Shown: positions 1 through 64,000 of the stretch, in pieces
How the letters are laid out: each line of letters begins with the position of its first letter
Position numbering within the stretch: the stretch's first letter is position 1
Source: Bacteroidota bacterium
GTDB taxonomy: Bacteria > Bacteroidota > Bacteroidia > B-17B0 > Aurantibacillaceae
Length of the DNA: 64,000 bases
NCBI GenBank assembly: GCA_018267825.1
Contig: JAFDXR010000003.1
Coordinates: forward strand, 62,001 to 126,000
Direction of reading: 5' to 3'
The notes under the pieces: generated by a model
Databases searched by the model: none
Told to the model about the DNA's origin: nothing
Seen by the model: only the letters and a program-made list of their open reading frames with translations
Translations under genes and position numbers: made by a program

Positions 1-537
1 ATCCCTGGTGTGATTGTGAAAGGCGGTAAGAATCCAGGTGCAGCTATTTTCGCACAAACCACCAGTGATGCCAATGGTCATTATGCATTTTCGAACCTTC
101 CTCCGGGTAACTTCTTTATCCTTGTGGATATCCCGGGTCTCGATACCAGCAGTACCTATCACCGTGTTATTACTATCAATGGTGAAGATTACAACTTCCT
201 GGATTTCGTAGTAGACTCTCAAAAGGTAAATCCAATATACACCAACCCGACTTCGGTTAACGATATTGTGATTGCCGATAATGTGATCCGTGTATTCCCG
301 AATCCGGCCAACACTTTTGTAAACATAAATTACAGTTTACTCGAGTCGTCGAAAGTAGAGCTCGCTATTTATGACATGATCGGCAAACAGGTTAAACACG
401 TAGTTTCCGCAAACAATGAATCTGCCGGTGAACATAAGCAACAAGTGAGTATTGATGACCTTTCGGCCGGCGTTTATTTCATTAAACTCCGCATCAATAC
501 GAAAGAAGCCACGATCAAGCTCTTTATTAATAACTAA
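1..537 (+). CDS. T9SS type A cargo protein, C-terminal fragment (5' end outside window)
   Basis: The reading frame is open from base 1, so the gene begins upstream and only its last 178 codons are seen. The visible part has a prealbumin/SdrD-B-like domain (motifs VKGGKNPG, IFAQT, ILVDIPGLDT) followed by a T9SS type A sorting domain with the typical VFPNPA start and a final strand ending in KLFINN. The same two modules end the next two genes, so this is the first member of a tandem paralog family. The protein is expected to cross the outer membrane through the type IX system and be anchored or released at the surface. Its ligand is unknown. A strong terminator follows. Confidence 0.9.
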   Translation: MPGVIVKGGKNPGAAIFAQTTSDANGHYAFSNLPPGNFFILVDIPGLDTSSTYHRVITINGEDYNFLDFVVDSQKVNPIYTNPTSVNDIVIADNVIRVFPNPANTFVNINYSLLESSKVELAIYDMIGKQVKHVVSANNESAGEHKQQVSIDDLSAGVYFIKLRINTKEATIKLFINN

Positions 538-563
538 ACAACTTTAGCTTTTTTATACTCACT

Positions 564-598
564 GAATGCCGTTTCATACGAAACGGCATTCTTGTTTT
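564..598 (+). terminator. Rho-independent terminator after first T9SS paralog
   Basis: Twelve perfect base pairs (GAATGCCGTTTC with GAAACGGCATTC) close a four-base loop and are followed by TTGTTTT. It lies 27 bases after the stop codon. Confidence 0.9.
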
Positions 599-634
599 AA
601 CATAGTACCGTCATAACAAACTGGAGAATAATTT

Positions 635-642
635 TATCTTTG
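635..642 (+). promoter_or_regulatory. Bacteroidota -7 element upstream of second T9SS paralog
   Basis: TATCTTTG matches the TAnnTTTG -7 consensus and lies 37 bases before the ATG at 680. No clear TTG -33 element is seen at the usual spacing, so support is partial. Confidence 0.45.
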
Positions 643-679
643 ATGCTCCATGTTTAACCTACAACCCTATAGACCTATC

Positions 680-3235
680 ATGAAAAAGAATATCATTATT
701 TTCCTTTCTGTCCTGATAAGCAGTTGCTTTTATCATCAGGGCAAGGCACAATGCACCTGGTCTACACTGGGAGGTGCAGCCGTTTCTACCAGCACAGATG
801 TTGGCCAGGACGGTATTATTGTTCGTGTTAACCCGGCTGATAACCTGACGTATGCTATCTACCTGGATCAAACCAATGGCGGTAAACTCACAGCAGCCAA
901 ATACACGGGATCGACCTGGCAATCGTTTGGAATTATTTCCAGTACCTACGCCGGTGGCATGGACTTTACATTCGACAATAGTGGAACTCCCTATGTTGTT
1001 TATTCCGATGGAGGTGCCTCCAATGCCCCGACCGTAAAAAAATACAATGGGTCTTCGTGGGTACTTGTTGGTTCAGGTCCTGTTATTGCAACCGGCAGCA
1101 GTTACAACAGCATAAAAGTAAATAGTCTTGGAGAGCCCTACATTGCTTATTCCGACCAAAACAACAGCTATATAGCTACGGTGATGAAATACAACGGTTC
1201 CACCTGGCAAGCCGTTGGAACAAATTCCATTTCGGTAAGTTATGCATACAATACTGTACTGGCTTTCGATAAAAACGATGTGCCTTATGTAGCTTTTACA
1301 GATGGTAATGCCAGTTACCTTACCACCGTGAGCATGCTTTCCGGCTCTACATGGACCAATGTAGGCACACCCGGCATTACTGGCACCGGCAATAACTGCA
1401 CGATTATGATCGACAACAATAATGTGCCTTACCTGGCATTTGCTGATGCTAACAATGGTTATAAACTGGGTGTACTTACCTATTCTGCCGGTGTATGGTC
1501 AGCATTGGGCTCTGTATTACCCACTGCCCCGAATGGTGTAAAAACATACCCATCGCCAACAGTAGCCGGTATGTTCGATAAAAACAACACGCTTTACATA
1601 GCCTATCTCGACAACACAAACGGCACTGACATTGACGTGGTTCGTTATTACAATACTTCCTGGCAATTTATCGGCTCGGCCGGCATGCCTCAAACGAGCC
1701 AGGCAGGTGTTAGCATTACCATGAACAATAATGGCGACATGATGCTTGGCTCGGCCTGTTCTACCAGTTCTCCACAGGCTACTCCTTATGTATACACCAT
1801 GCTTGCTCCAACAATCGGCACACAGCCATTTTCGCAAACCGTATGTACAAATGCAGCTTCTCAGTTTGTGGTTCAGGCAACTTCCAACAATGGTTCGAAC
1901 GTACTGAGCTATCAATGGCAGGTTTTCAATGGTACAAATTACAATGCGGCCAGTGGCGCTTATTACACCGGTGCAACAACTGCCAGTCTCAGTATTCCAA
2001 GCTCTACCGTAACGACCCAATATCATGTTCTGATGGATGACGGCTGCCTCACCCGTACTTCAAACACCGCCTCGCTTTCTTTATTATCATTACCAACAGT
2101 CTCTATAACCGGACCAGGCCATGTGTGCCATGGTGGTAGTGCTACCCTCACTGCTACCGGTGCCACCAGCTACACATGGTCGACGGGCGCTACCACCACA
2201 TCCATTACAATTACCCCAAGTGTTGCCACAACCTATACTGTAACAGGCTCAAACGGTACCTGCAGTAATACGGCCAACCTGCTTTTTGCAGTACTCGGTT
2301 CTAAAAACCTGAATGGTGCGGTAACCAGTACTGCCGGTGTTGTCAATGGCATTGTCATTTTATATCAGTATAGTTCCATATTAAGCAAATGGGACTCCAT
2401 CACCAATGTGGCGATTACCGGTTCTGCCTTTAACTTCGGCCCGATAGACAGCGCCAGGTATGTTGTTAAAGCAGTGCCTACCGCCACCAATATGCAGATT
2501 ACCTATGGTATCAGTGCCAATAGCTGGCAGGGCGCCACGGTGATTAATCATGGTTGTATGTCGAACAGTTCGCAGACCATACAAGTGAACTCATACACCA
2601 GTCTCGGCAGTTCCGGATCGGGTTCCATGAGCGGTACCATTTATGAAGGAACCGGCTATGGTCATAAAGCTGCCGGCATTACAGGACAACCTATTCCGGG
2701 TGTGATTGTAAAAGGTGGTAAAAATCCGGGAGCACAGATTTTTGCACAAACAAATACCGATAATGGCGGACATTATTCATTTGTAAACCTGCCGGACAAC
2801 AACCCAGGCGAGAGTTATTTCATCCTGGTTGATATTCCGGGATTAGACACCAATCAGACCTATCACGAAGTACTGACACTCTCCAATAACAGTTTGGGCG
2901 GACTCGACTTTGTTGTTGACTCTATGTATGTAAACCCATTCTTAACCAGTTCGGTGAATGAGATTAATAAAGCCGATTACCTGATAGAGGTTTTCCCTAA
3001 CCCGGCCAGCAAACAATTCCAGATCGGCTATAGTCTTCTGCAAAATACTGTAGTGAGTGCAGAGATTACCGATATGACTGGCAGGCATATTGCAACGGCT
3101 ATTCCTGAAACATATGATTCTCCGGGAGATCACAAACAGTTGGTTGACATCCGGGATCTGAAACAGGGCATCTATTTTATATGGCTTCGCATGGATCAGC
3201 GACAGACCTGCATCAAGCTGATCGTAACCGAATAA
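680..3235 (+). CDS. T9SS type A cargo protein with propeller-like repeats (paralog 2)
   Basis: A secreted protein of 851 residues. I chose the ATG at 680 because it starts a clean signal peptide (MKKNIIIFLSVL, cleavage near GKAQC); an in-frame ATG at 650 would put ten polar residues in front of it. Residues about 30-380 carry repeated units of about 50 residues with the pattern YNGSTWQ.VG ... PYVAF.D, likely a beta-propeller. Two Ig-like segments follow (about 390-545), then a module shared with paralogs 1 and 3 (VKGGKNPG, DIPGLDT), then a T9SS sorting domain starting VFPNPAS. It sits between two terminators, so it is probably its own transcription unit. The function is unknown; adhesion or ligand binding is an inference from the architecture. 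Confidence 0.9.
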   Translation: MKKNIIIFLSVLISSCFYHQGKAQCTWSTLGGAAVSTSTDVGQDGIIVRVNPADNLTYAIYLDQTNGGKLTAAKYTGSTWQSFGIISSTYAGGMDFTFDNSGTPYVVYSDGGASNAPTVKKYNGSSWVLVGSGPVIATGSSYNSIKVNSLGEPYIAYSDQNNSYIATVMKYNGSTWQAVGTNSISVSYAYNTVLAFDKNDVPYVAFTDGNASYLTTVSMLSGSTWTNVGTPGITGTGNNCTIMIDNNNVPYLAFADANNGYKLGVLTYSAGVWSALGSVLPTAPNGVKTYPSPTVAGMFDKNNTLYIAYLDNTNGTDIDVVRYYNTSWQFIGSAGMPQTSQAGVSITMNNNGDMMLGSACSTSSPQATPYVYTMLAPTIGTQPFSQTVCTNAASQFVVQATSNNGSNVLSYQWQVFNGTNYNAASGAYYTGATTASLSIPSSTVTTQYHVLMDDGCLTRTSNTASLSLLSLPTVSITGPGHVCHGGSATLTATGATSYTWSTGATTTSITITPSVATTYTVTGSNGTCSNTANLLFAVLGSKNLNGAVTSTAGVVNGIVILYQYSSILSKWDSITNVAITGSAFNFGPIDSARYVVKAVPTATNMQITYGISANSWQGATVINHGCMSNSSQTIQVNSYTSLGSSGSGSMSGTIYEGTGYGHKAAGITGQPIPGVIVKGGKNPGAQIFAQTNTDNGGHYSFVNLPDNNPGESYFILVDIPGLDTNQTYHEVLTLSNNSLGGLDFVVDSMYVNPFLTSSVNEINKADYLIEVFPNPASKQFQIGYSLLQNTVVSAEITDMTGRHIATAIPETYDSPGDHKQLVDIRDLKQGIYFIWLRMDQRQTCIKLIVTE

Positions 3236-3253
3236 TAATTCCTTTTTTAATGA

Positions 3254-3284
3254 AGAGCCCGCCCGAAAAGCGGGCTCTTTTTTT
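3254..3284 (+). terminator. Rho-independent terminator after second T9SS paralog
   Basis: AGAGCCCGC pairs with GCGGGCTCT around a seven-base loop and is followed by seven T residues. Confidence 0.93.
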
Positions 3285-3375
3285 AACATCCACTTCAGAA
3301 AGGTTACCGGCATTTTATCGTATATTCGTCTTGAAAATCAAGCGATTCGTCTTTAATTTTTTAAAAAAACATTTC

Positions 3376-5895
3376 ATGAAAAAACTCTACATTTTTCTCC
3401 TGGCGGTTATTTCATTTATTTTTACTGCAAACCCATTGCAGGCACAATGTGTATGGAATACTGTTGGCACGGGAGCTGCATCCAATGCCACCTTTGTGAC
3501 CTATACCGACATCAGCATGGCCAGCACCAACCTGCCCTACATTACATACTGCGATGGGGGTGCTACCAACGCCCTGACTGTAAAAACCTATAGTGGCAGT
3601 ACCTGGCAAAATGTGGGTACATTAAGCGGTTATACAAACGCTATGTATTCGAGCATTGCCATGAATGGCACTACGCCCTATGTTGTGTTTGCCGACGGCA
3701 CCTCCGGCCGTAAGGCCCGTGTAATGAGCTACTCAGCCGGGAGCTGGTCGGCCGTGGGAACCGGCACGATCTCCGCAGATACAGCACTTTATACAAGTAT
3801 GGCTGTTTATGGCGGTACGCCGTATGTGGTTTTCTGCGACCGCGCCAATGGAAAAAAAGCGACGCTCAAAAAATTCTCTGCCGGAGCATGGTCAACTGTA
3901 GGAACAGCCATTTCGACCAGCACCGCGGCTTATACCTCGGTGGCTTTCGATGCCAGCGGAACGCCTTATGTAGGCTACACCGATGTGGCCAACAGCAACA
4001 AGGTAACGGTGATGAAATTCAATGGAAGCACCTGGGCTGCTGTTGGCACAGGAACCGTTTCCACAGCCCCAGGTACTTATGTAAATGTAGCTGTAAACCC
4101 GATCACCAATATTCCCTATGTAAGTTATGTTGATCCTTCGGCTTATCTGGGATATGTAAAAATGTTTTCGGCAGGCAGCTGGCAATTAGCCGGGGGCAGT
4201 TCTTTAGGCTCAGTATACCAGGATATGGCCATGACATTTGATGGTGCGGGAAACCCTTATGTAGCGTATTATCACCTCAGTGCATACAAATGCAATGTTA
4301 TGAAACTTTCGGCAGGCAGTTGGGTTCAATCGGGCAATGCTGACTTTTCGCTGGGAACACCCAACGGCAACAACATGGTGGTTGATGCCAACGGATTTCC
4401 CTATGTGATATATGGCGACGGAGCCTCCGGTGCTTTTGTAAAAAAGCTCACTACTTCTACAACCATTATAATGAACCCTGCCTCCACCACATTATGTTCG
4501 GGGCAAAACAGCACGCTCAGTATCACAACGAACAGCACAACCGGCATTACTTACCAATGGCAGATAAATACCGGGACCGGTTTCACCAATTTATCCAATG
4601 GCACATCCTATAGCGGCGTGACAACTCAAAGCCTTCAGCTCATTGGTGTAACGACTGGCCAGAACGGGTATCAGTACGCCTGCATATTCGACGACGGCTG
4701 TGTCAGTGATTTATCAAATGGTGCATTGTTGACTGTAAATCCAACACCAACCATTGCTATTACCGGCAACTCCGCGACAGTTTGTGCAGGCACATCGGTT
4801 ACACTGACTGCGTCCGGTGCCAGTACATATACCTGGACCAGTGGTGTGAATACTCCCACAGTTGCTGTAAGCCCTGCTGCCACTACTGTATATTCCGTAA
4901 GCGGTGCAAGTGCGGCAGGATGCACAAGCATCATGAGTAAAACCATATCCGTTACGGCTTCCAAAACATTCAGTGGTACCGTTTCAAGCACAGCGGGTGC
5001 AGTGAGCGGCGATGTGATCCTATACAAATATAGTCCGGTACTGAGTAAATGGGACTCTGTTACATTTACACCATTCAGTTCCATTTACAGCTTCGGAATC
5101 ATCGATAGTGCACAATATGTCGTAAAAGCCGTTCCTACGGCTACAAACGTGCAGATCACCTATGCGGCAAGTGCCATCAGCTGGCAGGGGGCTATGGTTA
5201 TTTCACACGGCTGCACCAGCAATTTATCGCAACATATACAGGTGATGCCGTATACACCACTGACAGCAGGTACAGGCTCCCTGAGCGGACATATTTATGA
5301 AGGCGCTGGTTATGGACATAAATCATCCGGTATTATGACTCCTGGCCAACCGATACCCGGTGTGATCGTCAAAGGCGGTAAAAACCCGGGAGCATCTATT
5401 TTTGCACAAACCAGCACGGATGCCAGCGGCAGTTATTCTCTCGGCAATATTCCGCCAAATAACCCCGGAGAAAGCTATTTTATCCTGGTAGATATACCCG
5501 GACTGGACACAAATACAACTTACCACAAAACACTTACATCTTCGAACGGAACTATTGGCGGGCTTGATTTCGTGGTCGATTCCATGTATGTAAACCCCGT
5601 ACAGACCACCTCGGTGAATGATATCAATAAAGCTGATTTTCTCGTCAACATTTATCCGAATCCGGCGCATGGTCAATTTGTGGTGGAATACAGCCTGCTC
5701 GGGCAGGCACCTGTATCGATAGAACTTCTCAATGTAGTCGGGCAACGCGTCTGCCAAGCCCCTGCCGGCAACACAGAAGAACCAGGCAATCACAAACATG
5801 TTGTTACTACAGATCACCTTAGCCCCGGAATATACTTTGTAAAACTCCATATAGGACAGCATGAAATCTGTTCACGGTTATATATAACCGAATAA
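3376..5895 (+). CDS. T9SS type A cargo protein with propeller-like repeats (paralog 3)
   Basis: A secreted protein of 839 residues, closely related to the preceding gene along its length. The start at 3376 gives a signal peptide (MKKLYIFLLAVISF, cleavage near LQAQC); in-frame starts further upstream would read through the previous terminator. Propeller-like units (KKFSAGAWSTVGT, PYVVF.D) fill roughly residues 30-370. Ig-like segments follow, then the SdrD-B-like module (VKGGKNPGASIFAQT) and a T9SS sorting domain (IYPNPAHGQF). Conservation against paralog 2 is highest in the C-terminal half, from KWDS onwards, which suggests shared surface processing and more freely diverging N-terminal propellers. 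The function is unknown. Confidence 0.9.
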   Translation: MKKLYIFLLAVISFIFTANPLQAQCVWNTVGTGAASNATFVTYTDISMASTNLPYITYCDGGATNALTVKTYSGSTWQNVGTLSGYTNAMYSSIAMNGTTPYVVFADGTSGRKARVMSYSAGSWSAVGTGTISADTALYTSMAVYGGTPYVVFCDRANGKKATLKKFSAGAWSTVGTAISTSTAAYTSVAFDASGTPYVGYTDVANSNKVTVMKFNGSTWAAVGTGTVSTAPGTYVNVAVNPITNIPYVSYVDPSAYLGYVKMFSAGSWQLAGGSSLGSVYQDMAMTFDGAGNPYVAYYHLSAYKCNVMKLSAGSWVQSGNADFSLGTPNGNNMVVDANGFPYVIYGDGASGAFVKKLTTSTTIIMNPASTTLCSGQNSTLSITTNSTTGITYQWQINTGTGFTNLSNGTSYSGVTTQSLQLIGVTTGQNGYQYACIFDDGCVSDLSNGALLTVNPTPTIAITGNSATVCAGTSVTLTASGASTYTWTSGVNTPTVAVSPAATTVYSVSGASAAGCTSIMSKTISVTASKTFSGTVSSTAGAVSGDVILYKYSPVLSKWDSVTFTPFSSIYSFGIIDSAQYVVKAVPTATNVQITYAASAISWQGAMVISHGCTSNLSQHIQVMPYTPLTAGTGSLSGHIYEGAGYGHKSSGIMTPGQPIPGVIVKGGKNPGASIFAQTSTDASGSYSLGNIPPNNPGESYFILVDIPGLDTNTTYHKTLTSSNGTIGGLDFVVDSMYVNPVQTTSVNDINKADFLVNIYPNPAHGQFVVEYSLLGQAPVSIELLNVVGQRVCQAPAGNTEEPGNHKHVVTTDHLSPGIYFVKLHIGQHEICSRLYITE

Positions 5896-5923
5896 CGGGC
5901 GTCTGTTTATCCTGCATTTGTTC

Positions 5924-5957
5924 AAAAGCCAACGGCATTTTCCGTTGGCTTTTTTTA
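5924..5957 (+). terminator. Rho-independent terminator after third T9SS paralog
   Basis: AAAAGCCAACGG pairs with CCGTTGGCTTTT around a six-base loop, with a T-rich tail. It lies 28 bases after the stop codon. Confidence 0.92.
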
Positions 5958-5958
5958 T

Positions 5959-5966
5959 TATATTTG
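5959..5966 (+). promoter_or_regulatory. -7 element upstream of propeller-SpoIIE sensor
   Basis: TATATTTG matches TAnnTTTG and lies 21 bases before the GTG start at 5988, directly after the preceding terminator. No -33 element is obvious. Confidence 0.45.
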
Positions 5967-5987
5967 AATGGAAAAAATACCCCATAA

Positions 5988-8900
5988 GTGGCAAAATACT
6001 TTCTGTACATAACATGCTGCCTTGTCTTTTCGATTACCGCATGGGGTCAAACCTTCAATTTTAAAAACTACAACACTGAACAGGGGCTTCCGCAATCGCA
6101 GGTGCTTTCTATTACCCAGGACAGCAAAGGCAATATGTGGTTCGGAACCAACAGCGGCGGTGTAGGAAAGTTCGACGGCAACAAATTCACCACTTATACC
6201 GACAACGACGGTCTGGTCAATAACGTTGTTTTTTCTATACTCGAGGCCAGAGATAAGCGCATGGTATTTGGCACAAACCGGGGGATCAGTGTTTACAATG
6301 GTTTCTATTTCAAAAATTATACGGAAAAACAGGGTCTGAAAAACAGCCGCGTGTTCAAAGTCATTGAAACCGACGATAATATCTGGATCGGAACTGAACA
6401 GGGTGTTTATACGTTTAAGAATGACAAAATCCAGCCCTTTACAGAAGATACCATCCTGAATAATTCCTCGGTGTACACCATGTTTGTGGATGCACAGAAA
6501 CGGATCTGGTTCGGCACCTTTCAATCTGGTGCTGTATGTTATAACCCGGCAAACCATAGCTTCAAACATTATACAACAGACAACGGCCTTGCTGAGAACT
6601 GGGTATTTTCTATAGGACAAACCATTGCCGGCGACATCCTTGTAGGGGCACGTACCAATGGATTAAGCATTATTGACCCGGCCGGAAAAGTCCGTAAGTG
6701 TGATTATATACCACGCCAGGAAAATGTTTCATTCAGTTGCATTCTCACCAACTCCAAAAACGAACAATGGTTTGGTACCTATGCCGAAGGGGTTATAAAA
6801 TATGCCGACAATGCCGTAGTGAAGTATAACCTTAAAAACGGACTTACCAATAATGCCATCCTCTGCATGTATACCGACCGGGAGAAAAACATCTGGATCG
6901 GTACCGATGGATCAGGCGTTTATAAATATTCGGGGGAACGTTTTGTGTCCTATACCAAAGAAAATGGCTTACCGGAAAGTTATGTCAATGCCCTGGCTCA
7001 GGATAAAAAAGGGAATGTATGGATAGCCCTGAGAAGTATGGGGCTTATCAGGATGAACGGCGGTGTGATGAGCAATTTCAAATTCAAGCCTAATACACTG
7101 AATACCATTCCCGACAACGACATCAATGCGATATGCCTTGGCAGGAATGGCATTGTGTGGTTTGGTTCCAAGGATGGTCTTTGCTCTTATGAAAACGAGC
7201 AGTTCACCATTTTCAAAGATCCCGGTTTCCGGCACAAATACATTCTGTCGCTTTACGAAGATTCTGATGGTATTTTATGGATCGGCACCAATGATGGATT
7301 TTACAAACTCAGCAACAACCAGATCACCGAAATAAAATTAAAGGAAGGCGCCAAGAGTGAGGTTGGAACAACCCCGGTACTTTCCATCACAGAAGATAAG
7401 TTCGGGCATCTCTGGTTGGGAACCGAAGACGGAGCTATTGAGTACGACGGCGAAAAACCTATTGCTCACAACTCAGGCAATGGCTTTGTGAACAAACGGG
7501 TGCTTACCATTATTACCGATCACAACAAAAACCTCTGGCTTGGAACCGAAGAAGGTCTGTACAATTACAATTACAGTTCTTTCAGCAAACTATCGCAGAA
7601 AAACGGGCTTATTTCCAATGCCATTCTTTTCCTGATTACCGATCAGAATAAAAATCTTTTTATTGGAACCAACAACGGTATCGACAAACTGGATCTGAAT
7701 TCATATTACAACCACAGCATTTCCATCAAGCACTTTGGCATGGACGATGGTCTTGTGGGTCTGGAATGCAACGCCAATGCCTGTATGAAAGATAACCTGG
7801 GGCGGCTCTGGTTCGGAACCATCAACGGTGTTGAGATCTACAACCCGAAGGAAGATTTTTTCAATGCCCAGGAACCTGTGACACGCATCAACAACCTGAA
7901 ATTATTTTTCAGCACGGATGAGCTGACCAAGTATGTTACTGAAACCGACTCAGCTTCTAAGCTCCCGAAAGACCTTGTACTTTCTTACAATAAGAATCAC
8001 CTTACCTTTGAATACGTTGGGGTATCGCATGTAAATCCTGAAAAAGTACGCTACCAGTTCAAGCTCGAAGGTATTGACAACGACTGGTCGCCACCGACCT
8101 CTAAAACGGAAATTACCTATCCTTCATTACCGGCCGGTAAATACACCTTCATGGTGAAAGCCATGAATAACGATGGTGTATGGAATATAGAGCCTGTAAC
8201 CTATAGCTTTCAGATCCTACCACCATGGTATAATACCTGGTGGTTCTACTCCATCTGTGCCGTGGTGCTTGTTGCCAGTATCTGGTATTACAACTACCAT
8301 AAAACAAAAAAACTGATGGAGGATAAACAAAAGCTTGAAAATGAAGTGAACCTCCGCACACGTGAATTAAGGGAAGAGAAAGAAAAAGTAGAGACCATTA
8401 ACAAAGAAGTGATCTCCCAGAAGGCTATCATTGAACACAAAAACACGGAGATTACAGATAGTATCAAGTACGCCAAAAACATACAGGAAGCGCTTCTGCC
8501 TTCTATGAATGATATACACAAAGCGTATCACGACATCTTCATCCTGTACATGCCTAAAGACATTGTGAGTGGTGACTTTTACTGGTTTGCCCGCCGCAAC
8601 AACATGAAATACCTGGCGGCAGTAGATTGTACCGGGCATGGTGTACCGGGTGCATTTATGAGTATTGTGGGGAATACCCTGCTTAATGAGATCGTGAATG
8701 AAAAAAACATCACAAACCCCGGCGATATTCTTCTTGAATTACACAAAGGTGTGAAGGAAGCATTGAACCAGAGCAACCAGGAATTTGAACGCCGCGACGG
8801 GATGGATATTGCCCTGTGTGCTATTGAAGAAAACAACAGGGTATTGCATTTCTCCGGTGCTAACCGACCACTCTGGATTTTCCGCAAGAGTGATCCTGAA

Positions 8901-9212
8901 AAACCGGAAATCATAAAACCAAATAAATTCCCGATTGGTGGTGCTGAGTTTGAAAAGAGCCGGATCTACGAAAGCCAAACCATTACAGTAGAAGAAGGCG
9001 ATTGTGTATACATGTTCAGCGACGGTTATGCTGATCAGTTTGGCGGACCAAAAGGAAAAAAATTCATGCTCGCTAATCTGCAACGTGCCATTGCAGCCAT
9101 CATCAATCTTCCCATTGATGAACAAAAACAAAAACTGTACGAATCGTTTGTCAGCTGGAAAGAGGATAACGAACAAGTGGATGACGTGCTTGTGATTGGC
9201 CTGAAAATCTGA
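5988..9212 (+). CDS. Two-component-regulator propeller protein with SpoIIE/PP2C phosphatase output
   Basis: A transmembrane sensor of 1074 residues. The GTG start gives a signal peptide (VFSITAWGQ). Residues about 25-620 contain many Reg_prop repeats (G.PQSQV.SI.QD..GN.WFGT), the periplasmic propeller of hybrid two-component systems. A Y_Y_Y domain follows (about 660-745), then one transmembrane helix (about 750-770), a charged coiled coil (about 772-835) and a SpoIIE/RsbU-type phosphatase (about 850-1074) with SGDFYW, DCTGHGVPGAFMS and SDGYADQFGG metal-site motifs. There is no histidine kinase or receiver domain. By family knowledge the output should dephosphorylate a serine/threonine-phosphorylated target, often an anti-sigma antagonist; no such partner is adjacent. 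The propeller ligand is unknown. Confidence 0.93.
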   Translation: MAKYFLYITCCLVFSITAWGQTFNFKNYNTEQGLPQSQVLSITQDSKGNMWFGTNSGGVGKFDGNKFTTYTDNDGLVNNVVFSILEARDKRMVFGTNRGISVYNGFYFKNYTEKQGLKNSRVFKVIETDDNIWIGTEQGVYTFKNDKIQPFTEDTILNNSSVYTMFVDAQKRIWFGTFQSGAVCYNPANHSFKHYTTDNGLAENWVFSIGQTIAGDILVGARTNGLSIIDPAGKVRKCDYIPRQENVSFSCILTNSKNEQWFGTYAEGVIKYADNAVVKYNLKNGLTNNAILCMYTDREKNIWIGTDGSGVYKYSGERFVSYTKENGLPESYVNALAQDKKGNVWIALRSMGLIRMNGGVMSNFKFKPNTLNTIPDNDINAICLGRNGIVWFGSKDGLCSYENEQFTIFKDPGFRHKYILSLYEDSDGILWIGTNDGFYKLSNNQITEIKLKEGAKSEVGTTPVLSITEDKFGHLWLGTEDGAIEYDGEKPIAHNSGNGFVNKRVLTIITDHNKNLWLGTEEGLYNYNYSSFSKLSQKNGLISNAILFLITDQNKNLFIGTNNGIDKLDLNSYYNHSISIKHFGMDDGLVGLECNANACMKDNLGRLWFGTINGVEIYNPKEDFFNAQEPVTRINNLKLFFSTDELTKYVTETDSASKLPKDLVLSYNKNHLTFEYVGVSHVNPEKVRYQFKLEGIDNDWSPPTSKTEITYPSLPAGKYTFMVKAMNNDGVWNIEPVTYSFQILPPWYNTWWFYSICAVVLVASIWYYNYHKTKKLMEDKQKLENEVNLRTRELREEKEKVETINKEVISQKAIIEHKNTEITDSIKYAKNIQEALLPSMNDIHKAYHDIFILYMPKDIVSGDFYWFARRNNMKYLAAVDCTGHGVPGAFMSIVGNTLLNEIVNEKNITNPGDILLELHKGVKEALNQSNQEFERRDGMDIALCAIEENNRVLHFSGANRPLWIFRKSDPEKPEIIKPNKFPIGGAEFEKSRIYESQTITVEEGDCVYMFSDGYADQFGGPKGKKFMLANLQRAIAAIINLPIDEQKQKLYESFVSWKEDNEQVDDVLVIGLKI

Positions 9213-9219
9213 TTACCAC

Positions 9220-9669
9220 TCAGAGCTCCGGGTAAGCCGGAATTGTTTCCATAAAAGAAACCTGTTGCCCTTGAATCGTTACACAAACATGTTGTAAGCC
9301 ATTACTCAGTAAAACATAAGGTACCTGCAATGGAATATTATAACGCAGGGCCTGATCGACCACCGCCTGATCCAATGCTACAGCAGGCGCTTTACACTCC
9401 ACCAGCAACAAGGGTTTCAGAGCCGTGTTATAAACCACCACATCGGTTCGTTTTAAGGTATTGTTAAGCTTCAGCTGTTTTTCGACACCGATGAGTGCTA
9501 CAGGATATTGCCTGTGATAAACCAGGAAATGTATCAGGTGCTGGCGCACCCACTCTTCCGGCGTGAGGTCAACAAACTTTTTACGCACGATATCAAAAAT
9601 ACGTGGTTCTCCGTTTGTTCCTTTTGAAAAGCGGGCCTCGATAGGCGGAAAATTTAATGCGGGCAACAC
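9220..9669 (-). CDS. Orphan HsdR N-terminal-like nuclease-fold protein
   Basis: A 149-residue protein matching the type I restriction enzyme R N-terminal family (HSDR_N type). The PD-(D/E)XK-like signature is visible as RTDVVVYN followed by LLLVECKAP, with an earlier conserved acidic region. There is no helicase portion and no HsdM or HsdS nearby, so it is not part of a restriction system here. Small stand-alone proteins of this kind are common in Bacteroidota and their role is not known to me. It is convergent with the preceding sensor gene (7 bases apart) and divergent from AMP nucleosidase. Confidence 0.85.
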   Translation of the reverse strand: MLPALNFPPIEARFSKGTNGEPRIFDIVRKKFVDLTPEEWVRQHLIHFLVYHRQYPVALIGVEKQLKLNNTLKRTDVVVYNTALKPLLLVECKAPAVALDQAVVDQALRYNIPLQVPYVLLSNGLQHVCVTIQGQQVSFMETIPAYPEL

Positions 9670-9682
9670 AGCAAAATATGTT

Positions 9683-9690
9683 TAACTTTG
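9683..9690 (+). promoter_or_regulatory. -7 element upstream of AMP nucleosidase
   Basis: TAACTTTG matches TAnnTTTG and lies 18 bases before the ATG at 9709, inside the divergent intergenic region. The -33 element is not clear. Confidence 0.45.
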
Positions 9691-9708
9691 ATAAAGATAA
9701 ATTATAAA

Positions 9709-10479
9709 ATGAAGACTAAAGAAGAAATCGTTAACAACTGGCTTCCGCGTTACACAGGCGTGCCTTTGGAAGAGTTCGGGCAATACATTCTGCTCGTTAA
9801 TTTCAGCGATTATGTACACATGTTCGCTAAAATGAACAACGTGGAAGTAAAGGGAACCAACCGCCCGATGATCAGTGCCACAGCCAATAATATTACAATT
9901 ATCAATTTCGGCATGGGCTCCGCCTCTGCCGCTACTATCATGGACCTTTTACAGGCCATTCACCCGAAAGCTGTTTTATTCCTCGGGAAATGCGGTGGAC
10001 TGAAAAAGAAAAACCAGATCGGGGATCTTATTTTACCGATTGCCGCCATCCGTGGCGAAGGAACCAGCAACGATTATTTTCCTGCCGAAGTACCTGCTTT
10101 ACCGGCGTTCAGCCTTCAGAAAGCCATTTCGCATACCATTCGCCGCTTTAACCGCGACTACTGGACCGGCACGGTATATACCACCAACCGCCGTGTGTGG
10201 GAGCATGACGAAGAGTTTAAAGAATACCTGCGTGTATTAAGAGCTATGGCTATTGATATGGAAACAGCCACTATTTTCTCCGTAGGATTTCATAATGAAA
10301 TTCCAACCGGTGCTCTCCTCCTTGTTTCCGATCAGCCCATGATCCCTGAAGGTGTAAAAACAGAGGCAAGCGATAAAAATGTGACACAGAATTACGTAAA
10401 TGAGCATCTCCACATTGGTATCGATGCCCTGAAAGAGTTATTGAACAAAGGCGAAACCGTAAAACACCTGCGTTTCTAA
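9709..10479 (+). CDS. amn: AMP nucleosidase
   Basis: A cytoplasmic enzyme of 256 residues that hydrolyses AMP to adenine and ribose 5-phosphate, helping balance the purine pool. It belongs to the nucleoside phosphorylase superfamily: FGMGSASAATIMD, LFLGKCGGLKKK and a late IDMETATIFSVGF segment with the substrate-binding Met-Glu pair. The length fits the short Bacteroidota form rather than the longer enterobacterial enzyme. I chose ATG 9709 (MKTKEEIVNNW); an in-frame TTG at 9688 overlaps the -7 element. MeaB follows after 14 bases and may be cotranscribed. Confidence 0.92.
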   Translation: MKTKEEIVNNWLPRYTGVPLEEFGQYILLVNFSDYVHMFAKMNNVEVKGTNRPMISATANNITIINFGMGSASAATIMDLLQAIHPKAVLFLGKCGGLKKKNQIGDLILPIAAIRGEGTSNDYFPAEVPALPAFSLQKAISHTIRRFNRDYWTGTVYTTNRRVWEHDEEFKEYLRVLRAMAIDMETATIFSVGFHNEIPTGALLLVSDQPMIPEGVKTEASDKNVTQNYVNEHLHIGIDALKELLNKGETVKHLRF

Positions 10480-10493
10480 TCCGGTTCCTGCGG

Positions 10494-11474
10494 TTGAAAA
10501 AAAACACCGATATACAAGAATACATTGACGGCATTTTATCCGGAAACATTTCCCTGGTGAGCCGTGCCATTACACTGGTTGAATCAACACGCCCGGAACA
10601 CCGGGAGCTTGCCCAACAAATTATCGATGCTATTATTCCGCACAGCGGAAAGTCTTTCAGGCTGGGCATTACCGGCGTGCCCGGTGTTGGCAAAAGTACT
10701 TTCATTGAAAGCTTTGGCATGCAGATCATTGAAAAAGGTTTCAGGCTGGCTGTGCTGGCTATTGATCCAAGCAGCCAGAAAAGCAAGGGCAGTATTCTCG
10801 GCGATAAAACCCGCATGGAGAAATTATCAGCACACCCCGCAGCTTTTATACGCCCTTCGCCGAGTGCCGGAAGCCTGGGCGGGGTAGCCCGTAAAACCAA
10901 AGAAACCATCATTATCTGCGAAGCAGCAGGTTTCAACTACATCATTGTGGAAACAGTGGGTGTAGGACAAAGTGAAACAGCCGTACAACAACTCACCGAT
11001 TTTTTCCTGTTGCTGATGCTTGCCGGAGCCGGCGATGAACTGCAGGGTATAAAACGGGGCATTATGGAAATGGCCGACGGCATGGCAATTACCAAAGCCG
11101 ATGGCAGTAATATTGAAAAAGCCAAAGCAGCCCGCGGTGAATATGCCAGGGCACTTCACCTGTTTCCTCCTTCAGAGAGTGGTTTTATTCCACAGGTACT
11201 TACCTGCTCCAGTGTTAATAATGCGGGCATTGAAGAAGTATATAATATGATAGATGCCTATCACCGGCATACGATCAGCAATGATTATTTCCATAAAAAA
11301 AGGGAGCAACAAAATCAGCATTGGCTTCATCAGACCATTGACGACATGCTGAAACAAAGGTTCTATGATCATCCCGAAATCCGGAAAACCCTGCTGCACC
11401 TGGAACAGGAGCTCAGCAAAAATCAGATCAGTCCGTATAAGGCAGCTACTGAACTTCTTAAAAAATTCCGGTAA
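10494..11474 (+). CDS. meaB: Methylmalonyl-CoA mutase-associated GTPase MeaB
   Basis: A cytoplasmic P-loop GTPase of 326 residues of the MeaB/ArgK family, which gates delivery of adenosylcobalamin to methylmalonyl-CoA mutase and protects that enzyme. Visible motifs are the Walker A GVPGVGKST, LAIDPSSQKSKGSILGDKTRM (switch and base regions), VETVGVGQSE and TKADGSN, a form of the guanine-specificity motif. The start is TTG at 10494 because no suitable ATG precedes the P-loop at the correct distance. The mutase genes are not in the window. The presence of MeaB implies B12-dependent propionate or branched-chain metabolism. Confidence 0.95.
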   Translation: MKKNTDIQEYIDGILSGNISLVSRAITLVESTRPEHRELAQQIIDAIIPHSGKSFRLGITGVPGVGKSTFIESFGMQIIEKGFRLAVLAIDPSSQKSKGSILGDKTRMEKLSAHPAAFIRPSPSAGSLGGVARKTKETIIICEAAGFNYIIVETVGVGQSETAVQQLTDFFLLLMLAGAGDELQGIKRGIMEMADGMAITKADGSNIEKAKAARGEYARALHLFPPSESGFIPQVLTCSSVNNAGIEEVYNMIDAYHRHTISNDYFHKKREQQNQHWLHQTIDDMLKQRFYDHPEIRKTLLHLEQELSKNQISPYKAATELLKKFR

Positions 11475-11479
11475 TCTCT

Positions 11480-12172
11480 TTATTCTTTTCTGTTTGTTTT
11501 GCTCTCGCTGCGCTCCGAATCGCCCTTCAAAAACCATGAAGATACGAATGCCGTGAAGGTCCCGAAAAGGCCCACTCCCACTGTCATCAGGATTGCGGCA
11601 ATAATACGGCCTTCGGTTGTAACCGGATATTTATCGCCATAACCAACGGTTGTCATAGTTACATAAGACCACCAGATAGCATCTCCCGCCGTTTTGATAT
11701 TGCTGTTGGGTGCGGTTTCGAACTGAAGGATAGCAATGGTTGAAAACAGCAATACCATCACTGCTACAAGTGCAACAGACGTCAGTGTCCCTTTTACACG
11801 GTTACGAAAAACATGTTTAACGATGTGGCGTGTCGAGCGGAATGCACGTATCAATCGAATAATACGGATGGCTCGTAACAAACGGCCAGCACGCATAAAA
11901 TCGAATGTGGGAATACTTGCCACAATATCGATCCAGCCCCAGCGCATATAACGCCATTTATTCGGCGCACGGCGAAACTGAACAATAAAATCAATAAGGA
12001 ATACCATACAGATCCCATTGTCGATGTAACTCAGAGCTTTTGAAATTTCGGGCGGCAGATGAAAGAAGGTATCTATCAACAAAGCCACCAGAACATATAT
12101 TGATAGCAACAATACCAGGAAATTCAAAAAACCCAGTTCATTCTGACCGTTTTCATCCTGCTTTACTTCCAT
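11480..12172 (-). CDS. Voltage-gated potassium channel-like protein
   Basis: An inner-membrane protein of 230 residues with six predicted helices. The fourth helix is rich in evenly spaced arginines (RAGRLLRAIRIIRLIRAFR), typical of a voltage sensor, and the pore loop has the potassium filter TVGYGDKYP. There is no cytoplasmic regulatory domain, only a short charged tail (GDSERSESKTNRKE). It is directly downstream (27 bases) of a CASTOR/POLLUX-type channel gene on the same strand, so the two are probably cotranscribed. It converges with meaB, with a gap of 5 bases. Confidence 0.92.
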   Translation of the reverse strand: MEVKQDENGQNELGFLNFLVLLLSIYVLVALLIDTFFHLPPEISKALSYIDNGICMVFLIDFIVQFRRAPNKWRYMRWGWIDIVASIPTFDFMRAGRLLRAIRIIRLIRAFRSTRHIVKHVFRNRVKGTLTSVALVAVMVLLFSTIAILQFETAPNSNIKTAGDAIWWSYVTMTTVGYGDKYPVTTEGRIIAAILMTVGVGLFGTFTAFVSSWFLKGDSERSESKTNRKE

Positions 12173-12199
12173 GCCTCTGTTTTCTTACGCCCTGTATTT

Positions 12200-14101
12200 T
12201 TAATCTTCTGCCAGTACAATTAATTTATCCTGCTCACTGAATGTTACCTTCTCGCTCTTTGCCGGATTTACGGTAACACCATACGCACTGGCACTGTCAT
12301 TACTTTTGGATATGAGTCTGTAACCAATGGCTGTCTCATTTTTAAGTGCCGCACTTTCCACCAATGTATAAAAATCAACGGGTACTCCCGGCTTCACGTA
12401 ATTCGTCACAGGTTTCAGGTACATTTCAGAACCTTCTGCTTCAAACAGGATATCATACACTTTTTTCAGTGCTTTGTTTTCGGAGAGCTGACTGAGCATC
12501 AGGCTCACCAGGTTATCGCTGACAATAAAATCGTCGGCCTTGGCAACATCGGCCAGTTCGCGGTTTCGCATATCGAGCATTTCGCTCACGATATTAAAAT
12601 CCTTACGGTGCTGTTCGCTCAGATTGCGCAGATGCAACAGGCAGATCAGTGTTTTGGCATCGCTTTCCTGAACACCGAGATCGCCCATGTAACTTAATAA
12701 GATAATGTGGTCGAAGGTTTCCGGGTGAATTTCCTGAAGGGTGCGGCGGTCGTTGATATCACCCCTGTAATAGGTGATGCGCTGCCTTTTCAGACTTTGT
12801 TGCAGGTATGCTACATCTGCTTCCACCGTGTCGGATATTGCCATGACGGATACCCTGGAGCCCTCCGGCACATAATTATCGAGTTCTTCCAGGATCCGTT
12901 TACCCCGTGCATTCCATCCCAGGATAAGGGTACTTTCCGTTTTAGATACGGTGGCTGAACCGGCGTGGAAAAGTGTTGCATCGAATTGCGAAGGCTTTTT
13001 CCCGTTCATCACTACAGTATCATCGTCCTCGCTGATGGCAATAACCTGGTCGTTCTTTCCGAATACAGTATCCATCGGTGGATTGATCATCACTTTTCCG
13101 GCATGCGTATAAACACCTATGATCGCAGAATCTTCATAGGCATGAAGAGCCTCTTTATATGTTTTTCCTTCGAGCGCCGGTTCATGCTGAAAATAAATTT
13201 CATCGCCTTCAAACTGGAGCAGATCCGAATACACAATACTCAGGCCCGACTGGCGGCAGGTTTGGGCTGTAACGCGTGAGATAAGCTCTGCACTCAGTAC
13301 ATATACAGCCTCGTTGTTTCCAACAAGTTCAGCGGCTTCCATATTACCGGGATCTTTTATTTCGGCCACGATATGATACGGTTCCTGCCTGCGGTTTTTA
13401 CCATTCGTAAGCGCCAGCACCGATTTAATAACATGGGTATCTGAATTTTCATGTTCGGGTGCAAGTACAATGATACTGCGTGCTTCGTTGGGGTTCACAA
13501 CGGTGATATCGCTGCTCTCGAGCGGGCTCCCGCTGCGGCAGATGATTCGCGTATTTCCGAAATGCTCCACTTTATTCCGTATTTCATCTTCCATCTCCAC
13601 TTTATCGCGATCAGCCAGGATAACAATCGAAGGCTTGCGCTGATTGCTGTTTGCCTCCACCAGTTCCCTAATAATGGAAAACACTTTTTCGCTCCAGCCC
13701 AGGATCAGGGTATGATTGCTTTCCAGTACCCGGGAACGGCCCTTTCTCAGCTCACCGAGCTTCTCATCAATCCCACTGGAGATACTACCAATTAAGATGG
13801 AGATGAGAAAAATACCGGCAATGGTCGCTATGAAACGAACCATCCGGAAAGACCAGCCTTCGTCGCCCCCCATGGTTCCGCTATCGAGGGTTGCCATTAA
13901 ACTCTGCCAGGCGCCTTCAATAAAATCGAGAGGGCCTTCTGCATCCGGACTGCTTTTGATCCCGAATGCAATAATGATTACGGCACACACCAGGATCACC
14001 AGTAAGGAAATAACTGCCAGCCATTTAATCAGGGACATAGGCCCTTTTGACATAACGTTCTCAAAATAATACCGCGTACGTTCTTTTAATGTTGCTTTCA
14101 T
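12200..14101 (-). CDS. CASTOR/POLLUX-type ion channel with two RCK/TrkA-N-like domains
   Basis: A membrane protein of 633 residues. The N-terminal portion has two hydrophobic helices (about 25-47 and 90-110) flanking a pore-loop-like segment (LMATLDSGTMGGDEGW). Two nucleotide-binding Rossmann modules follow, each starting with a similar strand-turn (THTLILGWSEK near 130, STLILGWNARG near 390), as in plant CASTOR/POLLUX (DMI1) and bacterial relatives. The family is thought to gate cation flux through its cytoplasmic ring. It lacks a canonical TVGYG filter, which is normal for the family, so ion selectivity cannot be read from sequence. Confidence 0.88.
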   Translation of the reverse strand: MKATLKERTRYYFENVMSKGPMSLIKWLAVISLLVILVCAVIIIAFGIKSSPDAEGPLDFIEGAWQSLMATLDSGTMGGDEGWSFRMVRFIATIAGIFLISILIGSISSGIDEKLGELRKGRSRVLESNHTLILGWSEKVFSIIRELVEANSNQRKPSIVILADRDKVEMEDEIRNKVEHFGNTRIICRSGSPLESSDITVVNPNEARSIIVLAPEHENSDTHVIKSVLALTNGKNRRQEPYHIVAEIKDPGNMEAAELVGNNEAVYVLSAELISRVTAQTCRQSGLSIVYSDLLQFEGDEIYFQHEPALEGKTYKEALHAYEDSAIIGVYTHAGKVMINPPMDTVFGKNDQVIAISEDDDTVVMNGKKPSQFDATLFHAGSATVSKTESTLILGWNARGKRILEELDNYVPEGSRVSVMAISDTVEADVAYLQQSLKRQRITYYRGDINDRRTLQEIHPETFDHIILLSYMGDLGVQESDAKTLICLLHLRNLSEQHRKDFNIVSEMLDMRNRELADVAKADDFIVSDNLVSLMLSQLSENKALKKVYDILFEAEGSEMYLKPVTNYVKPGVPVDFYTLVESAALKNETAIGYRLISKSNDSASAYGVTVNPAKSEKVTFSEQDKLIVLAED

Positions 14102-14364
14102 AGTCTTTCGCTAAAATTATAGTATCCAAAAGCCCGAATACCGGCCAATGGTGAAACGAAAATACTCATTTCATCCGCCCCGAAAAGTTTTTTGTAAAGG
14201 GTCTTTTTATTATCTTATCCGGTCCCGGGTAACCGTTAAAAAATGCTGTTTTTAGACAAATCCTTGTTATTTCCATATTACAGATGTTCTGAAAGACATG
14301 AAAGGTTTGGTATTTCTTTTTACCAACACATGCAAATCCTTATATTTGGTAATCTTTAGATTCT
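14102..14364. other. Divergent intergenic region
   Basis: This 263-base region separates the channel genes (minus) from the patatin gene (plus). It contains TATATTTG at 14341-14348, a -7-like element 16 bases before the patatin ATG. I see no RNA gene, small coding frame or strong hairpin. Confidence 0.5.
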
Positions 14365-15396
14365 ATGAATTCAGAAATTAAGAAAGTGGGCATTGCCCTC
14401 CAGGGTGGTGGAGCACACGGAGCATTTACCTGGGGCGTACTAGACAGGTTACTCGAAGTTGAAGAGATTGTGGCAGAAGGAATGTGCGGAACCAGCGCCG
14501 GTGCTATCAATGCTGTTACCTGTGCTTATGGTTTACATATAGGCGGTCCGAAAAAAGCCAAAGAACTTCTTGAAAAACTCTGGCGCCAGGTTGCTGCCAG
14601 CGGCAGTTATTTCTTTAAGCCGGGCATGTACGACAAAACCTTTGGAGGCGGCGATATATACAACTCTCCGGGATACATCTGGTTTAACACCATTTCCCAG
14701 TTCATGTCGCCCTATAACTTCAACCCTTTTAATTACAACCCGCTCCGCGACATTCTGAATAACCTGATCGACTTCAAGGAATTACAGTTGTACAACAAAA
14801 AGAAATTATTTATCTGCGCCACCAATGTTAAAACCAATCGCGCCAAAATCTTCACCAATAAGGAAATTACAGTAGATGCCGTGCTTGCTTCAGCCTGCCT
14901 GCCGTTTCTATTCCAGGCCGTTGAAATTGAGGGCGAGTATTACTGGGATGGTGGTTATATGGGAAATCCCCCTATTTTCCCGATTATCGAAGACACGAAT
15001 ATCAAGGATATTGTACTGATCAAGATCAATTCCATCAACATTAATTCGGTACCAACCACTGCACGCGATATTGCCGACCGTGTCAATGAAATATCATTCA
15101 ACAGCAGTCTCATTAATGAAATGAAATTAATACACTACCGCAACGAGCTTTTACGCAGCGGTGTGTTAAAAGTTGATAATAAAGCAAACCGCGAAATATT
15201 TATACATACCATTTCGGGCTACCAGGCTCTAAGCCAGATGAATTACAGCAGTAAGATGAATACCTCCTGGGATTTTCTGCTTAGTTTGAAGGAAAAAGGG
15301 CGCCAGATTGCATCACATTGGCTTGAATCCGATTTCAAAGAAGTCGGATTAAAGTCTACCTTTGACGTGGAAGAGCATTTCTTCGGAAAATTTTAA
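14365..15396 (+). CDS. Patatin-like phospholipase
   Basis: A 343-residue acyl hydrolase. It has the glycine-rich oxyanion motif GGGAHGAF near residue 12, the nucleophile elbow GTSAG near residue 43, and the catalytic aspartate in DGGYMGNPP. No signal peptide is present, so it acts in the cytoplasm or at the inner membrane face; the substrate is probably an acyl-phospholipid but is not proved. Its stop codon overlaps the ATG of the porin gene (TAATG), which implies translational coupling and a shared envelope-lipid or outer-membrane role. Confidence 0.92.
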   Translation: MNSEIKKVGIALQGGGAHGAFTWGVLDRLLEVEEIVAEGMCGTSAGAINAVTCAYGLHIGGPKKAKELLEKLWRQVAASGSYFFKPGMYDKTFGGGDIYNSPGYIWFNTISQFMSPYNFNPFNYNPLRDILNNLIDFKELQLYNKKKLFICATNVKTNRAKIFTNKEITVDAVLASACLPFLFQAVEIEGEYYWDGGYMGNPPIFPIIEDTNIKDIVLIKINSININSVPTTARDIADRVNEISFNSSLINEMKLIHYRNELLRSGVLKVDNKANREIFIHTISGYQALSQMNYSSKMNTSWDFLLSLKEKGRQIASHWLESDFKEVGLKSTFDVEEHFFGKF

Positions 15397-17258
15397 TGGT
15401 GAGCTTTTTCACACAAATAACACCGACATACACCTTTCAAAAACTGCCGGCACTGCTGGTATTGTTATTGGTATGCTCCTTTGTAAACGCACAGGATGTT
15501 AAGTATGTCACCGATCCCTCTTACCTGCAGGCACACAACAGTGCCAGTTCCACCTTCGAAAACAAGGGGCTCGATACCACGATCCGGAATTTTCAGAACT
15601 ATTACCCCCGGAATACAAACGGTCACTTTGGTGTTCCGTCTGCATCACTGCTGCTGAAATACACCAAACGTTCCATGGGCTTTAAACTCTACGATCTGCC
15701 TTATGCCAACGATTTGATCCGGGATGAGGATGTTTTGTTTTACCAGACCAAAGGCCCTTATGCCAGCCTCACCGGTATTGCCGGCACACGGAAAGAAGAA
15801 TGGTTCCGTCTTTTGTTCTCACATTCCTTCAAGAATAAAGTAAACCTCACGGTTGTTTTCAATCGCTACGGAGGCATCGGTTTTTATAAACGCCAGCAGA
15901 GCTTCACGAATAATTTTTACACCTCATCCAATTACACCTCATCAAACGGGCGTGCGGGCTATAATGCCTATTTTCTCTTCAACAAACTGAAACACCAGGA
16001 AAACGGGGGCATAAAAAATGACACGGCTTTTCTGAACAAACCGACTATCACCAAGGAACTTCTTCCGGTTAATATTTCGGCCGGACGCCGTACAAACCGC
16101 CAGATGAGCGTATATGCAAATCCATGGTTACGCCTCAATAAAACAGAAGACTCCACCACCCTGCTTTCGCACTTCATCGATTATGAATTCAGGTATCATG
16201 GCGACTTCTACTCATACAATGACCAGGCGCCGGCAAGTGACGGTTTCTATAAGGTATTTTACCTTGATACAACGCGGACACATGATTCCACACATGTATT
16301 GCAGTTCCATAACGGTATTAATTATACACTGCGTATTAACCCGTTGAAGCTAACGGCAAAAATTGGTTATGCCAATGAGTATACGATTGTTCATCAGCAT
16401 AACGATAGCCTGATTCAGAATAATCTCCTGCTGACCAATGTGACCTATACACGCAAACGTTATGTTGTAAACCTCAACAGTCATTACGTTGCTACAGGTT
16501 CCAACAAACAGGATTACCAGGTAGAACTTGCCAATAACCTGATGCTGAAAGGACCATCCAAATGGAAAGACCCGATTATTCTTTCGTTGAAATTGATGTC
16601 TGAACAAAGGCATCCGGATTACATTTACAATCAGTGGTACAGTAATCATTTCATCTGGAATAAATCATTTACCCCGGTTCAAACGCAGCAGGCGCAGCTG
16701 GATTTCTACAGCCGAGATCTCTGGTTGAGCGGTGGTGCCATGATTCAGAATATTAAAAATTACCTTTTCTTTAATTCATTGGCGCGTTCCGATCAATATG
16801 ACGGCACGATTCAGAATATGTCCTTTTATCTGAAAAAAGACCTGCTGATTGCAAAACACCTGGGCTTTGATAACAGCGTGACTTACCAGTACACATCCGA
16901 CACCAATGTTGTACGGATTCCTTCGTGGGCGGCACGCAGTGCCCTTTATTACCAGGGTAACCTGTTCCGGAAAAGCCTTTGGTTACAAATCGGATTTCAG
17001 GGCGAATATTACAGTCGATTTACCAGCTATGCCTATATGCCTGCCACCAATGTTTATTACCTGCAGTCAACAAACCGCGCGGGCAATTATCCGTTCATTG
17101 ATTTTTTCCTCACAGCGCGTATTAAACCGGTTCGTTTCTTTGTGAAGATAGATCACGTATTCCAGGGCTTGCTTGGCACCAATTATTCATTGGGCTCCGG
17201 TTATCTGCAAGCCGACCGCACCTTTAAGTTTGGTGTAAACTGGGTATTCTTCGATTAA
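15396..17258 (+). CDS. Putative outer-membrane porin
   Basis: A 620-residue protein with a signal peptide (LLVLLLVCSFVNAQD) and a long run of alternating aromatic and polar beta-strand segments ending in FGVNWVFFD, a terminal aromatic strand expected of an outer-membrane barrel. The pattern resembles the Bacteroidota putative-porin family. It overlaps the patatin gene by one base. The true start could be the ATG at 15396; a later start would lose the hydrophobic signal. The transported substrate is unknown. Confidence 0.8.
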   Translation: MVSFFTQITPTYTFQKLPALLVLLLVCSFVNAQDVKYVTDPSYLQAHNSASSTFENKGLDTTIRNFQNYYPRNTNGHFGVPSASLLLKYTKRSMGFKLYDLPYANDLIRDEDVLFYQTKGPYASLTGIAGTRKEEWFRLLFSHSFKNKVNLTVVFNRYGGIGFYKRQQSFTNNFYTSSNYTSSNGRAGYNAYFLFNKLKHQENGGIKNDTAFLNKPTITKELLPVNISAGRRTNRQMSVYANPWLRLNKTEDSTTLLSHFIDYEFRYHGDFYSYNDQAPASDGFYKVFYLDTTRTHDSTHVLQFHNGINYTLRINPLKLTAKIGYANEYTIVHQHNDSLIQNNLLLTNVTYTRKRYVVNLNSHYVATGSNKQDYQVELANNLMLKGPSKWKDPIILSLKLMSEQRHPDYIYNQWYSNHFIWNKSFTPVQTQQAQLDFYSRDLWLSGGAMIQNIKNYLFFNSLARSDQYDGTIQNMSFYLKKDLLIAKHLGFDNSVTYQYTSDTNVVRIPSWAARSALYYQGNLFRKSLWLQIGFQGEYYSRFTSYAYMPATNVYYLQSTNRAGNYPFIDFFLTARIKPVRFFVKIDHVFQGLLGTNYSLGSGYLQADRTFKFGVNWVFFD

Positions 17259-17261
17259 TAT

Positions 17262-18161
17262 TTAAGCGTCTGCTTTTTTAGGGGGCTTCATGCTGGCCAG
17301 GTAAACACCGGCAATAATCAGGCATCCCGATAAGATCTTAATGGGCGTAAGGTTATCTTTTCCCATGAGCATCGCAAACAGTGTAGCCAGAAAAGGCTGA
17401 GCATATATATACATACTCACCACCGAAGAACTCAGGGTCTTCAGCGCATAGGTATTTAAAAAATAAGCCAGGAAGGTAGTTGCTACAATAACGAAACCAA
17501 TGGCGAAATAAACCTGTGCACTGAGTTCACTCCATTTTATGGCCAGCACATCGGCTGTACCAAACGGTGCGAAAAAAATAAAACCAAACAGAAAAACCCA
17601 TTTCATGACAGTCACCGTATGGTATTTCTGCATGAATGGTCGCGACATCACAATAAAAACCGCCCACGACAGGGAATTTATCAAGGTCATGATATCTCCC
17701 ACAACTGTTTCGCTCCCAAAGGAAAAACTTCCTTTAAACAAAAGCAGGATCATGGCACCAACAATACCCAGGAGCAAGCCCGACAATTTATAAACGGTGA
17801 TTTTTTCGCGGGCAATGATCCAGGTAAACACAATCACCACAATGGGATTAGAAACCATAATAATAGCCGAATTTATAGGCTTTGTAAGACTGAGTCCGTA
17901 TATAAAAAAACCCTGATTCACGGCCACACCAAACAGAGCCAGAAGCATCATGTGTTTAAAATCTTTCTTCTCAAGAGGATGCGTTTTAATGAACACGGAT
18001 ACAGTCCAGAATAAAATACAAGCCCCTGTAATGCGCAGCATAACAAGTCCGAGGGGCTGCACATGCAATGGCATGAGGTCTTTGGCAATGGAATAATTCA
18101 GGGCGTAAATAACCTGGGCAGCAAACAGTGAGAGATGAGCTTTGAACGTGTTATTATTCAT
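17262..18161 (-). CDS. EamA/DMT-family transporter
   Basis: An inner-membrane protein of 299 residues with about ten helices and the internal two-fold repeat of EamA transporters (first half ends near MVSNPIVVIVFTW, second half near AQPFLATLFAMLMG). It probably exports a small metabolite or amino acid; the substrate cannot be told. I chose ATG 18161 (MNNNTFKAHL); the upstream TTG adds only four residues. It converges with the porin gene, with a gap of three bases, and is divergent from the binding-protein gene at 18226. Confidence 0.9.
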   Translation of the reverse strand: MNNNTFKAHLSLFAAQVIYALNYSIAKDLMPLHVQPLGLVMLRITGACILFWTVSVFIKTHPLEKKDFKHMMLLALFGVAVNQGFFIYGLSLTKPINSAIIMVSNPIVVIVFTWIIAREKITVYKLSGLLLGIVGAMILLLFKGSFSFGSETVVGDIMTLINSLSWAVFIVMSRPFMQKYHTVTVMKWVFLFGFIFFAPFGTADVLAIKWSELSAQVYFAIGFVIVATTFLAYFLNTYALKTLSSSVVSMYIYAQPFLATLFAMLMGKDNLTPIKILSGCLIIAGVYLASMKPPKKADA

Positions 18162-18225
18162 TCGGAAGCACAAAGATGTGCAATAAAATTTACTTTATGC
18201 GTCATATTTTACGAACTTCGCTGTG

Positions 18226-19020
18226 ATGCAGTTTACCGATCAGCTACACAGAACCATAACCCTGGATACTCCTCCGAAACGTATCATTTCGCTGGTACCG
18301 TCCCAGTCTGAATTACTCTGGGATCTGGGGCTCCGGGAGGAGCTTGCCGGTATTACCAAATTCTGTATCCATCCGGAGCTCATGTTCCGCCATGTGGCCC
18401 GTGTGGGTGGTACAAAAACACTTGATTTTGATAAAATACGGGCGATCGGACCCGACCTTATTATTGGCAATAAAGAGGAAAATGAGCAGGCCCAGATCGA
18501 AAAACTGATGGAAGAGTTCACGGTATGGATGAGCGATATCACTACGTATGCACAGGCGCTCGACATGATCGGAAAAGTGGGGAAACTCACAAACCGTAGC
18601 AATAAAGCAAAATCGCTGGTACACGAAATTTCGTCGGCCTTTCAATACCTTCCTCACTTACCCGAACCAGCCGGTCGGGTATTATACCTTATCTGGAGAG
18701 ACCCCTATATGGCAGCAGGAAACGAAACGTTTATCAACAACATGATAACCCGTATGGGACTCAGCAATGTATTTAACGACAGTGAAAACCGTTATCCCGA
18801 AGTAACTGAAGCAACCATTAAAGCGCTTGATCCCGACTTTGTATTTCTGTCGTCAGAGCCCTACCCTTTCAAAGACAAGCACATCAGCGAACTTCAATCG
18901 CTGCTTCCACGGGCAAAAATCATGCTTGTCGACGGTGAACTCTTCAGCTGGTACGGCAGTCGTTTGCGGAAAACACCTGCATACCTTCACAAATTACAAA
19001 TGACTCTTCAGGGGACGTGA
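18226..19020 (+). CDS. BtuF/helical-backbone metal-receptor-like binding protein without signal peptide
   Basis: A 264-residue protein of the periplasmic binding-protein family for cobalamin, heme or siderophores: RIISLVPSQSELLWDLG near the N-terminus, GGTKTLDFDKIRAIGPDLII in the first lobe and a second lobe with DPDFVFLSSEPYPF. The start at 18226 leaves no signal peptide or lipobox and no upstream in-frame start would supply one. It therefore looks cytoplasmic, unlike typical members. No permease or ATPase gene is adjacent. Cobalamin scavenging would fit the nearby meaB but is only a suggestion. Confidence 0.85.
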   Translation: MQFTDQLHRTITLDTPPKRIISLVPSQSELLWDLGLREELAGITKFCIHPELMFRHVARVGGTKTLDFDKIRAIGPDLIIGNKEENEQAQIEKLMEEFTVWMSDITTYAQALDMIGKVGKLTNRSNKAKSLVHEISSAFQYLPHLPEPAGRVLYLIWRDPYMAAGNETFINNMITRMGLSNVFNDSENRYPEVTEATIKALDPDFVFLSSEPYPFKDKHISELQSLLPRAKIMLVDGELFSWYGSRLRKTPAYLHKLQMTLQGT

Positions 19021-20805
19021 TTATTCCACAATCATTTCATAAGGAAGCCTGGCCTGCACACCTTTGCGGCTCAGTACATTCTTAAGATGTTTCAGGTAGA
19101 TATACTGTCCGCCGAGGTTTTTCGACAATACGCGTGCCTCTGTTTCATCACCGCCAACATTTAATAATTCTTCGAGCGGATCTTTTTGTTTCGGCAAATC
19201 CAGGATACGATATTGTTTGAGTCCTGCTTTCTTCACAGCATAACCGATAGCAGCCTGCAGGCCGCCAAGCTCATCCACCAGGTGAATGCGTAGTGCATCG
19301 ACACCGCTCCACACACGGCCCTGCCCGATGCTGTCGACCTGTGCCTGTTTCATTTTCCGACCATCGGCCACGCGCGATGTAAACACATCGTATACATGTT
19401 CAACTCCTTTTTGAATAAAGTTATATTCATCCGGACTTGCTTTACGCAGTATGCTTCCCATATCACTGTGTTTATTGGTATTGGCTGTATCGATGGTAAT
19501 ACCCAGTTTCTCCGACAAGGCCTGCTGCGCGTTTGGAATAAGTCCGAAAACACCAATAGACCCCGTGATCGTATTAGGCTCTGCAAAAATGCGATCTGCC
19601 GCACAACTGATATAGTATCCTCCACTGGCAGCAACGTCGCCCATCGACACAATAAACGGCTTTGCCTTTTTCGCCAGTACCACTTCACGCCACATGACAT
19701 CACTGGCCAGTGCACTGCCACCCGGAGAATTAACCCTGAAAACAATAGCCTTCACATGATCATCCAAACGGGCTTCGCGAATAGCCTTTACAATGCGGTC
19801 GCTTCCGATTGTTTCTTCATTTCCTTCGCCACTCTCAATTTCACCAACCGCGTAAATCACAGCAATTTTATCCTGGTTCGTCAGTTTGATTTCTTTTTTA
19901 TCAAGGTGTTTCAGGTATGTTTCTGATTTCACGAAATTGATCTTTTCACCCGAAGCAATACCCAGTGTTTTACGTACCATATCATGGGCTTCGTCTTCAT
20001 ACGTGAGACCATCAACCAGTTTCAGATCAACAGCATCGGTCGGCAGGTTAAGTTTCAGGTTATCGGCAATGGCATTGAGGTCTCCAACCGGAATATGACG
20101 TTGCGCGGAAATACCCGTCAGCATTGTATTCCAGATAGAACCGATGTATGTTTCTATCTGCTCACGGTTGGCCGCACTCATTTTATCGAGCATAAAGGGC
20201 TCAATGGCACTTTTGAATTTACCGTGCCTGAAAATCTGAACTTCAATATTGAGTTTGTCCAACATGTTTTTGTAGAACATCAGTTGTGCGCTCAGACCCT
20301 TAAACTCCATTCCTCCCTGGGGATTCATCAATAACTTATCGGCAACGGTTGCCATGTAATACCCTTTCTGACTATACATTTCGGAATATGCATAAATGAA
20401 CTTACCCGATTTTCTGAAGTCGAGCAGAGCCTGCCGAATTTCTTCCAGTGTAGCCATGCCGGCTGTTGGGCTACCGGTTTCGAGGTAAATCCCTTTTATG
20501 TTTTTATCGTTGCCGGCCTGTTTGATCATCGAGAGTACATCGTCAAGTCCGACACTTCCTTCTTTCATAAAAGGTCCCAGGTTCAGTTTACCGAATGGAT
20601 TCTTAAACCCACGGTCTTTTATACCGGCATTGAGATTGAGAAGCAGCACTGAATTCGGCTTCAGCTTAAATGCTTCATTTTCGTCGTCGTTCATGGCTCC
20701 CTTAAGCGACGACATGATTGTTCCGATAATAATAAGTGTAACAATTACTCCTGTAAGCAGGATCCCGATCAGGGATCCAAGGAATGCACCAAAAAATTGT
20801 TTCAT
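19021..20805 (-). CDS. sppA: Signal peptide peptidase SppA, 67K type
   Basis: A membrane-anchored serine protease of 594 residues that degrades cleaved signal peptides. One N-terminal helix (LGSLIGILLTGVIVTLIIIG) anchors it. Two tandem peptidase S49 domains follow: the first contains the lysine-bearing region (RHGKFKSAIEPF), the second the nucleophile serine motif SMGDVAASGGYYISC. The length matches the double-domain SppA of Gram-negative bacteria. The heavy load of secreted proteins in this genome would give it ample substrate. It converges with the binding-protein gene with no gap. Confidence 0.95.
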   Translation of the reverse strand: MKQFFGAFLGSLIGILLTGVIVTLIIIGTIMSSLKGAMNDDENEAFKLKPNSVLLLNLNAGIKDRGFKNPFGKLNLGPFMKEGSVGLDDVLSMIKQAGNDKNIKGIYLETGSPTAGMATLEEIRQALLDFRKSGKFIYAYSEMYSQKGYYMATVADKLLMNPQGGMEFKGLSAQLMFYKNMLDKLNIEVQIFRHGKFKSAIEPFMLDKMSAANREQIETYIGSIWNTMLTGISAQRHIPVGDLNAIADNLKLNLPTDAVDLKLVDGLTYEDEAHDMVRKTLGIASGEKINFVKSETYLKHLDKKEIKLTNQDKIAVIYAVGEIESGEGNEETIGSDRIVKAIREARLDDHVKAIVFRVNSPGGSALASDVMWREVVLAKKAKPFIVSMGDVAASGGYYISCAADRIFAEPNTITGSIGVFGLIPNAQQALSEKLGITIDTANTNKHSDMGSILRKASPDEYNFIQKGVEHVYDVFTSRVADGRKMKQAQVDSIGQGRVWSGVDALRIHLVDELGGLQAAIGYAVKKAGLKQYRILDLPKQKDPLEELLNVGGDETEARVLSKNLGGQYIYLKHLKNVLSRKGVQARLPYEMIVE

Positions 20806-20944
20806 AGGATATTGTGTATTTGCAGAAGTATAAACCGGGCCTGATCAGGAATCAACCTGTGTTTAAGCTATCCGCATGGTTATAATTATATATTTAATTC
20901 ACATGAAATTTAAGCAGTTTCTTAATACCTTTACCTATATTTTT

Positions 20945-21451
20945 ATGAACACGGCTTATTTATGTTTGGGCGGTAATATGGGCAACCGGGAGCAATACCT
21001 GTCGGAAGCCATTGCCTGTATTTCGGTGGAAGCCGGCACAATTAAAAACTGCTCACCCTGCTATGAAACACCTGCCTGGGGCGTCGACAACCAGGCGCAT
21101 TACCTGAACTGTTGCGTGGAACTCACAACCGACCTTTCGCCTCTGGCTCTGATGCAGAAATTACTTGGCATTGAACAGAAGCTTGGCAGAATCCGTGAAT
21201 CCATGCAGTATGCACCACGCACGATCGATATTGATATCCTGTTTTACAACCAGGAGGTAATACATACCGACACGCTCATTATACCTCACCCACGCCTGCA
21301 TCTGCGGCGTTTTGTATTGACTCCGCTCCATGCTATGGCACCGGCGTTTGTACACCCTTTATTAAAGCAAAGTATAGCTGAGTTACTGCAGGCATGCAAT
21401 GACAACAGCAGCATCACTTTATACCCAAAAACATTATGTACATCAGTATAG
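20945..21451 (+). CDS. folK: 2-amino-4-hydroxy-6-hydroxymethyldihydropteridine pyrophosphokinase
   Basis: A 168-residue folate-pathway enzyme that transfers pyrophosphate from ATP to hydroxymethyldihydropterin. It has LCLGGNMGNRE at the start, the middle motif LGRIRESMQYAPRTIDIDIL and IPHPRLHLRRFVLTPL. The ATG at 20945 places the conserved N-terminal strand correctly; an upstream in-frame start at 20876 would add 23 residues not expected in the family. Its end overlaps the next gene by 16 bases, which suggests coupling. Confidence 0.95.
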   Translation: MNTAYLCLGGNMGNREQYLSEAIACISVEAGTIKNCSPCYETPAWGVDNQAHYLNCCVELTTDLSPLALMQKLLGIEQKLGRIRESMQYAPRTIDIDILFYNQEVIHTDTLIIPHPRLHLRRFVLTPLHAMAPAFVHPLLKQSIAELLQACNDNSSITLYPKTLCTSV

Positions 21452-22032
21452 AAGGAAACATAGGCTCCGGAAAAAGCACCATGGCAAAGGCACTTTCGCA
21501 AAAACTGAAAGCAGCGTTCCTGCCCGAACGCTTTGAAGAAAATCCTTTATTACCCTTGTTCTACAAAGACCCGAAGACCTACGCGTTTCCCGTGGAATAT
21601 TCTTTTCTGATTGACCGACAGAAACAAATGGCACATCATTTTGCCGGCAAGCCAAAACTAACGGTCAGCGATTATTCCATGTTTAAATGCATCTATTTTG
21701 CCGAAATAAATATGTCGGCGAAAGATTTTCGTTTTTACAAAAAACACTTCAGTGCCATTTCATCAACGGTTCCCAAACCCGATTTCATTATTTACCTGGA
21801 TGTAAAACCTGCGTTATTACTACACAATATAAAAGCCCGCGGCCGCGACTACGAAAAAGGCATCAAAGCGAAATACCTTCACAAAATTGATAAAACATAT
21901 AAAAAGAGGCTTGTGAAGGAAGGTGTTCCGATTCACTTCCTGACGATCGATTCCTATAAAAAAGAAACCATGGATCGTTATGTAAAAGATATTTGTATCT
22001 TAGTAAAGGATCTGCATAAAAAACACCAATAG
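21436..22032 (+). CDS. Deoxynucleoside kinase
   Basis: A 198-residue kinase of the deoxyadenosine/deoxyguanosine kinase family, which salvages deoxynucleosides to monophosphates. The P-loop is IEGNIGSGKSTMAKAL. A DYSMFKC motif (related to DRS/ERS), an internal IYLDVKPA strand and an ARGRDYEKGI lid follow, all typical. It overlaps folK by 16 bases, an arrangement that links cofactor and nucleotide synthesis in one transcript. Confidence 0.93.
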   Translation: MYISIEGNIGSGKSTMAKALSQKLKAAFLPERFEENPLLPLFYKDPKTYAFPVEYSFLIDRQKQMAHHFAGKPKLTVSDYSMFKCIYFAEINMSAKDFRFYKKHFSAISSTVPKPDFIIYLDVKPALLLHNIKARGRDYEKGIKAKYLHKIDKTYKKRLVKEGVPIHFLTIDSYKKETMDRYVKDICILVKDLHKKHQ

Positions 22033-22045
22033 CTTTTTTTAAAAT

Positions 22046-23998
22046 ATGCGTTATATAATAAAGCTCCCTGTTGTATTCGCTTTTTTTATTTTATCAACCC
22101 TTGGCCTGTATGCACAGGATCAGGGGCAGCTGCAATTTATCGGGCATAATTTCATGCATAACATAGCCCTCACTAATACTGAGGTGAGGGTGATGAGCGG
22201 CGGCGCTACATACACAACCGTCAGCACAGGCGAAACAAAAGATTTCAAACTTATTTTACCATTCGGGGCACAATACGACATTCATTTTTACAACAATCGC
22301 GCACAGGCTATGTTTCTGCGGGTGCTGGCCCAGGATGTCCCGGCTGCCAAATATAAAATCAGAACCACCTACGAACTCGATATTCCTTTTTTTCCGAAAG
22401 GCGACAAAAACCTGGACACACTTCAGTTCAAGCAGCCCTTCCATAAAATATTTTTTGATCAGAATCACTTCGAGGACGACACGGCCTATATGAATATGTT
22501 TCTCGAAAAAGTTTACCTCAAACAAAAACCCGATGCGACCAGCCCCGTCACAGTGACTCAGCCTCAGGTAGGCACCCTGGTTGGTAAAGCCATTTATGAC
22601 ACCAAAGATAAAACACCACTCCAGAACCGCGTTGTCGTGCTGGAGACCAAAGACGGCAAAGAGATCGCCAGGACCAAAACGACCCAGAAAGGTACCTTTG
22701 TATTTCAATATATAAAACTCGACGAGGCCTACCGTGTGCGCGTAAAACTGAACGATACGGAAACACCCGCCGGGCAGAAAATAAAAATACTGACGAGCGA
22801 CGGCAACCCCATAGATGCTGCACCTGTAAACACAGCAACCAAAGAAGCCGCACTCGAAAACAATACACAGAACAACCTCATCAAAAAACTGGTTGACAAT
22901 GTTTTCACATACAAGATCGCCGGAAAGCTCACCGGGTCTGATGGCACAAACAATAAAGTGATCGCCGATAAATATGTGTACCTCCTCAGCGATCGGAACA
23001 ATGTGGTTCAGAAAGTAAAAACCAATGCCCTTGGTGTTTTCCTGTTTACAAACATCAAACCCAATCAGCAATATGCTGTCGCTATAGACGAACAGGACTG
23101 CGAACTGGCACCGAATTCAAAACTGGTGCTTTACAATACGGGAAATAAGCGCCTTCGTGTGATCGACAGCCTCTCTAAAAATCGATTTGTCTATAAATTT
23201 CTGTCCGTATCCAACGATGGGTTCAACGACCTCCTTGTGGATGATGCAGATCTGAAAATGAATGTAAAAGGACGCATTTACGGCAATAATACCAGCAACC
23301 CGATCGGCGACATGAAGGTGATGCTCATGAACGACAAATACGAAGTAATTGATACCGCTATTACCAACAAAGACGGGAGTTTTGCTTTTAAATACCAGCC
23401 CTACATGCGGCAGCTGGTCATCTCCTCCGATAATCAGGAGAACATTCTCGAAGCCTTCAACAACATCATGGTCTTTGACAATGACCAGAACCTCATCAAA
23501 ATTGTATCCCTCGTCAAAGGCATGAAATTCGTTTACAAACCCCTGAAAGGTGAACAAAGCCGGCTTACAGAATTATATGTCGACGATCCCTGGCTTTCCG
23601 TCATTGATAAGAACTACAGCAAAAACGGATCTGCCAATACCGAAATTATCATCGAAAATATTCAGTTTGATTTCAATAAATATGATCTTTTACCGGCTGC
23701 GCGGCAATCGCTCGACAAAGTAGTGCTGGCCATGGCCCTGAATCCCAACATTACCATTACACTTGGCGCCCATACCGACAGCAAGGGAAGTGATGCCTAC
23801 AACCTGAAACTCAGCGAAGACAGGGCCAACAGCGCCAAACAATACCTCGTGGAGAAAGGCGTGGCTGAGTCGCGGATCAAAGCCGTTGGCTATGGCGAAA
23901 CCCGCTTATTGAACCGTTGCGACAACAAAACCACCTGCCCCGAGGAAGAACATGCCGCGAACAGGCGCCTCGAATTCACCCTCGACTTCCACCGCTGA
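22046..23998 (+). CDS. OmpA-family outer-membrane protein with carboxypeptidase-regulatory-like repeats
   Basis: A 650-residue envelope protein. The signal peptide ends near LGLYAQD. The middle has at least three prealbumin-like segments (GTLVGKAIYDTKDKTPL, TYKIAGKLTGSDGTNNKV, MNVKGRIYGNNTSNPIGDM). The C-terminal 110 residues are an OmpA peptidoglycan-binding domain: IENIQFDFNKYDL, GAHTDSKGSDAYNLKLSEDR and the final RRLEFTL. It probably ties the outer membrane to peptidoglycan. Similar proteins occur with gliding and T9SS components, but nothing here shows that role. It starts 13 bases after the kinase gene. Confidence 0.92.
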   Translation: MRYIIKLPVVFAFFILSTLGLYAQDQGQLQFIGHNFMHNIALTNTEVRVMSGGATYTTVSTGETKDFKLILPFGAQYDIHFYNNRAQAMFLRVLAQDVPAAKYKIRTTYELDIPFFPKGDKNLDTLQFKQPFHKIFFDQNHFEDDTAYMNMFLEKVYLKQKPDATSPVTVTQPQVGTLVGKAIYDTKDKTPLQNRVVVLETKDGKEIARTKTTQKGTFVFQYIKLDEAYRVRVKLNDTETPAGQKIKILTSDGNPIDAAPVNTATKEAALENNTQNNLIKKLVDNVFTYKIAGKLTGSDGTNNKVIADKYVYLLSDRNNVVQKVKTNALGVFLFTNIKPNQQYAVAIDEQDCELAPNSKLVLYNTGNKRLRVIDSLSKNRFVYKFLSVSNDGFNDLLVDDADLKMNVKGRIYGNNTSNPIGDMKVMLMNDKYEVIDTAITNKDGSFAFKYQPYMRQLVISSDNQENILEAFNNIMVFDNDQNLIKIVSLVKGMKFVYKPLKGEQSRLTELYVDDPWLSVIDKNYSKNGSANTEIIIENIQFDFNKYDLLPAARQSLDKVVLAMALNPNITITLGAHTDSKGSDAYNLKLSEDRANSAKQYLVEKGVAESRIKAVGYGETRLLNRCDNKTTCPEEEHAANRRLEFTLDFHR

Positions 23999-24127
23999 GC
24001 CCTCCGCAATTTCTGTTTACAGAAGCCTTAACCGGGTTACAAAAAACATTCTGAACTGAGCCATTAAAATAACGACCTGGGGCCCTCTTTTTTAGATAAA
24101 AAATGAATACTCTCCCGGTATAATTCA

Positions 24128-24135
24128 TACATTTG
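24128..24135 (+). promoter_or_regulatory. -7 element upstream of heme O synthase gene
   Basis: TACATTTG matches TAnnTTTG and lies 7 bases before the TTG start at 24143. The very short leader would suit a nearly leaderless transcript. No clear -33 element. Confidence 0.45.
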
Positions 24136-24142
24136 CAACGTT

Positions 24143-25042
24143 TTGGCAAACGCAGAACATACCATTAACCTTGATCAGGTGACCTATACCAAAATTCAGT
24201 CATTTGTAAAACTGACCAAGTTCAAACTCTCGGCGCTGGTTGTTTTTTCGGCTCTCATCACATACCTCACTGTAACCCGTAATTACGACTGGAAACATAT
24301 ACTGGCCCTGAGCCTTGGTGGTTTTCTTGTAACGGGTGCTGCCAACGGGTTCAACCAGATCATTGAACGCGACCTGGATAAACTCATGACCCGCACTCGC
24401 ATGCGCCCCATGCCTACCCATAACCTCACCGTTACGGAAGCCCTCATTTTCTGCATCCTATGCGGCCTTTCGGGTACAGCCCTTTTATGGCTCTATACCA
24501 ATCCGCTGAGTGGCATTATCGGATTCTGCTCCATTCTGCTTTATGCGCTTGTTTACACCCCCTTAAAACGGGTCACGCCCTTTTCTGTTTTTGTTGGTGC
24601 CTTCCCGGGTGCTTTTCCTACCCTTATTGGCGCAGTAGCAGCCACAGATGGTTTTGGTGAGCTCAACTTTTTCGCCTTCCTCCTTTTCCTGATCCAGTTT
24701 TTCTGGCAGTTTCCTCATTTCTGGTCTATTGCCTGGGTGAGTCATGATGATTACCAGAAAGCCGGTTTCTTTATGCTCCCATCCAAGGGTGGCCGCGATC
24801 AGAGCAGCAAATTCCAGATCTACATTTATACCCTGTTCCTGTTCCCTATTTCATTAACCCCTTACATTTTTGGTTACACCGGCTGGATTTCGGCCGCTGT
24901 GGTAGCCACCATGAACATTGCTTTTATTTACCAGGCCTATCAGCTTTATAAAACCGGTACCATCGAATCGGCCCGTAAACTGATGTTTGGCTCATTTATT
25001 TACCTGCCACTGGTTCAGCTGGCCCTAATGACCCGATTATGA
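24143..25042 (+). CDS. cyoE: Protoheme IX farnesyltransferase (heme O synthase)
   Basis: An inner-membrane UbiA-family prenyltransferase of 299 residues that converts heme B to heme O, the precursor of the heme A of cytochrome oxidase. Motifs: KLTKFKLSALVVFSALITYL, the allylic diphosphate-binding NGFNQIIERDLDKLMTRTRMR and the second YTPLKR. About nine helices are present. The start is TTG at 24143 since no ATG lies before the first motif. The stop overlaps the subunit III gene (ATGA), so it heads the visible part of an oxidase operon. Confidence 0.95.
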   Translation: MANAEHTINLDQVTYTKIQSFVKLTKFKLSALVVFSALITYLTVTRNYDWKHILALSLGGFLVTGAANGFNQIIERDLDKLMTRTRMRPMPTHNLTVTEALIFCILCGLSGTALLWLYTNPLSGIIGFCSILLYALVYTPLKRVTPFSVFVGAFPGAFPTLIGAVAATDGFGELNFFAFLLFLIQFFWQFPHFWSIAWVSHDDYQKAGFFMLPSKGGRDQSSKFQIYIYTLFLFPISLTPYIFGYTGWISAAVVATMNIAFIYQAYQLYKTGTIESARKLMFGSFIYLPLVQLALMTRL

Positions 25043-25656
25043 CGACAACAACTACTTCAGAACCCAAAGTAAAGCCCAACGAAAACTATAAGCAGGAACT
25101 TCGTGATGCCCGTAAAAAAACAGCCAAACCCATTCTGTGGCTCGGAATTGTAAGTATTGTCATGCTTTTCGCAGGCCTTACAAGCGCCTATGTGGTAAGG
25201 GCCGACAACGGAAACTGGTTGCTTTTTAACCTGCCCGATATCTTCTATATAAGTACCGCAATTATTGTTACCAGCAGCGTTACCATGGTAATAGGCCTGA
25301 GGGCAGCCAGAAAAAACAATTTCGCCCTAATTACACTTTCCGTGCTTATGACCTTGGTTCTTGGGTTGGTTTTTTGTTACACCCAGTACCTGGGCTGGAG
25401 TGAACTTTGGCATAAAAATATCGTTCCGGCCGGCAAATACAGCAATGCTTCCGGCTCCTTTTTATACGTACTTACGGGTCTGCATATGGCCCACCTGGCA
25501 GGGGGCCTGATCTCCCTGTTAACCGTGCTCGTAAACAGCATCCGCCGCAAGTACAATGCAGAGAATACACTGGGCCTGGAACTTTGTTCCATCTATTGGC
25601 ATTTTCTTGATATTTTGTGGGTCTATTTGTTTTTATTTTTACTATATATTCGTTAA
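25039..25656 (+). CDS. Cytochrome c oxidase subunit III-like protein (first copy)
   Basis: A 205-residue protein with five predicted helices and the heme-copper oxidase subunit III signature near its end (SIYWHFLDILWVYLFLFL). It lacks the two N-terminal helices of classical seven-helix subunit III. A polar N-terminal extension (TTTTTSEPKVKPNENY) precedes the first helix. It overlaps the heme O synthase stop by four bases and is followed by a second subunit III gene. It probably assembles into the caa3-type oxidase. Confidence 0.88.
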   Translation: MTTTTTSEPKVKPNENYKQELRDARKKTAKPILWLGIVSIVMLFAGLTSAYVVRADNGNWLLFNLPDIFYISTAIIVTSSVTMVIGLRAARKNNFALITLSVLMTLVLGLVFCYTQYLGWSELWHKNIVPAGKYSNASGSFLYVLTGLHMAHLAGGLISLLTVLVNSIRRKYNAENTLGLELCSIYWHFLDILWVYLFLFLLYIR

Positions 25657-25703
25657 ACTTGCACCCAATAATCTAAAAATTGTTAAAACCTTAATTTAAC
25701 ACT

Positions 25704-26429
25704 ATGTCACACAGCACTGAAATTGACGCAAAAGAAGCCTGGAGCGGCGGGCAATCCCCATTCCGCGTAAGCTACGGAAAAATGATGATGTGGTTTTTCC
25801 TTATCTCCGATGCTTTAACCTTTGGAGGTTTACTTTGCGCGTATGGCTTCACACGCCACAAATACGATGAAATCTGGCCAAAAGCAGAACACGTATTTAC
25901 CCACTTCCCTTTCGTAAAACAACACCTGCCATTGGCCTATGTAGGGTTAATGACCTTTATATTAATCATGTCGTCTGTTACCATGGTACTGGCTGTAGAA
26001 GCCGGACACCGTAACGACAAACGCAAAGTGATTGTATGGATGTTCTGGACCATCGTTGGTGGTGCTACATTCGTAGGTTCGCAGGCCTGGGAGTGGTATC
26101 ACTTCATTCATGGTACTGCTGAAGGTGCTTTACGCCACGTATGGGATCCTGAAACCGGCAAATACATCGAGAAAGTTATTCATGGCGCCAACATGACCGT
26201 GAACGAATACGGTGTACCTCAGTTTGCAAACTTCTTCTTCTTCATTACAGGATTCCACGGGTTCCACGTGTTCTCGGGTGTGGTTATCAACTTCATCATC
26301 TTCATGAATGTAATCAAAGGCACCTACGAACGTCGCGGTCATTATGAAATGGTTGAAAAAGTTGGTCTCTACTGGCACTTTGTAGATTTAGTATGGGTGT
26401 TCGTATTTACATTCTTCTACCTGTTGTAA
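25704..26429 (+). CDS. Cytochrome c oxidase subunit III (second copy)
   Basis: A 241-residue subunit III with conserved features: MMMWFFLISDALTFGGLL, GSQAWEWYHFIH, FITGFHGFHVFSGV and VGLYWHFVDLVWVFVF. An extra loop between helices (around WDPETGKYIEKVIHG) is visible. Spacing of 47 bases from the first copy suggests one operon. Codon use favours CGT, GGT and TTA, as expected for a highly expressed respiratory protein. Confidence 0.92.
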   Translation: MSHSTEIDAKEAWSGGQSPFRVSYGKMMMWFFLISDALTFGGLLCAYGFTRHKYDEIWPKAEHVFTHFPFVKQHLPLAYVGLMTFILIMSSVTMVLAVEAGHRNDKRKVIVWMFWTIVGGATFVGSQAWEWYHFIHGTAEGALRHVWDPETGKYIEKVIHGANMTVNEYGVPQFANFFFFITGFHGFHVFSGVVINFIIFMNVIKGTYERRGHYEMVEKVGLYWHFVDLVWVFVFTFFYLL

Positions 26430-26473
26430 TTCATTCAAAAAAACTCAATTTCTAACTCAAAAAAATTTAAGAT

Positions 26474-26962
26474 ATGGAATTCCACGATGATTATCCTCAA
26501 TACGAATTAATGGCTCACCATAGTGAAGAGGAAGGTAAAAAAGCACGCCGTAAATTATGGAACGTGTTTTGGATCATGCTCGCCATTACTATTTTCGAGC
26601 TCATTATCGGTTCAATGGCGCCTGGCCACGGCTGGAGCGGTCATTTATGGTTAAAAGTGCTCTTCATTTCATTAACCATCCTGAAAGCCGGATACATCGT
26701 GATGGCCTTCATGCACCTGGGGCATGAAGTGAAATTCATGAAATACGTGATCCTGATGCCTTATATGGTGTTTATGTCGTACTGTATTTTCATTTGCTTA
26801 AATGAAGGTACTTACAGCAGTCACCCGGGCAATAAAGCCAAACTCGATCCGATCCTGGTTAAACAGCAGGAACAACTGAAAGCCGGGCACCATGCCGGTG
26901 CTACTGAAGAAGCTCACGAAGGAGCTGCCGAAGAACACCACGGCGAAGAAGCTCACCACTAA
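26474..26962 (+). CDS. Cytochrome c oxidase subunit IV family protein
   Basis: A 162-residue small membrane subunit with three helices (VFWIMLAITIFELIIGS, LWLKVLFISLTILKAGYIV, YVILMPYMVFMSYCIFICL) and an AFMHLGHEVKFMK loop typical of bacterial subunit IV. The C-terminal tail is rich in His, Glu and Ala (EEAHEGAAEEHHGEEAHH), which could bind metal, though this is only compositional. A strong terminator follows directly. Confidence 0.9.
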   Translation: MEFHDDYPQYELMAHHSEEEGKKARRKLWNVFWIMLAITIFELIIGSMAPGHGWSGHLWLKVLFISLTILKAGYIVMAFMHLGHEVKFMKYVILMPYMVFMSYCIFICLNEGTYSSHPGNKAKLDPILVKQQEQLKAGHHAGATEEAHEGAAEEHHGEEAHH

Positions 26963-26966
26963 TATT

Positions 26967-27000
26967 AAAATCCCCAACACGTTTGTTGGGGATTTTTTTT
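26967..27000 (+). terminator. Rho-independent terminator after oxidase subunit genes
   Basis: AAAATCCCCAACA pairs with TGTTGGGGATTTT around a four-base loop and is followed by eight T residues. Confidence 0.95.
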
Positions 27001-27031
27001 GATATAAATCCGCCCCGCTTGTGTACCTTTG
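26998..27031 (+). promoter_or_regulatory. Promoter for the SCO gene pair
   Basis: TTTG (26998-27001) and TACCTTTG (27024-27031) are separated by 22 bases and match the Bacteroidota -33/-7 pattern. The -33 element is formed by the T-tract of the preceding terminator. The first ATG lies 60 bases downstream. Confidence 0.55.
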
Positions 27032-27091
27032 CACACACACAAAATATCCGCTGCCAATCTGCACCCAAACGGCTGCACTTATTGAGCTCAC

Positions 27092-27742
27092 ATGAAAAAT
27101 AAAAAACTGATTCTTTTCCTGATTATTCTTTTTCCGTCGCTCTTTTGGCTGACTCTGGAACTGAGTACCATTAACTCCAAAAAGCTCCCCTTCTATGGCC
27201 CGAAAATCGCACATGGCGCAGACACCACATATTATACAGTCGATAACTCTCTGCTGGATCAGACATTAAGCCTGGATACCATTCAGTTTCCGCTTTATGT
27301 TATTGCCTTTACCGAAAATGCATCAAAAATCAACCTGGCCAATATCAGCGGACTCATTGAATACCTGAAATACAAAAAAGAAGCCATTCAGCATGTTCCG
27401 GTGATCCTGGCTTGTGGCCATGCAACAGATACAACGGGTAAGCCCAATGGGCAGCCGGCCTCCATTAAAAAACAGGCTGGTTTAAGCAACCCGAATGTAT
27501 ATGAGCTTGGGTTTGACCAGGCTCATTATCAGGCATTGGTCAATACCAATTACTTCAAAGAAAAGCCTTATTACATCGGCAATACCTTTCTTGTACTGAT
27601 CGATAAGAAAAGGCATATCCGAGGATACTATGATGGACAGTTTGTTTCAGAAGTAAAACGCCTCATCGATGAATACAAACACATCCGACTAAAAGAAGAA
27701 CAAAAGAATCTCTTAAATACCAATAAAATTGAAAGCAAATAA
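27092..27742 (+). CDS. SCO-like thioredoxin-fold protein lacking copper ligands
   Basis: A 216-residue membrane-anchored protein. One N-terminal helix (LILFLIILFPSLFWLTL) is followed by a periplasmic domain. Two segments line up with the next gene, a genuine SCO: LYVIAFTENASKI with its VADFFFATCQSIC, and FLVLIDKKRHIRGYYDG with its IFVLVDKKSRIRGTYDG. Both metal-binding cysteines and the distal histidine are absent. The protein overlaps the SCO gene by 14 bases. It may be a partner or chaperone for SCO or oxidase assembly. The function is inferred only from context and fold. Confidence 0.8.
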   Translation: MKNKKLILFLIILFPSLFWLTLELSTINSKKLPFYGPKIAHGADTTYYTVDNSLLDQTLSLDTIQFPLYVIAFTENASKINLANISGLIEYLKYKKEAIQHVPVILACGHATDTTGKPNGQPASIKKQAGLSNPNVYELGFDQAHYQALVNTNYFKEKPYYIGNTFLVLIDKKRHIRGYYDGQFVSEVKRLIDEYKHIRLKEEQKNLLNTNKIESK

Positions 27743-28376
27743 TCTCCTGTATAGTGCATGCATCAGCCTTGCTGTATCCGCTTTTATAAGTTGTAAACAG
27801 CAAGAAACGCCTATGGCAGAGCTAAAACTGCCGGTTTATGGCGAAAAATTAACAAATCCGAATAATGCCCTGGATACTTTTTATCATACTATAGGGAACT
27901 TCAACCTGACGAATCAGTATGGCGAAACCATAGATAAGAAGACTGTAGATGGTAAAATATATGTAGCCGATTTCTTTTTTGCCACATGCCAGAGTATTTG
28001 CCCACGGATGAGTTCTAACCTGGCTGAAGTGCAAAAGAATTTTCTCAACGACCCGGAAGTTCTCATTCTCTCACACACCGTAAATCCCATGCACGACACT
28101 GTTGAAGTACTGAACGAATATGCTAAAGGATATGGGGCCGTCAAAGGCAAATGGCATTTCCTGACCGGCAATAAGCAATACATTTATGATCTTGCAAAAA
28201 ACGGATACCTGGTCAATGCACTCCAGGACGATGGAACACCTGAAGGCTTCCTGCATAGTGAAATCTTTGTATTGGTAGATAAAAAATCCCGGATCCGCGG
28301 AACCTATGATGGCACAGACAGTATTTCTGTAGATAAACTGATTAAAGACATTCGTCTTCTGGAAACAGAAAAATAG
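27729..28376 (+). CDS. SCO1/SenC-family copper chaperone lipoprotein
   Basis: A 215-residue lipoprotein with a lipobox (SAFISC) near residue 22, directed to the periplasmic membrane face. The thioredoxin-like domain has the copper-binding CQSIC motif and a distal histidine in GFLHSEIFVLVDK. By family knowledge it delivers copper to the CuA site of cytochrome oxidase subunit II. The start is TTG at 27729, inside the end of the preceding gene, so translation is probably coupled. Confidence 0.94.
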   Translation: MKANNLLYSACISLAVSAFISCKQQETPMAELKLPVYGEKLTNPNNALDTFYHTIGNFNLTNQYGETIDKKTVDGKIYVADFFFATCQSICPRMSSNLAEVQKNFLNDPEVLILSHTVNPMHDTVEVLNEYAKGYGAVKGKWHFLTGNKQYIYDLAKNGYLVNALQDDGTPEGFLHSEIFVLVDKKSRIRGTYDGTDSISVDKLIKDIRLLETEK

Positions 28377-28394
28377 ATCGGATTACTTGCATAA

Positions 28395-28424
28395 AAAAGC
28401 CCTCCTGAAATAAGGAGGGCTTTT
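28395..28424. terminator. Bidirectional terminator between SCO and T9SS type B genes
   Basis: AAAAGCCCTCC pairs with GGAGGGCTTTT around an eight-base loop (28406-28413). A-tract and T-tract flank both sides, so it can serve the plus-strand SCO operon and the minus-strand gene that ends at 28442. Confidence 0.93.
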
Positions 28425-28441
28425 CTATTTTCGTTTCTATA

Positions 28442-31400
28442 TTAGTGCAATAATGTCACCTGTCCGAGTTTTTCATAAAACTTACGGTTGTTATCCTCAA
28501 AAGTTACTTTCCATACATAAACATCCTGTTTCAGAAGCGGCCCGGAGTTATTTTTAGCCCCCGTCCAGCCAACATTTACATCCTGCGTATAGAATACCCT
28601 TTCTCCCCAACGATCAAATACCTGTATTTTAACGGTTGAGAAATCCACTCCCGTTGGAGGCAGGTTAATCAGCCATACATCGTTCTTGCCATCTCCGTTT
28701 GCTGTAAAGGCATTCGGAACATACAATACCACATCCGGGTTAATGGTCACCTGAACAACTGCTGTGTCCAGGCAGCCCTGCGGGCTTGTTGCAATCAGCG
28801 TAATATTAAACTGCCCTGTTTCAAGGAATGTATATGTCGGATTCACATCTGTACTGGTAGCCGCAGAACCAAAGGTCCAGAAGTATGTGTTCTGAGCCAG
28901 GTTAGACGTCATATTGGTACAGTGTACTTCAGAAGCAATGATGGTAGTTACCCCGGGATCCGCATCAAAATGCGCATCAGGTACTTCATATACATTAATC
29001 ATGTATGAAACCTGGGTGGTATCCTTACATCCGGCCATATCCTCATAGTAGAAGGTAGCCTGGTATGAACCCGGATTGGTGTAGGTATTGGAAGCATTCA
29101 GTCCGTTTGACTGGTTGCCGTCACCAAAATCCCAGTGTCCAAGCCCGGTGTTCGTAGTTGTTGTATAGAAAGCCACGTTTAAAGGGTAATTACAACCATC
29201 CTGTTTATCAGATAATGCTGTAACCTCAGGTTTAGGGTTCACAATAATCTGGATAGATGCGTTATCAGGACATAATGTTGCTGTGGCAGTAGATGTATTA
29301 TACTGAATTGTAAATGTACCTACACCGGCTTGAGAAGGTGTAAATACGGAGCCAGTCATACCAGAACCAACCCATGTACCACCGGCATTTACTGCAAGAG
29401 GCTGAAGATCGGTCGACGGATCATAAATACAATATGGCCCAACACCACCTGTGAGTGTAGCCGGAACAAACTGTTCAACATTTATACTTGTACCAACGGT
29501 TGCGGTACAAGGTCCGTTCACGAGCGTATATACGAGGTTATTGGTTCCAATGGCTGCAGATGCGGGTGTAAATACACCACCGCTTGTAACGCCCGTACCA
29601 GACCATGTGCCACCCACAGGGCTCACGATCATGTTTTGAGGGGCGTAGTTATTACAGAAAGGTCCGATCGGTGTGGCTGTCGGTTGCTGAACACTCGAAA
29701 CATTCACGTTTAACGTAGATGTACTCGGGCACAATGAAGCTGTAGGGGCTGATGTTGTGCTATAAGTCAGTACAAAAGAACCTGCACCCGAAACTCCCGG
29801 ATTAAACGTAGAACCGGTTACACCCGAACCGCTCCATACACCGGTGGTATACTGTGGCAGGGTATTCAGGTTAACAGTATTGCCGGTAATACATAAAGGG
29901 CTTATTGAGCCGGTAATGGTCGATGGGATAAATTTCTCAATGCTGATGGTGGTGGTTGCCGTTCTCGAACAGCCCGTTGCACCATAGTTATAGGTAACTG
30001 TGTTCGTTCCGATGGTGGCCAGAGATGGTGTAAACACACCTGCTGTTGATGTAGGCGCAGTTGCTACCCATGCACCACCTGTTGGTGTTACACTCAGGCT
30101 GAAAGAAGTTGCATTATTACAAAGTGCTGAAACCGGGTTTATTGTTGGAGTTACCGGAGTCGTAACGTTTACTGTAGATACAGAAGTTGCACTACACGAT
30201 GGTGCTGAAGTAATAAATGCAGTAGCTGTATAGGTAATATTTGCCAACGGCGTAGCCACCGGATTCTGAATAGCTGGATTAGAAAGGTATGTTCCCGGGG
30301 CCCAGTTGAACGTTAATAAGGATGGGTTAATTGAACTCGAACAGAAACCGAATTTAACGTTCGGACGCTGTGAATACGTAACCCAGCTATAAGATGCAGG
30401 AACCGGAGGTCCGCAGGCAGGATCAGAGTCACTGTAAAATACCTTAGATGACACAAACGGGGTTGGAGTCTGTGGAGAGATGCTATTGTACGTATAGTTA
30501 GACTGCTGGAAAGGGTTTGCAGAATAACAAATCTCAACAATCACATTGGATACACCATCCCAGTCGTAAGACTGCTGGAAGTTATGCGTATTCCAGCCAG
30601 ACACAACGTTGTAAGATGGTGTTGTATATACCTGCGACAAACCGGTTTCAAACTGGTTGGTGGTTGGTAAAGCCGTCAGTGGCGTACATTTCATACTGAT
30701 GGTATAGTTCGGATAATTGATCAGACCATTGATTGTACTTACCATAAACGATAAACTGGAAATTTTGCCTGCACCTATTCCTGCTGCCTGTAATTCAGAA
30801 GCCAGGAAGAGGAACTGATGGCGGGCATTGGTATACCAGTTCCCGTAAGGCGCCGGCCAGGTAGTATTAGTATTCAATACGGCACCGGTACCAACCTGGG
30901 CCTGGTTAGGAGCACTGCAACCAGAAGTTGAAATACCACAAGCTGTAGGGCTTGAACCTGTAAAAGAAAGATCCATCTGTAGGTTGGCACCCGAACACAC
31001 GGTGGTGAATGAAGGAGTTGCAGTGAATGATACCACAATCGGGTTTATCGAGAATGTAGTTACGTACTGGCACACACCATCAATAGCTGTTGCGGTATAT
31101 GTACCCGCACCTAAAGCGTAAACACTATCCACAAGCGATGTTGTGTTGGTCAGTGTATTGTTATATCCACCAGTACCTGTAATTGTATAGCTGTAAGGAG
31201 CAGAAGCACTTGTATTCATGTGAATGGCTGCTGTTCCTATGCTGGTACCCGGACAGGTTCCGTTGATTCCGGAAGTGTAGATAAATCCACCTGGAACCTG
31301 TGTCAGTGTGTATTTAATAGAGTCTTTACACCCCTGGCTGTTGTCGTAAACCAGTGTATAGATATTGCCGGCTACAGGGTTGCTTACTGTGAGGCTACCT

Positions 31401-33046
31401 GTATTGGCGCCTGAAATGAGTGTTGCTGTAGAACCCGTGCCATTATACCATTTATAGTTTGCACCGCCGGAGGCATTGATCCAGGCTGTATTACCACAGA
31501 ATGGAGCGGATTGGTTCATAAAGACGGGCGGTGAAACGCCAACGGCTACAGTACTTGTTGCTGATCCGCAACCGGGTGATGATACAGATACCGAGTAAAC
31601 ACCCGGTGAAAGGTTATTGGCTGTCTGGCTGTTGCCCACTGTTGCTCCCGATGAATTGTACCACGAATAGTTATAGCCCAGGTTACTTCCTGTAGGGTAG
31701 GCTGTTGCACTACCGCTGAAGCCCATAAGGCATGAAGGGTTAGAGGATACGTTGGGAACACTTACCGTTGTGATCGCAACAGTTGTCTGGAAAGATGTTA
31801 AACAACCGTTTGGTGCAGTTACGTTACAGGTATAAACCTGGCCTGCTGTTACAGGCGAAATAGTCGCAGTTGAACTTGTACCTCCCTGTGCAGCAGGAAC
31901 GTTGCCTGTCGGGCCAATCCATTGGTAGGTTGAATAGTTTGCCGGAGCCGAAAGCACGGCAGATGTAGAACCGGCACAGAATGAAGTGATAGCGCCACCC
32001 GCACCACACTCAGCATCTACATAGGCATAGCCATAGTGACCACCCTGAGCACATCCGCCCACATAAAACTCCACGTTTACAGAAGTGATGGAAGGATAAT
32101 TGGTAAAGTCGAAGTTATAAGTATACCATGGACGGTAGAAAACGTCATAAACAATGGCTGAAGCCTGCCAGGTCGGGTCGGTTTGAGCGATTGTAGAGTT
32201 GATGGTAACAGTGTAAATAGAACATCCCGGTACAGGGTTACCTGACTGGTCCGTTACTTTTACACTGAAATAAGGCTGATCTTCAGGAAGGTGTCCGCCA
32301 TTTTCGAGTACAAGCGCGTAGCTGATGGAAAACCTTTTGTTGTTGGGATTCAGCGACATATTGTAGTTCAGTTTTGCAGCACGGTAGTTGGCAATAGCAC
32401 CATTCATACGTACAGAAACACCTCCACCTCCATTCGGATTCACAACCGGAATTTCGGATACGGTTTGTGTACCGATTACACGGCAGGCAATAGAGTCATA
32501 CCCGGCACAGTTCGGATATACCGAGTTGGTGGCAGGTGTAGTCATTATTGTATGGTAGTTTGTGGTGTTGGTTAAGCCAACATTGATCCCTGCACCATTC
32601 ATGATCGTCGCAGCGGTCATATTATAAGTCGGCTGACTGGCTCCGGATCCGCCGTTTGATACGGTACCGTATTCACCGGTCCAGTTGGTAAAGTTATACA
32701 TCTCAAAACCTGCGTTCGGGCAGTATTGGTTTTGAGGAGATGGGGTTGATCCACCACCATTTAACCAGTTCGCCTGGCTATTATAGCTGGTTGGTGCAGT
32801 AGCTGTGTGATTTAAGAATGGGGAATTGGGGATATGATGAGCATTATTAAACTCAATTTCCTGTTTCTTGATATATTCACCAATCTGTTGAGTAGGTATA
32901 CCCTTGGCAACAGCATTCTGATAAGCCTGGTCTTTGTCAAAACGTGGCTGACTATTGGATCCGGAAGTGCCGTTTGTTTGAGCAAAAACTGAAGTGCCAA
33001 GGATGGTTAACGCAACCATCATAAATGATCGAGAGAATCTTTTCAT
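28442..33046 (-). CDS. Large T9SS type B (gliding-motility-associated C-terminal) surface protein
   Basis: A secreted protein of 1534 residues. The signal peptide ends near LGTSVFAQ. The middle has many Ig-like and cadherin-like repeats with paired cysteines (motifs PLCITGNTVNL, GPFCNNYAPQN, GPYCIYDPSTDL), then one or two PKD domains (WDFGDGNQSNG, FWTFGSAATST). The last 90 residues are the type B sorting domain (YVPNAFTANGDGKNDVW, VFDRWGERVF, KQDVYVWKVTF). It should be exported by T9SS and is likely an adhesin or matrix protein; the ligand is unknown. A -7-like CAAAGTTA (TAACTTTG on the minus strand) lies at 33078-33085. Confidence 0.93.
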   Translation of the reverse strand: MKRFSRSFMMVALTILGTSVFAQTNGTSGSNSQPRFDKDQAYQNAVAKGIPTQQIGEYIKKQEIEFNNAHHIPNSPFLNHTATAPTSYNSQANWLNGGGSTPSPQNQYCPNAGFEMYNFTNWTGEYGTVSNGGSGASQPTYNMTAATIMNGAGINVGLTNTTNYHTIMTTPATNSVYPNCAGYDSIACRVIGTQTVSEIPVVNPNGGGGVSVRMNGAIANYRAAKLNYNMSLNPNNKRFSISYALVLENGGHLPEDQPYFSVKVTDQSGNPVPGCSIYTVTINSTIAQTDPTWQASAIVYDVFYRPWYTYNFDFTNYPSITSVNVEFYVGGCAQGGHYGYAYVDAECGAGGAITSFCAGSTSAVLSAPANYSTYQWIGPTGNVPAAQGGTSSTATISPVTAGQVYTCNVTAPNGCLTSFQTTVAITTVSVPNVSSNPSCLMGFSGSATAYPTGSNLGYNYSWYNSSGATVGNSQTANNLSPGVYSVSVSSPGCGSATSTVAVGVSPPVFMNQSAPFCGNTAWINASGGANYKWYNGTGSTATLISGANTGSLTVSNPVAGNIYTLVYDNSQGCKDSIKYTLTQVPGGFIYTSGINGTCPGTSIGTAAIHMNTSASAPYSYTITGTGGYNNTLTNTTSLVDSVYALGAGTYTATAIDGVCQYVTTFSINPIVVSFTATPSFTTVCSGANLQMDLSFTGSSPTACGISTSGCSAPNQAQVGTGAVLNTNTTWPAPYGNWYTNARHQFLFLASELQAAGIGAGKISSLSFMVSTINGLINYPNYTISMKCTPLTALPTTNQFETGLSQVYTTPSYNVVSGWNTHNFQQSYDWDGVSNVIVEICYSANPFQQSNYTYNSISPQTPTPFVSSKVFYSDSDPACGPPVPASYSWVTYSQRPNVKFGFCSSSINPSLLTFNWAPGTYLSNPAIQNPVATPLANITYTATAFITSAPSCSATSVSTVNVTTPVTPTINPVSALCNNATSFSLSVTPTGGAWVATAPTSTAGVFTPSLATIGTNTVTYNYGATGCSRTATTTISIEKFIPSTITGSISPLCITGNTVNLNTLPQYTTGVWSGSGVTGSTFNPGVSGAGSFVLTYSTTSAPTASLCPSTSTLNVNVSSVQQPTATPIGPFCNNYAPQNMIVSPVGGTWSGTGVTSGGVFTPASAAIGTNNLVYTLVNGPCTATVGTSINVEQFVPATLTGGVGPYCIYDPSTDLQPLAVNAGGTWVGSGMTGSVFTPSQAGVGTFTIQYNTSTATATLCPDNASIQIIVNPKPEVTALSDKQDGCNYPLNVAFYTTTTNTGLGHWDFGDGNQSNGLNASNTYTNPGSYQATFYYEDMAGCKDTTQVSYMINVYEVPDAHFDADPGVTTIIASEVHCTNMTSNLAQNTYFWTFGSAATSTDVNPTYTFLETGQFNITLIATSPQGCLDTAVVQVTINPDVVLYVPNAFTANGDGKNDVWLINLPPTGVDFSTVKIQVFDRWGERVFYTQDVNVGWTGAKNNSGPLLKQDVYVWKVTFEDNNRKFYEKLGQVTLLH

Positions 33047-33077
33047 TTCTTTGTAATAGAATTAAGATTTTATACTA

Positions 33078-33085
33078 CAAAGTTA
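33078..33085 (-). promoter_or_regulatory. -7 element of the large T9SS type B gene
   Basis: On the minus strand this reads TAACTTTG, a match to TAnnTTTG, 31 bases before the ATG at 33046. The -33 element is not clear. Confidence 0.45.
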
Positions 33086-33188
33086 ACGATAAAGCAACAA
33101 AGACCGTTATCCAATTACTCGACAAAATTGGACTTTCAATAACTGTTTTCCGTCAAAAGATTCTGAAGTTCCAAAAAATGTCAGAAAA

Positions 33189-33716
33189 TCACGAAATAAC
33201 CGGTGGCGGTTCCATGATATGACCACATTTCTTGCAGGTCCTTAAATCCTCTGAATGATAGAATTTGGCGAAGACAGACTGAAACTGGGTTGTTATATCG
33301 GTGAGGGTAAAATACTCTTCATAAAGCTTGTTATTACACTTCTCGCAGAACCATAATAATCCGTCTTTTTCATCGCTTCGTCGACGTCTTTCCATCACTA
33401 AACCGATAGTGTTTTTGAAACGGATCGGGTTATGCGGTACTTTGGGTGGCAGTAAAAAAATGTCGCCCTCTTTAATATCTACAGTTACGGCCTTGCCGTC
33501 TTCCTGGATCTGTACCTGAACATCGCCTTCCAGCTGGTAAAAAAACTCTTCGCTCTCGTTGTAGTGATAATCCTTGCGGGAGTTAGGGCCCCCAACAACC
33601 ATAACCGTGAATTCCGTATCCTTATAAACAACTTTATTATTGACAGGTGGTTTTAATAAATGGCGGTTATCATCGATCCATTTTTTAAAATTGAAAGGTC
33701 TGATTATCTGGCTCAT
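33189..33716 (-). CDS. nbaC: 3-hydroxyanthranilate 3,4-dioxygenase
   Basis: A 175-residue cupin dioxygenase that opens the ring of 3-hydroxyanthranilate on the way to quinolinate or to catabolism. Iron-site motifs are visible (DYHYNESEEFFYQLEG and PPKVPHNPIRF). The C-terminus has two CxxC pairs (CEKCNN and CKKCGH) for a rubredoxin-like metal site found in the bacterial enzyme. ATG 33716 (MSQIIRPFNF) is preferred over a start 45 bases upstream. It follows asd by 63 bases on the same strand. Other kynurenine-pathway genes are not in the window. Confidence 0.94.
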   Translation of the reverse strand: MSQIIRPFNFKKWIDDNRHLLKPPVNNKVVYKDTEFTVMVVGGPNSRKDYHYNESEEFFYQLEGDVQVQIQEDGKAVTVDIKEGDIFLLPPKVPHNPIRFKNTIGLVMERRRRSDEKDGLLWFCEKCNNKLYEEYFTLTDITTQFQSVFAKFYHSEDLRTCKKCGHIMEPPPVIS

Positions 33717-33779
33717 ATCCGAAAGTTTTTCTAAAAATACTGTATTAATTATATTGAACAAATGATTCTGCTCATTTTC

Positions 33780-34769
33780 TCAGATAAGCTTTTGTTTCAT
33801 CAGGTATTCAGCAATCTGTACGGCATTGGTAGCCGCTCCTTTGCGCAGGTTATCTGATACGATCCACATGTTCAGTGTTTTCGGCTGGGTTTCATCCCGG
33901 CGGATCCGCCCCACAAATACTTCATCCCTGTTGTGTGCATTCATCGGCATCGGGTATACCTGGTTAACCGGATCATCTTCAACTACGATTCCGTCGGTAT
34001 GCTTTAATATATTAAATATATCTGCCAGTTCGTATTCATTCTCAAATTCGATGTTCACGCTTTCGCTGTGGCCGCCCATAACCGGAATCCGCACGGTGGT
34101 AGCCGTTACACGGATCGAATCGTCGCCCATGATTTTTTTTGTTTCATTCACCATTTTCATTTCTTCTTTGGTGTAACCGTTTTCGGTAAAAACATCTATC
34201 TGCGGAATAACGTTCAGATCGATCTTATATTTATAAGCCATCTCCCCTGCTACACCCTGGCGCTCGTTCATGAGCTGATTCACAGCTTTAACACCGGTAC
34301 CTGTAACAGACTGATACGTAGAAACCACCACCCGTTTTATTTTATATTTTTTATGCAGGGGGTTCAGTGCCACCACCATCTGGATGGTTGAACAGTTCGG
34401 GTTGGCTATTATTTTATCCGTTGCACCCAGTACGTGGGCATTGATCTCAGGAACCACGAGTTTTTTTGAAGGATCCATGCGCCAGGCCGAAGAATTATCA
34501 ATCACGGTTATACCGGCCTCTGCAAATTTCGGAGCCCACTCAAGCGACGTACTTCCTCCGGCTGAAAACAATGCAACCTGGGGTTTTGCAGCAATAGCAT
34601 CTGTCATGGAATGCACCTTGTATACCTTCCCATTGAATGTTAACTCCTTGCCTACGGATTTTTCCGAGGCTACCGGAATAAGTTCTGAAACAGGGAAATT
34701 ACGTTCGCGTAATACTTCCAGCATTTTCGTTCCAACGAGCCCTGTGGCTCCAACGACAGTTACTTTCAT
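33780..34769 (-). CDS. asd: Aspartate-semialdehyde dehydrogenase
   Basis: A 329-residue enzyme that reduces aspartyl phosphate to aspartate semialdehyde, feeding lysine, threonine and methionine synthesis. It has VVGATGLVGTKMLEVL (NADP-binding), ANPNCSTIQMV with the catalytic cysteine, and the substrate and histidine region VPVMGGHSE-like (RIPVMGGHSESV). It supplies the precursor used by the homoserine dehydrogenase in the methionine operon 18 kb away. Confidence 0.96.
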   Translation of the reverse strand: MKVTVVGATGLVGTKMLEVLRERNFPVSELIPVASEKSVGKELTFNGKVYKVHSMTDAIAAKPQVALFSAGGSTSLEWAPKFAEAGITVIDNSSAWRMDPSKKLVVPEINAHVLGATDKIIANPNCSTIQMVVALNPLHKKYKIKRVVVSTYQSVTGTGVKAVNQLMNERQGVAGEMAYKYKIDLNVIPQIDVFTENGYTKEEMKMVNETKKIMGDDSIRVTATTVRIPVMGGHSESVNIEFENEYELADIFNILKHTDGIVVEDDPVNQVYPMPMNAHNRDEVFVGRIRRDETQPKTLNMWIVSDNLRKGAATNAVQIAEYLMKQKLI

Positions 34770-34977
34770 AGATCCTGATTTGTTTTTAGTTCATGAATCT
34801 TATCCGTTCAGTATATCTCTGTCTGATCACTGAGCTGAATATGATTTGAGTTATACTTTACTAATTTATTTACAGTAATTATAGAGTTACAAAAATCTGA
34901 ATTAATTATCAAACCGCCTATTTTTTTCGCGCAACTTACAGATATGTTTTAACTTGAAGAAAACAGTTTTATATACC

Positions 34978-37596
34978 ATGAAAAATCTCTTCTTCCTTTT
35001 GATATGCTGGCTTTGTTTCCAGAGCACACATGCACAGATCACCGAAAATTTCAATGACGGCGATATCAGCGCAAACCCGCCCTGGACAGGAAACACAGGC
35101 GATTTCACCGTGACCGCGAACGGGCAGTTACGATCAAACAACACAACAACCAATACCTCTTTTGCTATCGTCACAAGCAATACACTCAGCACGAATTGCC
35201 AATGGGAATTCTGGTGTAATTTACAGTTCAATCCATCGGGTGCCAATTACATCGATGTTTATCTAGTAAGTAATAATTCCAATTTACTGGATCCGTTGTT
35301 AAACGGTTATTTCGTGCGACTGGGGGGTTCCACCGATGAAGTAAGTCTTTATTTACGCAACGGAGCTGGTTCCGTAAAAATTATCGACGGCACGGATGGC
35401 ACACTGAATACCTCCTCCAACACTCTAAAAGTGAAGGTAACACGCGATGTGTCCAACGTCTGGGCTCTCAGCCGCGATCCCGGTGGCACAGGAACATCCT
35501 ATATTCCCGAAGGAACTGTTACCGACGCTACTTTTGGAAGCGGGCAATATACCGGTGTGCTGATTCAACAATCGACCGCTTCATTTTTTCAGAAGCATTT
35601 CCTGGACGACATCAGTGTTGGTCCTATCATTCAGGATCTGACGCCACCATCGGTTCTCACGGCCTCGCTGAGCAATATATACCAGGTTGATCTGACTTTT
35701 GATGAGAATGTCGACCTCAGCACATCGCAAACCTATAGCAATTACGTTATCAGTCCTCTAATCGGCAATCCCAGCAGTGCCGTGAGAAGCACCGGAAATA
35801 ACAAACAGGTACGCTTGTATCTTCCGGCAGGAGCACTTGTTTCGGGAACAGTGTATACTTTAACCATACATAATATAAAAGACCTTTACGGAAATGCCAT
35901 CACAACCAACACCATTACGTTTTCCTATTACAAAGCAAAACCTTATGATGTTGCGATTCATGAGATCATGCCGGATCCATCTCCTGTTGTGGGGTTGCCT
36001 AATGCCGAATACATTGAATTGAAAAACCGCAGCCATTTCCCTTTGAATCTTCAGGACTGGAGTATTAGCTGCAACAATAGCCGGAAGAAATTAACCGGAA
36101 CAATTATCCTGCCTGACAGTTTCGTCGTATTTACATCAACCGGAACAGCCGCACTGATGGCAAGCCAGGGCATTACCGCTTATGATCTCACAAGTTTTCC
36201 CTCACTTCCAAACAGTGATGGTGTTATTACATTAAGGGATTCGTCCGGCATGCTGATCCATTCGATACACTATACAGATGCCTGGTATAACAGTAGCCTG
36301 AAACAAGCCGGTGGCTGGAGCCTCGAACAATTGAACGCAAACAACCCCTGCGGCGGTGCAGAGAACTGGGCAGCATCAACATCACCGACAGGCGGCACAC
36401 CAGGTAAAAGAAACTCGACAGCCACAACATTAAGCGATCTGCAAGCACCCAAACTATTACGCGTAGCTGTGCCATCGTCGGATACACTCCTGCTCTTCTT
36501 CAGTGAATCGCTGGATAGCCTGTCCTTATTGAATCCTGCATCATATCAGTTCGATAACGGTCTGGCATTGCCGCAAATGGTTATTCCGCTGGCTGAAGAT
36601 TTCAGAAAAATAAAACTGGCATTACCGACAGCCCTGCTGCAGCATATCATCTATCATCTGTCGGTGAATACCGGCATTAAAGACTGCGCAGGAAATCCTG
36701 TATACCCTGGCGATCCTGTCCCTTTTGCATGGCCCGACAGCACCGGCGAAAACGATATCGTGATCAATGAAATATTATTTAACCCGGCAAGCGGGGGTTC
36801 TCATTTTATTGAACTTTATAACCGGAGTCATAAAGTACTTGACCTGAAGCAACTCCGGCTGGGGAACCTGGATACACTGACAGGAACTATAAACAATATA
36901 CAAATCCCTGACGAAGAAGGTTACCTGATTTTTCCGGAGACTTATATCGTACTTGGCGAAAATCAGCAGGATGTAAAGCAGCGTTATTATACGCCGCATC
37001 CGGAAGGATTTATTGACATATCCGATCTTCCTGCAATCAATTCGGATGGGGGTATTATTACGCTTTCTGATGTAAATAATCACGTGATCGATAATCTTGT
37101 GTACGATGATAAAATGCATTTCCCCTTGTTGAACGATCATAAAGGTGTATCCCTGGAGCGTATTGATTTTAACCGGCCCACAAAAGATCGCAGCAACTGG
37201 AACAGTGCTGCACAGGCCGTGGGCTTTGCGACCCCGGCTTACCGTAATTCGCAATACATCACACAACAGGAAAGCGGAAACGGTATCACGATCCCAACAC
37301 CTGTATTTTCACCCGATAATGACGGCTATCAGGATGTGTTGGATATAAACTATTCATTTAATGAATCCGGAAAAGCGGCCAATATTTTTATATACGACAG
37401 TAAAGGACGCGAGGTAAGACACCTCGTAAAAAATGAACAGCTCATGCAACAGGGCACCATTAGCTGGAATGGCATTTCGGATACAAACGAAAAGGCTGCC
37501 CTTGGTATTTATATTATCTATGCCGAAGTGTTCAATACGAAGGGTCAGACACAGAAATATAAACTGAGTTGTGTGCTGGCCGGGAAACTGAAATAA
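34978..37596 (+). CDS. Secreted lamin-tail-domain protein with FlgD-like C-terminal domain
   Basis: An 872-residue exported protein. ATG 34978 gives a clean signal peptide (LICWLCFQSTHAQI). In order it has a concanavalin-like N-terminal domain (NFNDGDISANPPW), a Big_5-type Ig domain (about 215-320), a lamin tail domain (HEIMPDPSPVVGLPNAEYIEL), another Ig-like segment, a second lamin tail domain (INEILFNPASGGSHFIEL) and a C-terminal FlgD-like domain (FSPDNDGYQDV, YIIYAEVF). The last domain replaces a standard T9SS sorting domain. Lamin-tail domains in bacterial secreted proteins often sit beside nucleases or peptidases, but none is seen here. The function is unknown. Confidence 0.88.
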   Translation: MKNLFFLLICWLCFQSTHAQITENFNDGDISANPPWTGNTGDFTVTANGQLRSNNTTTNTSFAIVTSNTLSTNCQWEFWCNLQFNPSGANYIDVYLVSNNSNLLDPLLNGYFVRLGGSTDEVSLYLRNGAGSVKIIDGTDGTLNTSSNTLKVKVTRDVSNVWALSRDPGGTGTSYIPEGTVTDATFGSGQYTGVLIQQSTASFFQKHFLDDISVGPIIQDLTPPSVLTASLSNIYQVDLTFDENVDLSTSQTYSNYVISPLIGNPSSAVRSTGNNKQVRLYLPAGALVSGTVYTLTIHNIKDLYGNAITTNTITFSYYKAKPYDVAIHEIMPDPSPVVGLPNAEYIELKNRSHFPLNLQDWSISCNNSRKKLTGTIILPDSFVVFTSTGTAALMASQGITAYDLTSFPSLPNSDGVITLRDSSGMLIHSIHYTDAWYNSSLKQAGGWSLEQLNANNPCGGAENWAASTSPTGGTPGKRNSTATTLSDLQAPKLLRVAVPSSDTLLLFFSESLDSLSLLNPASYQFDNGLALPQMVIPLAEDFRKIKLALPTALLQHIIYHLSVNTGIKDCAGNPVYPGDPVPFAWPDSTGENDIVINEILFNPASGGSHFIELYNRSHKVLDLKQLRLGNLDTLTGTINNIQIPDEEGYLIFPETYIVLGENQQDVKQRYYTPHPEGFIDISDLPAINSDGGIITLSDVNNHVIDNLVYDDKMHFPLLNDHKGVSLERIDFNRPTKDRSNWNSAAQAVGFATPAYRNSQYITQQESGNGITIPTPVFSPDNDGYQDVLDINYSFNESGKAANIFIYDSKGREVRHLVKNEQLMQQGTISWNGISDTNEKAALGIYIIYAEVFNTKGQTQKYKLSCVLAGKLK

Positions 37597-37600
37597 ACAC

Positions 37601-37816
37601 TTACTCCAGATGGCAATCCAATGCACCCGCCGATAAGTTACCATCGGCTTTACAGGATTCTTCGGCAGCTTTTTTTGTTATGACATTCGCCTTGAAATGA
37701 TCACCGTAGCTTTTGTTACCGGTGTTGTTGTTTGTGCAAACGCATACATAATCTTTTTTACAGCTTCCCAGAAAAAGTGTTGATGCTAAAAGCAATACTA
37801 AACCCGCCTGTTTCAT
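37601..37816 (-). CDS. Small lipoprotein
   Basis: A 71-residue protein with a lipoprotein signal (LLLASTLFLGSC, lipid-carrying cysteine near residue 19) and a short Cys-rich mature part (YVCVCTNNNTG, ESCKADG, ALDCHLE). Four mature cysteines suggest two disulfides in the periplasm. Convergent with the lamin-tail gene, 4 bases apart. I do not recognise the family. Confidence 0.75.
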   Translation of the reverse strand: MKQAGLVLLLASTLFLGSCKKDYVCVCTNNNTGNKSYGDHFKANVITKKAAEESCKADGNLSAGALDCHLE

Positions 37817-37912
37817 AATGTTTGTTTTTCAACAAAACTAAATACAGGTTCATTCCCACACATCCGTGGAAATGGGTATTTTCAAATAAAGACTCTTAAA
37901 TCAGGAAACAGC

Positions 37913-39040
37913 TTAGTAATTGATAACCTGCTCTACGATCTGTTCAGGCAATTCACGTTCACCATACTGCTGATTGCGCAACTGTGGTTCAAACCCTGCT
38001 TCACGAATAGCATCCTGAATGGTTTTATAGGTAAAGCGATGTGGCGCTCCGGCGGCACTCACAACATTCTCTTCGATCATGATACTTCCGAAATCGTTGG
38101 CGCCACCATGCAGGCATAGCTGGGCTGTTTGCTTACCAACGGTTAACCACGAAGCCTGTATATTTTCAATGTTTGGCAACATGATACGGCTCAGTGCCAG
38201 CATACGGATGTATTCATCGCCCGATGTATTATTTTTAATACCCTTGATCCGGCGCAACAGGGTGCCGTCATCCTGGAACGGCCATGGAATAAAGGCCAGG
38301 AATCCCTTGGCCTCTGCCGGTTTTTCCGACTGCACTTCACGAATCCAGGCCAGGTGCTCAAAACGTTCGTATATGGTTTCCACATGGCCGAACATCATCG
38401 TAGCCGAAGTGGTGATATTCAGTTTATGGGCTGCGCGCATAACATCGAGCCATTCGCGGCCCGTACATTTTCCTTTGCTGATCAGGCGGCGGACGCGATC
38501 GTTTAAGATCTCGGCACCTGCGCCAGGCAGACTATCGAGCCCCGCATCCTTTAAGGCCTGCAGTACCTCCGTGTGTGTCGATTTTTCGAGCTTTGTAATG
38601 TGTGCAATTTCCGGGGGACCCAGCGAATGTAATTTTATCTGCGGGAACAATGTTTTGAGTTCCCTGAACAGGTTGACATAAAAACTGAGGCCCAGATCGG
38701 GATGGTGTCCACCCTGCAGCAGAAGCTGGTCGCCACCATATTTAATGGTTTCCTCTATTTTACGTTTGTATGTTTCAATGTCGGTGATATACGCTTCGGC
38801 ATGGCCCGGAATCCGGTAAAAGTTACAGAACTTACAGTTGGCAATACACACATTGGTAGTATTAAGGTTACGGTCGATCTGCCAGGTTACTTTTTTCGAG
38901 TTGTTCTTTTTTATATTGCGAATCTCGTTGGCCACAAACATCAGTTCGGGTGTCGGAGCATGTTCATACAGGAAAACGCCTTCTTCAATGGTCAGAAAAT
39001 CCATTGCCTGGGCTCTTTTCAATAAATTATCTACATTCAT
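37913..39040 (-). CDS. mqnC: Cyclic dehypoxanthinyl futalosine synthase
   Basis: A radical-SAM enzyme of 375 residues in the futalosine route to menaquinone. The iron-sulfur motif CIANCKFC is present, followed by YRIPGHAEAY, and the family motifs LLQGGHHPDLGL and HSLGPPEI. ATG 39040 (MNVDNLLKRA) matches usual N-termini; an in-frame start 33 bases upstream is less likely. It shows that this organism makes menaquinone by the alternative pathway, since MqnC is specific to it. Other mqn genes are elsewhere. Confidence 0.95.
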   Translation of the reverse strand: MNVDNLLKRAQAMDFLTIEEGVFLYEHAPTPELMFVANEIRNIKKNNSKKVTWQIDRNLNTTNVCIANCKFCNFYRIPGHAEAYITDIETYKRKIEETIKYGGDQLLLQGGHHPDLGLSFYVNLFRELKTLFPQIKLHSLGPPEIAHITKLEKSTHTEVLQALKDAGLDSLPGAGAEILNDRVRRLISKGKCTGREWLDVMRAAHKLNITTSATMMFGHVETIYERFEHLAWIREVQSEKPAEAKGFLAFIPWPFQDDGTLLRRIKGIKNNTSGDEYIRMLALSRIMLPNIENIQASWLTVGKQTAQLCLHGGANDFGSIMIEENVVSAAGAPHRFTYKTIQDAIREAGFEPQLRNQQYGERELPEQIVEQVINY

Positions 39041-39113
39041 GAGAGACAGGATATTTGTTACAAATTTACACATTAATTAATCGATACAAATCCCTGTATT
39101 TTGTTATATTCGC

Positions 39114-40562
39114 ATGGATACTCCCCCTAACCCTTTATATATGATAAAAAAAGCCTCAAAACCCACGAATACCAGCCTGGTAATCATTACGGAAACATAC
39201 AGGGAACATGCTTCCTATGGTTTAAATAAAGCGCAGAACGATTACATTAAATCGGAGCTGAAGCGCGACAAAAAATTTATTTCACTGAATGCACTCGACC
39301 GCCTGGTATGCCTGGTGATTGCTGATACAAAAAAAGATCATTACCAGTCACTGGAGTCACTCCGTAAAACAGGCAGCAGTATTTGTGATGCTCTCAATGC
39401 CGGAGCCTATACCTCTGTACAAATTATGAATGAACTGGGTAGCGCTGATTATTCGCTCGCCCTGTCCGAAGGAATGGCCCTTGGAAACTACCAGTTTCTG
39501 AGACATAAGCCGAGCGCAAAAAAACTCGCCAATACACTGAAAGATATTTTTGTAATTGATCCGAAAGTAAAAGATGCTCAATTGTCTGCTTTATCGGTGG
39601 CCATAGAAGCAACCTGCATGGCACGCGACCTGGTAAACGAGCCGGTGAATCTGCTGAATGCCGAAGGCCTTGCCGATGCATTTAAGAAAATGGGAAAACA
39701 AAGCGGCTTTAAAGTTGAAGTCCTTAATAAAGCCCGCATCAGGCAATTGAAAATGGGTGGGTTATTATCTGTAAACCAGGGTAGCGTAGATCCACCTACG
39801 TTCTCCATTATGGAGTACAAACCAAAAAACGCGAAAAATAAAAAACCGTATGTACTTGTTGGAAAAGGCGTGGTATATGATACCGGCGGACTCAGTCTGA
39901 AACCGACACCCAACAGCATGGATATGATGAAATGCGATATGGCCGGTGCCGCGGCTGTAGGCTGCACCCTTTACGCCATTGCCAAAGCAAAACTCGATGT
40001 GCATGTTATAGGGCTTGTACCTGCTACCGACAACCGCCCGGGATTCAATGCGTTTGCACCCGGTGATATTATCACCATGATGGACGGAAGCACTGTGGAG
40101 ATGCTGAACTCAGATGCCGAAGGCCGCATGATTCTGGCGGATGCATTGCATTATGCCAAACGCTATAAGCCTGAACTGGTGATCGACCTGGCTACACTCA
40201 CCGGCGCTGCCATGGCTGCTATCGGGCCTTATGGCATCGTATGCATGGGTACGGCCAGTGACGAACAAAAAAGCAAACTTGCTGTCAGCGGCCTCCGCAT
40301 GCACGAACGTCTGGTTGAGTTTCCGCTGTGGGATGAGTACGGCGAACTGATGAAGTCGGATATTGCCGATCAGAAAAACATCGGTGGACCGCTTGGAGGT
40401 GCTATTACGGCCGGTAAATTCCTTCAGAAGTTTACAGACTACCCTTACATGCATTTTGACATTGCCGGGCCTGCTTTTCTGAGCGGAAAAGACAGTTACC
40501 GCGGTAAAGGCGGCACGGGTTATGGCGTCAGACTTCTTTTCGATTTCTTTTCAAACCTTTAA
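39114..40562 (+). CDS. pepA: M17 leucyl aminopeptidase family protein
   Basis: A cytoplasmic dinuclear-zinc aminopeptidase of 482 residues. The metal-binding and active-site region shows VGKGVVYDTGGLSLKP, MKCDMAGAAAV and NSDAEGRMILADAL, a conservative form of the family signature. The N-terminal macro-like domain covers about residues 1-160. The start could be ATG 39114 or ATG 39141 (MIKKASKPTN); the sequence does not decide. It is divergent from mqnC. Confidence 0.93.
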   Translation: MDTPPNPLYMIKKASKPTNTSLVIITETYREHASYGLNKAQNDYIKSELKRDKKFISLNALDRLVCLVIADTKKDHYQSLESLRKTGSSICDALNAGAYTSVQIMNELGSADYSLALSEGMALGNYQFLRHKPSAKKLANTLKDIFVIDPKVKDAQLSALSVAIEATCMARDLVNEPVNLLNAEGLADAFKKMGKQSGFKVEVLNKARIRQLKMGGLLSVNQGSVDPPTFSIMEYKPKNAKNKKPYVLVGKGVVYDTGGLSLKPTPNSMDMMKCDMAGAAAVGCTLYAIAKAKLDVHVIGLVPATDNRPGFNAFAPGDIITMMDGSTVEMLNSDAEGRMILADALHYAKRYKPELVIDLATLTGAAMAAIGPYGIVCMGTASDEQKSKLAVSGLRMHERLVEFPLWDEYGELMKSDIADQKNIGGPLGGAITAGKFLQKFTDYPYMHFDIAGPAFLSGKDSYRGKGGTGYGVRLLFDFFSNL

Positions 40563-40568
40563 TTCCTA

Positions 40569-41669
40569 TTGAATACACGTTTTGTCATACTCCTGTTTTT
40601 ATTTCTGAAGCTGTGCATCACTGCTCAGAATGACAATGTGCATGAATCACTTATTGTGATCCACTACAATGAAGCCGACAAAGCCAATGTATTACAGGAT
40701 ATTTACACTTATGACTTTGTAAATGGCGTGTATGCGGGAAGGCAGGTTCTGCTTTCGGTGAAGGGTCAGAAAGACGGCAAGGATTATATCCGCATGGATA
40801 ATGAAAATAATACGCTGTACAATAACCGCTACCTGATCTCCCAGAGTGGAAATATTATTGATCTCAGAGAGCGTAAGATTCTATTTGACGGGAATGGTGG
40901 CCGGCTCATCAAGTGTACCAACGACAGTATCATCTTTTATGTGAATGATATTTTCAAAGGTAAGTACTATGCCTACTATGACCTTTCGAAACAACTTTAT
41001 TCAAGCATCAGCTCGCTCACATTTAAACTTATTCCCGGGCAGGATATTGAATTTGACAAAAGACAGGAGCCGTACAAACTATACCTCTACCCTGTCAATA
41101 AACCAAAGGTTGTATTGCTTGATGATGCTGGCTATAGCAGTGCTCCCGGCAGAAAGGAGCCGGTGGTTTTCTGGCTCGATAATTCCTCTTTTCTTTTCAA
41201 CTACACAAACAAAGGGGCAGCAGACGCTGTTCTGATGAAGTATAGTATTGATTCAAAAAGCAAACAGGTGATTGGTTCTTTCACTAACACCGGAGAAACT
41301 CAGCCTGGAATCTACGGGGCTAACGATGGCGTAGTGCTTGAAACAAACGACAATTACTATCGCGTGGATCTGAAAACACCCGCACTTGTAGCCTGTAAAC
41401 AGATTCAGTATCCTTTTGATTTTGCTATCGATGCCCAGGTAAAACCCAATGGAAGAGCCATCTCTTACAAAAACCAGGCGATCGGGACATTTCATTTTAA
41501 TAAAAAAACCTTTCGCACCTCGGAACGCTATGCTGCATTTGTGAAGGAGTTGCAGGTCGGTAAAGAATTATACCAGCAGGGAATTGCTGTATGGAGTAAA
41601 ACAAAACAACAATGGCTCAACATTGATGCAGAAGAAATTACTGCTTTTGTGGGTTGGATAAAACAATAA
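40569..41669 (+). CDS. Exported protein of unknown function
   Basis: A 366-residue protein beginning at TTG 40569 with a signal peptide (FVILLFLFLKLCITAQ). The mature part has recurrent short strands with aromatic residues (YTYDFVNGVYAGR, YYAYYDLSKQLYSS, FLFNYTNKGA, YYRVDLKTPAL), suggesting a beta-propeller. No catalytic motif is recognised. It lies between pepA (6 bases upstream) and pdxA (4 bases downstream) and is probably cotranscribed. Confidence 0.75.
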   Translation: MNTRFVILLFLFLKLCITAQNDNVHESLIVIHYNEADKANVLQDIYTYDFVNGVYAGRQVLLSVKGQKDGKDYIRMDNENNTLYNNRYLISQSGNIIDLRERKILFDGNGGRLIKCTNDSIIFYVNDIFKGKYYAYYDLSKQLYSSISSLTFKLIPGQDIEFDKRQEPYKLYLYPVNKPKVVLLDDAGYSSAPGRKEPVVFWLDNSSFLFNYTNKGAADAVLMKYSIDSKSKQVIGSFTNTGETQPGIYGANDGVVLETNDNYYRVDLKTPALVACKQIQYPFDFAIDAQVKPNGRAISYKNQAIGTFHFNKKTFRTSERYAAFVKELQVGKELYQQGIAVWSKTKQQWLNIDAEEITAFVGWIKQ

Positions 41670-41673
41670 ATTT

Positions 41674-42723
41674 ATGATAGATAACAAAATAATTGTCGGT
41701 ATTTCGCAGGGTGATGTTAACGGCATCAGTCTTGAAGTGATTTTAAAAACCTTATCGGAGCCGGCGCTGATGGATCTCTGTGTGCCGGTATTATTCAGCT
41801 CACAAAAAACTGTATCGTATTACCGTAAGGTGTTGGGTATGGAAGAATTTAACTTTCACCCGCTTCGTGATATGAACCAGGTGAATTCAAAAAAGCCCAA
41901 TGTATTTATCTGCTATGAAGAAGAAGTGAGTATTGAAATGGGCAAAGCTACCGATCAGAGCGGAAAATACGCCAAACAATCGCTGGAACAGGCTATGCAG
42001 GCCTTGTTGAATCAGCAGATTGATGTGCTGGTAACCGGCCCGATTAACAAACAAAACATACAGGCCGCAGGGTTTCATTACCCGGGACATACTGAATTCC
42101 TGGGTGAAAAACTGGGTGGTAAGCCACTGATGGTCTTATGTTCGGGCGAACTCCGTGTAGCAGTAGCCACAGGGCATGTGCCACTGAAAGATGTTTCGAA
42201 ACACATCACCAGTGAAAATCTTCATGAAAAGATTGTGGCATTACACCGTTCGATGGTATATGATTTTGGTATTCGTAAACCAAGAATTGCCGTGCTGGGC
42301 CTCAATCCGCATGCCGGCGAGAACGGAGCAATCGGCGAAGAAGAAAAACAGATCATTGCACCGGCTGTAAAAAAGGCAGCTGAAACCATGCTGGTATATG
42401 GTCCCTATTCGGCCGATGGTTTTTTCGGAAGCAACACTTACAAACAGTTCGATGCTATCCTGGCCATGTACCACGACCAGGGACTGATCCCATTCAAAAC
42501 AATGGCCTTTCATTCAGGTGTCAATTACACAGCAGGATTAAGCGCTGTGCGTACTTCACCGGATCATGGCACAGCTTATGAGATAGCCGGAAAAAACCTG
42601 GCAGACCCATTGTCGTTCAAGGAATCGATTTATCTTGCCCTTGATATATTCAGGAATCGTCGTCTCTACGATGAGATTTCTGCAAACCCCTTACCATTTA
42701 CACAAATCAAAAGAGAACGCTAG
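41674..42723 (+). CDS. pdxA: 4-hydroxythreonine-4-phosphate dehydrogenase
   Basis: A 349-residue enzyme of pyridoxal phosphate synthesis by the DXP-dependent route. Visible family motifs are VGISQGDVNGISLEVILK at the start, TGPINKQNIQAAGFHYPGHT with a metal-binding histidine, and MYHDQGLIPFKTMAF with a second. PLP is the cofactor of the two sulfur-transfer enzymes in the methionine operon of this window, although the loci are 8 kb apart. Confidence 0.95.
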   Translation: MIDNKIIVGISQGDVNGISLEVILKTLSEPALMDLCVPVLFSSQKTVSYYRKVLGMEEFNFHPLRDMNQVNSKKPNVFICYEEEVSIEMGKATDQSGKYAKQSLEQAMQALLNQQIDVLVTGPINKQNIQAAGFHYPGHTEFLGEKLGGKPLMVLCSGELRVAVATGHVPLKDVSKHITSENLHEKIVALHRSMVYDFGIRKPRIAVLGLNPHAGENGAIGEEEKQIIAPAVKKAAETMLVYGPYSADGFFGSNTYKQFDAILAMYHDQGLIPFKTMAFHSGVNYTAGLSAVRTSPDHGTAYEIAGKNLADPLSFKESIYLALDIFRNRRLYDEISANPLPFTQIKRER

Positions 42724-42768
42724 TCTCCCTGTTTAATTTGTCCTTATATATAAACAAACACTTATGAT

Positions 42769-43221
42769 ATGAAAAAAATTCTGATCCTTTTTATGGGCCT
42801 TTACGCAGGCACAGCGTTTTCGCAACTTGTAGCCCGTCTCGAAATGAAAGAGAATGTTGAAGGAATTTGCAATTCCAAAGAAGTATACGCGCTTTTTTCG
42901 GGCTTTAAGGGCCAGGTAAATCCGGTACCGCCGATCAGTAAAAATGAAATAAAAAATAAACTTCAATCGGAGGTAAGTTTTATAAAAGACAATCCAAAAT
43001 TCAAAGGCAAGCTGATGATTCACTGCCTGATGAATTGCAAAGGTGAAATGGTTCAATGCACCGTTGACAATAAATCAGGAAATGATGAGCTGGATAAACA
43101 GGTGCTTGCAGTCTTTGCCACGCTGAAACAATGGACGCCGGGCACACTCGATGGTAAAGCCGTTGATACCAGTGAGTTATTCAGTATCCAGGTTAAAAAA
43201 GGGGTGATCAGTTTTAATTAA
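42769..43221 (+). CDS. Small exported protein with TonB C-terminal-like domain
   Basis: A 150-residue protein with a signal peptide (ILILFMGLYAGTAFSQ) and a C-terminal segment resembling the TonB CTD (FKGKLMIHCLMNCKGEMV, ATLKQWTPGTLDGKAV). No transmembrane anchor beyond the signal and no proline-rich linker, so it cannot work as a classical energy transducer; such free periplasmic domains are frequent in Bacteroidota and their role is unclear. A terminator follows. Confidence 0.8.
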   Translation: MKKILILFMGLYAGTAFSQLVARLEMKENVEGICNSKEVYALFSGFKGQVNPVPPISKNEIKNKLQSEVSFIKDNPKFKGKLMIHCLMNCKGEMVQCTVDNKSGNDELDKQVLAVFATLKQWTPGTLDGKAVDTSELFSIQVKKGVISFN

Positions 43222-43245
43222 GATCATTCCTATCTTAAACTGTTT

Positions 43246-43282
43246 AGGACCCGGAACGAAAGTTGCCGGGTTCTTTTTTTTT
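43246..43282 (+). terminator. Rho-independent terminator after TonB-like gene
   Basis: AGGACCCGG pairs with CCGGGTTCT (one G-T pair) around an 11-base loop, with nine following T or C residues. Confidence 0.88.
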
Positions 43283-43292
43283 CATATATTTG
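43263..43292 (+). promoter_or_regulatory. Promoter of the copper-monooxygenase-like gene
   Basis: TTG (43263-43265) and TATATTTG (43285-43292) are 19 bases apart, an exact match to the flavobacterial TTG-N17-19-TAnnTTTG form. The -33 element lies in the loop of the terminator hairpin just before it. The ATG is 20 bases downstream. Confidence 0.6.
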
Positions 43293-43311
43293 GTTAACAA
43301 CAACCTATATC

Positions 43312-44883
43312 ATGAAAAACCGCATTTTACTTTTCATTTTCATCTGCAGCAGCATTTTTACCCAGGCACAAACCTATCAGGATGTCGCTCCGATTTTCTA
43401 CAGTCGCTGCACGAGCTGCCATAACCAGTTTGGTCACTTCCCGTTGTTGAATTATTCGCAAACACTTCCATGGACTCCTTATATACAAACGGTGCTTACC
43501 AATGGCAAAATGCCGCCATGGTCGCCGGACACCAGTTACAAACATTTTTTAGGTGAACGCTTAATCACCCAGGCCGAAAAAAATGAGATCCTGCTCTGGA
43601 TTTCGAATGGAGCGCAAAAAGGTGACACCACCCAGGCTCCGCCGGCACCTGTATATACCAATGCATACAAACTTTTTGGCACCCCTGATCTTGAACTCAG
43701 CATACCAACCTTTACAAGTAATGCAAGCTCTATCGACAGTTACATTTGTTTTTCATTACCGACAGGACTTACACAGGACAGGATTCTGAAAGCCTTTGAA
43801 ATTGTACCTGGTAATCCGAACATTGTTCACCACGTTGTTGTAGGGCTTGACACTACAGGTACCATTAATAGCGATCTGTCCGGTTCGTGTTATAACATTC
43901 CGGGTAACTTCACACTGGGAGGTTATGCTCCGGGAAGCTCCCCGACAGTATTTCCCAATCAGGGGCCTGTGAAAATGGGAATGCGTATTAAAAACGGTTC
44001 GCGTGTTATACTCCAGGTTCATTATTCGCCGGGGAGTTTCGGCCAGGTCGATTTTACCAAAATCCGCCTTTTCTTTTATCCAGCCGGCACCACTGGTGTT
44101 CGCGAAGTATATGCCACCACCCCTTTACAAAACTGGTCATTGAGTTTCCCGCCCAATACGGTAACACCATTCAGCGCTGTTTATCCATCCTCGGGCGGAT
44201 TACCTATTGCGATATCCGTATTTTCCGCATTCCCACACTCTCATAAGCTGGCTACAACCATGATCAATTATGCCTATCAGGGCATCGATACCATACCACT
44301 GATCCGCATCAATAAATGGGACTTCAACTGGCAGGGTTATTACACCATGACTCACATGGCCAAGGTTCCTGCAGGTTACAAGCTTTATTCCAAACACATA
44401 TACGACAATACATCCAATAACCCTGACAATCCTTTCTCTCCGCCACAACAAGTATATGCGGGCGTAGGAACCAACAACGAAATGTTGTTTGATTCGTTTC
44501 AATGGCTTGTTTACCAAACGGGCGATGAAAACCTGGATATTGGCGCGATGCTCGCCAACGATCCGCTTGTAAATGGCATTAAAGAAAGTACCGTTCAATC
44601 TGATATCCACCCCTATGCTTACCCGAACCCATTTGGAGCCAGTGTGCGCATTGGTTATGACCTGCAATCCTCATCGCATGTCAATATCAGCATTTATTCG
44701 ATGTATGGTGTTTGTGTAAAGACCTTGCTGGATGCCGGTGAAACCAGTGGCCCGCATGAGTTGGTGTGGGATACCCGGAATGATGACGGAAACCGCATGG
44801 CAGCTGGTACTTATTTCTATATCATTACAACTGCTTCGGGTAAATATACAGGCAAGTTGAGTTTTATGCCTGAAAGGAATTAA
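43312..44883 (+). CDS. T9SS-exported copper-monooxygenase-like protein with heme c motif
   Basis: A 523-residue secreted protein. After a signal peptide (ICSSIFTQAQ) a cytochrome c motif CTSCH (residues 33-37) and a later methionine (GKMPPW) suggest one heme. The centre resembles the copper type II ascorbate-dependent monooxygenase fold with candidate copper ligands (NPNIVHHVVVG, VILQVHYSPG, FPHSHKL). The last 80 residues are a T9SS type A/FlgD-like domain (YPNPFGASVRIGYDL, AAGTYFYIITT). It could be a surface redox enzyme of unknown substrate. A heme-carrying protein exported by T9SS is unusual because heme attachment takes place in the periplasm first. Confidence 0.82.
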   Translation: MKNRILLFIFICSSIFTQAQTYQDVAPIFYSRCTSCHNQFGHFPLLNYSQTLPWTPYIQTVLTNGKMPPWSPDTSYKHFLGERLITQAEKNEILLWISNGAQKGDTTQAPPAPVYTNAYKLFGTPDLELSIPTFTSNASSIDSYICFSLPTGLTQDRILKAFEIVPGNPNIVHHVVVGLDTTGTINSDLSGSCYNIPGNFTLGGYAPGSSPTVFPNQGPVKMGMRIKNGSRVILQVHYSPGSFGQVDFTKIRLFFYPAGTTGVREVYATTPLQNWSLSFPPNTVTPFSAVYPSSGGLPIAISVFSAFPHSHKLATTMINYAYQGIDTIPLIRINKWDFNWQGYYTMTHMAKVPAGYKLYSKHIYDNTSNNPDNPFSPPQQVYAGVGTNNEMLFDSFQWLVYQTGDENLDIGAMLANDPLVNGIKESTVQSDIHPYAYPNPFGASVRIGYDLQSSSHVNISIYSMYGVCVKTLLDAGETSGPHELVWDTRNDDGNRMAAGTYFYIITTASGKYTGKLSFMPERN

Positions 44884-44897
44884 ACGCCGTATATATT

Positions 44898-45785
44898 TCA
44901 GGGAGTCTGTTTCAATAACTCTTCCAGGTATTTCTGAATGATCAGCAAGCCATTGTAATTGATCTTTGATTCTGTATCACTCACTTTATGATAATCAGTA
45001 TGTATTCCGGTAGTGAATGACAAGGCCGGAATGCCTGATTTTACATAGCTCACAGCGTCTGTTTCATAAATTTTATCGTTCTCATTCGTGTATACTTTTC
45101 CGGGGAAGGACAGTGAATCTATTTTGTTTCTTCGTGACGAAACGGTTTGTATGCCGTAGATATTCAATACGGGCTGCCTGGAATCAAGGCGACCTACCAT
45201 ATCGAAATTAATAACGAGGCAAAGTGGCTTGAATTGTTTTGTGCAATATTCATGAAAAGCCCTGGAACCAAATAAGCCGATTTCGTGCGCGGAATAAGAA
45301 ACAAACAGGTAATTGTATTTTTTCTGTGACCAGGTTTTGTAATTGCTCAAAAGACCTATCATCAGGGCAACTCCGGAGGCATTATCATCGGCTCCAGGGT
45401 GTACGGTATTTTTCATGTAGCTGCGCGAAAGAACGCCACCAAGGCCGATATGATCATAATGGGCTCCGATAAGCACTGTACTATCTGCATGATTGTTGAT
45501 AAAGCAAAATACATTTTGCGAAGAGTCGGCCGGAATTGTATCCGCAACCCGGTATTTAAAATTCTGAAACCCGGTAGATGCGTGCTTCACTGATTTAAAT
45601 TCATGATAAATGAAGTGTGCCGTTTTTTTCCCGCCCACACCTGAAACTCCCCGCCCCTGCATGCTATCAGCGCACAGTGTTTTGATAATTTTACGGTATA
45701 GCGCTACACGGTCCGAATCCATTGGATGCTGTGCCGGCAAAACCAGCTGACTGATCAGAAGCGATATAAAAACCAATAATTTCAT
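44898..45785 (-). CDS. M28-family zinc peptidase
   Basis: A 295-residue exported aminopeptidase-like protein. Signal peptide near LLISQLVLPAQ. Zinc ligands are visible in GAHYDHIGLGG, HPGADDNASGVALMI and the catalytic glutamate region SAHEIGLFGS, followed by FDMVGRLDS. The length is that of a bare M28 catalytic domain. It lies directly downstream of a terminator that closes the collagen-like gene, so it is transcribed separately. Confidence 0.93.
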   Translation of the reverse strand: MKLLVFISLLISQLVLPAQHPMDSDRVALYRKIIKTLCADSMQGRGVSGVGGKKTAHFIYHEFKSVKHASTGFQNFKYRVADTIPADSSQNVFCFINNHADSTVLIGAHYDHIGLGGVLSRSYMKNTVHPGADDNASGVALMIGLLSNYKTWSQKKYNYLFVSYSAHEIGLFGSRAFHEYCTKQFKPLCLVINFDMVGRLDSRQPVLNIYGIQTVSSRRNKIDSLSFPGKVYTNENDKIYETDAVSYVKSGIPALSFTTGIHTDYHKVSDTESKINYNGLLIIQKYLEELLKQTP

Positions 45786-45793
45786 TTAAAAGA

Positions 45794-45829
45794 AAAAGCT
45801 TTCCCATAAAAATACGGGAAAGCTTTTAA
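45794..45829 (-). terminator. Terminator after the collagen-like gene
   Basis: AAAAGCTTTCCC pairs with GGGAAAGCTTTT around a 10-base loop. On the minus strand the hairpin is followed by TTTTTCTTTT and lies 15 bases after the collagen-like stop codon. Confidence 0.9.
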
Positions 45830-45843
45830 TTAAGAGTTATCAA

Positions 45844-48435
45844 TTAATGCTGAGTAGTCTGCATTTCCAGGATGCGTGTTTTTTCTTCGCGTGATGGATT
45901 AATCGACGCAGGGTAATTGGTATTGAACTGCAGTGTAGTACCATCCCACCAGACACCTTCAGCACTTTGCGAGCGGTTGCTATCATTAAACAAAGCCCTG
46001 TCGAGGTTACCGTTAAACGTTTTTGTTTTCAGGAACGAAGGTACTTCGGTTGATTTCGCATCAACGCGGTCACCTACAGCGATCCAGGCAATTTCGATGG
46101 TTGAGCTACCGGAGTTCAGTTCTTTCACAGTGAATCCGTTTTTATCGACAGATACAATGTATACGCCATTGCAAGGGCCCATCGGTGTAATCGTTACAAC
46201 AGGGCTTTCACCTAACATATTTTTGTAGTTTTCATCAAACGTGATGGTTGCTACACCGTTTACCATTTGCGCTTTCCCTTTTTTGTAAATGGTCGCTTCT
46301 GTAGATGTAGCTGCATAAGCAGGTACCACAGCTGTTTCGGTATTAACGAGCTCCACGTTTTTGCCGGAGGTATAAACATCGCCCATGTTGTATGCAGCAA
46401 ATAAATCGCCTGCATTCAGATGCCCGATAACACTACCGCGGCTCATGGTACCGATCATTCCGAAGAATCCGCCACCTACACCACCGGCTACCTGTGTCGG
46501 CGCAAAACCGCTACCGCTGCCATAGGCATTACTGCCATAAACACCGAAGGTTGTGGAACCACTGTTTTTGTATCCCATGGATCCCCAATAGGAGCCGTTT
46601 ACTTCAGATCCGAAAGAACCGCCGCAACGGGTATAATCATTGTAATTATAGCTTGCATCACCGAAAGTATAAACATCACCCCAAAAGTTATATCCACCGG
46701 AAGCACGGTTTGTAAGTGTTTGTCCATAACCAGTACCATCGTTCTGCGAATCGCGGGTACGGTATCCGAAAAGTGAACACTGGCCGTCACCGTTTGCTGT
46801 GAGTTGCTGACGGTAAGCGTAAATCAGGTAGGAGATGTTCGGAGAGGTATTTACACCTATTCCTGTACCATTGTCCTGAAACAGTGAGTTTCCAAGTACC
46901 GAACCGCCGGTGGTCCATTTAGTAAGATAGTTTGCCGTGCCGGTTCCTGTTACTGCCGACAGTGTTGCTGCTCCGATATTGCCACTGTTATCGGCAGTAA
47001 GGTAACGGTTACCTCCACCGGCCAAACCGGAAATAATAACACTGCTGGTTTGAACTGTACCTGTAACACCTAATTTATTCGCTGTATAATCCCAGGTAAG
47101 GTTGGCATTTCCCGCAGCACTTCCGCTATTATTATAGGCAATCTGTTTATCCGATCCTGCAATTGGACCTGCAGGTCCTGCAGCACCAGTAGCTCCGGTC
47201 GCGCCTGTGGCACCTGTGGCACCTGCTGGTCCCATTAAACTGCCACCACTCGCGCTCCATGCACCGGATGATTTAACATACGTGAGGCCCGTTGTGGTAT
47301 TTACATAAGAGTCGCCATCATCCCCTAAAGAATTGGCTGGCACTGTGGTTCCACTCAGAAAAGAGGCGCCGTTGGCTCCATTGGTACCATTAGTTCCGTT
47401 TGCACCTGCAGGCCCGGTAGCTCCTGTAGCACCTGTGGCTCCTGCTGCACCCGCAGGTCCTGCCGGGCCCATCAAGCTACCACCTGTCGCACTCCATGCA
47501 CCGGATGATTTAACATACGTCAAACCCGTTGTGGTATTTACATAAGAGTCGCCATCAACACCCAATGCATTGGATGGTGCTGTGGTTCCGCTCAGAAAAG
47601 ACGCACCGTTGGTACCGTTTGCACCATTGGTTCCATTTGCGCCTGCTGTACCTGTAGCTCCTACAGGTCCCATTAAACTACCACCGGTTGCACTCCAGGC
47701 TCCGGCTGATTTAAAGTAAACCAACCCGGTTGTTGAATTGACATATGAATCACCATCAGCACCCAATGTATTGGATGGGACTGTTGTTCCACTCAGAAAA
47801 GAAGCGCCGTTAGTTCCATTGGTACCATTCGTGCCATTTGCACCCGCAGCACCAGCCGCACCAGCAGGTCCCATTAAGCTACCACCATCCAGTGACCATG
47901 CACCGGCATTTTTTACATAGGTTTCACCGGTGGCCGTATTTACATACGAATCGCCATCTGCACCGAGGGTATTTGCCGGTGCTGCTGTTCCACTCAGGAA
48001 CGACGCACCATTTGCACCCGCGGGCCCCGGATTAGAAGCTGTATTGGCATACAATGCATAAGGTACGCTCAACAATTGCGAAGTACCCGAAATGCTATAA
48101 CTTGTTCCTCCCGTTGGATCCACATCTGTTTTAATATAATATGTTCCGGTACCCCAGTTAATAGAAGCCATACTTCCTGACACAACAGTACCGCCGCCTA
48201 TTTCAAGCGTAACGAGACCATTGGCATTACTGGTGGTGGTTTGTGTTTCGGCATATACTACAGGGCCCGTGGGCGAACCCTGCAATACACTGATCTGCAT
48301 ACCAACCGGTGTATTGGTAACCAGTGTGTTTGACGCATTGCGAACAACGGCCTGGTAACTCATTTTCTGAGGCGCCTGCGCTTTTCCTAAACTATAAAGA
48401 AATGCAAAAGCTAATGTGACATAAATCTTTTTCAT
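45844..48435 (-). CDS. Modular collagen-like fibre protein
   Basis: An exported protein of 863 residues. A signal peptide (LAFAFLYSLGKAQ) and an N-terminal beta domain (YQAVVRNASNTLV) are followed by four tandem modules. Each module has a linker of about 42 residues (FLSGT, DGDSYVN, TG, GAWS, GGSLMGP) and a Gly-X-Y run rich in Ala, Thr and Asn. The C-terminal half resembles phage tail-fibre or trimeric adhesin heads (VTGTGTANYLTKW, NGTGIGVNTSPN). No sorting domain is present at the C-terminus. It starts 11 bases after a small T9SS protein gene and is probably cotranscribed with it. Confidence 0.88.
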   Translation of the reverse strand: MKKIYVTLAFAFLYSLGKAQAPQKMSYQAVVRNASNTLVTNTPVGMQISVLQGSPTGPVVYAETQTTTSNANGLVTLEIGGGTVVSGSMASINWGTGTYYIKTDVDPTGGTSYSISGTSQLLSVPYALYANTASNPGPAGANGASFLSGTAAPANTLGADGDSYVNTATGETYVKNAGAWSLDGGSLMGPAGAAGAAGANGTNGTNGTNGASFLSGTTVPSNTLGADGDSYVNSTTGLVYFKSAGAWSATGGSLMGPVGATGTAGANGTNGANGTNGASFLSGTTAPSNALGVDGDSYVNTTTGLTYVKSSGAWSATGGSLMGPAGPAGAAGATGATGATGPAGANGTNGTNGANGASFLSGTTVPANSLGDDGDSYVNTTTGLTYVKSSGAWSASGGSLMGPAGATGATGATGATGAAGPAGPIAGSDKQIAYNNSGSAAGNANLTWDYTANKLGVTGTVQTSSVIISGLAGGGNRYLTADNSGNIGAATLSAVTGTGTANYLTKWTTGGSVLGNSLFQDNGTGIGVNTSPNISYLIYAYRQQLTANGDGQCSLFGYRTRDSQNDGTGYGQTLTNRASGGYNFWGDVYTFGDASYNYNDYTRCGGSFGSEVNGSYWGSMGYKNSGSTTFGVYGSNAYGSGSGFAPTQVAGGVGGGFFGMIGTMSRGSVIGHLNAGDLFAAYNMGDVYTSGKNVELVNTETAVVPAYAATSTEATIYKKGKAQMVNGVATITFDENYKNMLGESPVVTITPMGPCNGVYIVSVDKNGFTVKELNSGSSTIEIAWIAVGDRVDAKSTEVPSFLKTKTFNGNLDRALFNDSNRSQSAEGVWWDGTTLQFNTNYPASINPSREEKTRILEMQTTQH
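47160..48030 (-). repeat. Four tandem collagen/linker modules inside the collagen-like gene
   Basis: Nearly identical blocks repeat here, each carrying FLSGT..P...LG, DGDSYVN and GGSLMGP followed by a Gly-X-Y stretch. The Gly-X-Y parts differ in length between modules, the usual sign of slippage or recombination among repeats. Confidence 0.85.
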
Positions 48436-48446
48436 ATAATTCGTTT

Positions 48447-48941
48447 TTAGTTTTTAATAATCTTGAATTGTTTTTTGAGTTCATTGTTAATGATCACGCT
48501 CAGGAAATAAACTCCCGATGCCTGATCCTGCAATGAAATTTCCGTTTGAGCCTTATCAATGCCCTTGTCCATAACAAGGCGTCCTGCGGCGTCTGTTACT
48601 TTAAAAGAGGCTTTTCTGATCTCATTAAAATCTGAGAATGTCAGATTCAACATGTTGTGCGTTGGATTCGGGAACACAATCATCTCAAGATTGATATCAT
48701 GTGCTTCCACACCCGTTACGATACTGAGATCGTAAGGCTGTTGTACACCCTGGGCAACTGAGATCCCTCCACCGGCAATGGTCGTGTAAACGACCTGACC
48801 AACGGAGTAACTCACATTGCCGGAAGCGCTGCTTGCATTGCCTCCGGATGCTACGGTCGCATCCTGTGCATACCCGTATGTCATGAAAGCCATAAGGGGT
48901 AGCATTAAAATCCGACCTGTTTTGTTTTTACTTGTTTTCAT
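48447..48941 (-). CDS. Small T9SS type A cargo protein
   Basis: A 164-residue secreted protein made of a signal peptide (LPLMAFMTYGYAQD), a short beta-rich segment (GNASSASGNVSYSVGQVVYTT) and a full T9SS sorting domain (IVFPNPTHNMLNLTF, GVYFLSVIINN). Mature domain and sorting domain are about equal in length. It is first in a two-gene unit with the collagen-like fibre, so it may be the surface partner or anchor of that fibre, which has no sorting domain itself. This is inferred from position alone. Confidence 0.88.
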   Translation of the reverse strand: MKTSKNKTGRILMLPLMAFMTYGYAQDATVASGGNASSASGNVSYSVGQVVYTTIAGGGISVAQGVQQPYDLSIVTGVEAHDINLEMIVFPNPTHNMLNLTFSDFNEIRKASFKVTDAAGRLVMDKGIDKAQTEISLQDQASGVYFLSVIINNELKKQFKIIKN

Positions 48942-49360
48942 ATACCTGTTTTTTTCGCGAACTGTTTATTGTAAAGCTATTGAATCAGTATGCCTTTTCT
49001 GCCCGCATAAATGCCTGTTTTTCTGACCGAGTATTTATACTTATAACAACAACTCCAGCGACTTGCGAGAATCTGTTACACATCTGCTTCACTCTTACCT
49101 GTTATTGATCTGATTCTATGATAAAACTATTCCAGTTGTTCACCGAATCATATTCCAAAACCGCTGATTTCTTACATCTGTAAAGAAGACCGTGAGAAAT
49201 ATCAAAATTCCCTCACGGTTTTCCGAGGTACAAACGATTCATGAGGACGTTGGCTCTATCTAAAAATTGAAAAAGCACATTGAACACATCCTTTTGAATA
49301 TATTTCACAGCGGCTGTAAGCCTTGTCAATTCTGGAAAAATGAAGATTTTTCGAAATTTA
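48942..49360. other. Longest intergenic stretch, upstream of the methionine operon
   Basis: No convincing coding frame or tRNA is visible. It holds the upstream region of the minus-strand T9SS gene, with a weak -7-like TAAAGCTA (48972-48979, reads TAGCTTTA on minus), and an inverted repeat at 49189-49219. The operon promoter begins at 49361. Confidence 0.5.
49189..49219. repeat. Inverted repeat in intergenic region
   Basis: ACCGTGAG (49189-49196) pairs with CTCACGGT (49212-49219) around a 15-base AT-rich loop, followed by TTTTCC. It could end transcription arriving from either side or bind a regulator. No transcript that needs a terminator here is known. Confidence 0.5.
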
Positions 49361-49393
49361 TTTGGAGGATATTGTTTTTCTATCATACATTTG
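49361..49393 (+). promoter_or_regulatory. Promoter of the SAM-riboswitch/methionine operon
   Basis: TTTG (49361-49364) and TACATTTG (49386-49393) are separated by 21 bases, the complete Bacteroidota promoter pattern. Transcription would start near 49400, some 25 bases before the first riboswitch helix. Confidence 0.75.
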
Positions 49394-49425
49394 CATCAGA
49401 ATTAATTACCCACCCATGTGTGTAT

Positions 49426-49555
49426 TTAATTTATAAAGAAGCGACGAGAGAATAGGCTCTATGACTCGCTGGCAACCAACTAAAAGTCCGCTCTGCGTGA
49501 TTGGAAAACCGGTGCCAACTCCTACCCCGATGAAAAACGGGGAAAAATAAATTAA
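49426..49555 (+). promoter_or_regulatory. SAM-I (S-box) riboswitch
   Basis: All core parts can be paired by eye. P1 is nine perfect pairs (49426-49434 with 49547-49555). P2 has AGCGA with TCGCT (49440-49444, 49466-49470), an internal kink-turn region ending in ATGA, and AGAG with CTCT (49447-49450, 49457-49460). Its loop TAGG (49453-49456) forms the pseudoknot with CCTA (49521-49524). The conserved GGCAACC (49471-49477) and GGTGCCAACTCC (49511-49522) form P3 and the J3/4 core. P4 is CCCCG with CGGGG (49525-49529, 49538-49542). It should bind S-adenosylmethionine. No U-tract terminator follows P1; the next element is a leader reading frame that starts 12 bases later, so control may be on its translation. 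Confidence 0.95.
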
Positions 49556-49566
49556 AAAACAAAAAA

Positions 49567-49689
49567 ATGAAACACACAATTCCAACAACCAAAACACTGA
49601 GTCAACCTCTCACTGGTAATTCTATTCTCTATCCTTTAGCTTTCTTCATGATGGCTTGTTGTATGTGCTGCTGTTGCTGCATGTGCTAG
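49567..49689 (+). CDS. Cys/Met-rich leader peptide of the methionine operon
   Basis: A 40-codon frame beginning 12 bases after the riboswitch. The N-terminal 27 residues are ordinary and the end reads MMACCMCCCCCMC, that is eight cysteines and two methionines in the last ten residues. Both cysteine codons are used. A hairpin begins two bases after the TAG stop. A ribosome short of Cys-tRNA or Met-tRNA would stall over this tract and change folding downstream, as in classical amino-acid attenuators; poly-cysteine leader frames with this role are known in mycobacteria. The alternative, a tiny metal-binding peptide, cannot be excluded. I do not know this element from Bacteroidota. Confidence 0.75.
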   Translation: MKHTIPTTKTLSQPLTGNSILYPLAFFMMACCMCCCCCMC

Positions 49690-49690
49690 T

Positions 49691-49722
49691 ACTCATTTCC
49701 ATTTCTTATCTCCGGAAATAGT
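49691..49722 (+). promoter_or_regulatory. Hairpin directly after the leader peptide stop
   Basis: ACT and ATTTCC (49691-49693, 49695-49700) pair with GGAAATAGT (49714-49722) with one bulged C and a 13-base loop. A ribosome halted in the Cys/Met codons at 49657-49686 would overlap its 5' arm. It lacks a U-tract, so it is not a simple terminator. Confidence 0.55.
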
Positions 49723-49723
49723 T

Positions 49724-49742
49724 GCCTGCACTCAAAACAGGC
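49724..49742 (+). promoter_or_regulatory. Short hairpin in the operon leader
   Basis: GCCTG (49724-49728) pairs with CAGGC (49738-49742). CTCA in its loop (49731-49734) could instead pair with TGAG at 49745-49748, so two folds compete. A T-rich but interrupted stretch follows at 49755-49776. Confidence 0.4.
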
Positions 49743-49780
49743 CCTGAGCATCGCATTTTATTTTCCCAGTTTTTACAGAT

Positions 49781-49802
49781 TAACCCGGGTTAGCTATAAC
49801 CC
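49781..49802 (+). promoter_or_regulatory. Competing hairpins upstream of the first operon gene
   Basis: TAACCC occurs at 49781-49786 and 49797-49802 with GGGTTA between (49787-49792). The centre copy forms six perfect pairs with the second copy around loop GCTA, or partly with the first copy. The two pairings exclude each other. The hairpin ends 21 bases before the ATG at 49824. Confidence 0.5.
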
Positions 49803-49823
49803 AAAAACAAACAACAAGACATT

Positions 49824-50057
49824 ATGAATACTCCAAAATCATACAACACCCAACAAAAAAACGAAAACCTGATTGGCAATCCTGCCCACAAACATTTCCT
49901 GGTTCTTCAGGCGGAATATGGCATTGCCCAAAGAGGCGGCGTAAAAATACCGGCCCTGTCTGAAGCCCATGCCAGAAGGCTTGTTAGCCAGGTGAACATT
50001 CTGGATCAGGTAGAAAACAGAAAGCTGATCTTCAGCGAAATCATCATCAGTAATTAA
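49824..50057 (+). CDS. Small protein of unknown function, first structural gene of the operon
   Basis: A 77-residue soluble protein without signal peptide, cysteine or recognised motif. It has a middle segment FLVLQAEYGIAQRGG and a helical part LSEAHARRLVSQVNILDQVENRK. Codon use and the clean ATG are consistent with a real gene, and it lies 91 bases before metY. Its place behind the SAM riboswitch suggests a role in sulfur or methionine metabolism, but nothing in the sequence says which. Confidence 0.7.
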   Translation: MNTPKSYNTQQKNENLIGNPAHKHFLVLQAEYGIAQRGGVKIPALSEAHARRLVSQVNILDQVENRKLIFSEIIISN

Positions 50058-50064
50058 TCTTTAA

Positions 50065-51501
<1,437 letters not shown>

Positions 51502-51587
51502 TCCATAGCCGCCTGCAGGGGGGAGACAGTTTCCCATCTATAATTGGCTCTCCCGGCATGGCACTTACATTTTCAATACCATATACT

Positions 51588-52655
51588 ATGAGTCTGAAAA
51601 CATTCACATACAATAAACGGTTTAACCTCGAAAGTGGTCTGTCGCTGCCGGGCCTTGATATTGCCTACCATACCTATGGCACACTGAACCGAAAAAAAGA
51701 TAATGTTATCTGGGTTGTGCACGCCCTTACCGCAAACAGCGATGTATTCGACTGGTGGAAAGGCATCTTCGGGGAGCATGACCTTTACAATCCCAATGAA
51801 CATTTTATTGTATGTGCCAATAACCTGGGCTCATGCTATGGTACAACCGGCCCGGCCAGTATTAATCCAGATACAAATCAGCCATGGTACGGTTATTTTC
51901 CACACATTACCACACGCGACCAGGCCGCTGCACTCGACCTGTTGAGACAGCATCTGGGCATTGAAAAAATTCACACATTGATCGGCGGCTCTCAGGGTGG
52001 ACAAATCGCGCAGGAGTGGGCATTATCAAATCCGGGTATTCATGAGAACCTGGTGCTGATTGCTACAAATGCGCAACATTCACCCTGGGGCATTGCCTTC
52101 AATGAATCGCAGCGCTTAGCAATCAAGAGCGACCGCACGTATTACTCCAATACAGCCAATGGCGGTGAAAAAGGCTTACAGGCTGCGCGCAGCATTGCCC
52201 TGCTGAGCTACAGAAGTTACAATACCTATAGCGAAACCCAGCAGGAAAACACGGCGGATAAAACTGAAGATTTTTCAGCGGCATCCTATCAGCGATACCA
52301 GGGCGAAAAGCTTGTGAAACGTTTCAATGCATACTCCTATGTGCGACTTTCGGAAGCCATGGATTCACACCATGTAGCGCGAAACCGCACACCGGATGTT
52401 ACCGGAGCACTCGCCAGGATCAGGGCCAATACACTTGTTATAGGTATTACCAGCGACATCCTGTTTCCTGTGAGCGAACAAAAACTGATTGCCAAAAATA
52501 TTCCGGGAGCGTTTTACGCAGAGATTGATTCATTCTATGGACACGATGGTTTTCTGATCGAAACACATAAGCTCTACACCATCATCTCCGATTTCTACAA
52601 TAAAATTTCATTCAACAACACCATTAAACGTCAATTAGAAACAAGCTTAAACTAA
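51588..52655 (+). CDS. metX: Homoserine O-acetyltransferase
   Basis: A 355-residue alpha/beta-hydrolase-fold enzyme that acetylates homoserine from acetyl-CoA. The nucleophile elbow is GGSQGGQIAQEWAL; the acid and base are in DILFPVSEQ and YGHDGFLIE. GSCYGTTGPASINP matches the family's oxyanion region. ATG 51588 (MSLKTFTYNK) is preferred to an in-frame ATG at 51558. It directly feeds the preceding sulfhydrylase. Confidence 0.94.
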   Translation: MSLKTFTYNKRFNLESGLSLPGLDIAYHTYGTLNRKKDNVIWVVHALTANSDVFDWWKGIFGEHDLYNPNEHFIVCANNLGSCYGTTGPASINPDTNQPWYGYFPHITTRDQAAALDLLRQHLGIEKIHTLIGGSQGGQIAQEWALSNPGIHENLVLIATNAQHSPWGIAFNESQRLAIKSDRTYYSNTANGGEKGLQAARSIALLSYRSYNTYSETQQENTADKTEDFSAASYQRYQGEKLVKRFNAYSYVRLSEAMDSHHVARNRTPDVTGALARIRANTLVIGITSDILFPVSEQKLIAKNIPGAFYAEIDSFYGHDGFLIETHKLYTIISDFYNKISFNNTIKRQLETSLN

Positions 52656-52664
52656 TATACCATT

Positions 52665-53915
52665 ATGAGCAAGACATTAAAAATAGGATTATTCGGATTT
52701 GGCTGCGTAGGCCAGGGCCTCTACCATGTACTTAACAACAGTACAGGATTCAAAGCCGACATCGTAAAGATCGCCGTGAAACATCCTGAAAAAGAGCGTT
52801 CCGTTTCCAAAGAACTGATCACATACAACAAATGGGATATATTGAATAACCCCGAAATCGACGTGGTTGTAGAACTCATTGATGATGCCGACGAAGCATT
52901 CCTGATCGTGAGTGAAGCTATTAAAAAAGGGAAACATGTAGTGACTGCCAATAAAAAACTACTGGCCACACACCTGGAAGAACTGTACAGCCTGCAACAG
53001 CAATACAATGTATCCTTGCTTTATGAAGCTTCGGCCTGCGGAAGCATTCCTATTATCAGGAGCCTGGAAGAATACTTCGACAATGAAGAGCTCGAAAAAG
53101 TATCCGGTATTTTCAATGGTACTACCAATTATATTCTGACAAAGACCATCCGCGAAAAGCTCAGCTACGCCGAGGCCCTCAGCCAGGCCCAGCAGAAAGG
53201 TTTTGCCGAAAGCGATCCAACCAACGATGTGGAAGGCTTTGACCCGAAATTCAAAGCCATTATCATTGCTCTGCATGCCTTTGGCCTGATCATAAAGCCG
53301 GAAGATATCCTCAACCTGGGTATTACCACGCTTCATGACAACGACATTAATTACGCCTCTGAGAAAGGCTATAAAATAAAGCTGACCCCGCTTATTCAAC
53401 GTCTGCCCAACAACCAGGTGAGTGTGCTTGTTGCACCAAGGTTCATCAAAGAAGAAAACCATCTTTTCAAAGTGGATGATGAATTCAACGGCGTTATTGT
53501 TGAAGGAAAATTTTCCGGAGAGCAATTCCTGCAGGGCAAAGGTGCCGGCAGCTACCCTACTGGAGCAGCTGTATTATCAGATATTTCAGCCCTTTCATAC
53601 GGCTATAAATACGAATACAAAAAACACCGTCAAAACCAAAGACCTGAATTCACCAATGATGTTTTGCTGACTGTGTACCTCCGTTACAACACTGTGATTG
53701 ATCTTGAACATATTGAGTTCGAAAATATCCGCGAGAAATACACAGGCCACGATTACAATTACATTGTGGGTGAAGTGAATCTGGCAAATCTGCTGGCCGA
53801 GCGTGATTACATCCTGAAAAACAATCTTTTTATATCACTGTTAGGCGACTCCGTTAAATCCGTAAATTCAGAAATCAAAAAAGCAACAAAATCCACCTCT
53901 ATTCTTAACCACTAA
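52665..53915 (+). CDS. hom: Homoserine dehydrogenase (monofunctional)
   Basis: A 416-residue enzyme that reduces aspartate semialdehyde to homoserine. The Rossmann motif is GLFGFGCVGQGLYHVL; the catalytic region shows GIFNGTTNYILTKT and ESDPTNDVEGFD with conserved acidic and lysine residues. The C-terminal 75 residues have the length and strand pattern of an ACT regulatory domain. No aspartokinase is fused, so this copy appears dedicated to methionine rather than threonine supply. It starts 9 bases after metX. Confidence 0.94.
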   Translation: MSKTLKIGLFGFGCVGQGLYHVLNNSTGFKADIVKIAVKHPEKERSVSKELITYNKWDILNNPEIDVVVELIDDADEAFLIVSEAIKKGKHVVTANKKLLATHLEELYSLQQQYNVSLLYEASACGSIPIIRSLEEYFDNEELEKVSGIFNGTTNYILTKTIREKLSYAEALSQAQQKGFAESDPTNDVEGFDPKFKAIIIALHAFGLIIKPEDILNLGITTLHDNDINYASEKGYKIKLTPLIQRLPNNQVSVLVAPRFIKEENHLFKVDDEFNGVIVEGKFSGEQFLQGKGAGSYPTGAAVLSDISALSYGYKYEYKKHRQNQRPEFTNDVLLTVYLRYNTVIDLEHIEFENIREKYTGHDYNYIVGEVNLANLLAERDYILKNNLFISLLGDSVKSVNSEIKKATKSTSILNH

Positions 53916-53927
53916 AAACCAAAAATC

Positions 53928-54563
53928 ATGTCCATACGATTAGGCGATACCGCACCCGATTTCCAGGCCGAAACAAGCCAGGGCCCCATTCAGTTCCATC
54001 AATGGCTCAACAACAGCTGGGCCATCCTGTTTTCACACCCTGCCGATTTTACACCGGTATGTACCACTGAACTTGGTACTGTGGCCAGGCTTAAACCTGA
54101 GTTTGATAAACGCGGCGTCAAAGTCATTGCACTGAGTGTTGATCCTGTAGCTTCTCATCTGGAATGGATCAAAGACATCAACGAAACACAAAACACAACG
54201 GTTAACTACCCGATCATTGCAGATCCTGTTTTTGAAGTTTCCAAACTCTATGGCTTTGTGCATCCGAATGCTTCTGATAAATTCACGGTTCGTTCGGTTG
54301 CCATTATTGGTCCCGACAAAAAAATAAAACTGCTCATTACATATCCGGCTTCAACGGGTCGTAATTTCAATGAAATACTCCGCGTCATTGATTCACTGCA
54401 GCTGACCGCCAATTACAGTGTAGCAACCCCCGCTAACTGGGAGCATGGCGACGATGTTGTAGTGATACCGGCTATCAAAACTGAAGATATCCCGGCCAAA
54501 TTCCCGAAAGGCTTTAAAGAAATAAAGCCCTACCTGCGCATCACACCGCAACCAAATATCTGA
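53928..54563 (+). CDS. 1-Cys (Prx6-type) peroxiredoxin
   Basis: A 211-residue cytoplasmic peroxidase of the AhpC/TSA family. The peroxidatic cysteine is in HPADFTPVCTTELG near residue 48 and is the only cysteine in the protein. A C-terminal extension with GDDVVVIPAI and FPKGFKEIKPYLR marks the Prx6 subgroup. It is placed 12 bases after hom and 55 bases before an OsmC gene. Peroxide defence inside a sulfide-fixing operon is probably linked to protecting thiols. Confidence 0.94.
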   Translation: MSIRLGDTAPDFQAETSQGPIQFHQWLNNSWAILFSHPADFTPVCTTELGTVARLKPEFDKRGVKVIALSVDPVASHLEWIKDINETQNTTVNYPIIADPVFEVSKLYGFVHPNASDKFTVRSVAIIGPDKKIKLLITYPASTGRNFNEILRVIDSLQLTANYSVATPANWEHGDDVVVIPAIKTEDIPAKFPKGFKEIKPYLRITPQPNI

Positions 54564-54618
54564 TGCAATACACGGGACAACACATTTCTGATAAAGCAAA
54601 CAGGCTTACAATAAAAAC

Positions 54619-55047
54619 ATGAGCAAAGTACAGGTAAACATTGAGCGTCTCAACGATGCGTTCCATTTCAGAGCAACTAACGAAAGTGGAAATACGCTTG
54701 ATCTGGATGCCAGTCCGGAGATTGGCGGAGAAAACAAAGGATTCAGACCCATGCAGCTTCTGTTAGCCGCCGTTGGGAGCTGCAGCGCCATTGATGTGGT
54801 GAATATTCTGAAAAAACAAAAACAAACGATTCTGCATTTTGATGTGGAAGTGATTGCTGACCGTGAAGCTGTTGAAGAATACTCGCAATACAAAACCATA
54901 CACCTTCACTTCAAACTGCGTGGCCCAATTGATCCTGACAAAGCTGAAAAGGCAGTAAAACTCTCGCTCGACAAGTATTGCTCTGTATCCAAAGCGCTGG
55001 AGCCTCTTTCGCGTATTACCCATTCTGTAAGCATTCAATCCACATGA
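54619..55047 (+). CDS. OsmC-family thiol peroxidase-like protein
   Basis: A 142-residue protein with the two conserved cysteines of the Ohr/OsmC family, in LLAAVGSCSAID and LDKYCSVSK, and the arginine-bearing strand at the N-terminus (FHFRATNESG). Members reduce organic hydroperoxides. The stop overlaps the next gene's start (ATGA). Confidence 0.92.
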   Translation: MSKVQVNIERLNDAFHFRATNESGNTLDLDASPEIGGENKGFRPMQLLLAAVGSCSAIDVVNILKKQKQTILHFDVEVIADREAVEEYSQYKTIHLHFKLRGPIDPDKAEKAVKLSLDKYCSVSKALEPLSRITHSVSIQST

Positions 55048-56210
55048 AAGATAAACACTTTGAAACCCAGTCCATCCGTGCCCAATTGCCACGAAGCGGC
55101 AACAATGAACATTCTGTCCCGCTCTACCTCACATCCAGCTTTGTTTTGGACTCGGCAGAAGACATGCGTGCTGCATTTGCAGAAGAAACAGATCCGTTCA
55201 TCTATTCGCGTTACAGCAACCCGAACAACAATGAATTTGTTGAGAAAATCTGTCTGCTCGAAGGAGCTGAAACCGGCATTGCTACAGCTTCCGGAATGGC
55301 AGCCATTTATACAACACTGGCGGCACTGCTCAGTGCGGGCGACCACGTCATTTCCTGCTCATCTGTATTCGGTGCTACCCACACCATTTTCAATAAGTAC
55401 TTTCCGAAATGGAATATCTCTTACAGCTACTTCGATGCCGGAAGCCCGGAAACGATTGAAACACTGGTAAAACCAAACACAAAAATACTTTACCTCGAAA
55501 CGCCAACCAATCCTGCCATTGAAGTTATTGATCTTGAGCTTGTCGGAGAAATTGCCAGGCGCAACAACCTGATCCTCATTGTCGACAACTGTTTTGCAAC
55601 CCCATACCTCCAGCAACCCATCCACTTTGGCGCTGACCTCGTGATTCACTCGGCTACAAAATACATCGACGGACAGGGGCGTGTGCTTGGCGGTGTTGTT
55701 GTCGGACGCCAGGACCTGGTGCGCGAAATCTATTTATTCGGCCGCATTACCGGCCCTTCCCTCTCCCCTTTCAACGCCTGGGTACTAAGCAAAAGCCTGG
55801 AAACACTGGCTCTTCGCATGGACCGCCATTGCGAAAACGCTTTGTATATTGCTCAAAAGCTGGAAACACACCCTGCACTTGAATTTGTGAAATACCCGTT
55901 TTTACCCTCACATCCGCACTACCCCATCGCAAAAAAACAAATGAAAGCCGGCGGAGGGATCATCACATTTTCCGTAAAAGGTGGCTACGAAGGCGGGAAA
56001 AAACTGATGGATAACCTGAAGATGATCCGTATCTCCCCTAACCTCGGCGATTCCAGGACCATCGCCACGCATCCGGCATCCTCCACACACTGCAAGCTCA
56101 GCGAAAAAGAACGGCTCGATGTGGGTATCTTACCGGGACTCGTAAGAATATCTGTTGGGCTCGAAAACAAAGAAGACATCCTGGCCGATATTTTACAGGC
56201 ACTAGGCTGA
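55044..56210 (+). CDS. Cys/Met-metabolism PLP enzyme (probable O-succinyl/acetylhomoserine sulfhydrylase)
   Basis: A 388-residue PLP enzyme of the cystathionine gamma-synthase/MetZ family. ATG 55044 overlaps the OsmC stop and starts MKDKHFETQSIRAQ. It carries ATASGMAAIYTTLAALL, VDNCFATPYLQQP and the lysine motif SATKYIDGQGRVLGG, whose DGQGR is typical of MetZ-like sulfhydrylases. It lacks the long insertion of the metY product. It could be a second sulfhydrylase or a cystathionine gamma-synthase or lyase; sequence alone does not settle the substrate. Confidence 0.88.
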   Translation: MKDKHFETQSIRAQLPRSGNNEHSVPLYLTSSFVLDSAEDMRAAFAEETDPFIYSRYSNPNNNEFVEKICLLEGAETGIATASGMAAIYTTLAALLSAGDHVISCSSVFGATHTIFNKYFPKWNISYSYFDAGSPETIETLVKPNTKILYLETPTNPAIEVIDLELVGEIARRNNLILIVDNCFATPYLQQPIHFGADLVIHSATKYIDGQGRVLGGVVVGRQDLVREIYLFGRITGPSLSPFNAWVLSKSLETLALRMDRHCENALYIAQKLETHPALEFVKYPFLPSHPHYPIAKKQMKAGGGIITFSVKGGYEGGKKLMDNLKMIRISPNLGDSRTIATHPASSTHCKLSEKERLDVGILPGLVRISVGLENKEDILADILQALG

Positions 56211-56283
56211 TGCCTGTTTTGTATTGATGTGATCATGCTTTCAATCATTTTTATTCTCATCAAAACCATGTATATTAGAAGAA

Positions 56284-57189
56284 TTGAAAGCAAGTACTTA
56301 TATAGACCAATTAATAGAGGAATCCGTTTTTATTTTACGTGAAACGGCCGCCCAATTTCAAAACCCTTATATTCTATTTTCGGGAGGAAAAGACTCTATC
56401 ACATTGGTTCACCTGGCCATGGAGGCGTTTAGCCCCCTGGCAATTCCTTTCAAACTGCTGCATGTCGATACAGGGCATAATTTCAAAGAAGCGCTCGATT
56501 TCAGGGATCGCCTTGTAAAAGAATATGGCCTCACACTGGAAGTGCGTTATGTAGCCGATACCATACAAGAAAAAAAACTTAAGGAGCCAACCGGCAAATT
56601 CGCATCGCGCAACGCCTTGCAATCCTTCACCCTTCTCGATGCTATACAGGAATTGCAAATCGATTGCTGCATTGGCGGCGGACGACGCGACGAGGAGAAA
56701 GCGCGGGCTAAAGAACGTGTGTTTTCACATCGTGATAAACAGGGAAGCTGGCAGCCCGATCAGCAAAATCCGGAACTCTGGAATGTCTATAACGGTCTGT
56801 TGAATCCTGGTGAAAATTACAGGGTTTTTCCGATCAGCAACTGGACCGAACGTGATGTATGGCAATTCATTAAAGAAAAAAATATTTCATTGCCTTCCAT
56901 TTATTTCTCACACAACAGATCCTGCATTCACCTGCCGGGCGGGCAATTGCTGGCCGTATCCGAATTTATTCAAACCGATGCTCGCGACACTATCAGCACC
57001 GAGCAGGTGCGTTTCAGAACCGTTGGCGATATGACCTGCACAGCGGCAGTTCCGTCAAAGGCAACAACAGTCGACGATATTCTGAAAGAACTGGATGAAA
57101 CACATATCAGTGAACGAGGCGCTACACGCATCGACGATAAGATATCGGAAAGTGGCATGGAAGACCGCAAAAAACAAGGGTATTTCTGA
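56284..57189 (+). CDS. cysD: Sulfate adenylyltransferase subunit 2
   Basis: A 301-residue ATP pyrophosphatase-type subunit that forms adenylyl sulfate (APS) from sulfate and ATP with CysN. The PP-loop is FSGGKDSITLVHLA near residue 33; LHVDTGHNF and IGGGRRDEEKARAKER follow. The C-terminal ISESGMEDRKKQGYF is a family end. TTG 56284 is the start, as no suitable ATG exists. The stop overlaps the cysN ATG (TGATG). Confidence 0.95.
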   Translation: MKASTYIDQLIEESVFILRETAAQFQNPYILFSGGKDSITLVHLAMEAFSPLAIPFKLLHVDTGHNFKEALDFRDRLVKEYGLTLEVRYVADTIQEKKLKEPTGKFASRNALQSFTLLDAIQELQIDCCIGGGRRDEEKARAKERVFSHRDKQGSWQPDQQNPELWNVYNGLLNPGENYRVFPISNWTERDVWQFIKEKNISLPSIYFSHNRSCIHLPGGQLLAVSEFIQTDARDTISTEQVRFRTVGDMTCTAAVPSKATTVDDILKELDETHISERGATRIDDKISESGMEDRKKQGYF

Positions 57190-58310
57190 TGGACTTGTTG
57201 AAATTCATAATCTGTGGCAATGTCGATGATGGCAAAAGTACCCTCACAGGACGCCTGCTGCTCGATACCGGAAATATTTTTGAAGATCAGTTTACCGACT
57301 ATACGCACAAAACAACCGGCGATATAGACCTGGCGAGGGTTACAGATGGGCTTCGGGCTGAGCGAGAACAAGGCATCACCATTGATGTAGCCTACAAATA
57401 TTTTGCTACACCCAAACGTAAATTCATTTGTATCGATGCTCCCGGTCATAAAGAATATACACGCAATATGATCAGTGGCGCTTCGCAGGCCGATGCTGCC
57501 GTACTCCTGATTGATGCACGCCATGGCATTACTGAACAAACCATGCGACATGCCAATATCTGCCGTTTCCTGGGCATTGGGCACGTGTTGGTCATTATAA
57601 ACAAAATGGATGCTGTGAATTACAGCCAGGAAATTTTTCATTCCATCACCATGGCCTTTGCCGAAAAACTTCAGCTTTCATCACACACACAATTTATTCC
57701 CGCCAGCGGTCTCACAGGCGAAAATATCACAAAGCCTTCTGCGAACCTCAGCTGGTACAAAGGCCCTGCATTGCTCGATCTTCTGGAGTCCATACACATC
57801 AGTAAAGCAGAAGCCTCCGAAAAATGGGTGGCTCAACTGGTGGTTCAGCAAACAGATGGGCAATATATTTTTCTGCATGGAAATCACCCGGGAATAGCCG
57901 AACAAAAACTTATCAGCGCCAGAACCGGAGAAACCCTTACCCTCAGCCATGCCAGCGGTCTGCATCCTCACATGGTTTATACCGGCGATCATTATTACAG
58001 CCGGGGCGATGTGTTTGTTTCGCTTCATACTCCGGTTCAGGCAAAACAACAACTTGGGGTTGAGCTCTTCAATGTATCCGATCACGACCTTAAACCCGGC
58101 TCTCAATACCTGGTATTAGCTCAACAGCTTCTGCAACATGGCACGCTGGTTTCGGAGGCATTTATTCCGGGTAATGAGTTTGGGCTGGCCATGCTAGACA
58201 TGGAGAAACCGGTATATCTCTGCAAAAATGATACGATCCAGGGGATTTTAATTGATGCCGTTTCCAAAAAAACCATTGCGGCTTTCCGTTCACTTCATCC
58301 GGCGATATAG
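57189..58310 (+). CDS. cysN: Sulfate adenylyltransferase subunit 1, compact form
   Basis: A GTPase of 373 residues that drives the CysD reaction by GTP hydrolysis. GTP-binding motifs are complete: GNVDDGKSTL (P-loop), DAPGHKEYTRNM (G3) and INKMDAV (G4). Usual bacterial CysN proteins are 415-475 residues; here the two C-terminal beta-barrel domains are shortened and no APS kinase is fused. The gene ends 16 bases inside a convergent gene. APS reductase and sulfite reductase are not in the window. Confidence 0.9.
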   Translation: MDLLKFIICGNVDDGKSTLTGRLLLDTGNIFEDQFTDYTHKTTGDIDLARVTDGLRAEREQGITIDVAYKYFATPKRKFICIDAPGHKEYTRNMISGASQADAAVLLIDARHGITEQTMRHANICRFLGIGHVLVIINKMDAVNYSQEIFHSITMAFAEKLQLSSHTQFIPASGLTGENITKPSANLSWYKGPALLDLLESIHISKAEASEKWVAQLVVQQTDGQYIFLHGNHPGIAEQKLISARTGETLTLSHASGLHPHMVYTGDHYYSRGDVFVSLHTPVQAKQQLGVELFNVSDHDLKPGSQYLVLAQQLLQHGTLVSEAFIPGNEFGLAMLDMEKPVYLCKNDTIQGILIDAVSKKTIAAFRSLHPAI

Positions 58311-59059
58311 TATTTTCCGGCCTTGTCCACCTTCACCTTCGGGCGGTTCTTATTTTTCTCAAAGAAATCATAAACCGGTTTTAGAGTTGACCAGAAATCC
58401 ATTTTTTCTTTCGGGTAATTTGCTTCCAGTGTTTTCACATTACCGGCAGTGAGCTTACATGGAAAAATATCAATATGAATGCTGGTTTGCGGACTTTTCG
58501 ACTCCAGACATAAAATGTATAGTTCTTTGATATATTCATCGGTAATAGGAATACAGCCGATTGTCACACAATTTCCATGCACCATAATGGCTCCACCTGC
58601 ATTTTTCCCCTTTTTCAGAATCCGGTCGCTTTCGTTCGGATAGCTCACACGCATGCTCAGGTAATAATCGCTGGCCGGATTAAACAGATCGATGGTATAA
58701 AACCCTTCGGGCACCTGGCCATCTCCTTCTTTCCGCTTTGGTCCCAGTGAACCGCTGCTGGCGCAAATAGCATAGGTTTTAAATAGCTTATAGGTATCCT
58801 CCCCTTTATTTCTTAACCAAACCTCGAGGCTCTTTTCCATTTTAAACACGCGCAGGAAAACTTCATAGTTTTTCGGATCAATGCTCTGTTTTTTCATTTC
58901 GGCCTCCAAAGCCGGCCATTTTGTATCGTGGGCATCTTTTACCCTTTTGTTTTTCAGTTGTCCCGCTTTAAACGAGTCTGTTTGTGCCATCCCGCTTTGA
59001 AGGCCGATAACTAACAGAACAGTATTAAAAACATTGAAAAATACCCGGTAACAGCGCAT
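58295..59059 (-). CDS. L,D-transpeptidase (YkuD)-like exported protein
   Basis: A 254-residue protein with signal peptide (VFNTVLLVIGLQSGMAQ). The catalytic motif HGNCVTIGC carries the histidine and cysteine of L,D-transpeptidases. YKLFKTYAICASSG before it is the substrate-groove strand. It may cross-link peptidoglycan or attach lipoprotein. It converges with cysN, sharing 16 bases. Confidence 0.9.
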   Translation of the reverse strand: MRCYRVFFNVFNTVLLVIGLQSGMAQTDSFKAGQLKNKRVKDAHDTKWPALEAEMKKQSIDPKNYEVFLRVFKMEKSLEVWLRNKGEDTYKLFKTYAICASSGSLGPKRKEGDGQVPEGFYTIDLFNPASDYYLSMRVSYPNESDRILKKGKNAGGAIMVHGNCVTIGCIPITDEYIKELYILCLESKSPQTSIHIDIFPCKLTAGNVKTLEANYPKEKMDFWSTLKPVYDFFEKNKNRPKVKVDKAGKYYIAG

Positions 59060-59100
59060 GGTTTTACGTAATTTTGTATAGCTAATTTAGAGATAAATTC

Positions 59101-59385
59101 ATGTTTTTATTGAAAATAATCCGGAACAAGTACTTCATTGTCGTTTCTGCTATGGTTGTATGGCTTTTGTTTTTTGATAAAAACGATGTTTATACCCAGA
59201 TCGACCTCATAAAGAAATGTAATAAGCTCAAGGCCGAACGCGATTACTACCTGGCCGAAATAGAACATAACAAGAAGGAAATCCAGGAATTGCAGACCAA
59301 TACCGAAAGCCTCGAGACCTTTGCACGTGAGAAATACCTCATGAAACGTGACAATGAGGATGTTTTTGTGATCGTCAAAAAATAG
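59101..59385 (+). CDS. Septum formation initiator family protein (DivIC/FtsB)
   Basis: A 94-residue inner-membrane division protein. One helix (YFIVVSAMVVWLLFF) is followed by a periplasmic coiled coil (LIKKCNKLKAERDYYLAE) and the family end EKYLMKRDNEDVFVIV. It bridges FtsL and FtsQ in the divisome. Confidence 0.92.
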   Translation: MFLLKIIRNKYFIVVSAMVVWLLFFDKNDVYTQIDLIKKCNKLKAERDYYLAEIEHNKKEIQELQTNTESLETFAREKYLMKRDNEDVFVIVKK

Positions 59386-59429
59386 TGTTAACTATTCCAA
59401 ATTTTCCCTTTTTTTCCTTTTAAAATGAG

Positions 59430-59437
59430 TACATTTG
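59430..59437 (+). promoter_or_regulatory. -7 element upstream of queA
   Basis: TACATTTG matches TAnnTTTG and lies 27 bases before the ATG at 59465. The region upstream is T-rich without a clear TTG. Confidence 0.45.
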
Positions 59438-59464
59438 CCGCTTAATTTTTAATCCCGTAAGGTT

Positions 59465-60514
59465 ATGAAACTTTCCATGTTCAAGTTTAATCTGCCAAAA
59501 GAACTCCTGGCAGAACACCCGGCTAAAAGTCGTGATGAGAGCCGCCTGATGGTCGTAGACCGTAAATCAGGGAAAATCAGTCACAAAAAATTCAAAGACA
59601 TTATCAATTATTTTGATGACGGTGATGTAATGGTTATGAACGACACCAAGGTGTTTCCTGCCCGTATGTACGGCAATAAGGAAAAAACCGGTGCCAAAAT
59701 CGAAGTGTTCCTGCTTCGCGAACTCAATGCTGAAAGCCGCCTCTGGGATGTGCTTGTAGATCCGGCCCGCAAAATCAGGATAGGCAACAAGCTCTACTTT
59801 GGCGACAATGACAATGTTGTAGCCGAAGTCATCGACAACACCACCTCCCGTGGAAGAACCCTCCGTTTCCTTTACGATGGGTCTTATGAAGAATTCAGAC
59901 AGGCACTATACGAACTGGGTGAAACACCGCTTCCGAAATACATTAAACGTAAAGTAGAAGAAAGCGATGCAGACCGCTACCAGACCGTATTCGCTAAAAA
60001 CGAAGGTGCTGTGGCCGCTCCTACCGCCGGCTTACACTTCAGCCGAGAGCTTATGAAGCGCCTCGAAATTAAAGGTGTAAACTTTGCGTTTTTGACCCTC
60101 CACGTGGGCCTTGGTACTTTCCGTATGGTAGAAGTTGAAGATCTTACCAAGCACAAAATGGACAGCGAAGAAGCTATTATCTCTGAAGCTGCCTGCAAAA
60201 CCGTGAACTCAGCGATCGACAAAAAGAAACGTGTATGCGCTGTCGGAACAACGGTAATGCGTGCTGTGGAATCATCGGTTTCTACAACAGGTCACCTGAA
60301 TCCATACAACGGCTGGACCAATAAATTTATTTTCCCGCCTTACGATTTTTCAGTAGCCAACTGCATGATCACAAACTTCCATATGCCTGAGTCCACTTTA
60401 TTGATGCAGGTTTGCGCGTTTGGCGGTTATGACCTCATTATGAAAGCATACAAAGAAGCCATTAAGGAAAAATACAAGTTCTATTCTTATGGTGATGCCA
60501 TGCTGATTATTTAA
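59465..60514 (+). CDS. queA: tRNA preQ1(34) S-adenosylmethionine ribosyltransferase-isomerase
   Basis: A 349-residue enzyme that moves the ribosyl part of S-adenosylmethionine onto preQ1 in tRNA, making epoxyqueuosine. Family motifs are visible: [54 protein letters not shown] and [16 protein letters not shown]. Standard length. A bidirectional terminator follows. Confidence 0.96.
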
Positions 60515-60532
60515 TCTTCATGAACAGATCAT

Positions 60533-60563
60533 AAAAAAAGGCTCCTGATGGAGCCTTTTTTAT
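60533..60563. terminator. Bidirectional terminator between queA and a T9SS gene
   Basis: AAAAAGGCTCC pairs with GGAGCCTTTTT around loop TGAT, with A- and T-tracts on both sides; it serves the convergent genes. Confidence 0.93.
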
Positions 60564-60587
60564 TTGGGATCAACATAATAACGCTTC

Positions 60588-61937
60588 TTATTCCACAATC
60601 ATTTTACGGGTCACAGCGTTGCCATCGACCTGTAAAGTATAATAGTATACACCGGCAGCATAAGCGCCCAGGCGAACAGCGTGCACACCCGTAGTGGTAG
60701 CTTCATCCGACTGTGTCATAATTCTTCCGGTAATATCGCGAACTGTAAACTTCACAGATTTGGCATCTTTAGCCAGGCTATAGTGTACAGTCGATTCTTT
60801 CGAATATGGGTTTGGCATATTTTGCCCCAGTTCAAATTCTTTCTCTTTGTATTCTTTCACACCCACAGTAGATGTGGCACGAATCGAAAAGTCGATCCAG
60901 AAGCTGCTCGCAATATCCCCGCGCATAGTTGTATAGAAAATAGAAGAGGTGTTTTCAGTACCATAGCGCTGTTTTTTAGACATGTACTGGCTGTAATTCT
61001 TTCCTTTTGCAAAATCGTCGAAGTAATCGCCGCCGGCGACAGGTTGCGCCGGAGAATTCTGATCATACACAATAGCACAAAATCCATTCATGGTTTGAGG
61101 CGATGGCCCGCTTCCGCCGTTGTAAGCGATAGTTCCAACAGCATAACTGGCCTGGCCCGGCACGTATGTCACGTTCACCGAAACAATGTTATTTGCAGGA
61201 ATCAGCTGACCTGTGGCGCCGTTCAATACAATAGGGAAATAATCTGAAGTTTTCAGAAATGTTGTATCAGCATCTGTCAGTGTTTTTTTAATCACCAGTT
61301 TATTGGTCATGGGCGCACTTAGCCGGGCCTTATCACCTTGCTGGGTGTTGGAGGTTGTATATTTTGGTGTAGCCCATGTACCATAATATGTATACGGTGA
61401 AGCATAAGACCAGCGGCCAAAAACAGAGGAAGTCGACGTGTCGCCCCATACAATTTCCACGAGAAGGGTATCGGTATCAGCGGTTTTTCGCTTGTAAACG
61501 CTGCCTATCCAAACCGTATCAAGCGTATAGGCATCTCCGGGAGCCAGCAAAGGCTGGAAATTAACCTGGTCGAATATAACGCTCTTAGGGTCAAATGTGG
61601 TCCCGAACTTCATATAACTCATGTAATTATCACCACTCGAAAAAGAAGATTTTACAGTTGAATCGCAGAATGTCGGGGAAACATAAATTCCCACTTTCGA
61701 ACCGGCAGAACCATTGTCGATTTCAGACGGTAAAACACCGTTTGCAGTTACCAGGCTGAAGCCAACGTCAAAGCGACCCTGGATACCGCCTCCTGTAACT
61801 TTAAGCGACTGGTGGGTCTTCTTTTGACTTTTAGGCGTATAACCCTGTTTGGCCGATGGTGCCAGTACAGAGTTGTTTTGGGCAAATGACGACAAACAAA
61901 GAGCCGTCACCCCAATAATGGAGTACAATTTTTTCAT
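60588..61937 (-). CDS. T9SS type A cargo protein
   Basis: A 449-residue secreted protein. Signal peptide near LCLSSFAQNN. The middle part (30-350) has no catalytic motif I recognise and is beta-rich with several DTVWIGSVYKR-like strands. The C-terminal 80 residues are a T9SS sorting domain (QNMPNPYSKESTVHYSL, AAGVYYYTLQVDG, MIVE). Its signal peptide and sorting domain resemble those of the next gene upstream on the same strand. Confidence 0.88.
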   Translation of the reverse strand: MKKLYSIIGVTALCLSSFAQNNSVLAPSAKQGYTPKSQKKTHQSLKVTGGGIQGRFDVGFSLVTANGVLPSEIDNGSAGSKVGIYVSPTFCDSTVKSSFSSGDNYMSYMKFGTTFDPKSVIFDQVNFQPLLAPGDAYTLDTVWIGSVYKRKTADTDTLLVEIVWGDTSTSSVFGRWSYASPYTYYGTWATPKYTTSNTQQGDKARLSAPMTNKLVIKKTLTDADTTFLKTSDYFPIVLNGATGQLIPANNIVSVNVTYVPGQASYAVGTIAYNGGSGPSPQTMNGFCAIVYDQNSPAQPVAGGDYFDDFAKGKNYSQYMSKKQRYGTENTSSIFYTTMRGDIASSFWIDFSIRATSTVGVKEYKEKEFELGQNMPNPYSKESTVHYSLAKDAKSVKFTVRDITGRIMTQSDEATTTGVHAVRLGAYAAGVYYYTLQVDGNAVTRKMIVE

Positions 61938-61985
61938 AGCAATAGTTTTTTAGGTATGCTTAAAGTTAGGAAAAAAAAGACAAAT

Positions 61986-62018
61986 AAAAAAGGCCCGGGA
62001 TAAACCCAGGCCTTTTTT
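61986..62018 (-). terminator. Terminator after the highly expressed T9SS gene
   Basis: AAAAAAGGCC and GGG pair with CCC and GGCCTTTTTT with one mismatch. It lies 19 bases after the stop codon (minus strand) and 50 bases upstream of the next gene. Confidence 0.9.
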
Positions 62019-62036
62019 ATTCCATTTAAGCGGAAA

Positions 62037-63107
62037 TTATTTAGTGATAACTAATTCTTTAGTTACAACTGCACCGTTAGCACGTAACTGATAGAAGTAC
62101 GAACCAGCGTTTAAAGAAGATGTGTTGAATTTAATAGTATAAGTACCGGCAGCCTGATCTTGTGCAGGCTCTTCGTATACTTTTTTACCTTGCATATCTA
62201 ATACAACGAAAGAAACGTTTTTAGCATCTTTCTCTAAAGAGTATTGAATGTTAGCGTTTTCTGTAGCAGGGTTAGGGAATACATCGGATAATTTAACACC
62301 GTTGTAGAACTCATGAACTGCAGTACCAGTACCTAATACACCGAAGATAGCGATATCGCAATCTAAGTCACCAGAGCTACCGTTAGCAGGATCAGAGAAT
62401 AAGAAGTCAGAGCAATACCAGGTTGTACCAAAGTAGTGGTAAGTATAATCTAAGTTCTGAGCATCACCTTTAGCATCAGCTAAGATACCGATAGTATCAC
62501 CAGCAGCTAATCCACCAGCATCAACAGCGATAGCGAAATCACCGCTTACGTTGATTGGAGTTGAGAATGTAGCAACAGTAAAGAAGTTAACTGTGTCAAT
62601 TTGTGACCATGTTAAAGATACTGTACCTAATTTAGTGTTTGGACCTGGAGTATTGAATGCACCTGCAGTACTTGTAGAAGATGCGTTTTTAGCTTTGTTA
62701 GCAGCCATGTTCCATAATTCAACTTTTACGCTTGAGCTACCAGAACCTACACTGTGTTTGTCATAAACTGCGAAAACAGCTTTAGTGATTACTAACGGTG
62801 TGTTGTTCAGGTTAGCGTAACCTTGAGCACATTTGTTAAGACCATCAGCGTTTTTTCCGAATACGCTACCGCCTGTAGTGTAACCATAACGGTATAATTG
62901 CTGAGAAATACCAGCAAATACAGGTAAAAAGTCAGGAGTACTGTTCCAGGAAATAGTATCACCGGCAACTACTGCTGTTTTAGCTAAATACTGAGTGCTT
63001 TTCGCTTTGTCGAAAGTTGTGGTAAATTTCTTACCAACTGTAGCATCCTGAGCCACTGCAGAAGCAGTGATTGCAAGCGCTCCAATAATCGAGTAAATTT
63101 TTTTCAT
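62037..63107 (-). CDS. T9SS type A surface protein with strong codon bias
   Basis: A 356-residue secreted protein. Signal peptide near ITASAVAQDA; the mature part is beta-rich (LVITKAVFAVYDKHSVG, GDFAIAVDAGGLAAGD) and may be a jelly-roll. The sorting domain starts VFPNPATENANIQYSL. In the stretches I read, leucine is mainly TTA, arginine CGT, valine GTT or GTA and threonine ACT or ACA, a narrow codon set unlike neighbouring genes and typical of an abundant protein. The function is unknown; an abundant surface-layer or matrix protein is likely. Confidence 0.88.
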   Translation of the reverse strand: MKKIYSIIGALAITASAVAQDATVGKKFTTTFDKAKSTQYLAKTAVVAGDTISWNSTPDFLPVFAGISQQLYRYGYTTGGSVFGKNADGLNKCAQGYANLNNTPLVITKAVFAVYDKHSVGSGSSSVKVELWNMAANKAKNASSTSTAGAFNTPGPNTKLGTVSLTWSQIDTVNFFTVATFSTPINVSGDFAIAVDAGGLAAGDTIGILADAKGDAQNLDYTYHYFGTTWYCSDFLFSDPANGSSGDLDCDIAIFGVLGTGTAVHEFYNGVKLSDVFPNPATENANIQYSLEKDAKNVSFVVLDMQGKKVYEEPAQDQAAGTYTIKFNTSSLNAGSYFYQLRANGAVVTKELVITK

Positions 63108-63142
63108 GATGTTTTTATTTGTTTAGTTTAATGTTATGCTGG

Positions 63143-63174
63143 TAAAAATAGAGAATCAGTTTTTAAATAGCAAA
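63143..63174 (-). promoter_or_regulatory. Possible promoter of the highly expressed T9SS gene
   Basis: On the minus strand TTTG and TATTTTTA are separated by 20 bases. Spacing fits; the -7 element deviates in its last base (A instead of G). Confidence 0.4.
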
Positions 63175-63216
63175 AAAATTAACAATTTAATTTTTATCGC
63201 TTAACATCCTTTTTCT

Positions 63217-64000
63217 TTAGTCATTTAACTTCAAAACCGCCATGAATGCGCTTTGCGGGATCTCCACATTACCCACTTGCTTCATTCTTTTTTTCCCTTC
63301 TTTTTGTTTTTCCAACAGCTTCCGTTTACGGCTGATATCGCCACCGTAACATTTGGCCGTCACATCTTTCCGGATGGCACTGATTGTTTCGCGCGAAATA
63401 ATTTTAGCGCCGATAGCTGCCTGGATAGGGATCTCGAACTGTTGTTTCGGAATCAGTTCTTTCAGTTTTTCACAAATCTTTTTTCCGAAGTTATAGGAGT
63501 TGCTGCGGTGAATAAGGCAGGACAAAGCATCTACGGGTTCACCTTTCAAAAGAATATCCAGTTTCACAAGGTCCGAATCGCGCATCCCTATCGGGTGATA
63601 ATCGAAGGATGCATAGCCTTTGGAAATAGATTTTAAACGATCAAAAAAGTCAAACACAACTTCACCCAAAGGCATTTCAAAAATCAACTCCACACGGTCT
63701 GCCGTCAAATAATTCTGTGTTACAATGGTGCCGCGTTTTTCGATACACAGGCTCATAATCGGACCGATAAAATCAGACTTGGTAATAATATTCGCCTTAA
63801 TATAAGGTTCTTCAATATGCTCTATACGCGCGGGATCCGGCAGGTCGCTCGGGTTATTCACTGTTACAACATCACCATTGGTTTTATAAGCTACATAAGA
63901 CACGTTCGGAACTGTAGTAATCACAGTCATTCCGAACTCACGTTCCAGACGCTCCTGCACAATTTCCATGTGCAACATACCCAGGAATCCACAGCGGAAA
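63217..64000 (-). CDS. lepA: Elongation factor 4 (LepA), C-terminal part
   Basis: The frame is open to the right window edge, so the N-terminal GTPase domain lies outside. Visible are the end of domain III ([19 protein letters not shown]), domain V and the LepA-specific C-terminus ([32 protein letters not shown]). LepA is a ribosome-associated GTPase that acts on stalled or mistranslocated ribosomes. Confidence 0.95.

Follow-up and report, generated by a model that had tools for sequence, protein, structure and literature searches.

In Salmonella the mgtA/mgtL leader combines Mg2+ sensing with the translation of proline codons, and in Escherichia coli a ribosome that stalls where the tnaC leader ends hides a Rho site beside the stop codon. 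SAM-I (S-box, RF00162) riboswitches are found upstream of methionine genes; a terminator/antiterminator platform is common in this family, although it is not needed for membership, and in those surveyed copies that control translation directly the ribosome-binding site lies within the 3' side of P1 (PMC2258182). Poly-Cys leader frames have been predicted in mycobacteria (PMC1262725) and a leader of this type was later tested in Actinobacteria (Canestrari et al., 2020, as cited in PMC13236596). The uORFC-8-2 motif before cysS in Rhodobacterales contains a two-Cys leader for which attenuation by Cys-tRNA has been proposed (PMC8632094). Small upstream frames are the targets of the B12 riboswitch (PMC11260477) and of the Mg2+-sensing Mbox riboswitch, with Rho-dependent termination (PMC12810186), in Mycobacterium tuberculosis, and for Flavobacterium psychrophilum it has been suspected that leader attenuation acts on amino acid operons (PMC9723704).

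In the window analysed here (64 000 nucleotides of a Bacteroidota genome, contig JAFDXR010000003.1, positions 62 001–126 000 of the forward strand) a SAM-I aptamer is joined to a short frame ending in cysteine and methionine codons, upstream of metY and metX. The arrangement is a real and conserved regulatory module and a new combination of two known kinds, with downstream signalling by the leader unproven. No report of a SAM-I riboswitch joined to a Cys/Met leader was found in the open-access literature, to which the search was limited; each half has been reported separately. Poly-Cys leaders are known from Actinobacteria and Cys-codon leaders from Rhodobacterales, so that what is new is confined to the tandem and to the setting in Bacteroidota.

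The aptamer agrees with RF00162 in sequence, in fold and in its position upstream of methionine genes; it differs in lacking a terminator, the usual platform being absent from leader-linked copies generally, and in that the frame which follows P1 first encodes a Cys/Met leader and not an enzyme. Like the mycobacterial leaders, for which Rho has been suggested, the frame is short and upstream of sulfur genes, carries a Cys run close to its stop and has no clear intrinsic terminator. Those leaders differ in belonging to Actinobacteria and to cys operons, in being leaderless in the tested case and in having no riboswitch ahead; the leaderless trait is missing from the window, where a 126-nt aptamer precedes the frame. 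With uORFC-8-2 the frame shares Cys codons in tandem and conservation of the start codon; that motif has only two Cys codons, an intrinsic terminator and no riboswitch. Ligand-controlled translation of a small upstream frame links the proposed arrangement to the M. tuberculosis B12 and Mbox elements, which differ in ligand and phylum and for which no run of codons for a pathway amino acid has been described. The mgtA/mgtL leader differs in its signals and its RNA, and has no canonical aptamer placed ahead of a distinct leader frame. The tnaC leader serves as the model for occlusion of Rho by a stalled ribosome, but stalling is caused there by free tryptophan and not by a lack of charged tRNA, and no riboswitch is involved.

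The aptamer was located by cmscan at 49428–49553 on the forward strand (Rfam RF00162, 68.6 bits, E = 6.5e-14, gathering score 44.4). The match covered the full model (1–108) and was the only Rfam match across the whole window; no known RNA family was found 3' of the aptamer, and a plasmid search for similar DNA found none. A likely Bacteroidota sigma-A promoter was read from the sequence at 49362–49393 (+), composed of TTG (49362–49364), a 21 nt spacer and TACATTTG (49386–49393), which matches the consensus TAnnTTTG (PMC9723704); by inference, these two elements suggest a transcript start near 49400. In the cmscan alignment the 3' strand of P1 (49546–49553, +, AAUAAAUU) pairs with 49428–49435 (AAUUUAUA) in a helix of A/U pairs only, which comparison of the aptamer classes showed to be typical of leader-linked copies.

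P1 is followed by an A-rich linker of 13 nt (49554–49566, +), assigned as the leader initiation region from its sequence, from the spacing in relatives and from the unpaired probability around the leader AUG (0.90 in the window fold). The leader frame of 40 codons (MKHTIPTTKTLSQPLTGNSILYPLAFFMMACCMCCCCCMC; 49567–49689, +) ends in a putative regulatory tract of eight Cys and two Met codons that runs up to the stop codon (49657–49686, +; last ten residues CCMCCCCCMC). Among 3141 open stretches of at least ten residues in the window, no other has at least six Cys in ten, and the frame had no match in the protein family libraries searched. A preliminary description of this DNA had reported a complete SAM-I aptamer and, 12 bases beyond it, a 40-codon frame with eight Cys and two Met in its last ten residues. 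The covariance-model match and the translated sequence confirmed that the aptamer and the Cys-rich frame are real; the gap is 13 bases (AAAAAACAAAAAA) rather than 12.

SAM-I copies were searched for in 60 relatives, in 217 genomes of the class and in 60 genomes of one further family, and conservation was counted over 187 distinct SAM-I loci that had not been selected for Cys; the loci are related to each other and the counts are not independent events. A short frame began 0–15 nt after P1 in all 33 copies that precede a close metY. Loss of the Cys-rich frame from relatives that keep the riboswitch had been named beforehand as an outcome that would refute the proposal. The frame was kept, at a level well above what chance would give: its last 14 codons held at least two Cys in 28 of the 33 metY copies (0.26 expected from shuffles) and at least four in 24, and at least two in 13 of the 16 metX copies (0.18 expected). 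Before other genes a Cys leader was found at 6/138 copies (6/121 other genes and 0/17 distant PLP enzymes), and two of those six are genuine leaders, treated below. The pairing of SAM-I and leader occurs in seven families of the class (f1, f2, f15, f40, f47, f48 and f53). The P1-type pattern, applied without any Cys criterion to 392 genomes of the phylum, matched 22, all in the class of the window. Searching named genomes directly for the Cys tract yielded 43 matches, and those with an aptamer core upstream were Bacteroidota records, including the isolate Mucilaginibacter rivuli (L128), in which the aptamer was confirmed. The Cys input is not universal, since some metY loci of other genera (L165, L234, L239, L241 and L254) have only 0–1 Cys in the frame. 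Most Flavobacteriaceae-like genomes of f53 yielded no leader; P1 is of another type in their SAM-I copies, and metY is more distant.

Codon usage was compared over the leaders of 39 cluster representatives. Cys made up 235 of 546 residues (43%) in the last 14 positions and 8 of 999 (0.8%) elsewhere, and Met 91 of 546 (17%) and 15 of 999 (1.5%), respectively. The representatives had been picked for Cys, so that the independent evidence consists of the Met figure and the position of the tract. The two Cys codons were used almost equally (128 TGT, 115 TGC), so that what has been kept is the amino acid and not the nucleotide sequence. Common endings are CMCCCCSMC, CICMCCCCC and MRLCCCTPCCCCC, with the Met-rich MRMRMPMSCFSYMCA in f53. 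At L186 and L242 (G184) and at L243 (G612) Met codons rival or dominate Cys (MRMRMPMSCFSYMCA, MRMHTPMSCCCYMCA), and both genomes encode cysE. A functional Cys-rich peptide (thiol- or metal-binding, or modified), co-expressed with sulfur genes under SAM control and without a regulatory role, would be consistent with the conserved start, length and Cys-rich end and with the MK start in many relatives. This reading is quite improbable: the N-terminal sequence, the length (19–55 codons) and the arrangement of Cys vary freely, only the Cys/Met codons beside the stop are kept, and the frame lies in cis before sulfur genes in nearly all identified cases.

The two parts can also be separated. At L104 and L121 a poly-Cys leader precedes metY–metX with no SAM-I match, and in genome G201 four of the five SAM-I copies have both the leader-type P1 and a Cys leader, the copy before metH having neither. 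The four lie before metY (L237), before cysH–cysD and a likely cysN (L178), before an APC-type permease recognized by sequence inspection (L296) and before an ATP-grasp gene (L297); in the related genome G091 the aptamer and Cys leader are followed by an ATP-grasp gene and then by an SfnG-like monooxygenase (L179). GTG start codons are used in the leaders of L178, L296, L297 and L179. As judged from these gene neighbourhoods, SAM-I with a Cys leader is a module that reaches past methionine synthesis; the leader-only loci and the multiple copies in G201 indicate that each part occurs alone and that the pair is re-used at sulfur genes. An ordinary SAM riboswitch, unusual only in its expression platform and followed by a Cys tract that senses nothing, would fit the standard position of SAM-I before met genes and those metY loci that have few or no Cys codons. 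It would leave unexplained the enrichment of Cys and Met beside the stop, the confinement of the tract to metY/metX and sulfur uptake genes and the leaders without any riboswitch, and is regarded as very improbable.

The aptamers themselves fall into two classes. A leader accompanied 32 of 38 loci in which P1 begins xxTTTAT (two with GTG starts counted) but only 2 of 134 other copies. P1 was weaker in leader-linked copies (−2.6 versus −5.0 kcal mol−1) and ended a median of 12 nt before the start codon, and the 60 nt after the aptamer were unstructured (z = +0.26), whereas those of the other copies were structured (z = −1.01). A terminator-like hairpin with a U-run lay near the aptamer in 66/140 other SAM-I copies but in 0/41 leader-linked copies, and none stands directly 3' of the window aptamer; an intrinsic terminator after the aptamer was therefore rejected as the expression platform. 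An alternative partner for the P1 3' strand and linker was likewise rejected, since such a partner is confined to the other class (z = −0.79; leader class, z = +0.37). By comparison of sequences and predicted folds, the leader-linked aptamers are a SAM-I variant of their own with a mostly A/U P1, open RNA after P1 and no terminator. Because P1 is A/U-weak, the downstream RNA is open and a terminator is absent, direct control of leader translation by P1 is probable, both translation and SAM binding being inferred. The simplest reading is that the SAM-closed helix would cover the leader initiation region; in the window it is placed to block the start of the frame, with no competing platform. The preliminary description had noted that the riboswitch has no U-tract terminator of its own and that closing of P1 may act on leader translation rather than on transcription, and both points are supported by these comparisons. 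Bacteroidota lack Shine–Dalgarno sequences (PMC9723704).

One leader-class aptamer without a Cys frame (L056, G001:C34:1852-1976) lies before the gene of a predicted secreted protein, which is not a recognized sulfur gene. The second SAM-I riboswitch of the host (L067, G000:C29:150500-150675) has a GC-containing P1 and no Cys leader; the gene that follows it is a different one (254 aa, starting MSQNSLHRFSDRVDNYVRYRPHYPE), and this arrangement was seen in several relatives.

Past the leader stop the fold contains hairpin H1 (AUUUCC/GGAAAU; 49695–49719, +), immediately after the stop codon, and hairpin H2 (GCCUG/CAGGC; 49724–49742, +). A small hairpin before the next gene (GGGUUA/UAACCC; 49787–49802, +) was not conserved in position or sequence in the relatives inspected. 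Over the 39 representatives the region from +1 to +90 after the stop was more structured than its shuffles (mean z = −2.18 ± 0.27); one hairpin stands at the stop codon and another follows. Two traits of amino acid attenuators are present, namely a short translated-looking frame before an amino acid operon and a run of codons for a pathway amino acid; mutually exclusive hairpins that end in an intrinsic terminator are not. A terminator-like hairpin with a U-tract follows the leader stop at only 7/44 loci and not in the window, no single conserved terminator/antiterminator pair was found, and an intrinsic terminator at this point was rejected.

The same two sensors could act through a switch in RNA structure instead of through Rho. 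In the absence of a ribosome at that point, UGCUAAG (the last Cys codon and the stop) would then be paired to CUUGGCA, the 5' arm of H2, and the choice between an extended H1 and H2 would set transcription pausing, termination or RNA decay. The RNA is clearly structured, and the pairing is suggestively possible in several relatives, with compensatory changes in some lineages (UGUUAAG/CUUAACA in L034, CUUAGCA in L114 and L050, GGCACA in L128, and UAACAACA in L033 and L167). It was not seen, however, in L089, L077, L168 and L257; across lineages the signal was weak (z only −0.66 ± 0.20, permutation p = 0.037), no U-tract lies behind H2 and few loci have a terminator-like element, so that this version is considered unlikely without being dismissed. 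In a scheme of translational attenuation the Cys tract would instead be base-paired to the region where ribosomes bind the next gene, and a ribosome on the tract would free that region. Strikingly, the minimum free-energy fold of the window does have AACAACAAG, which lies immediately before the AUG at 49824, paired with the first part of the tract; the idea was dropped since the tested leaders do not conserve this pairing (mean z = −0.15 ± 0.17), which is a consequence of A/C-rich start regions. It is largely refuted and hardly credible.

From the observed aptamer, frame, conservation, codon enrichment, class-specific P1, terminator absence, post-stop structure and gene partners, a scheme is proposed in which the SAM riboswitch gates a Cys/Met leader that regulates the metY–metX operon, with a probability of roughly 0.7. 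No expression, binding or ribosome data stand behind it. The preliminary description had read the pair as a two-signal sulfur sensor, one element sensing SAM and the other possibly charged Cys-tRNA and Met-tRNA; the comparisons support this reading, with SAM binding and stalling inferred. The output of SAM-I would be leader translation, in series with ribosome-mediated attenuation of the operon. When SAM is present, its inferred binding would shut P1 13 nt upstream of the leader AUG, no ribosome would start and transcription of the bare leader RNA would end before the operon. When SAM is low, the weak A/U-only P1 would be open and ribosomes would load on the leader, the translation of which is likewise inferred. 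If charged Cys-tRNA (or Met-tRNA) were ample, the ribosomes would reach the stop and depart, exposing the RNA behind them and leaving the operon mostly off; if it were scarce, they would stall on the terminal Cys/Met tract, cover the stop region and turn the operon on. Stalling on these codons and the direction of the output are inferences. The stalled ribosome may change hairpins H1 and H2 and would hold the terminating machinery off; this machinery would most likely be Rho, blocked by occlusion as in the tnaC leader. Rho is favoured because no intrinsic terminator is present, the post-stop RNA is pyrimidine-rich with more C than G, and the host genome encodes Rho (624.6 bits). Rho sites cannot be reliably predicted and the bias of C over G is modest; the Rho step, itself inferred, is given by itself slightly less than an even chance.

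A wider statement is favoured only by a narrow balance, namely that this is a general sulfur module of Bacteroidota, in which the sole action of SAM-I would be to gate whether a Cys/Met leader is translated, and a two-step gate (low SAM and low Cys-tRNA) would precede genes for making homocysteine, assimilating sulfate and taking up sulfur, without Shine–Dalgarno sequences or intrinsic terminators. In the host no serine acetyltransferase (cysE) was recognizable (only partial matches, the best with 32.7 bits where the cut-off is 210.65) and cystathionine β-synthase is full-length (504.5 bits against a cut-off of 510.25), so that homocysteine from MetX/MetY probably feeds both SAM and cysteine. 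At L105 the aptamer, Cys leader and metY are accompanied by a gene whose best match is cystathionine β-synthase. The leader is not confined to hosts without cysE, which is present in 10 of 41 genomes with a leader, and loss of cysE as a simple predictor of the leader was rejected (10/41 versus 14/35, p = 0.22); only in tract length was there a difference, genomes that lack cysE having longer Cys tracts (p = 0.009, without correction for kinship). If the two-sensor scheme is correct, two end products would be watched, homocysteine probably being the branch point to SAM and cysteine in a host without serine acetyltransferase, and the cell would probably check both in sequence before making more. 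The locus would then be a natural gate in which a single transcript carries both a metabolite aptamer and a tRNA sensor that works through codons, and this gate would recur across a bacterial class that starts translation without Shine–Dalgarno sequences. The weak P1 about 12 nt before the leader start makes it testable how riboswitches control translation there.

The first gene past the leader encodes a 77-aa protein (49824–50057, +) with relatives at the same place in about 25 loci. This small protein of about 75 residues, standing between the leader and metY/metX, has invariant GG, R and E residues and a C-terminal Asn; no match was found in Pfam, NCBIfam or the PDB, and structure prediction gave only a weak helical model of low confidence (pLDDT 64.5). 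It is followed on the same strand by metY (O-acetylhomoserine sulfhydrylase; 50149–51501, TIGR01326, 666.7 bits), a metX-type homoserine acyltransferase (51558–52655; best match TIGR01392, 339 bits, under the cut-off of 500), homoserine dehydrogenase (52665–53915; Pfam PF00742 and PF03447), a peroxiredoxin (53928–54563), an OsmC-family protein (54619–55047) and a PLP enzyme of Cys/Met metabolism of the γ-synthase/γ-lyase type (54978–56210; PF01053). The latter is possibly a cystathionine γ-lyase, and its true start is probably later than 54978. On the reverse strand, an 863-aa protein with a collagen-like repeat (45844–48435) adjoins a Por secretion tail protein (48447–48941).
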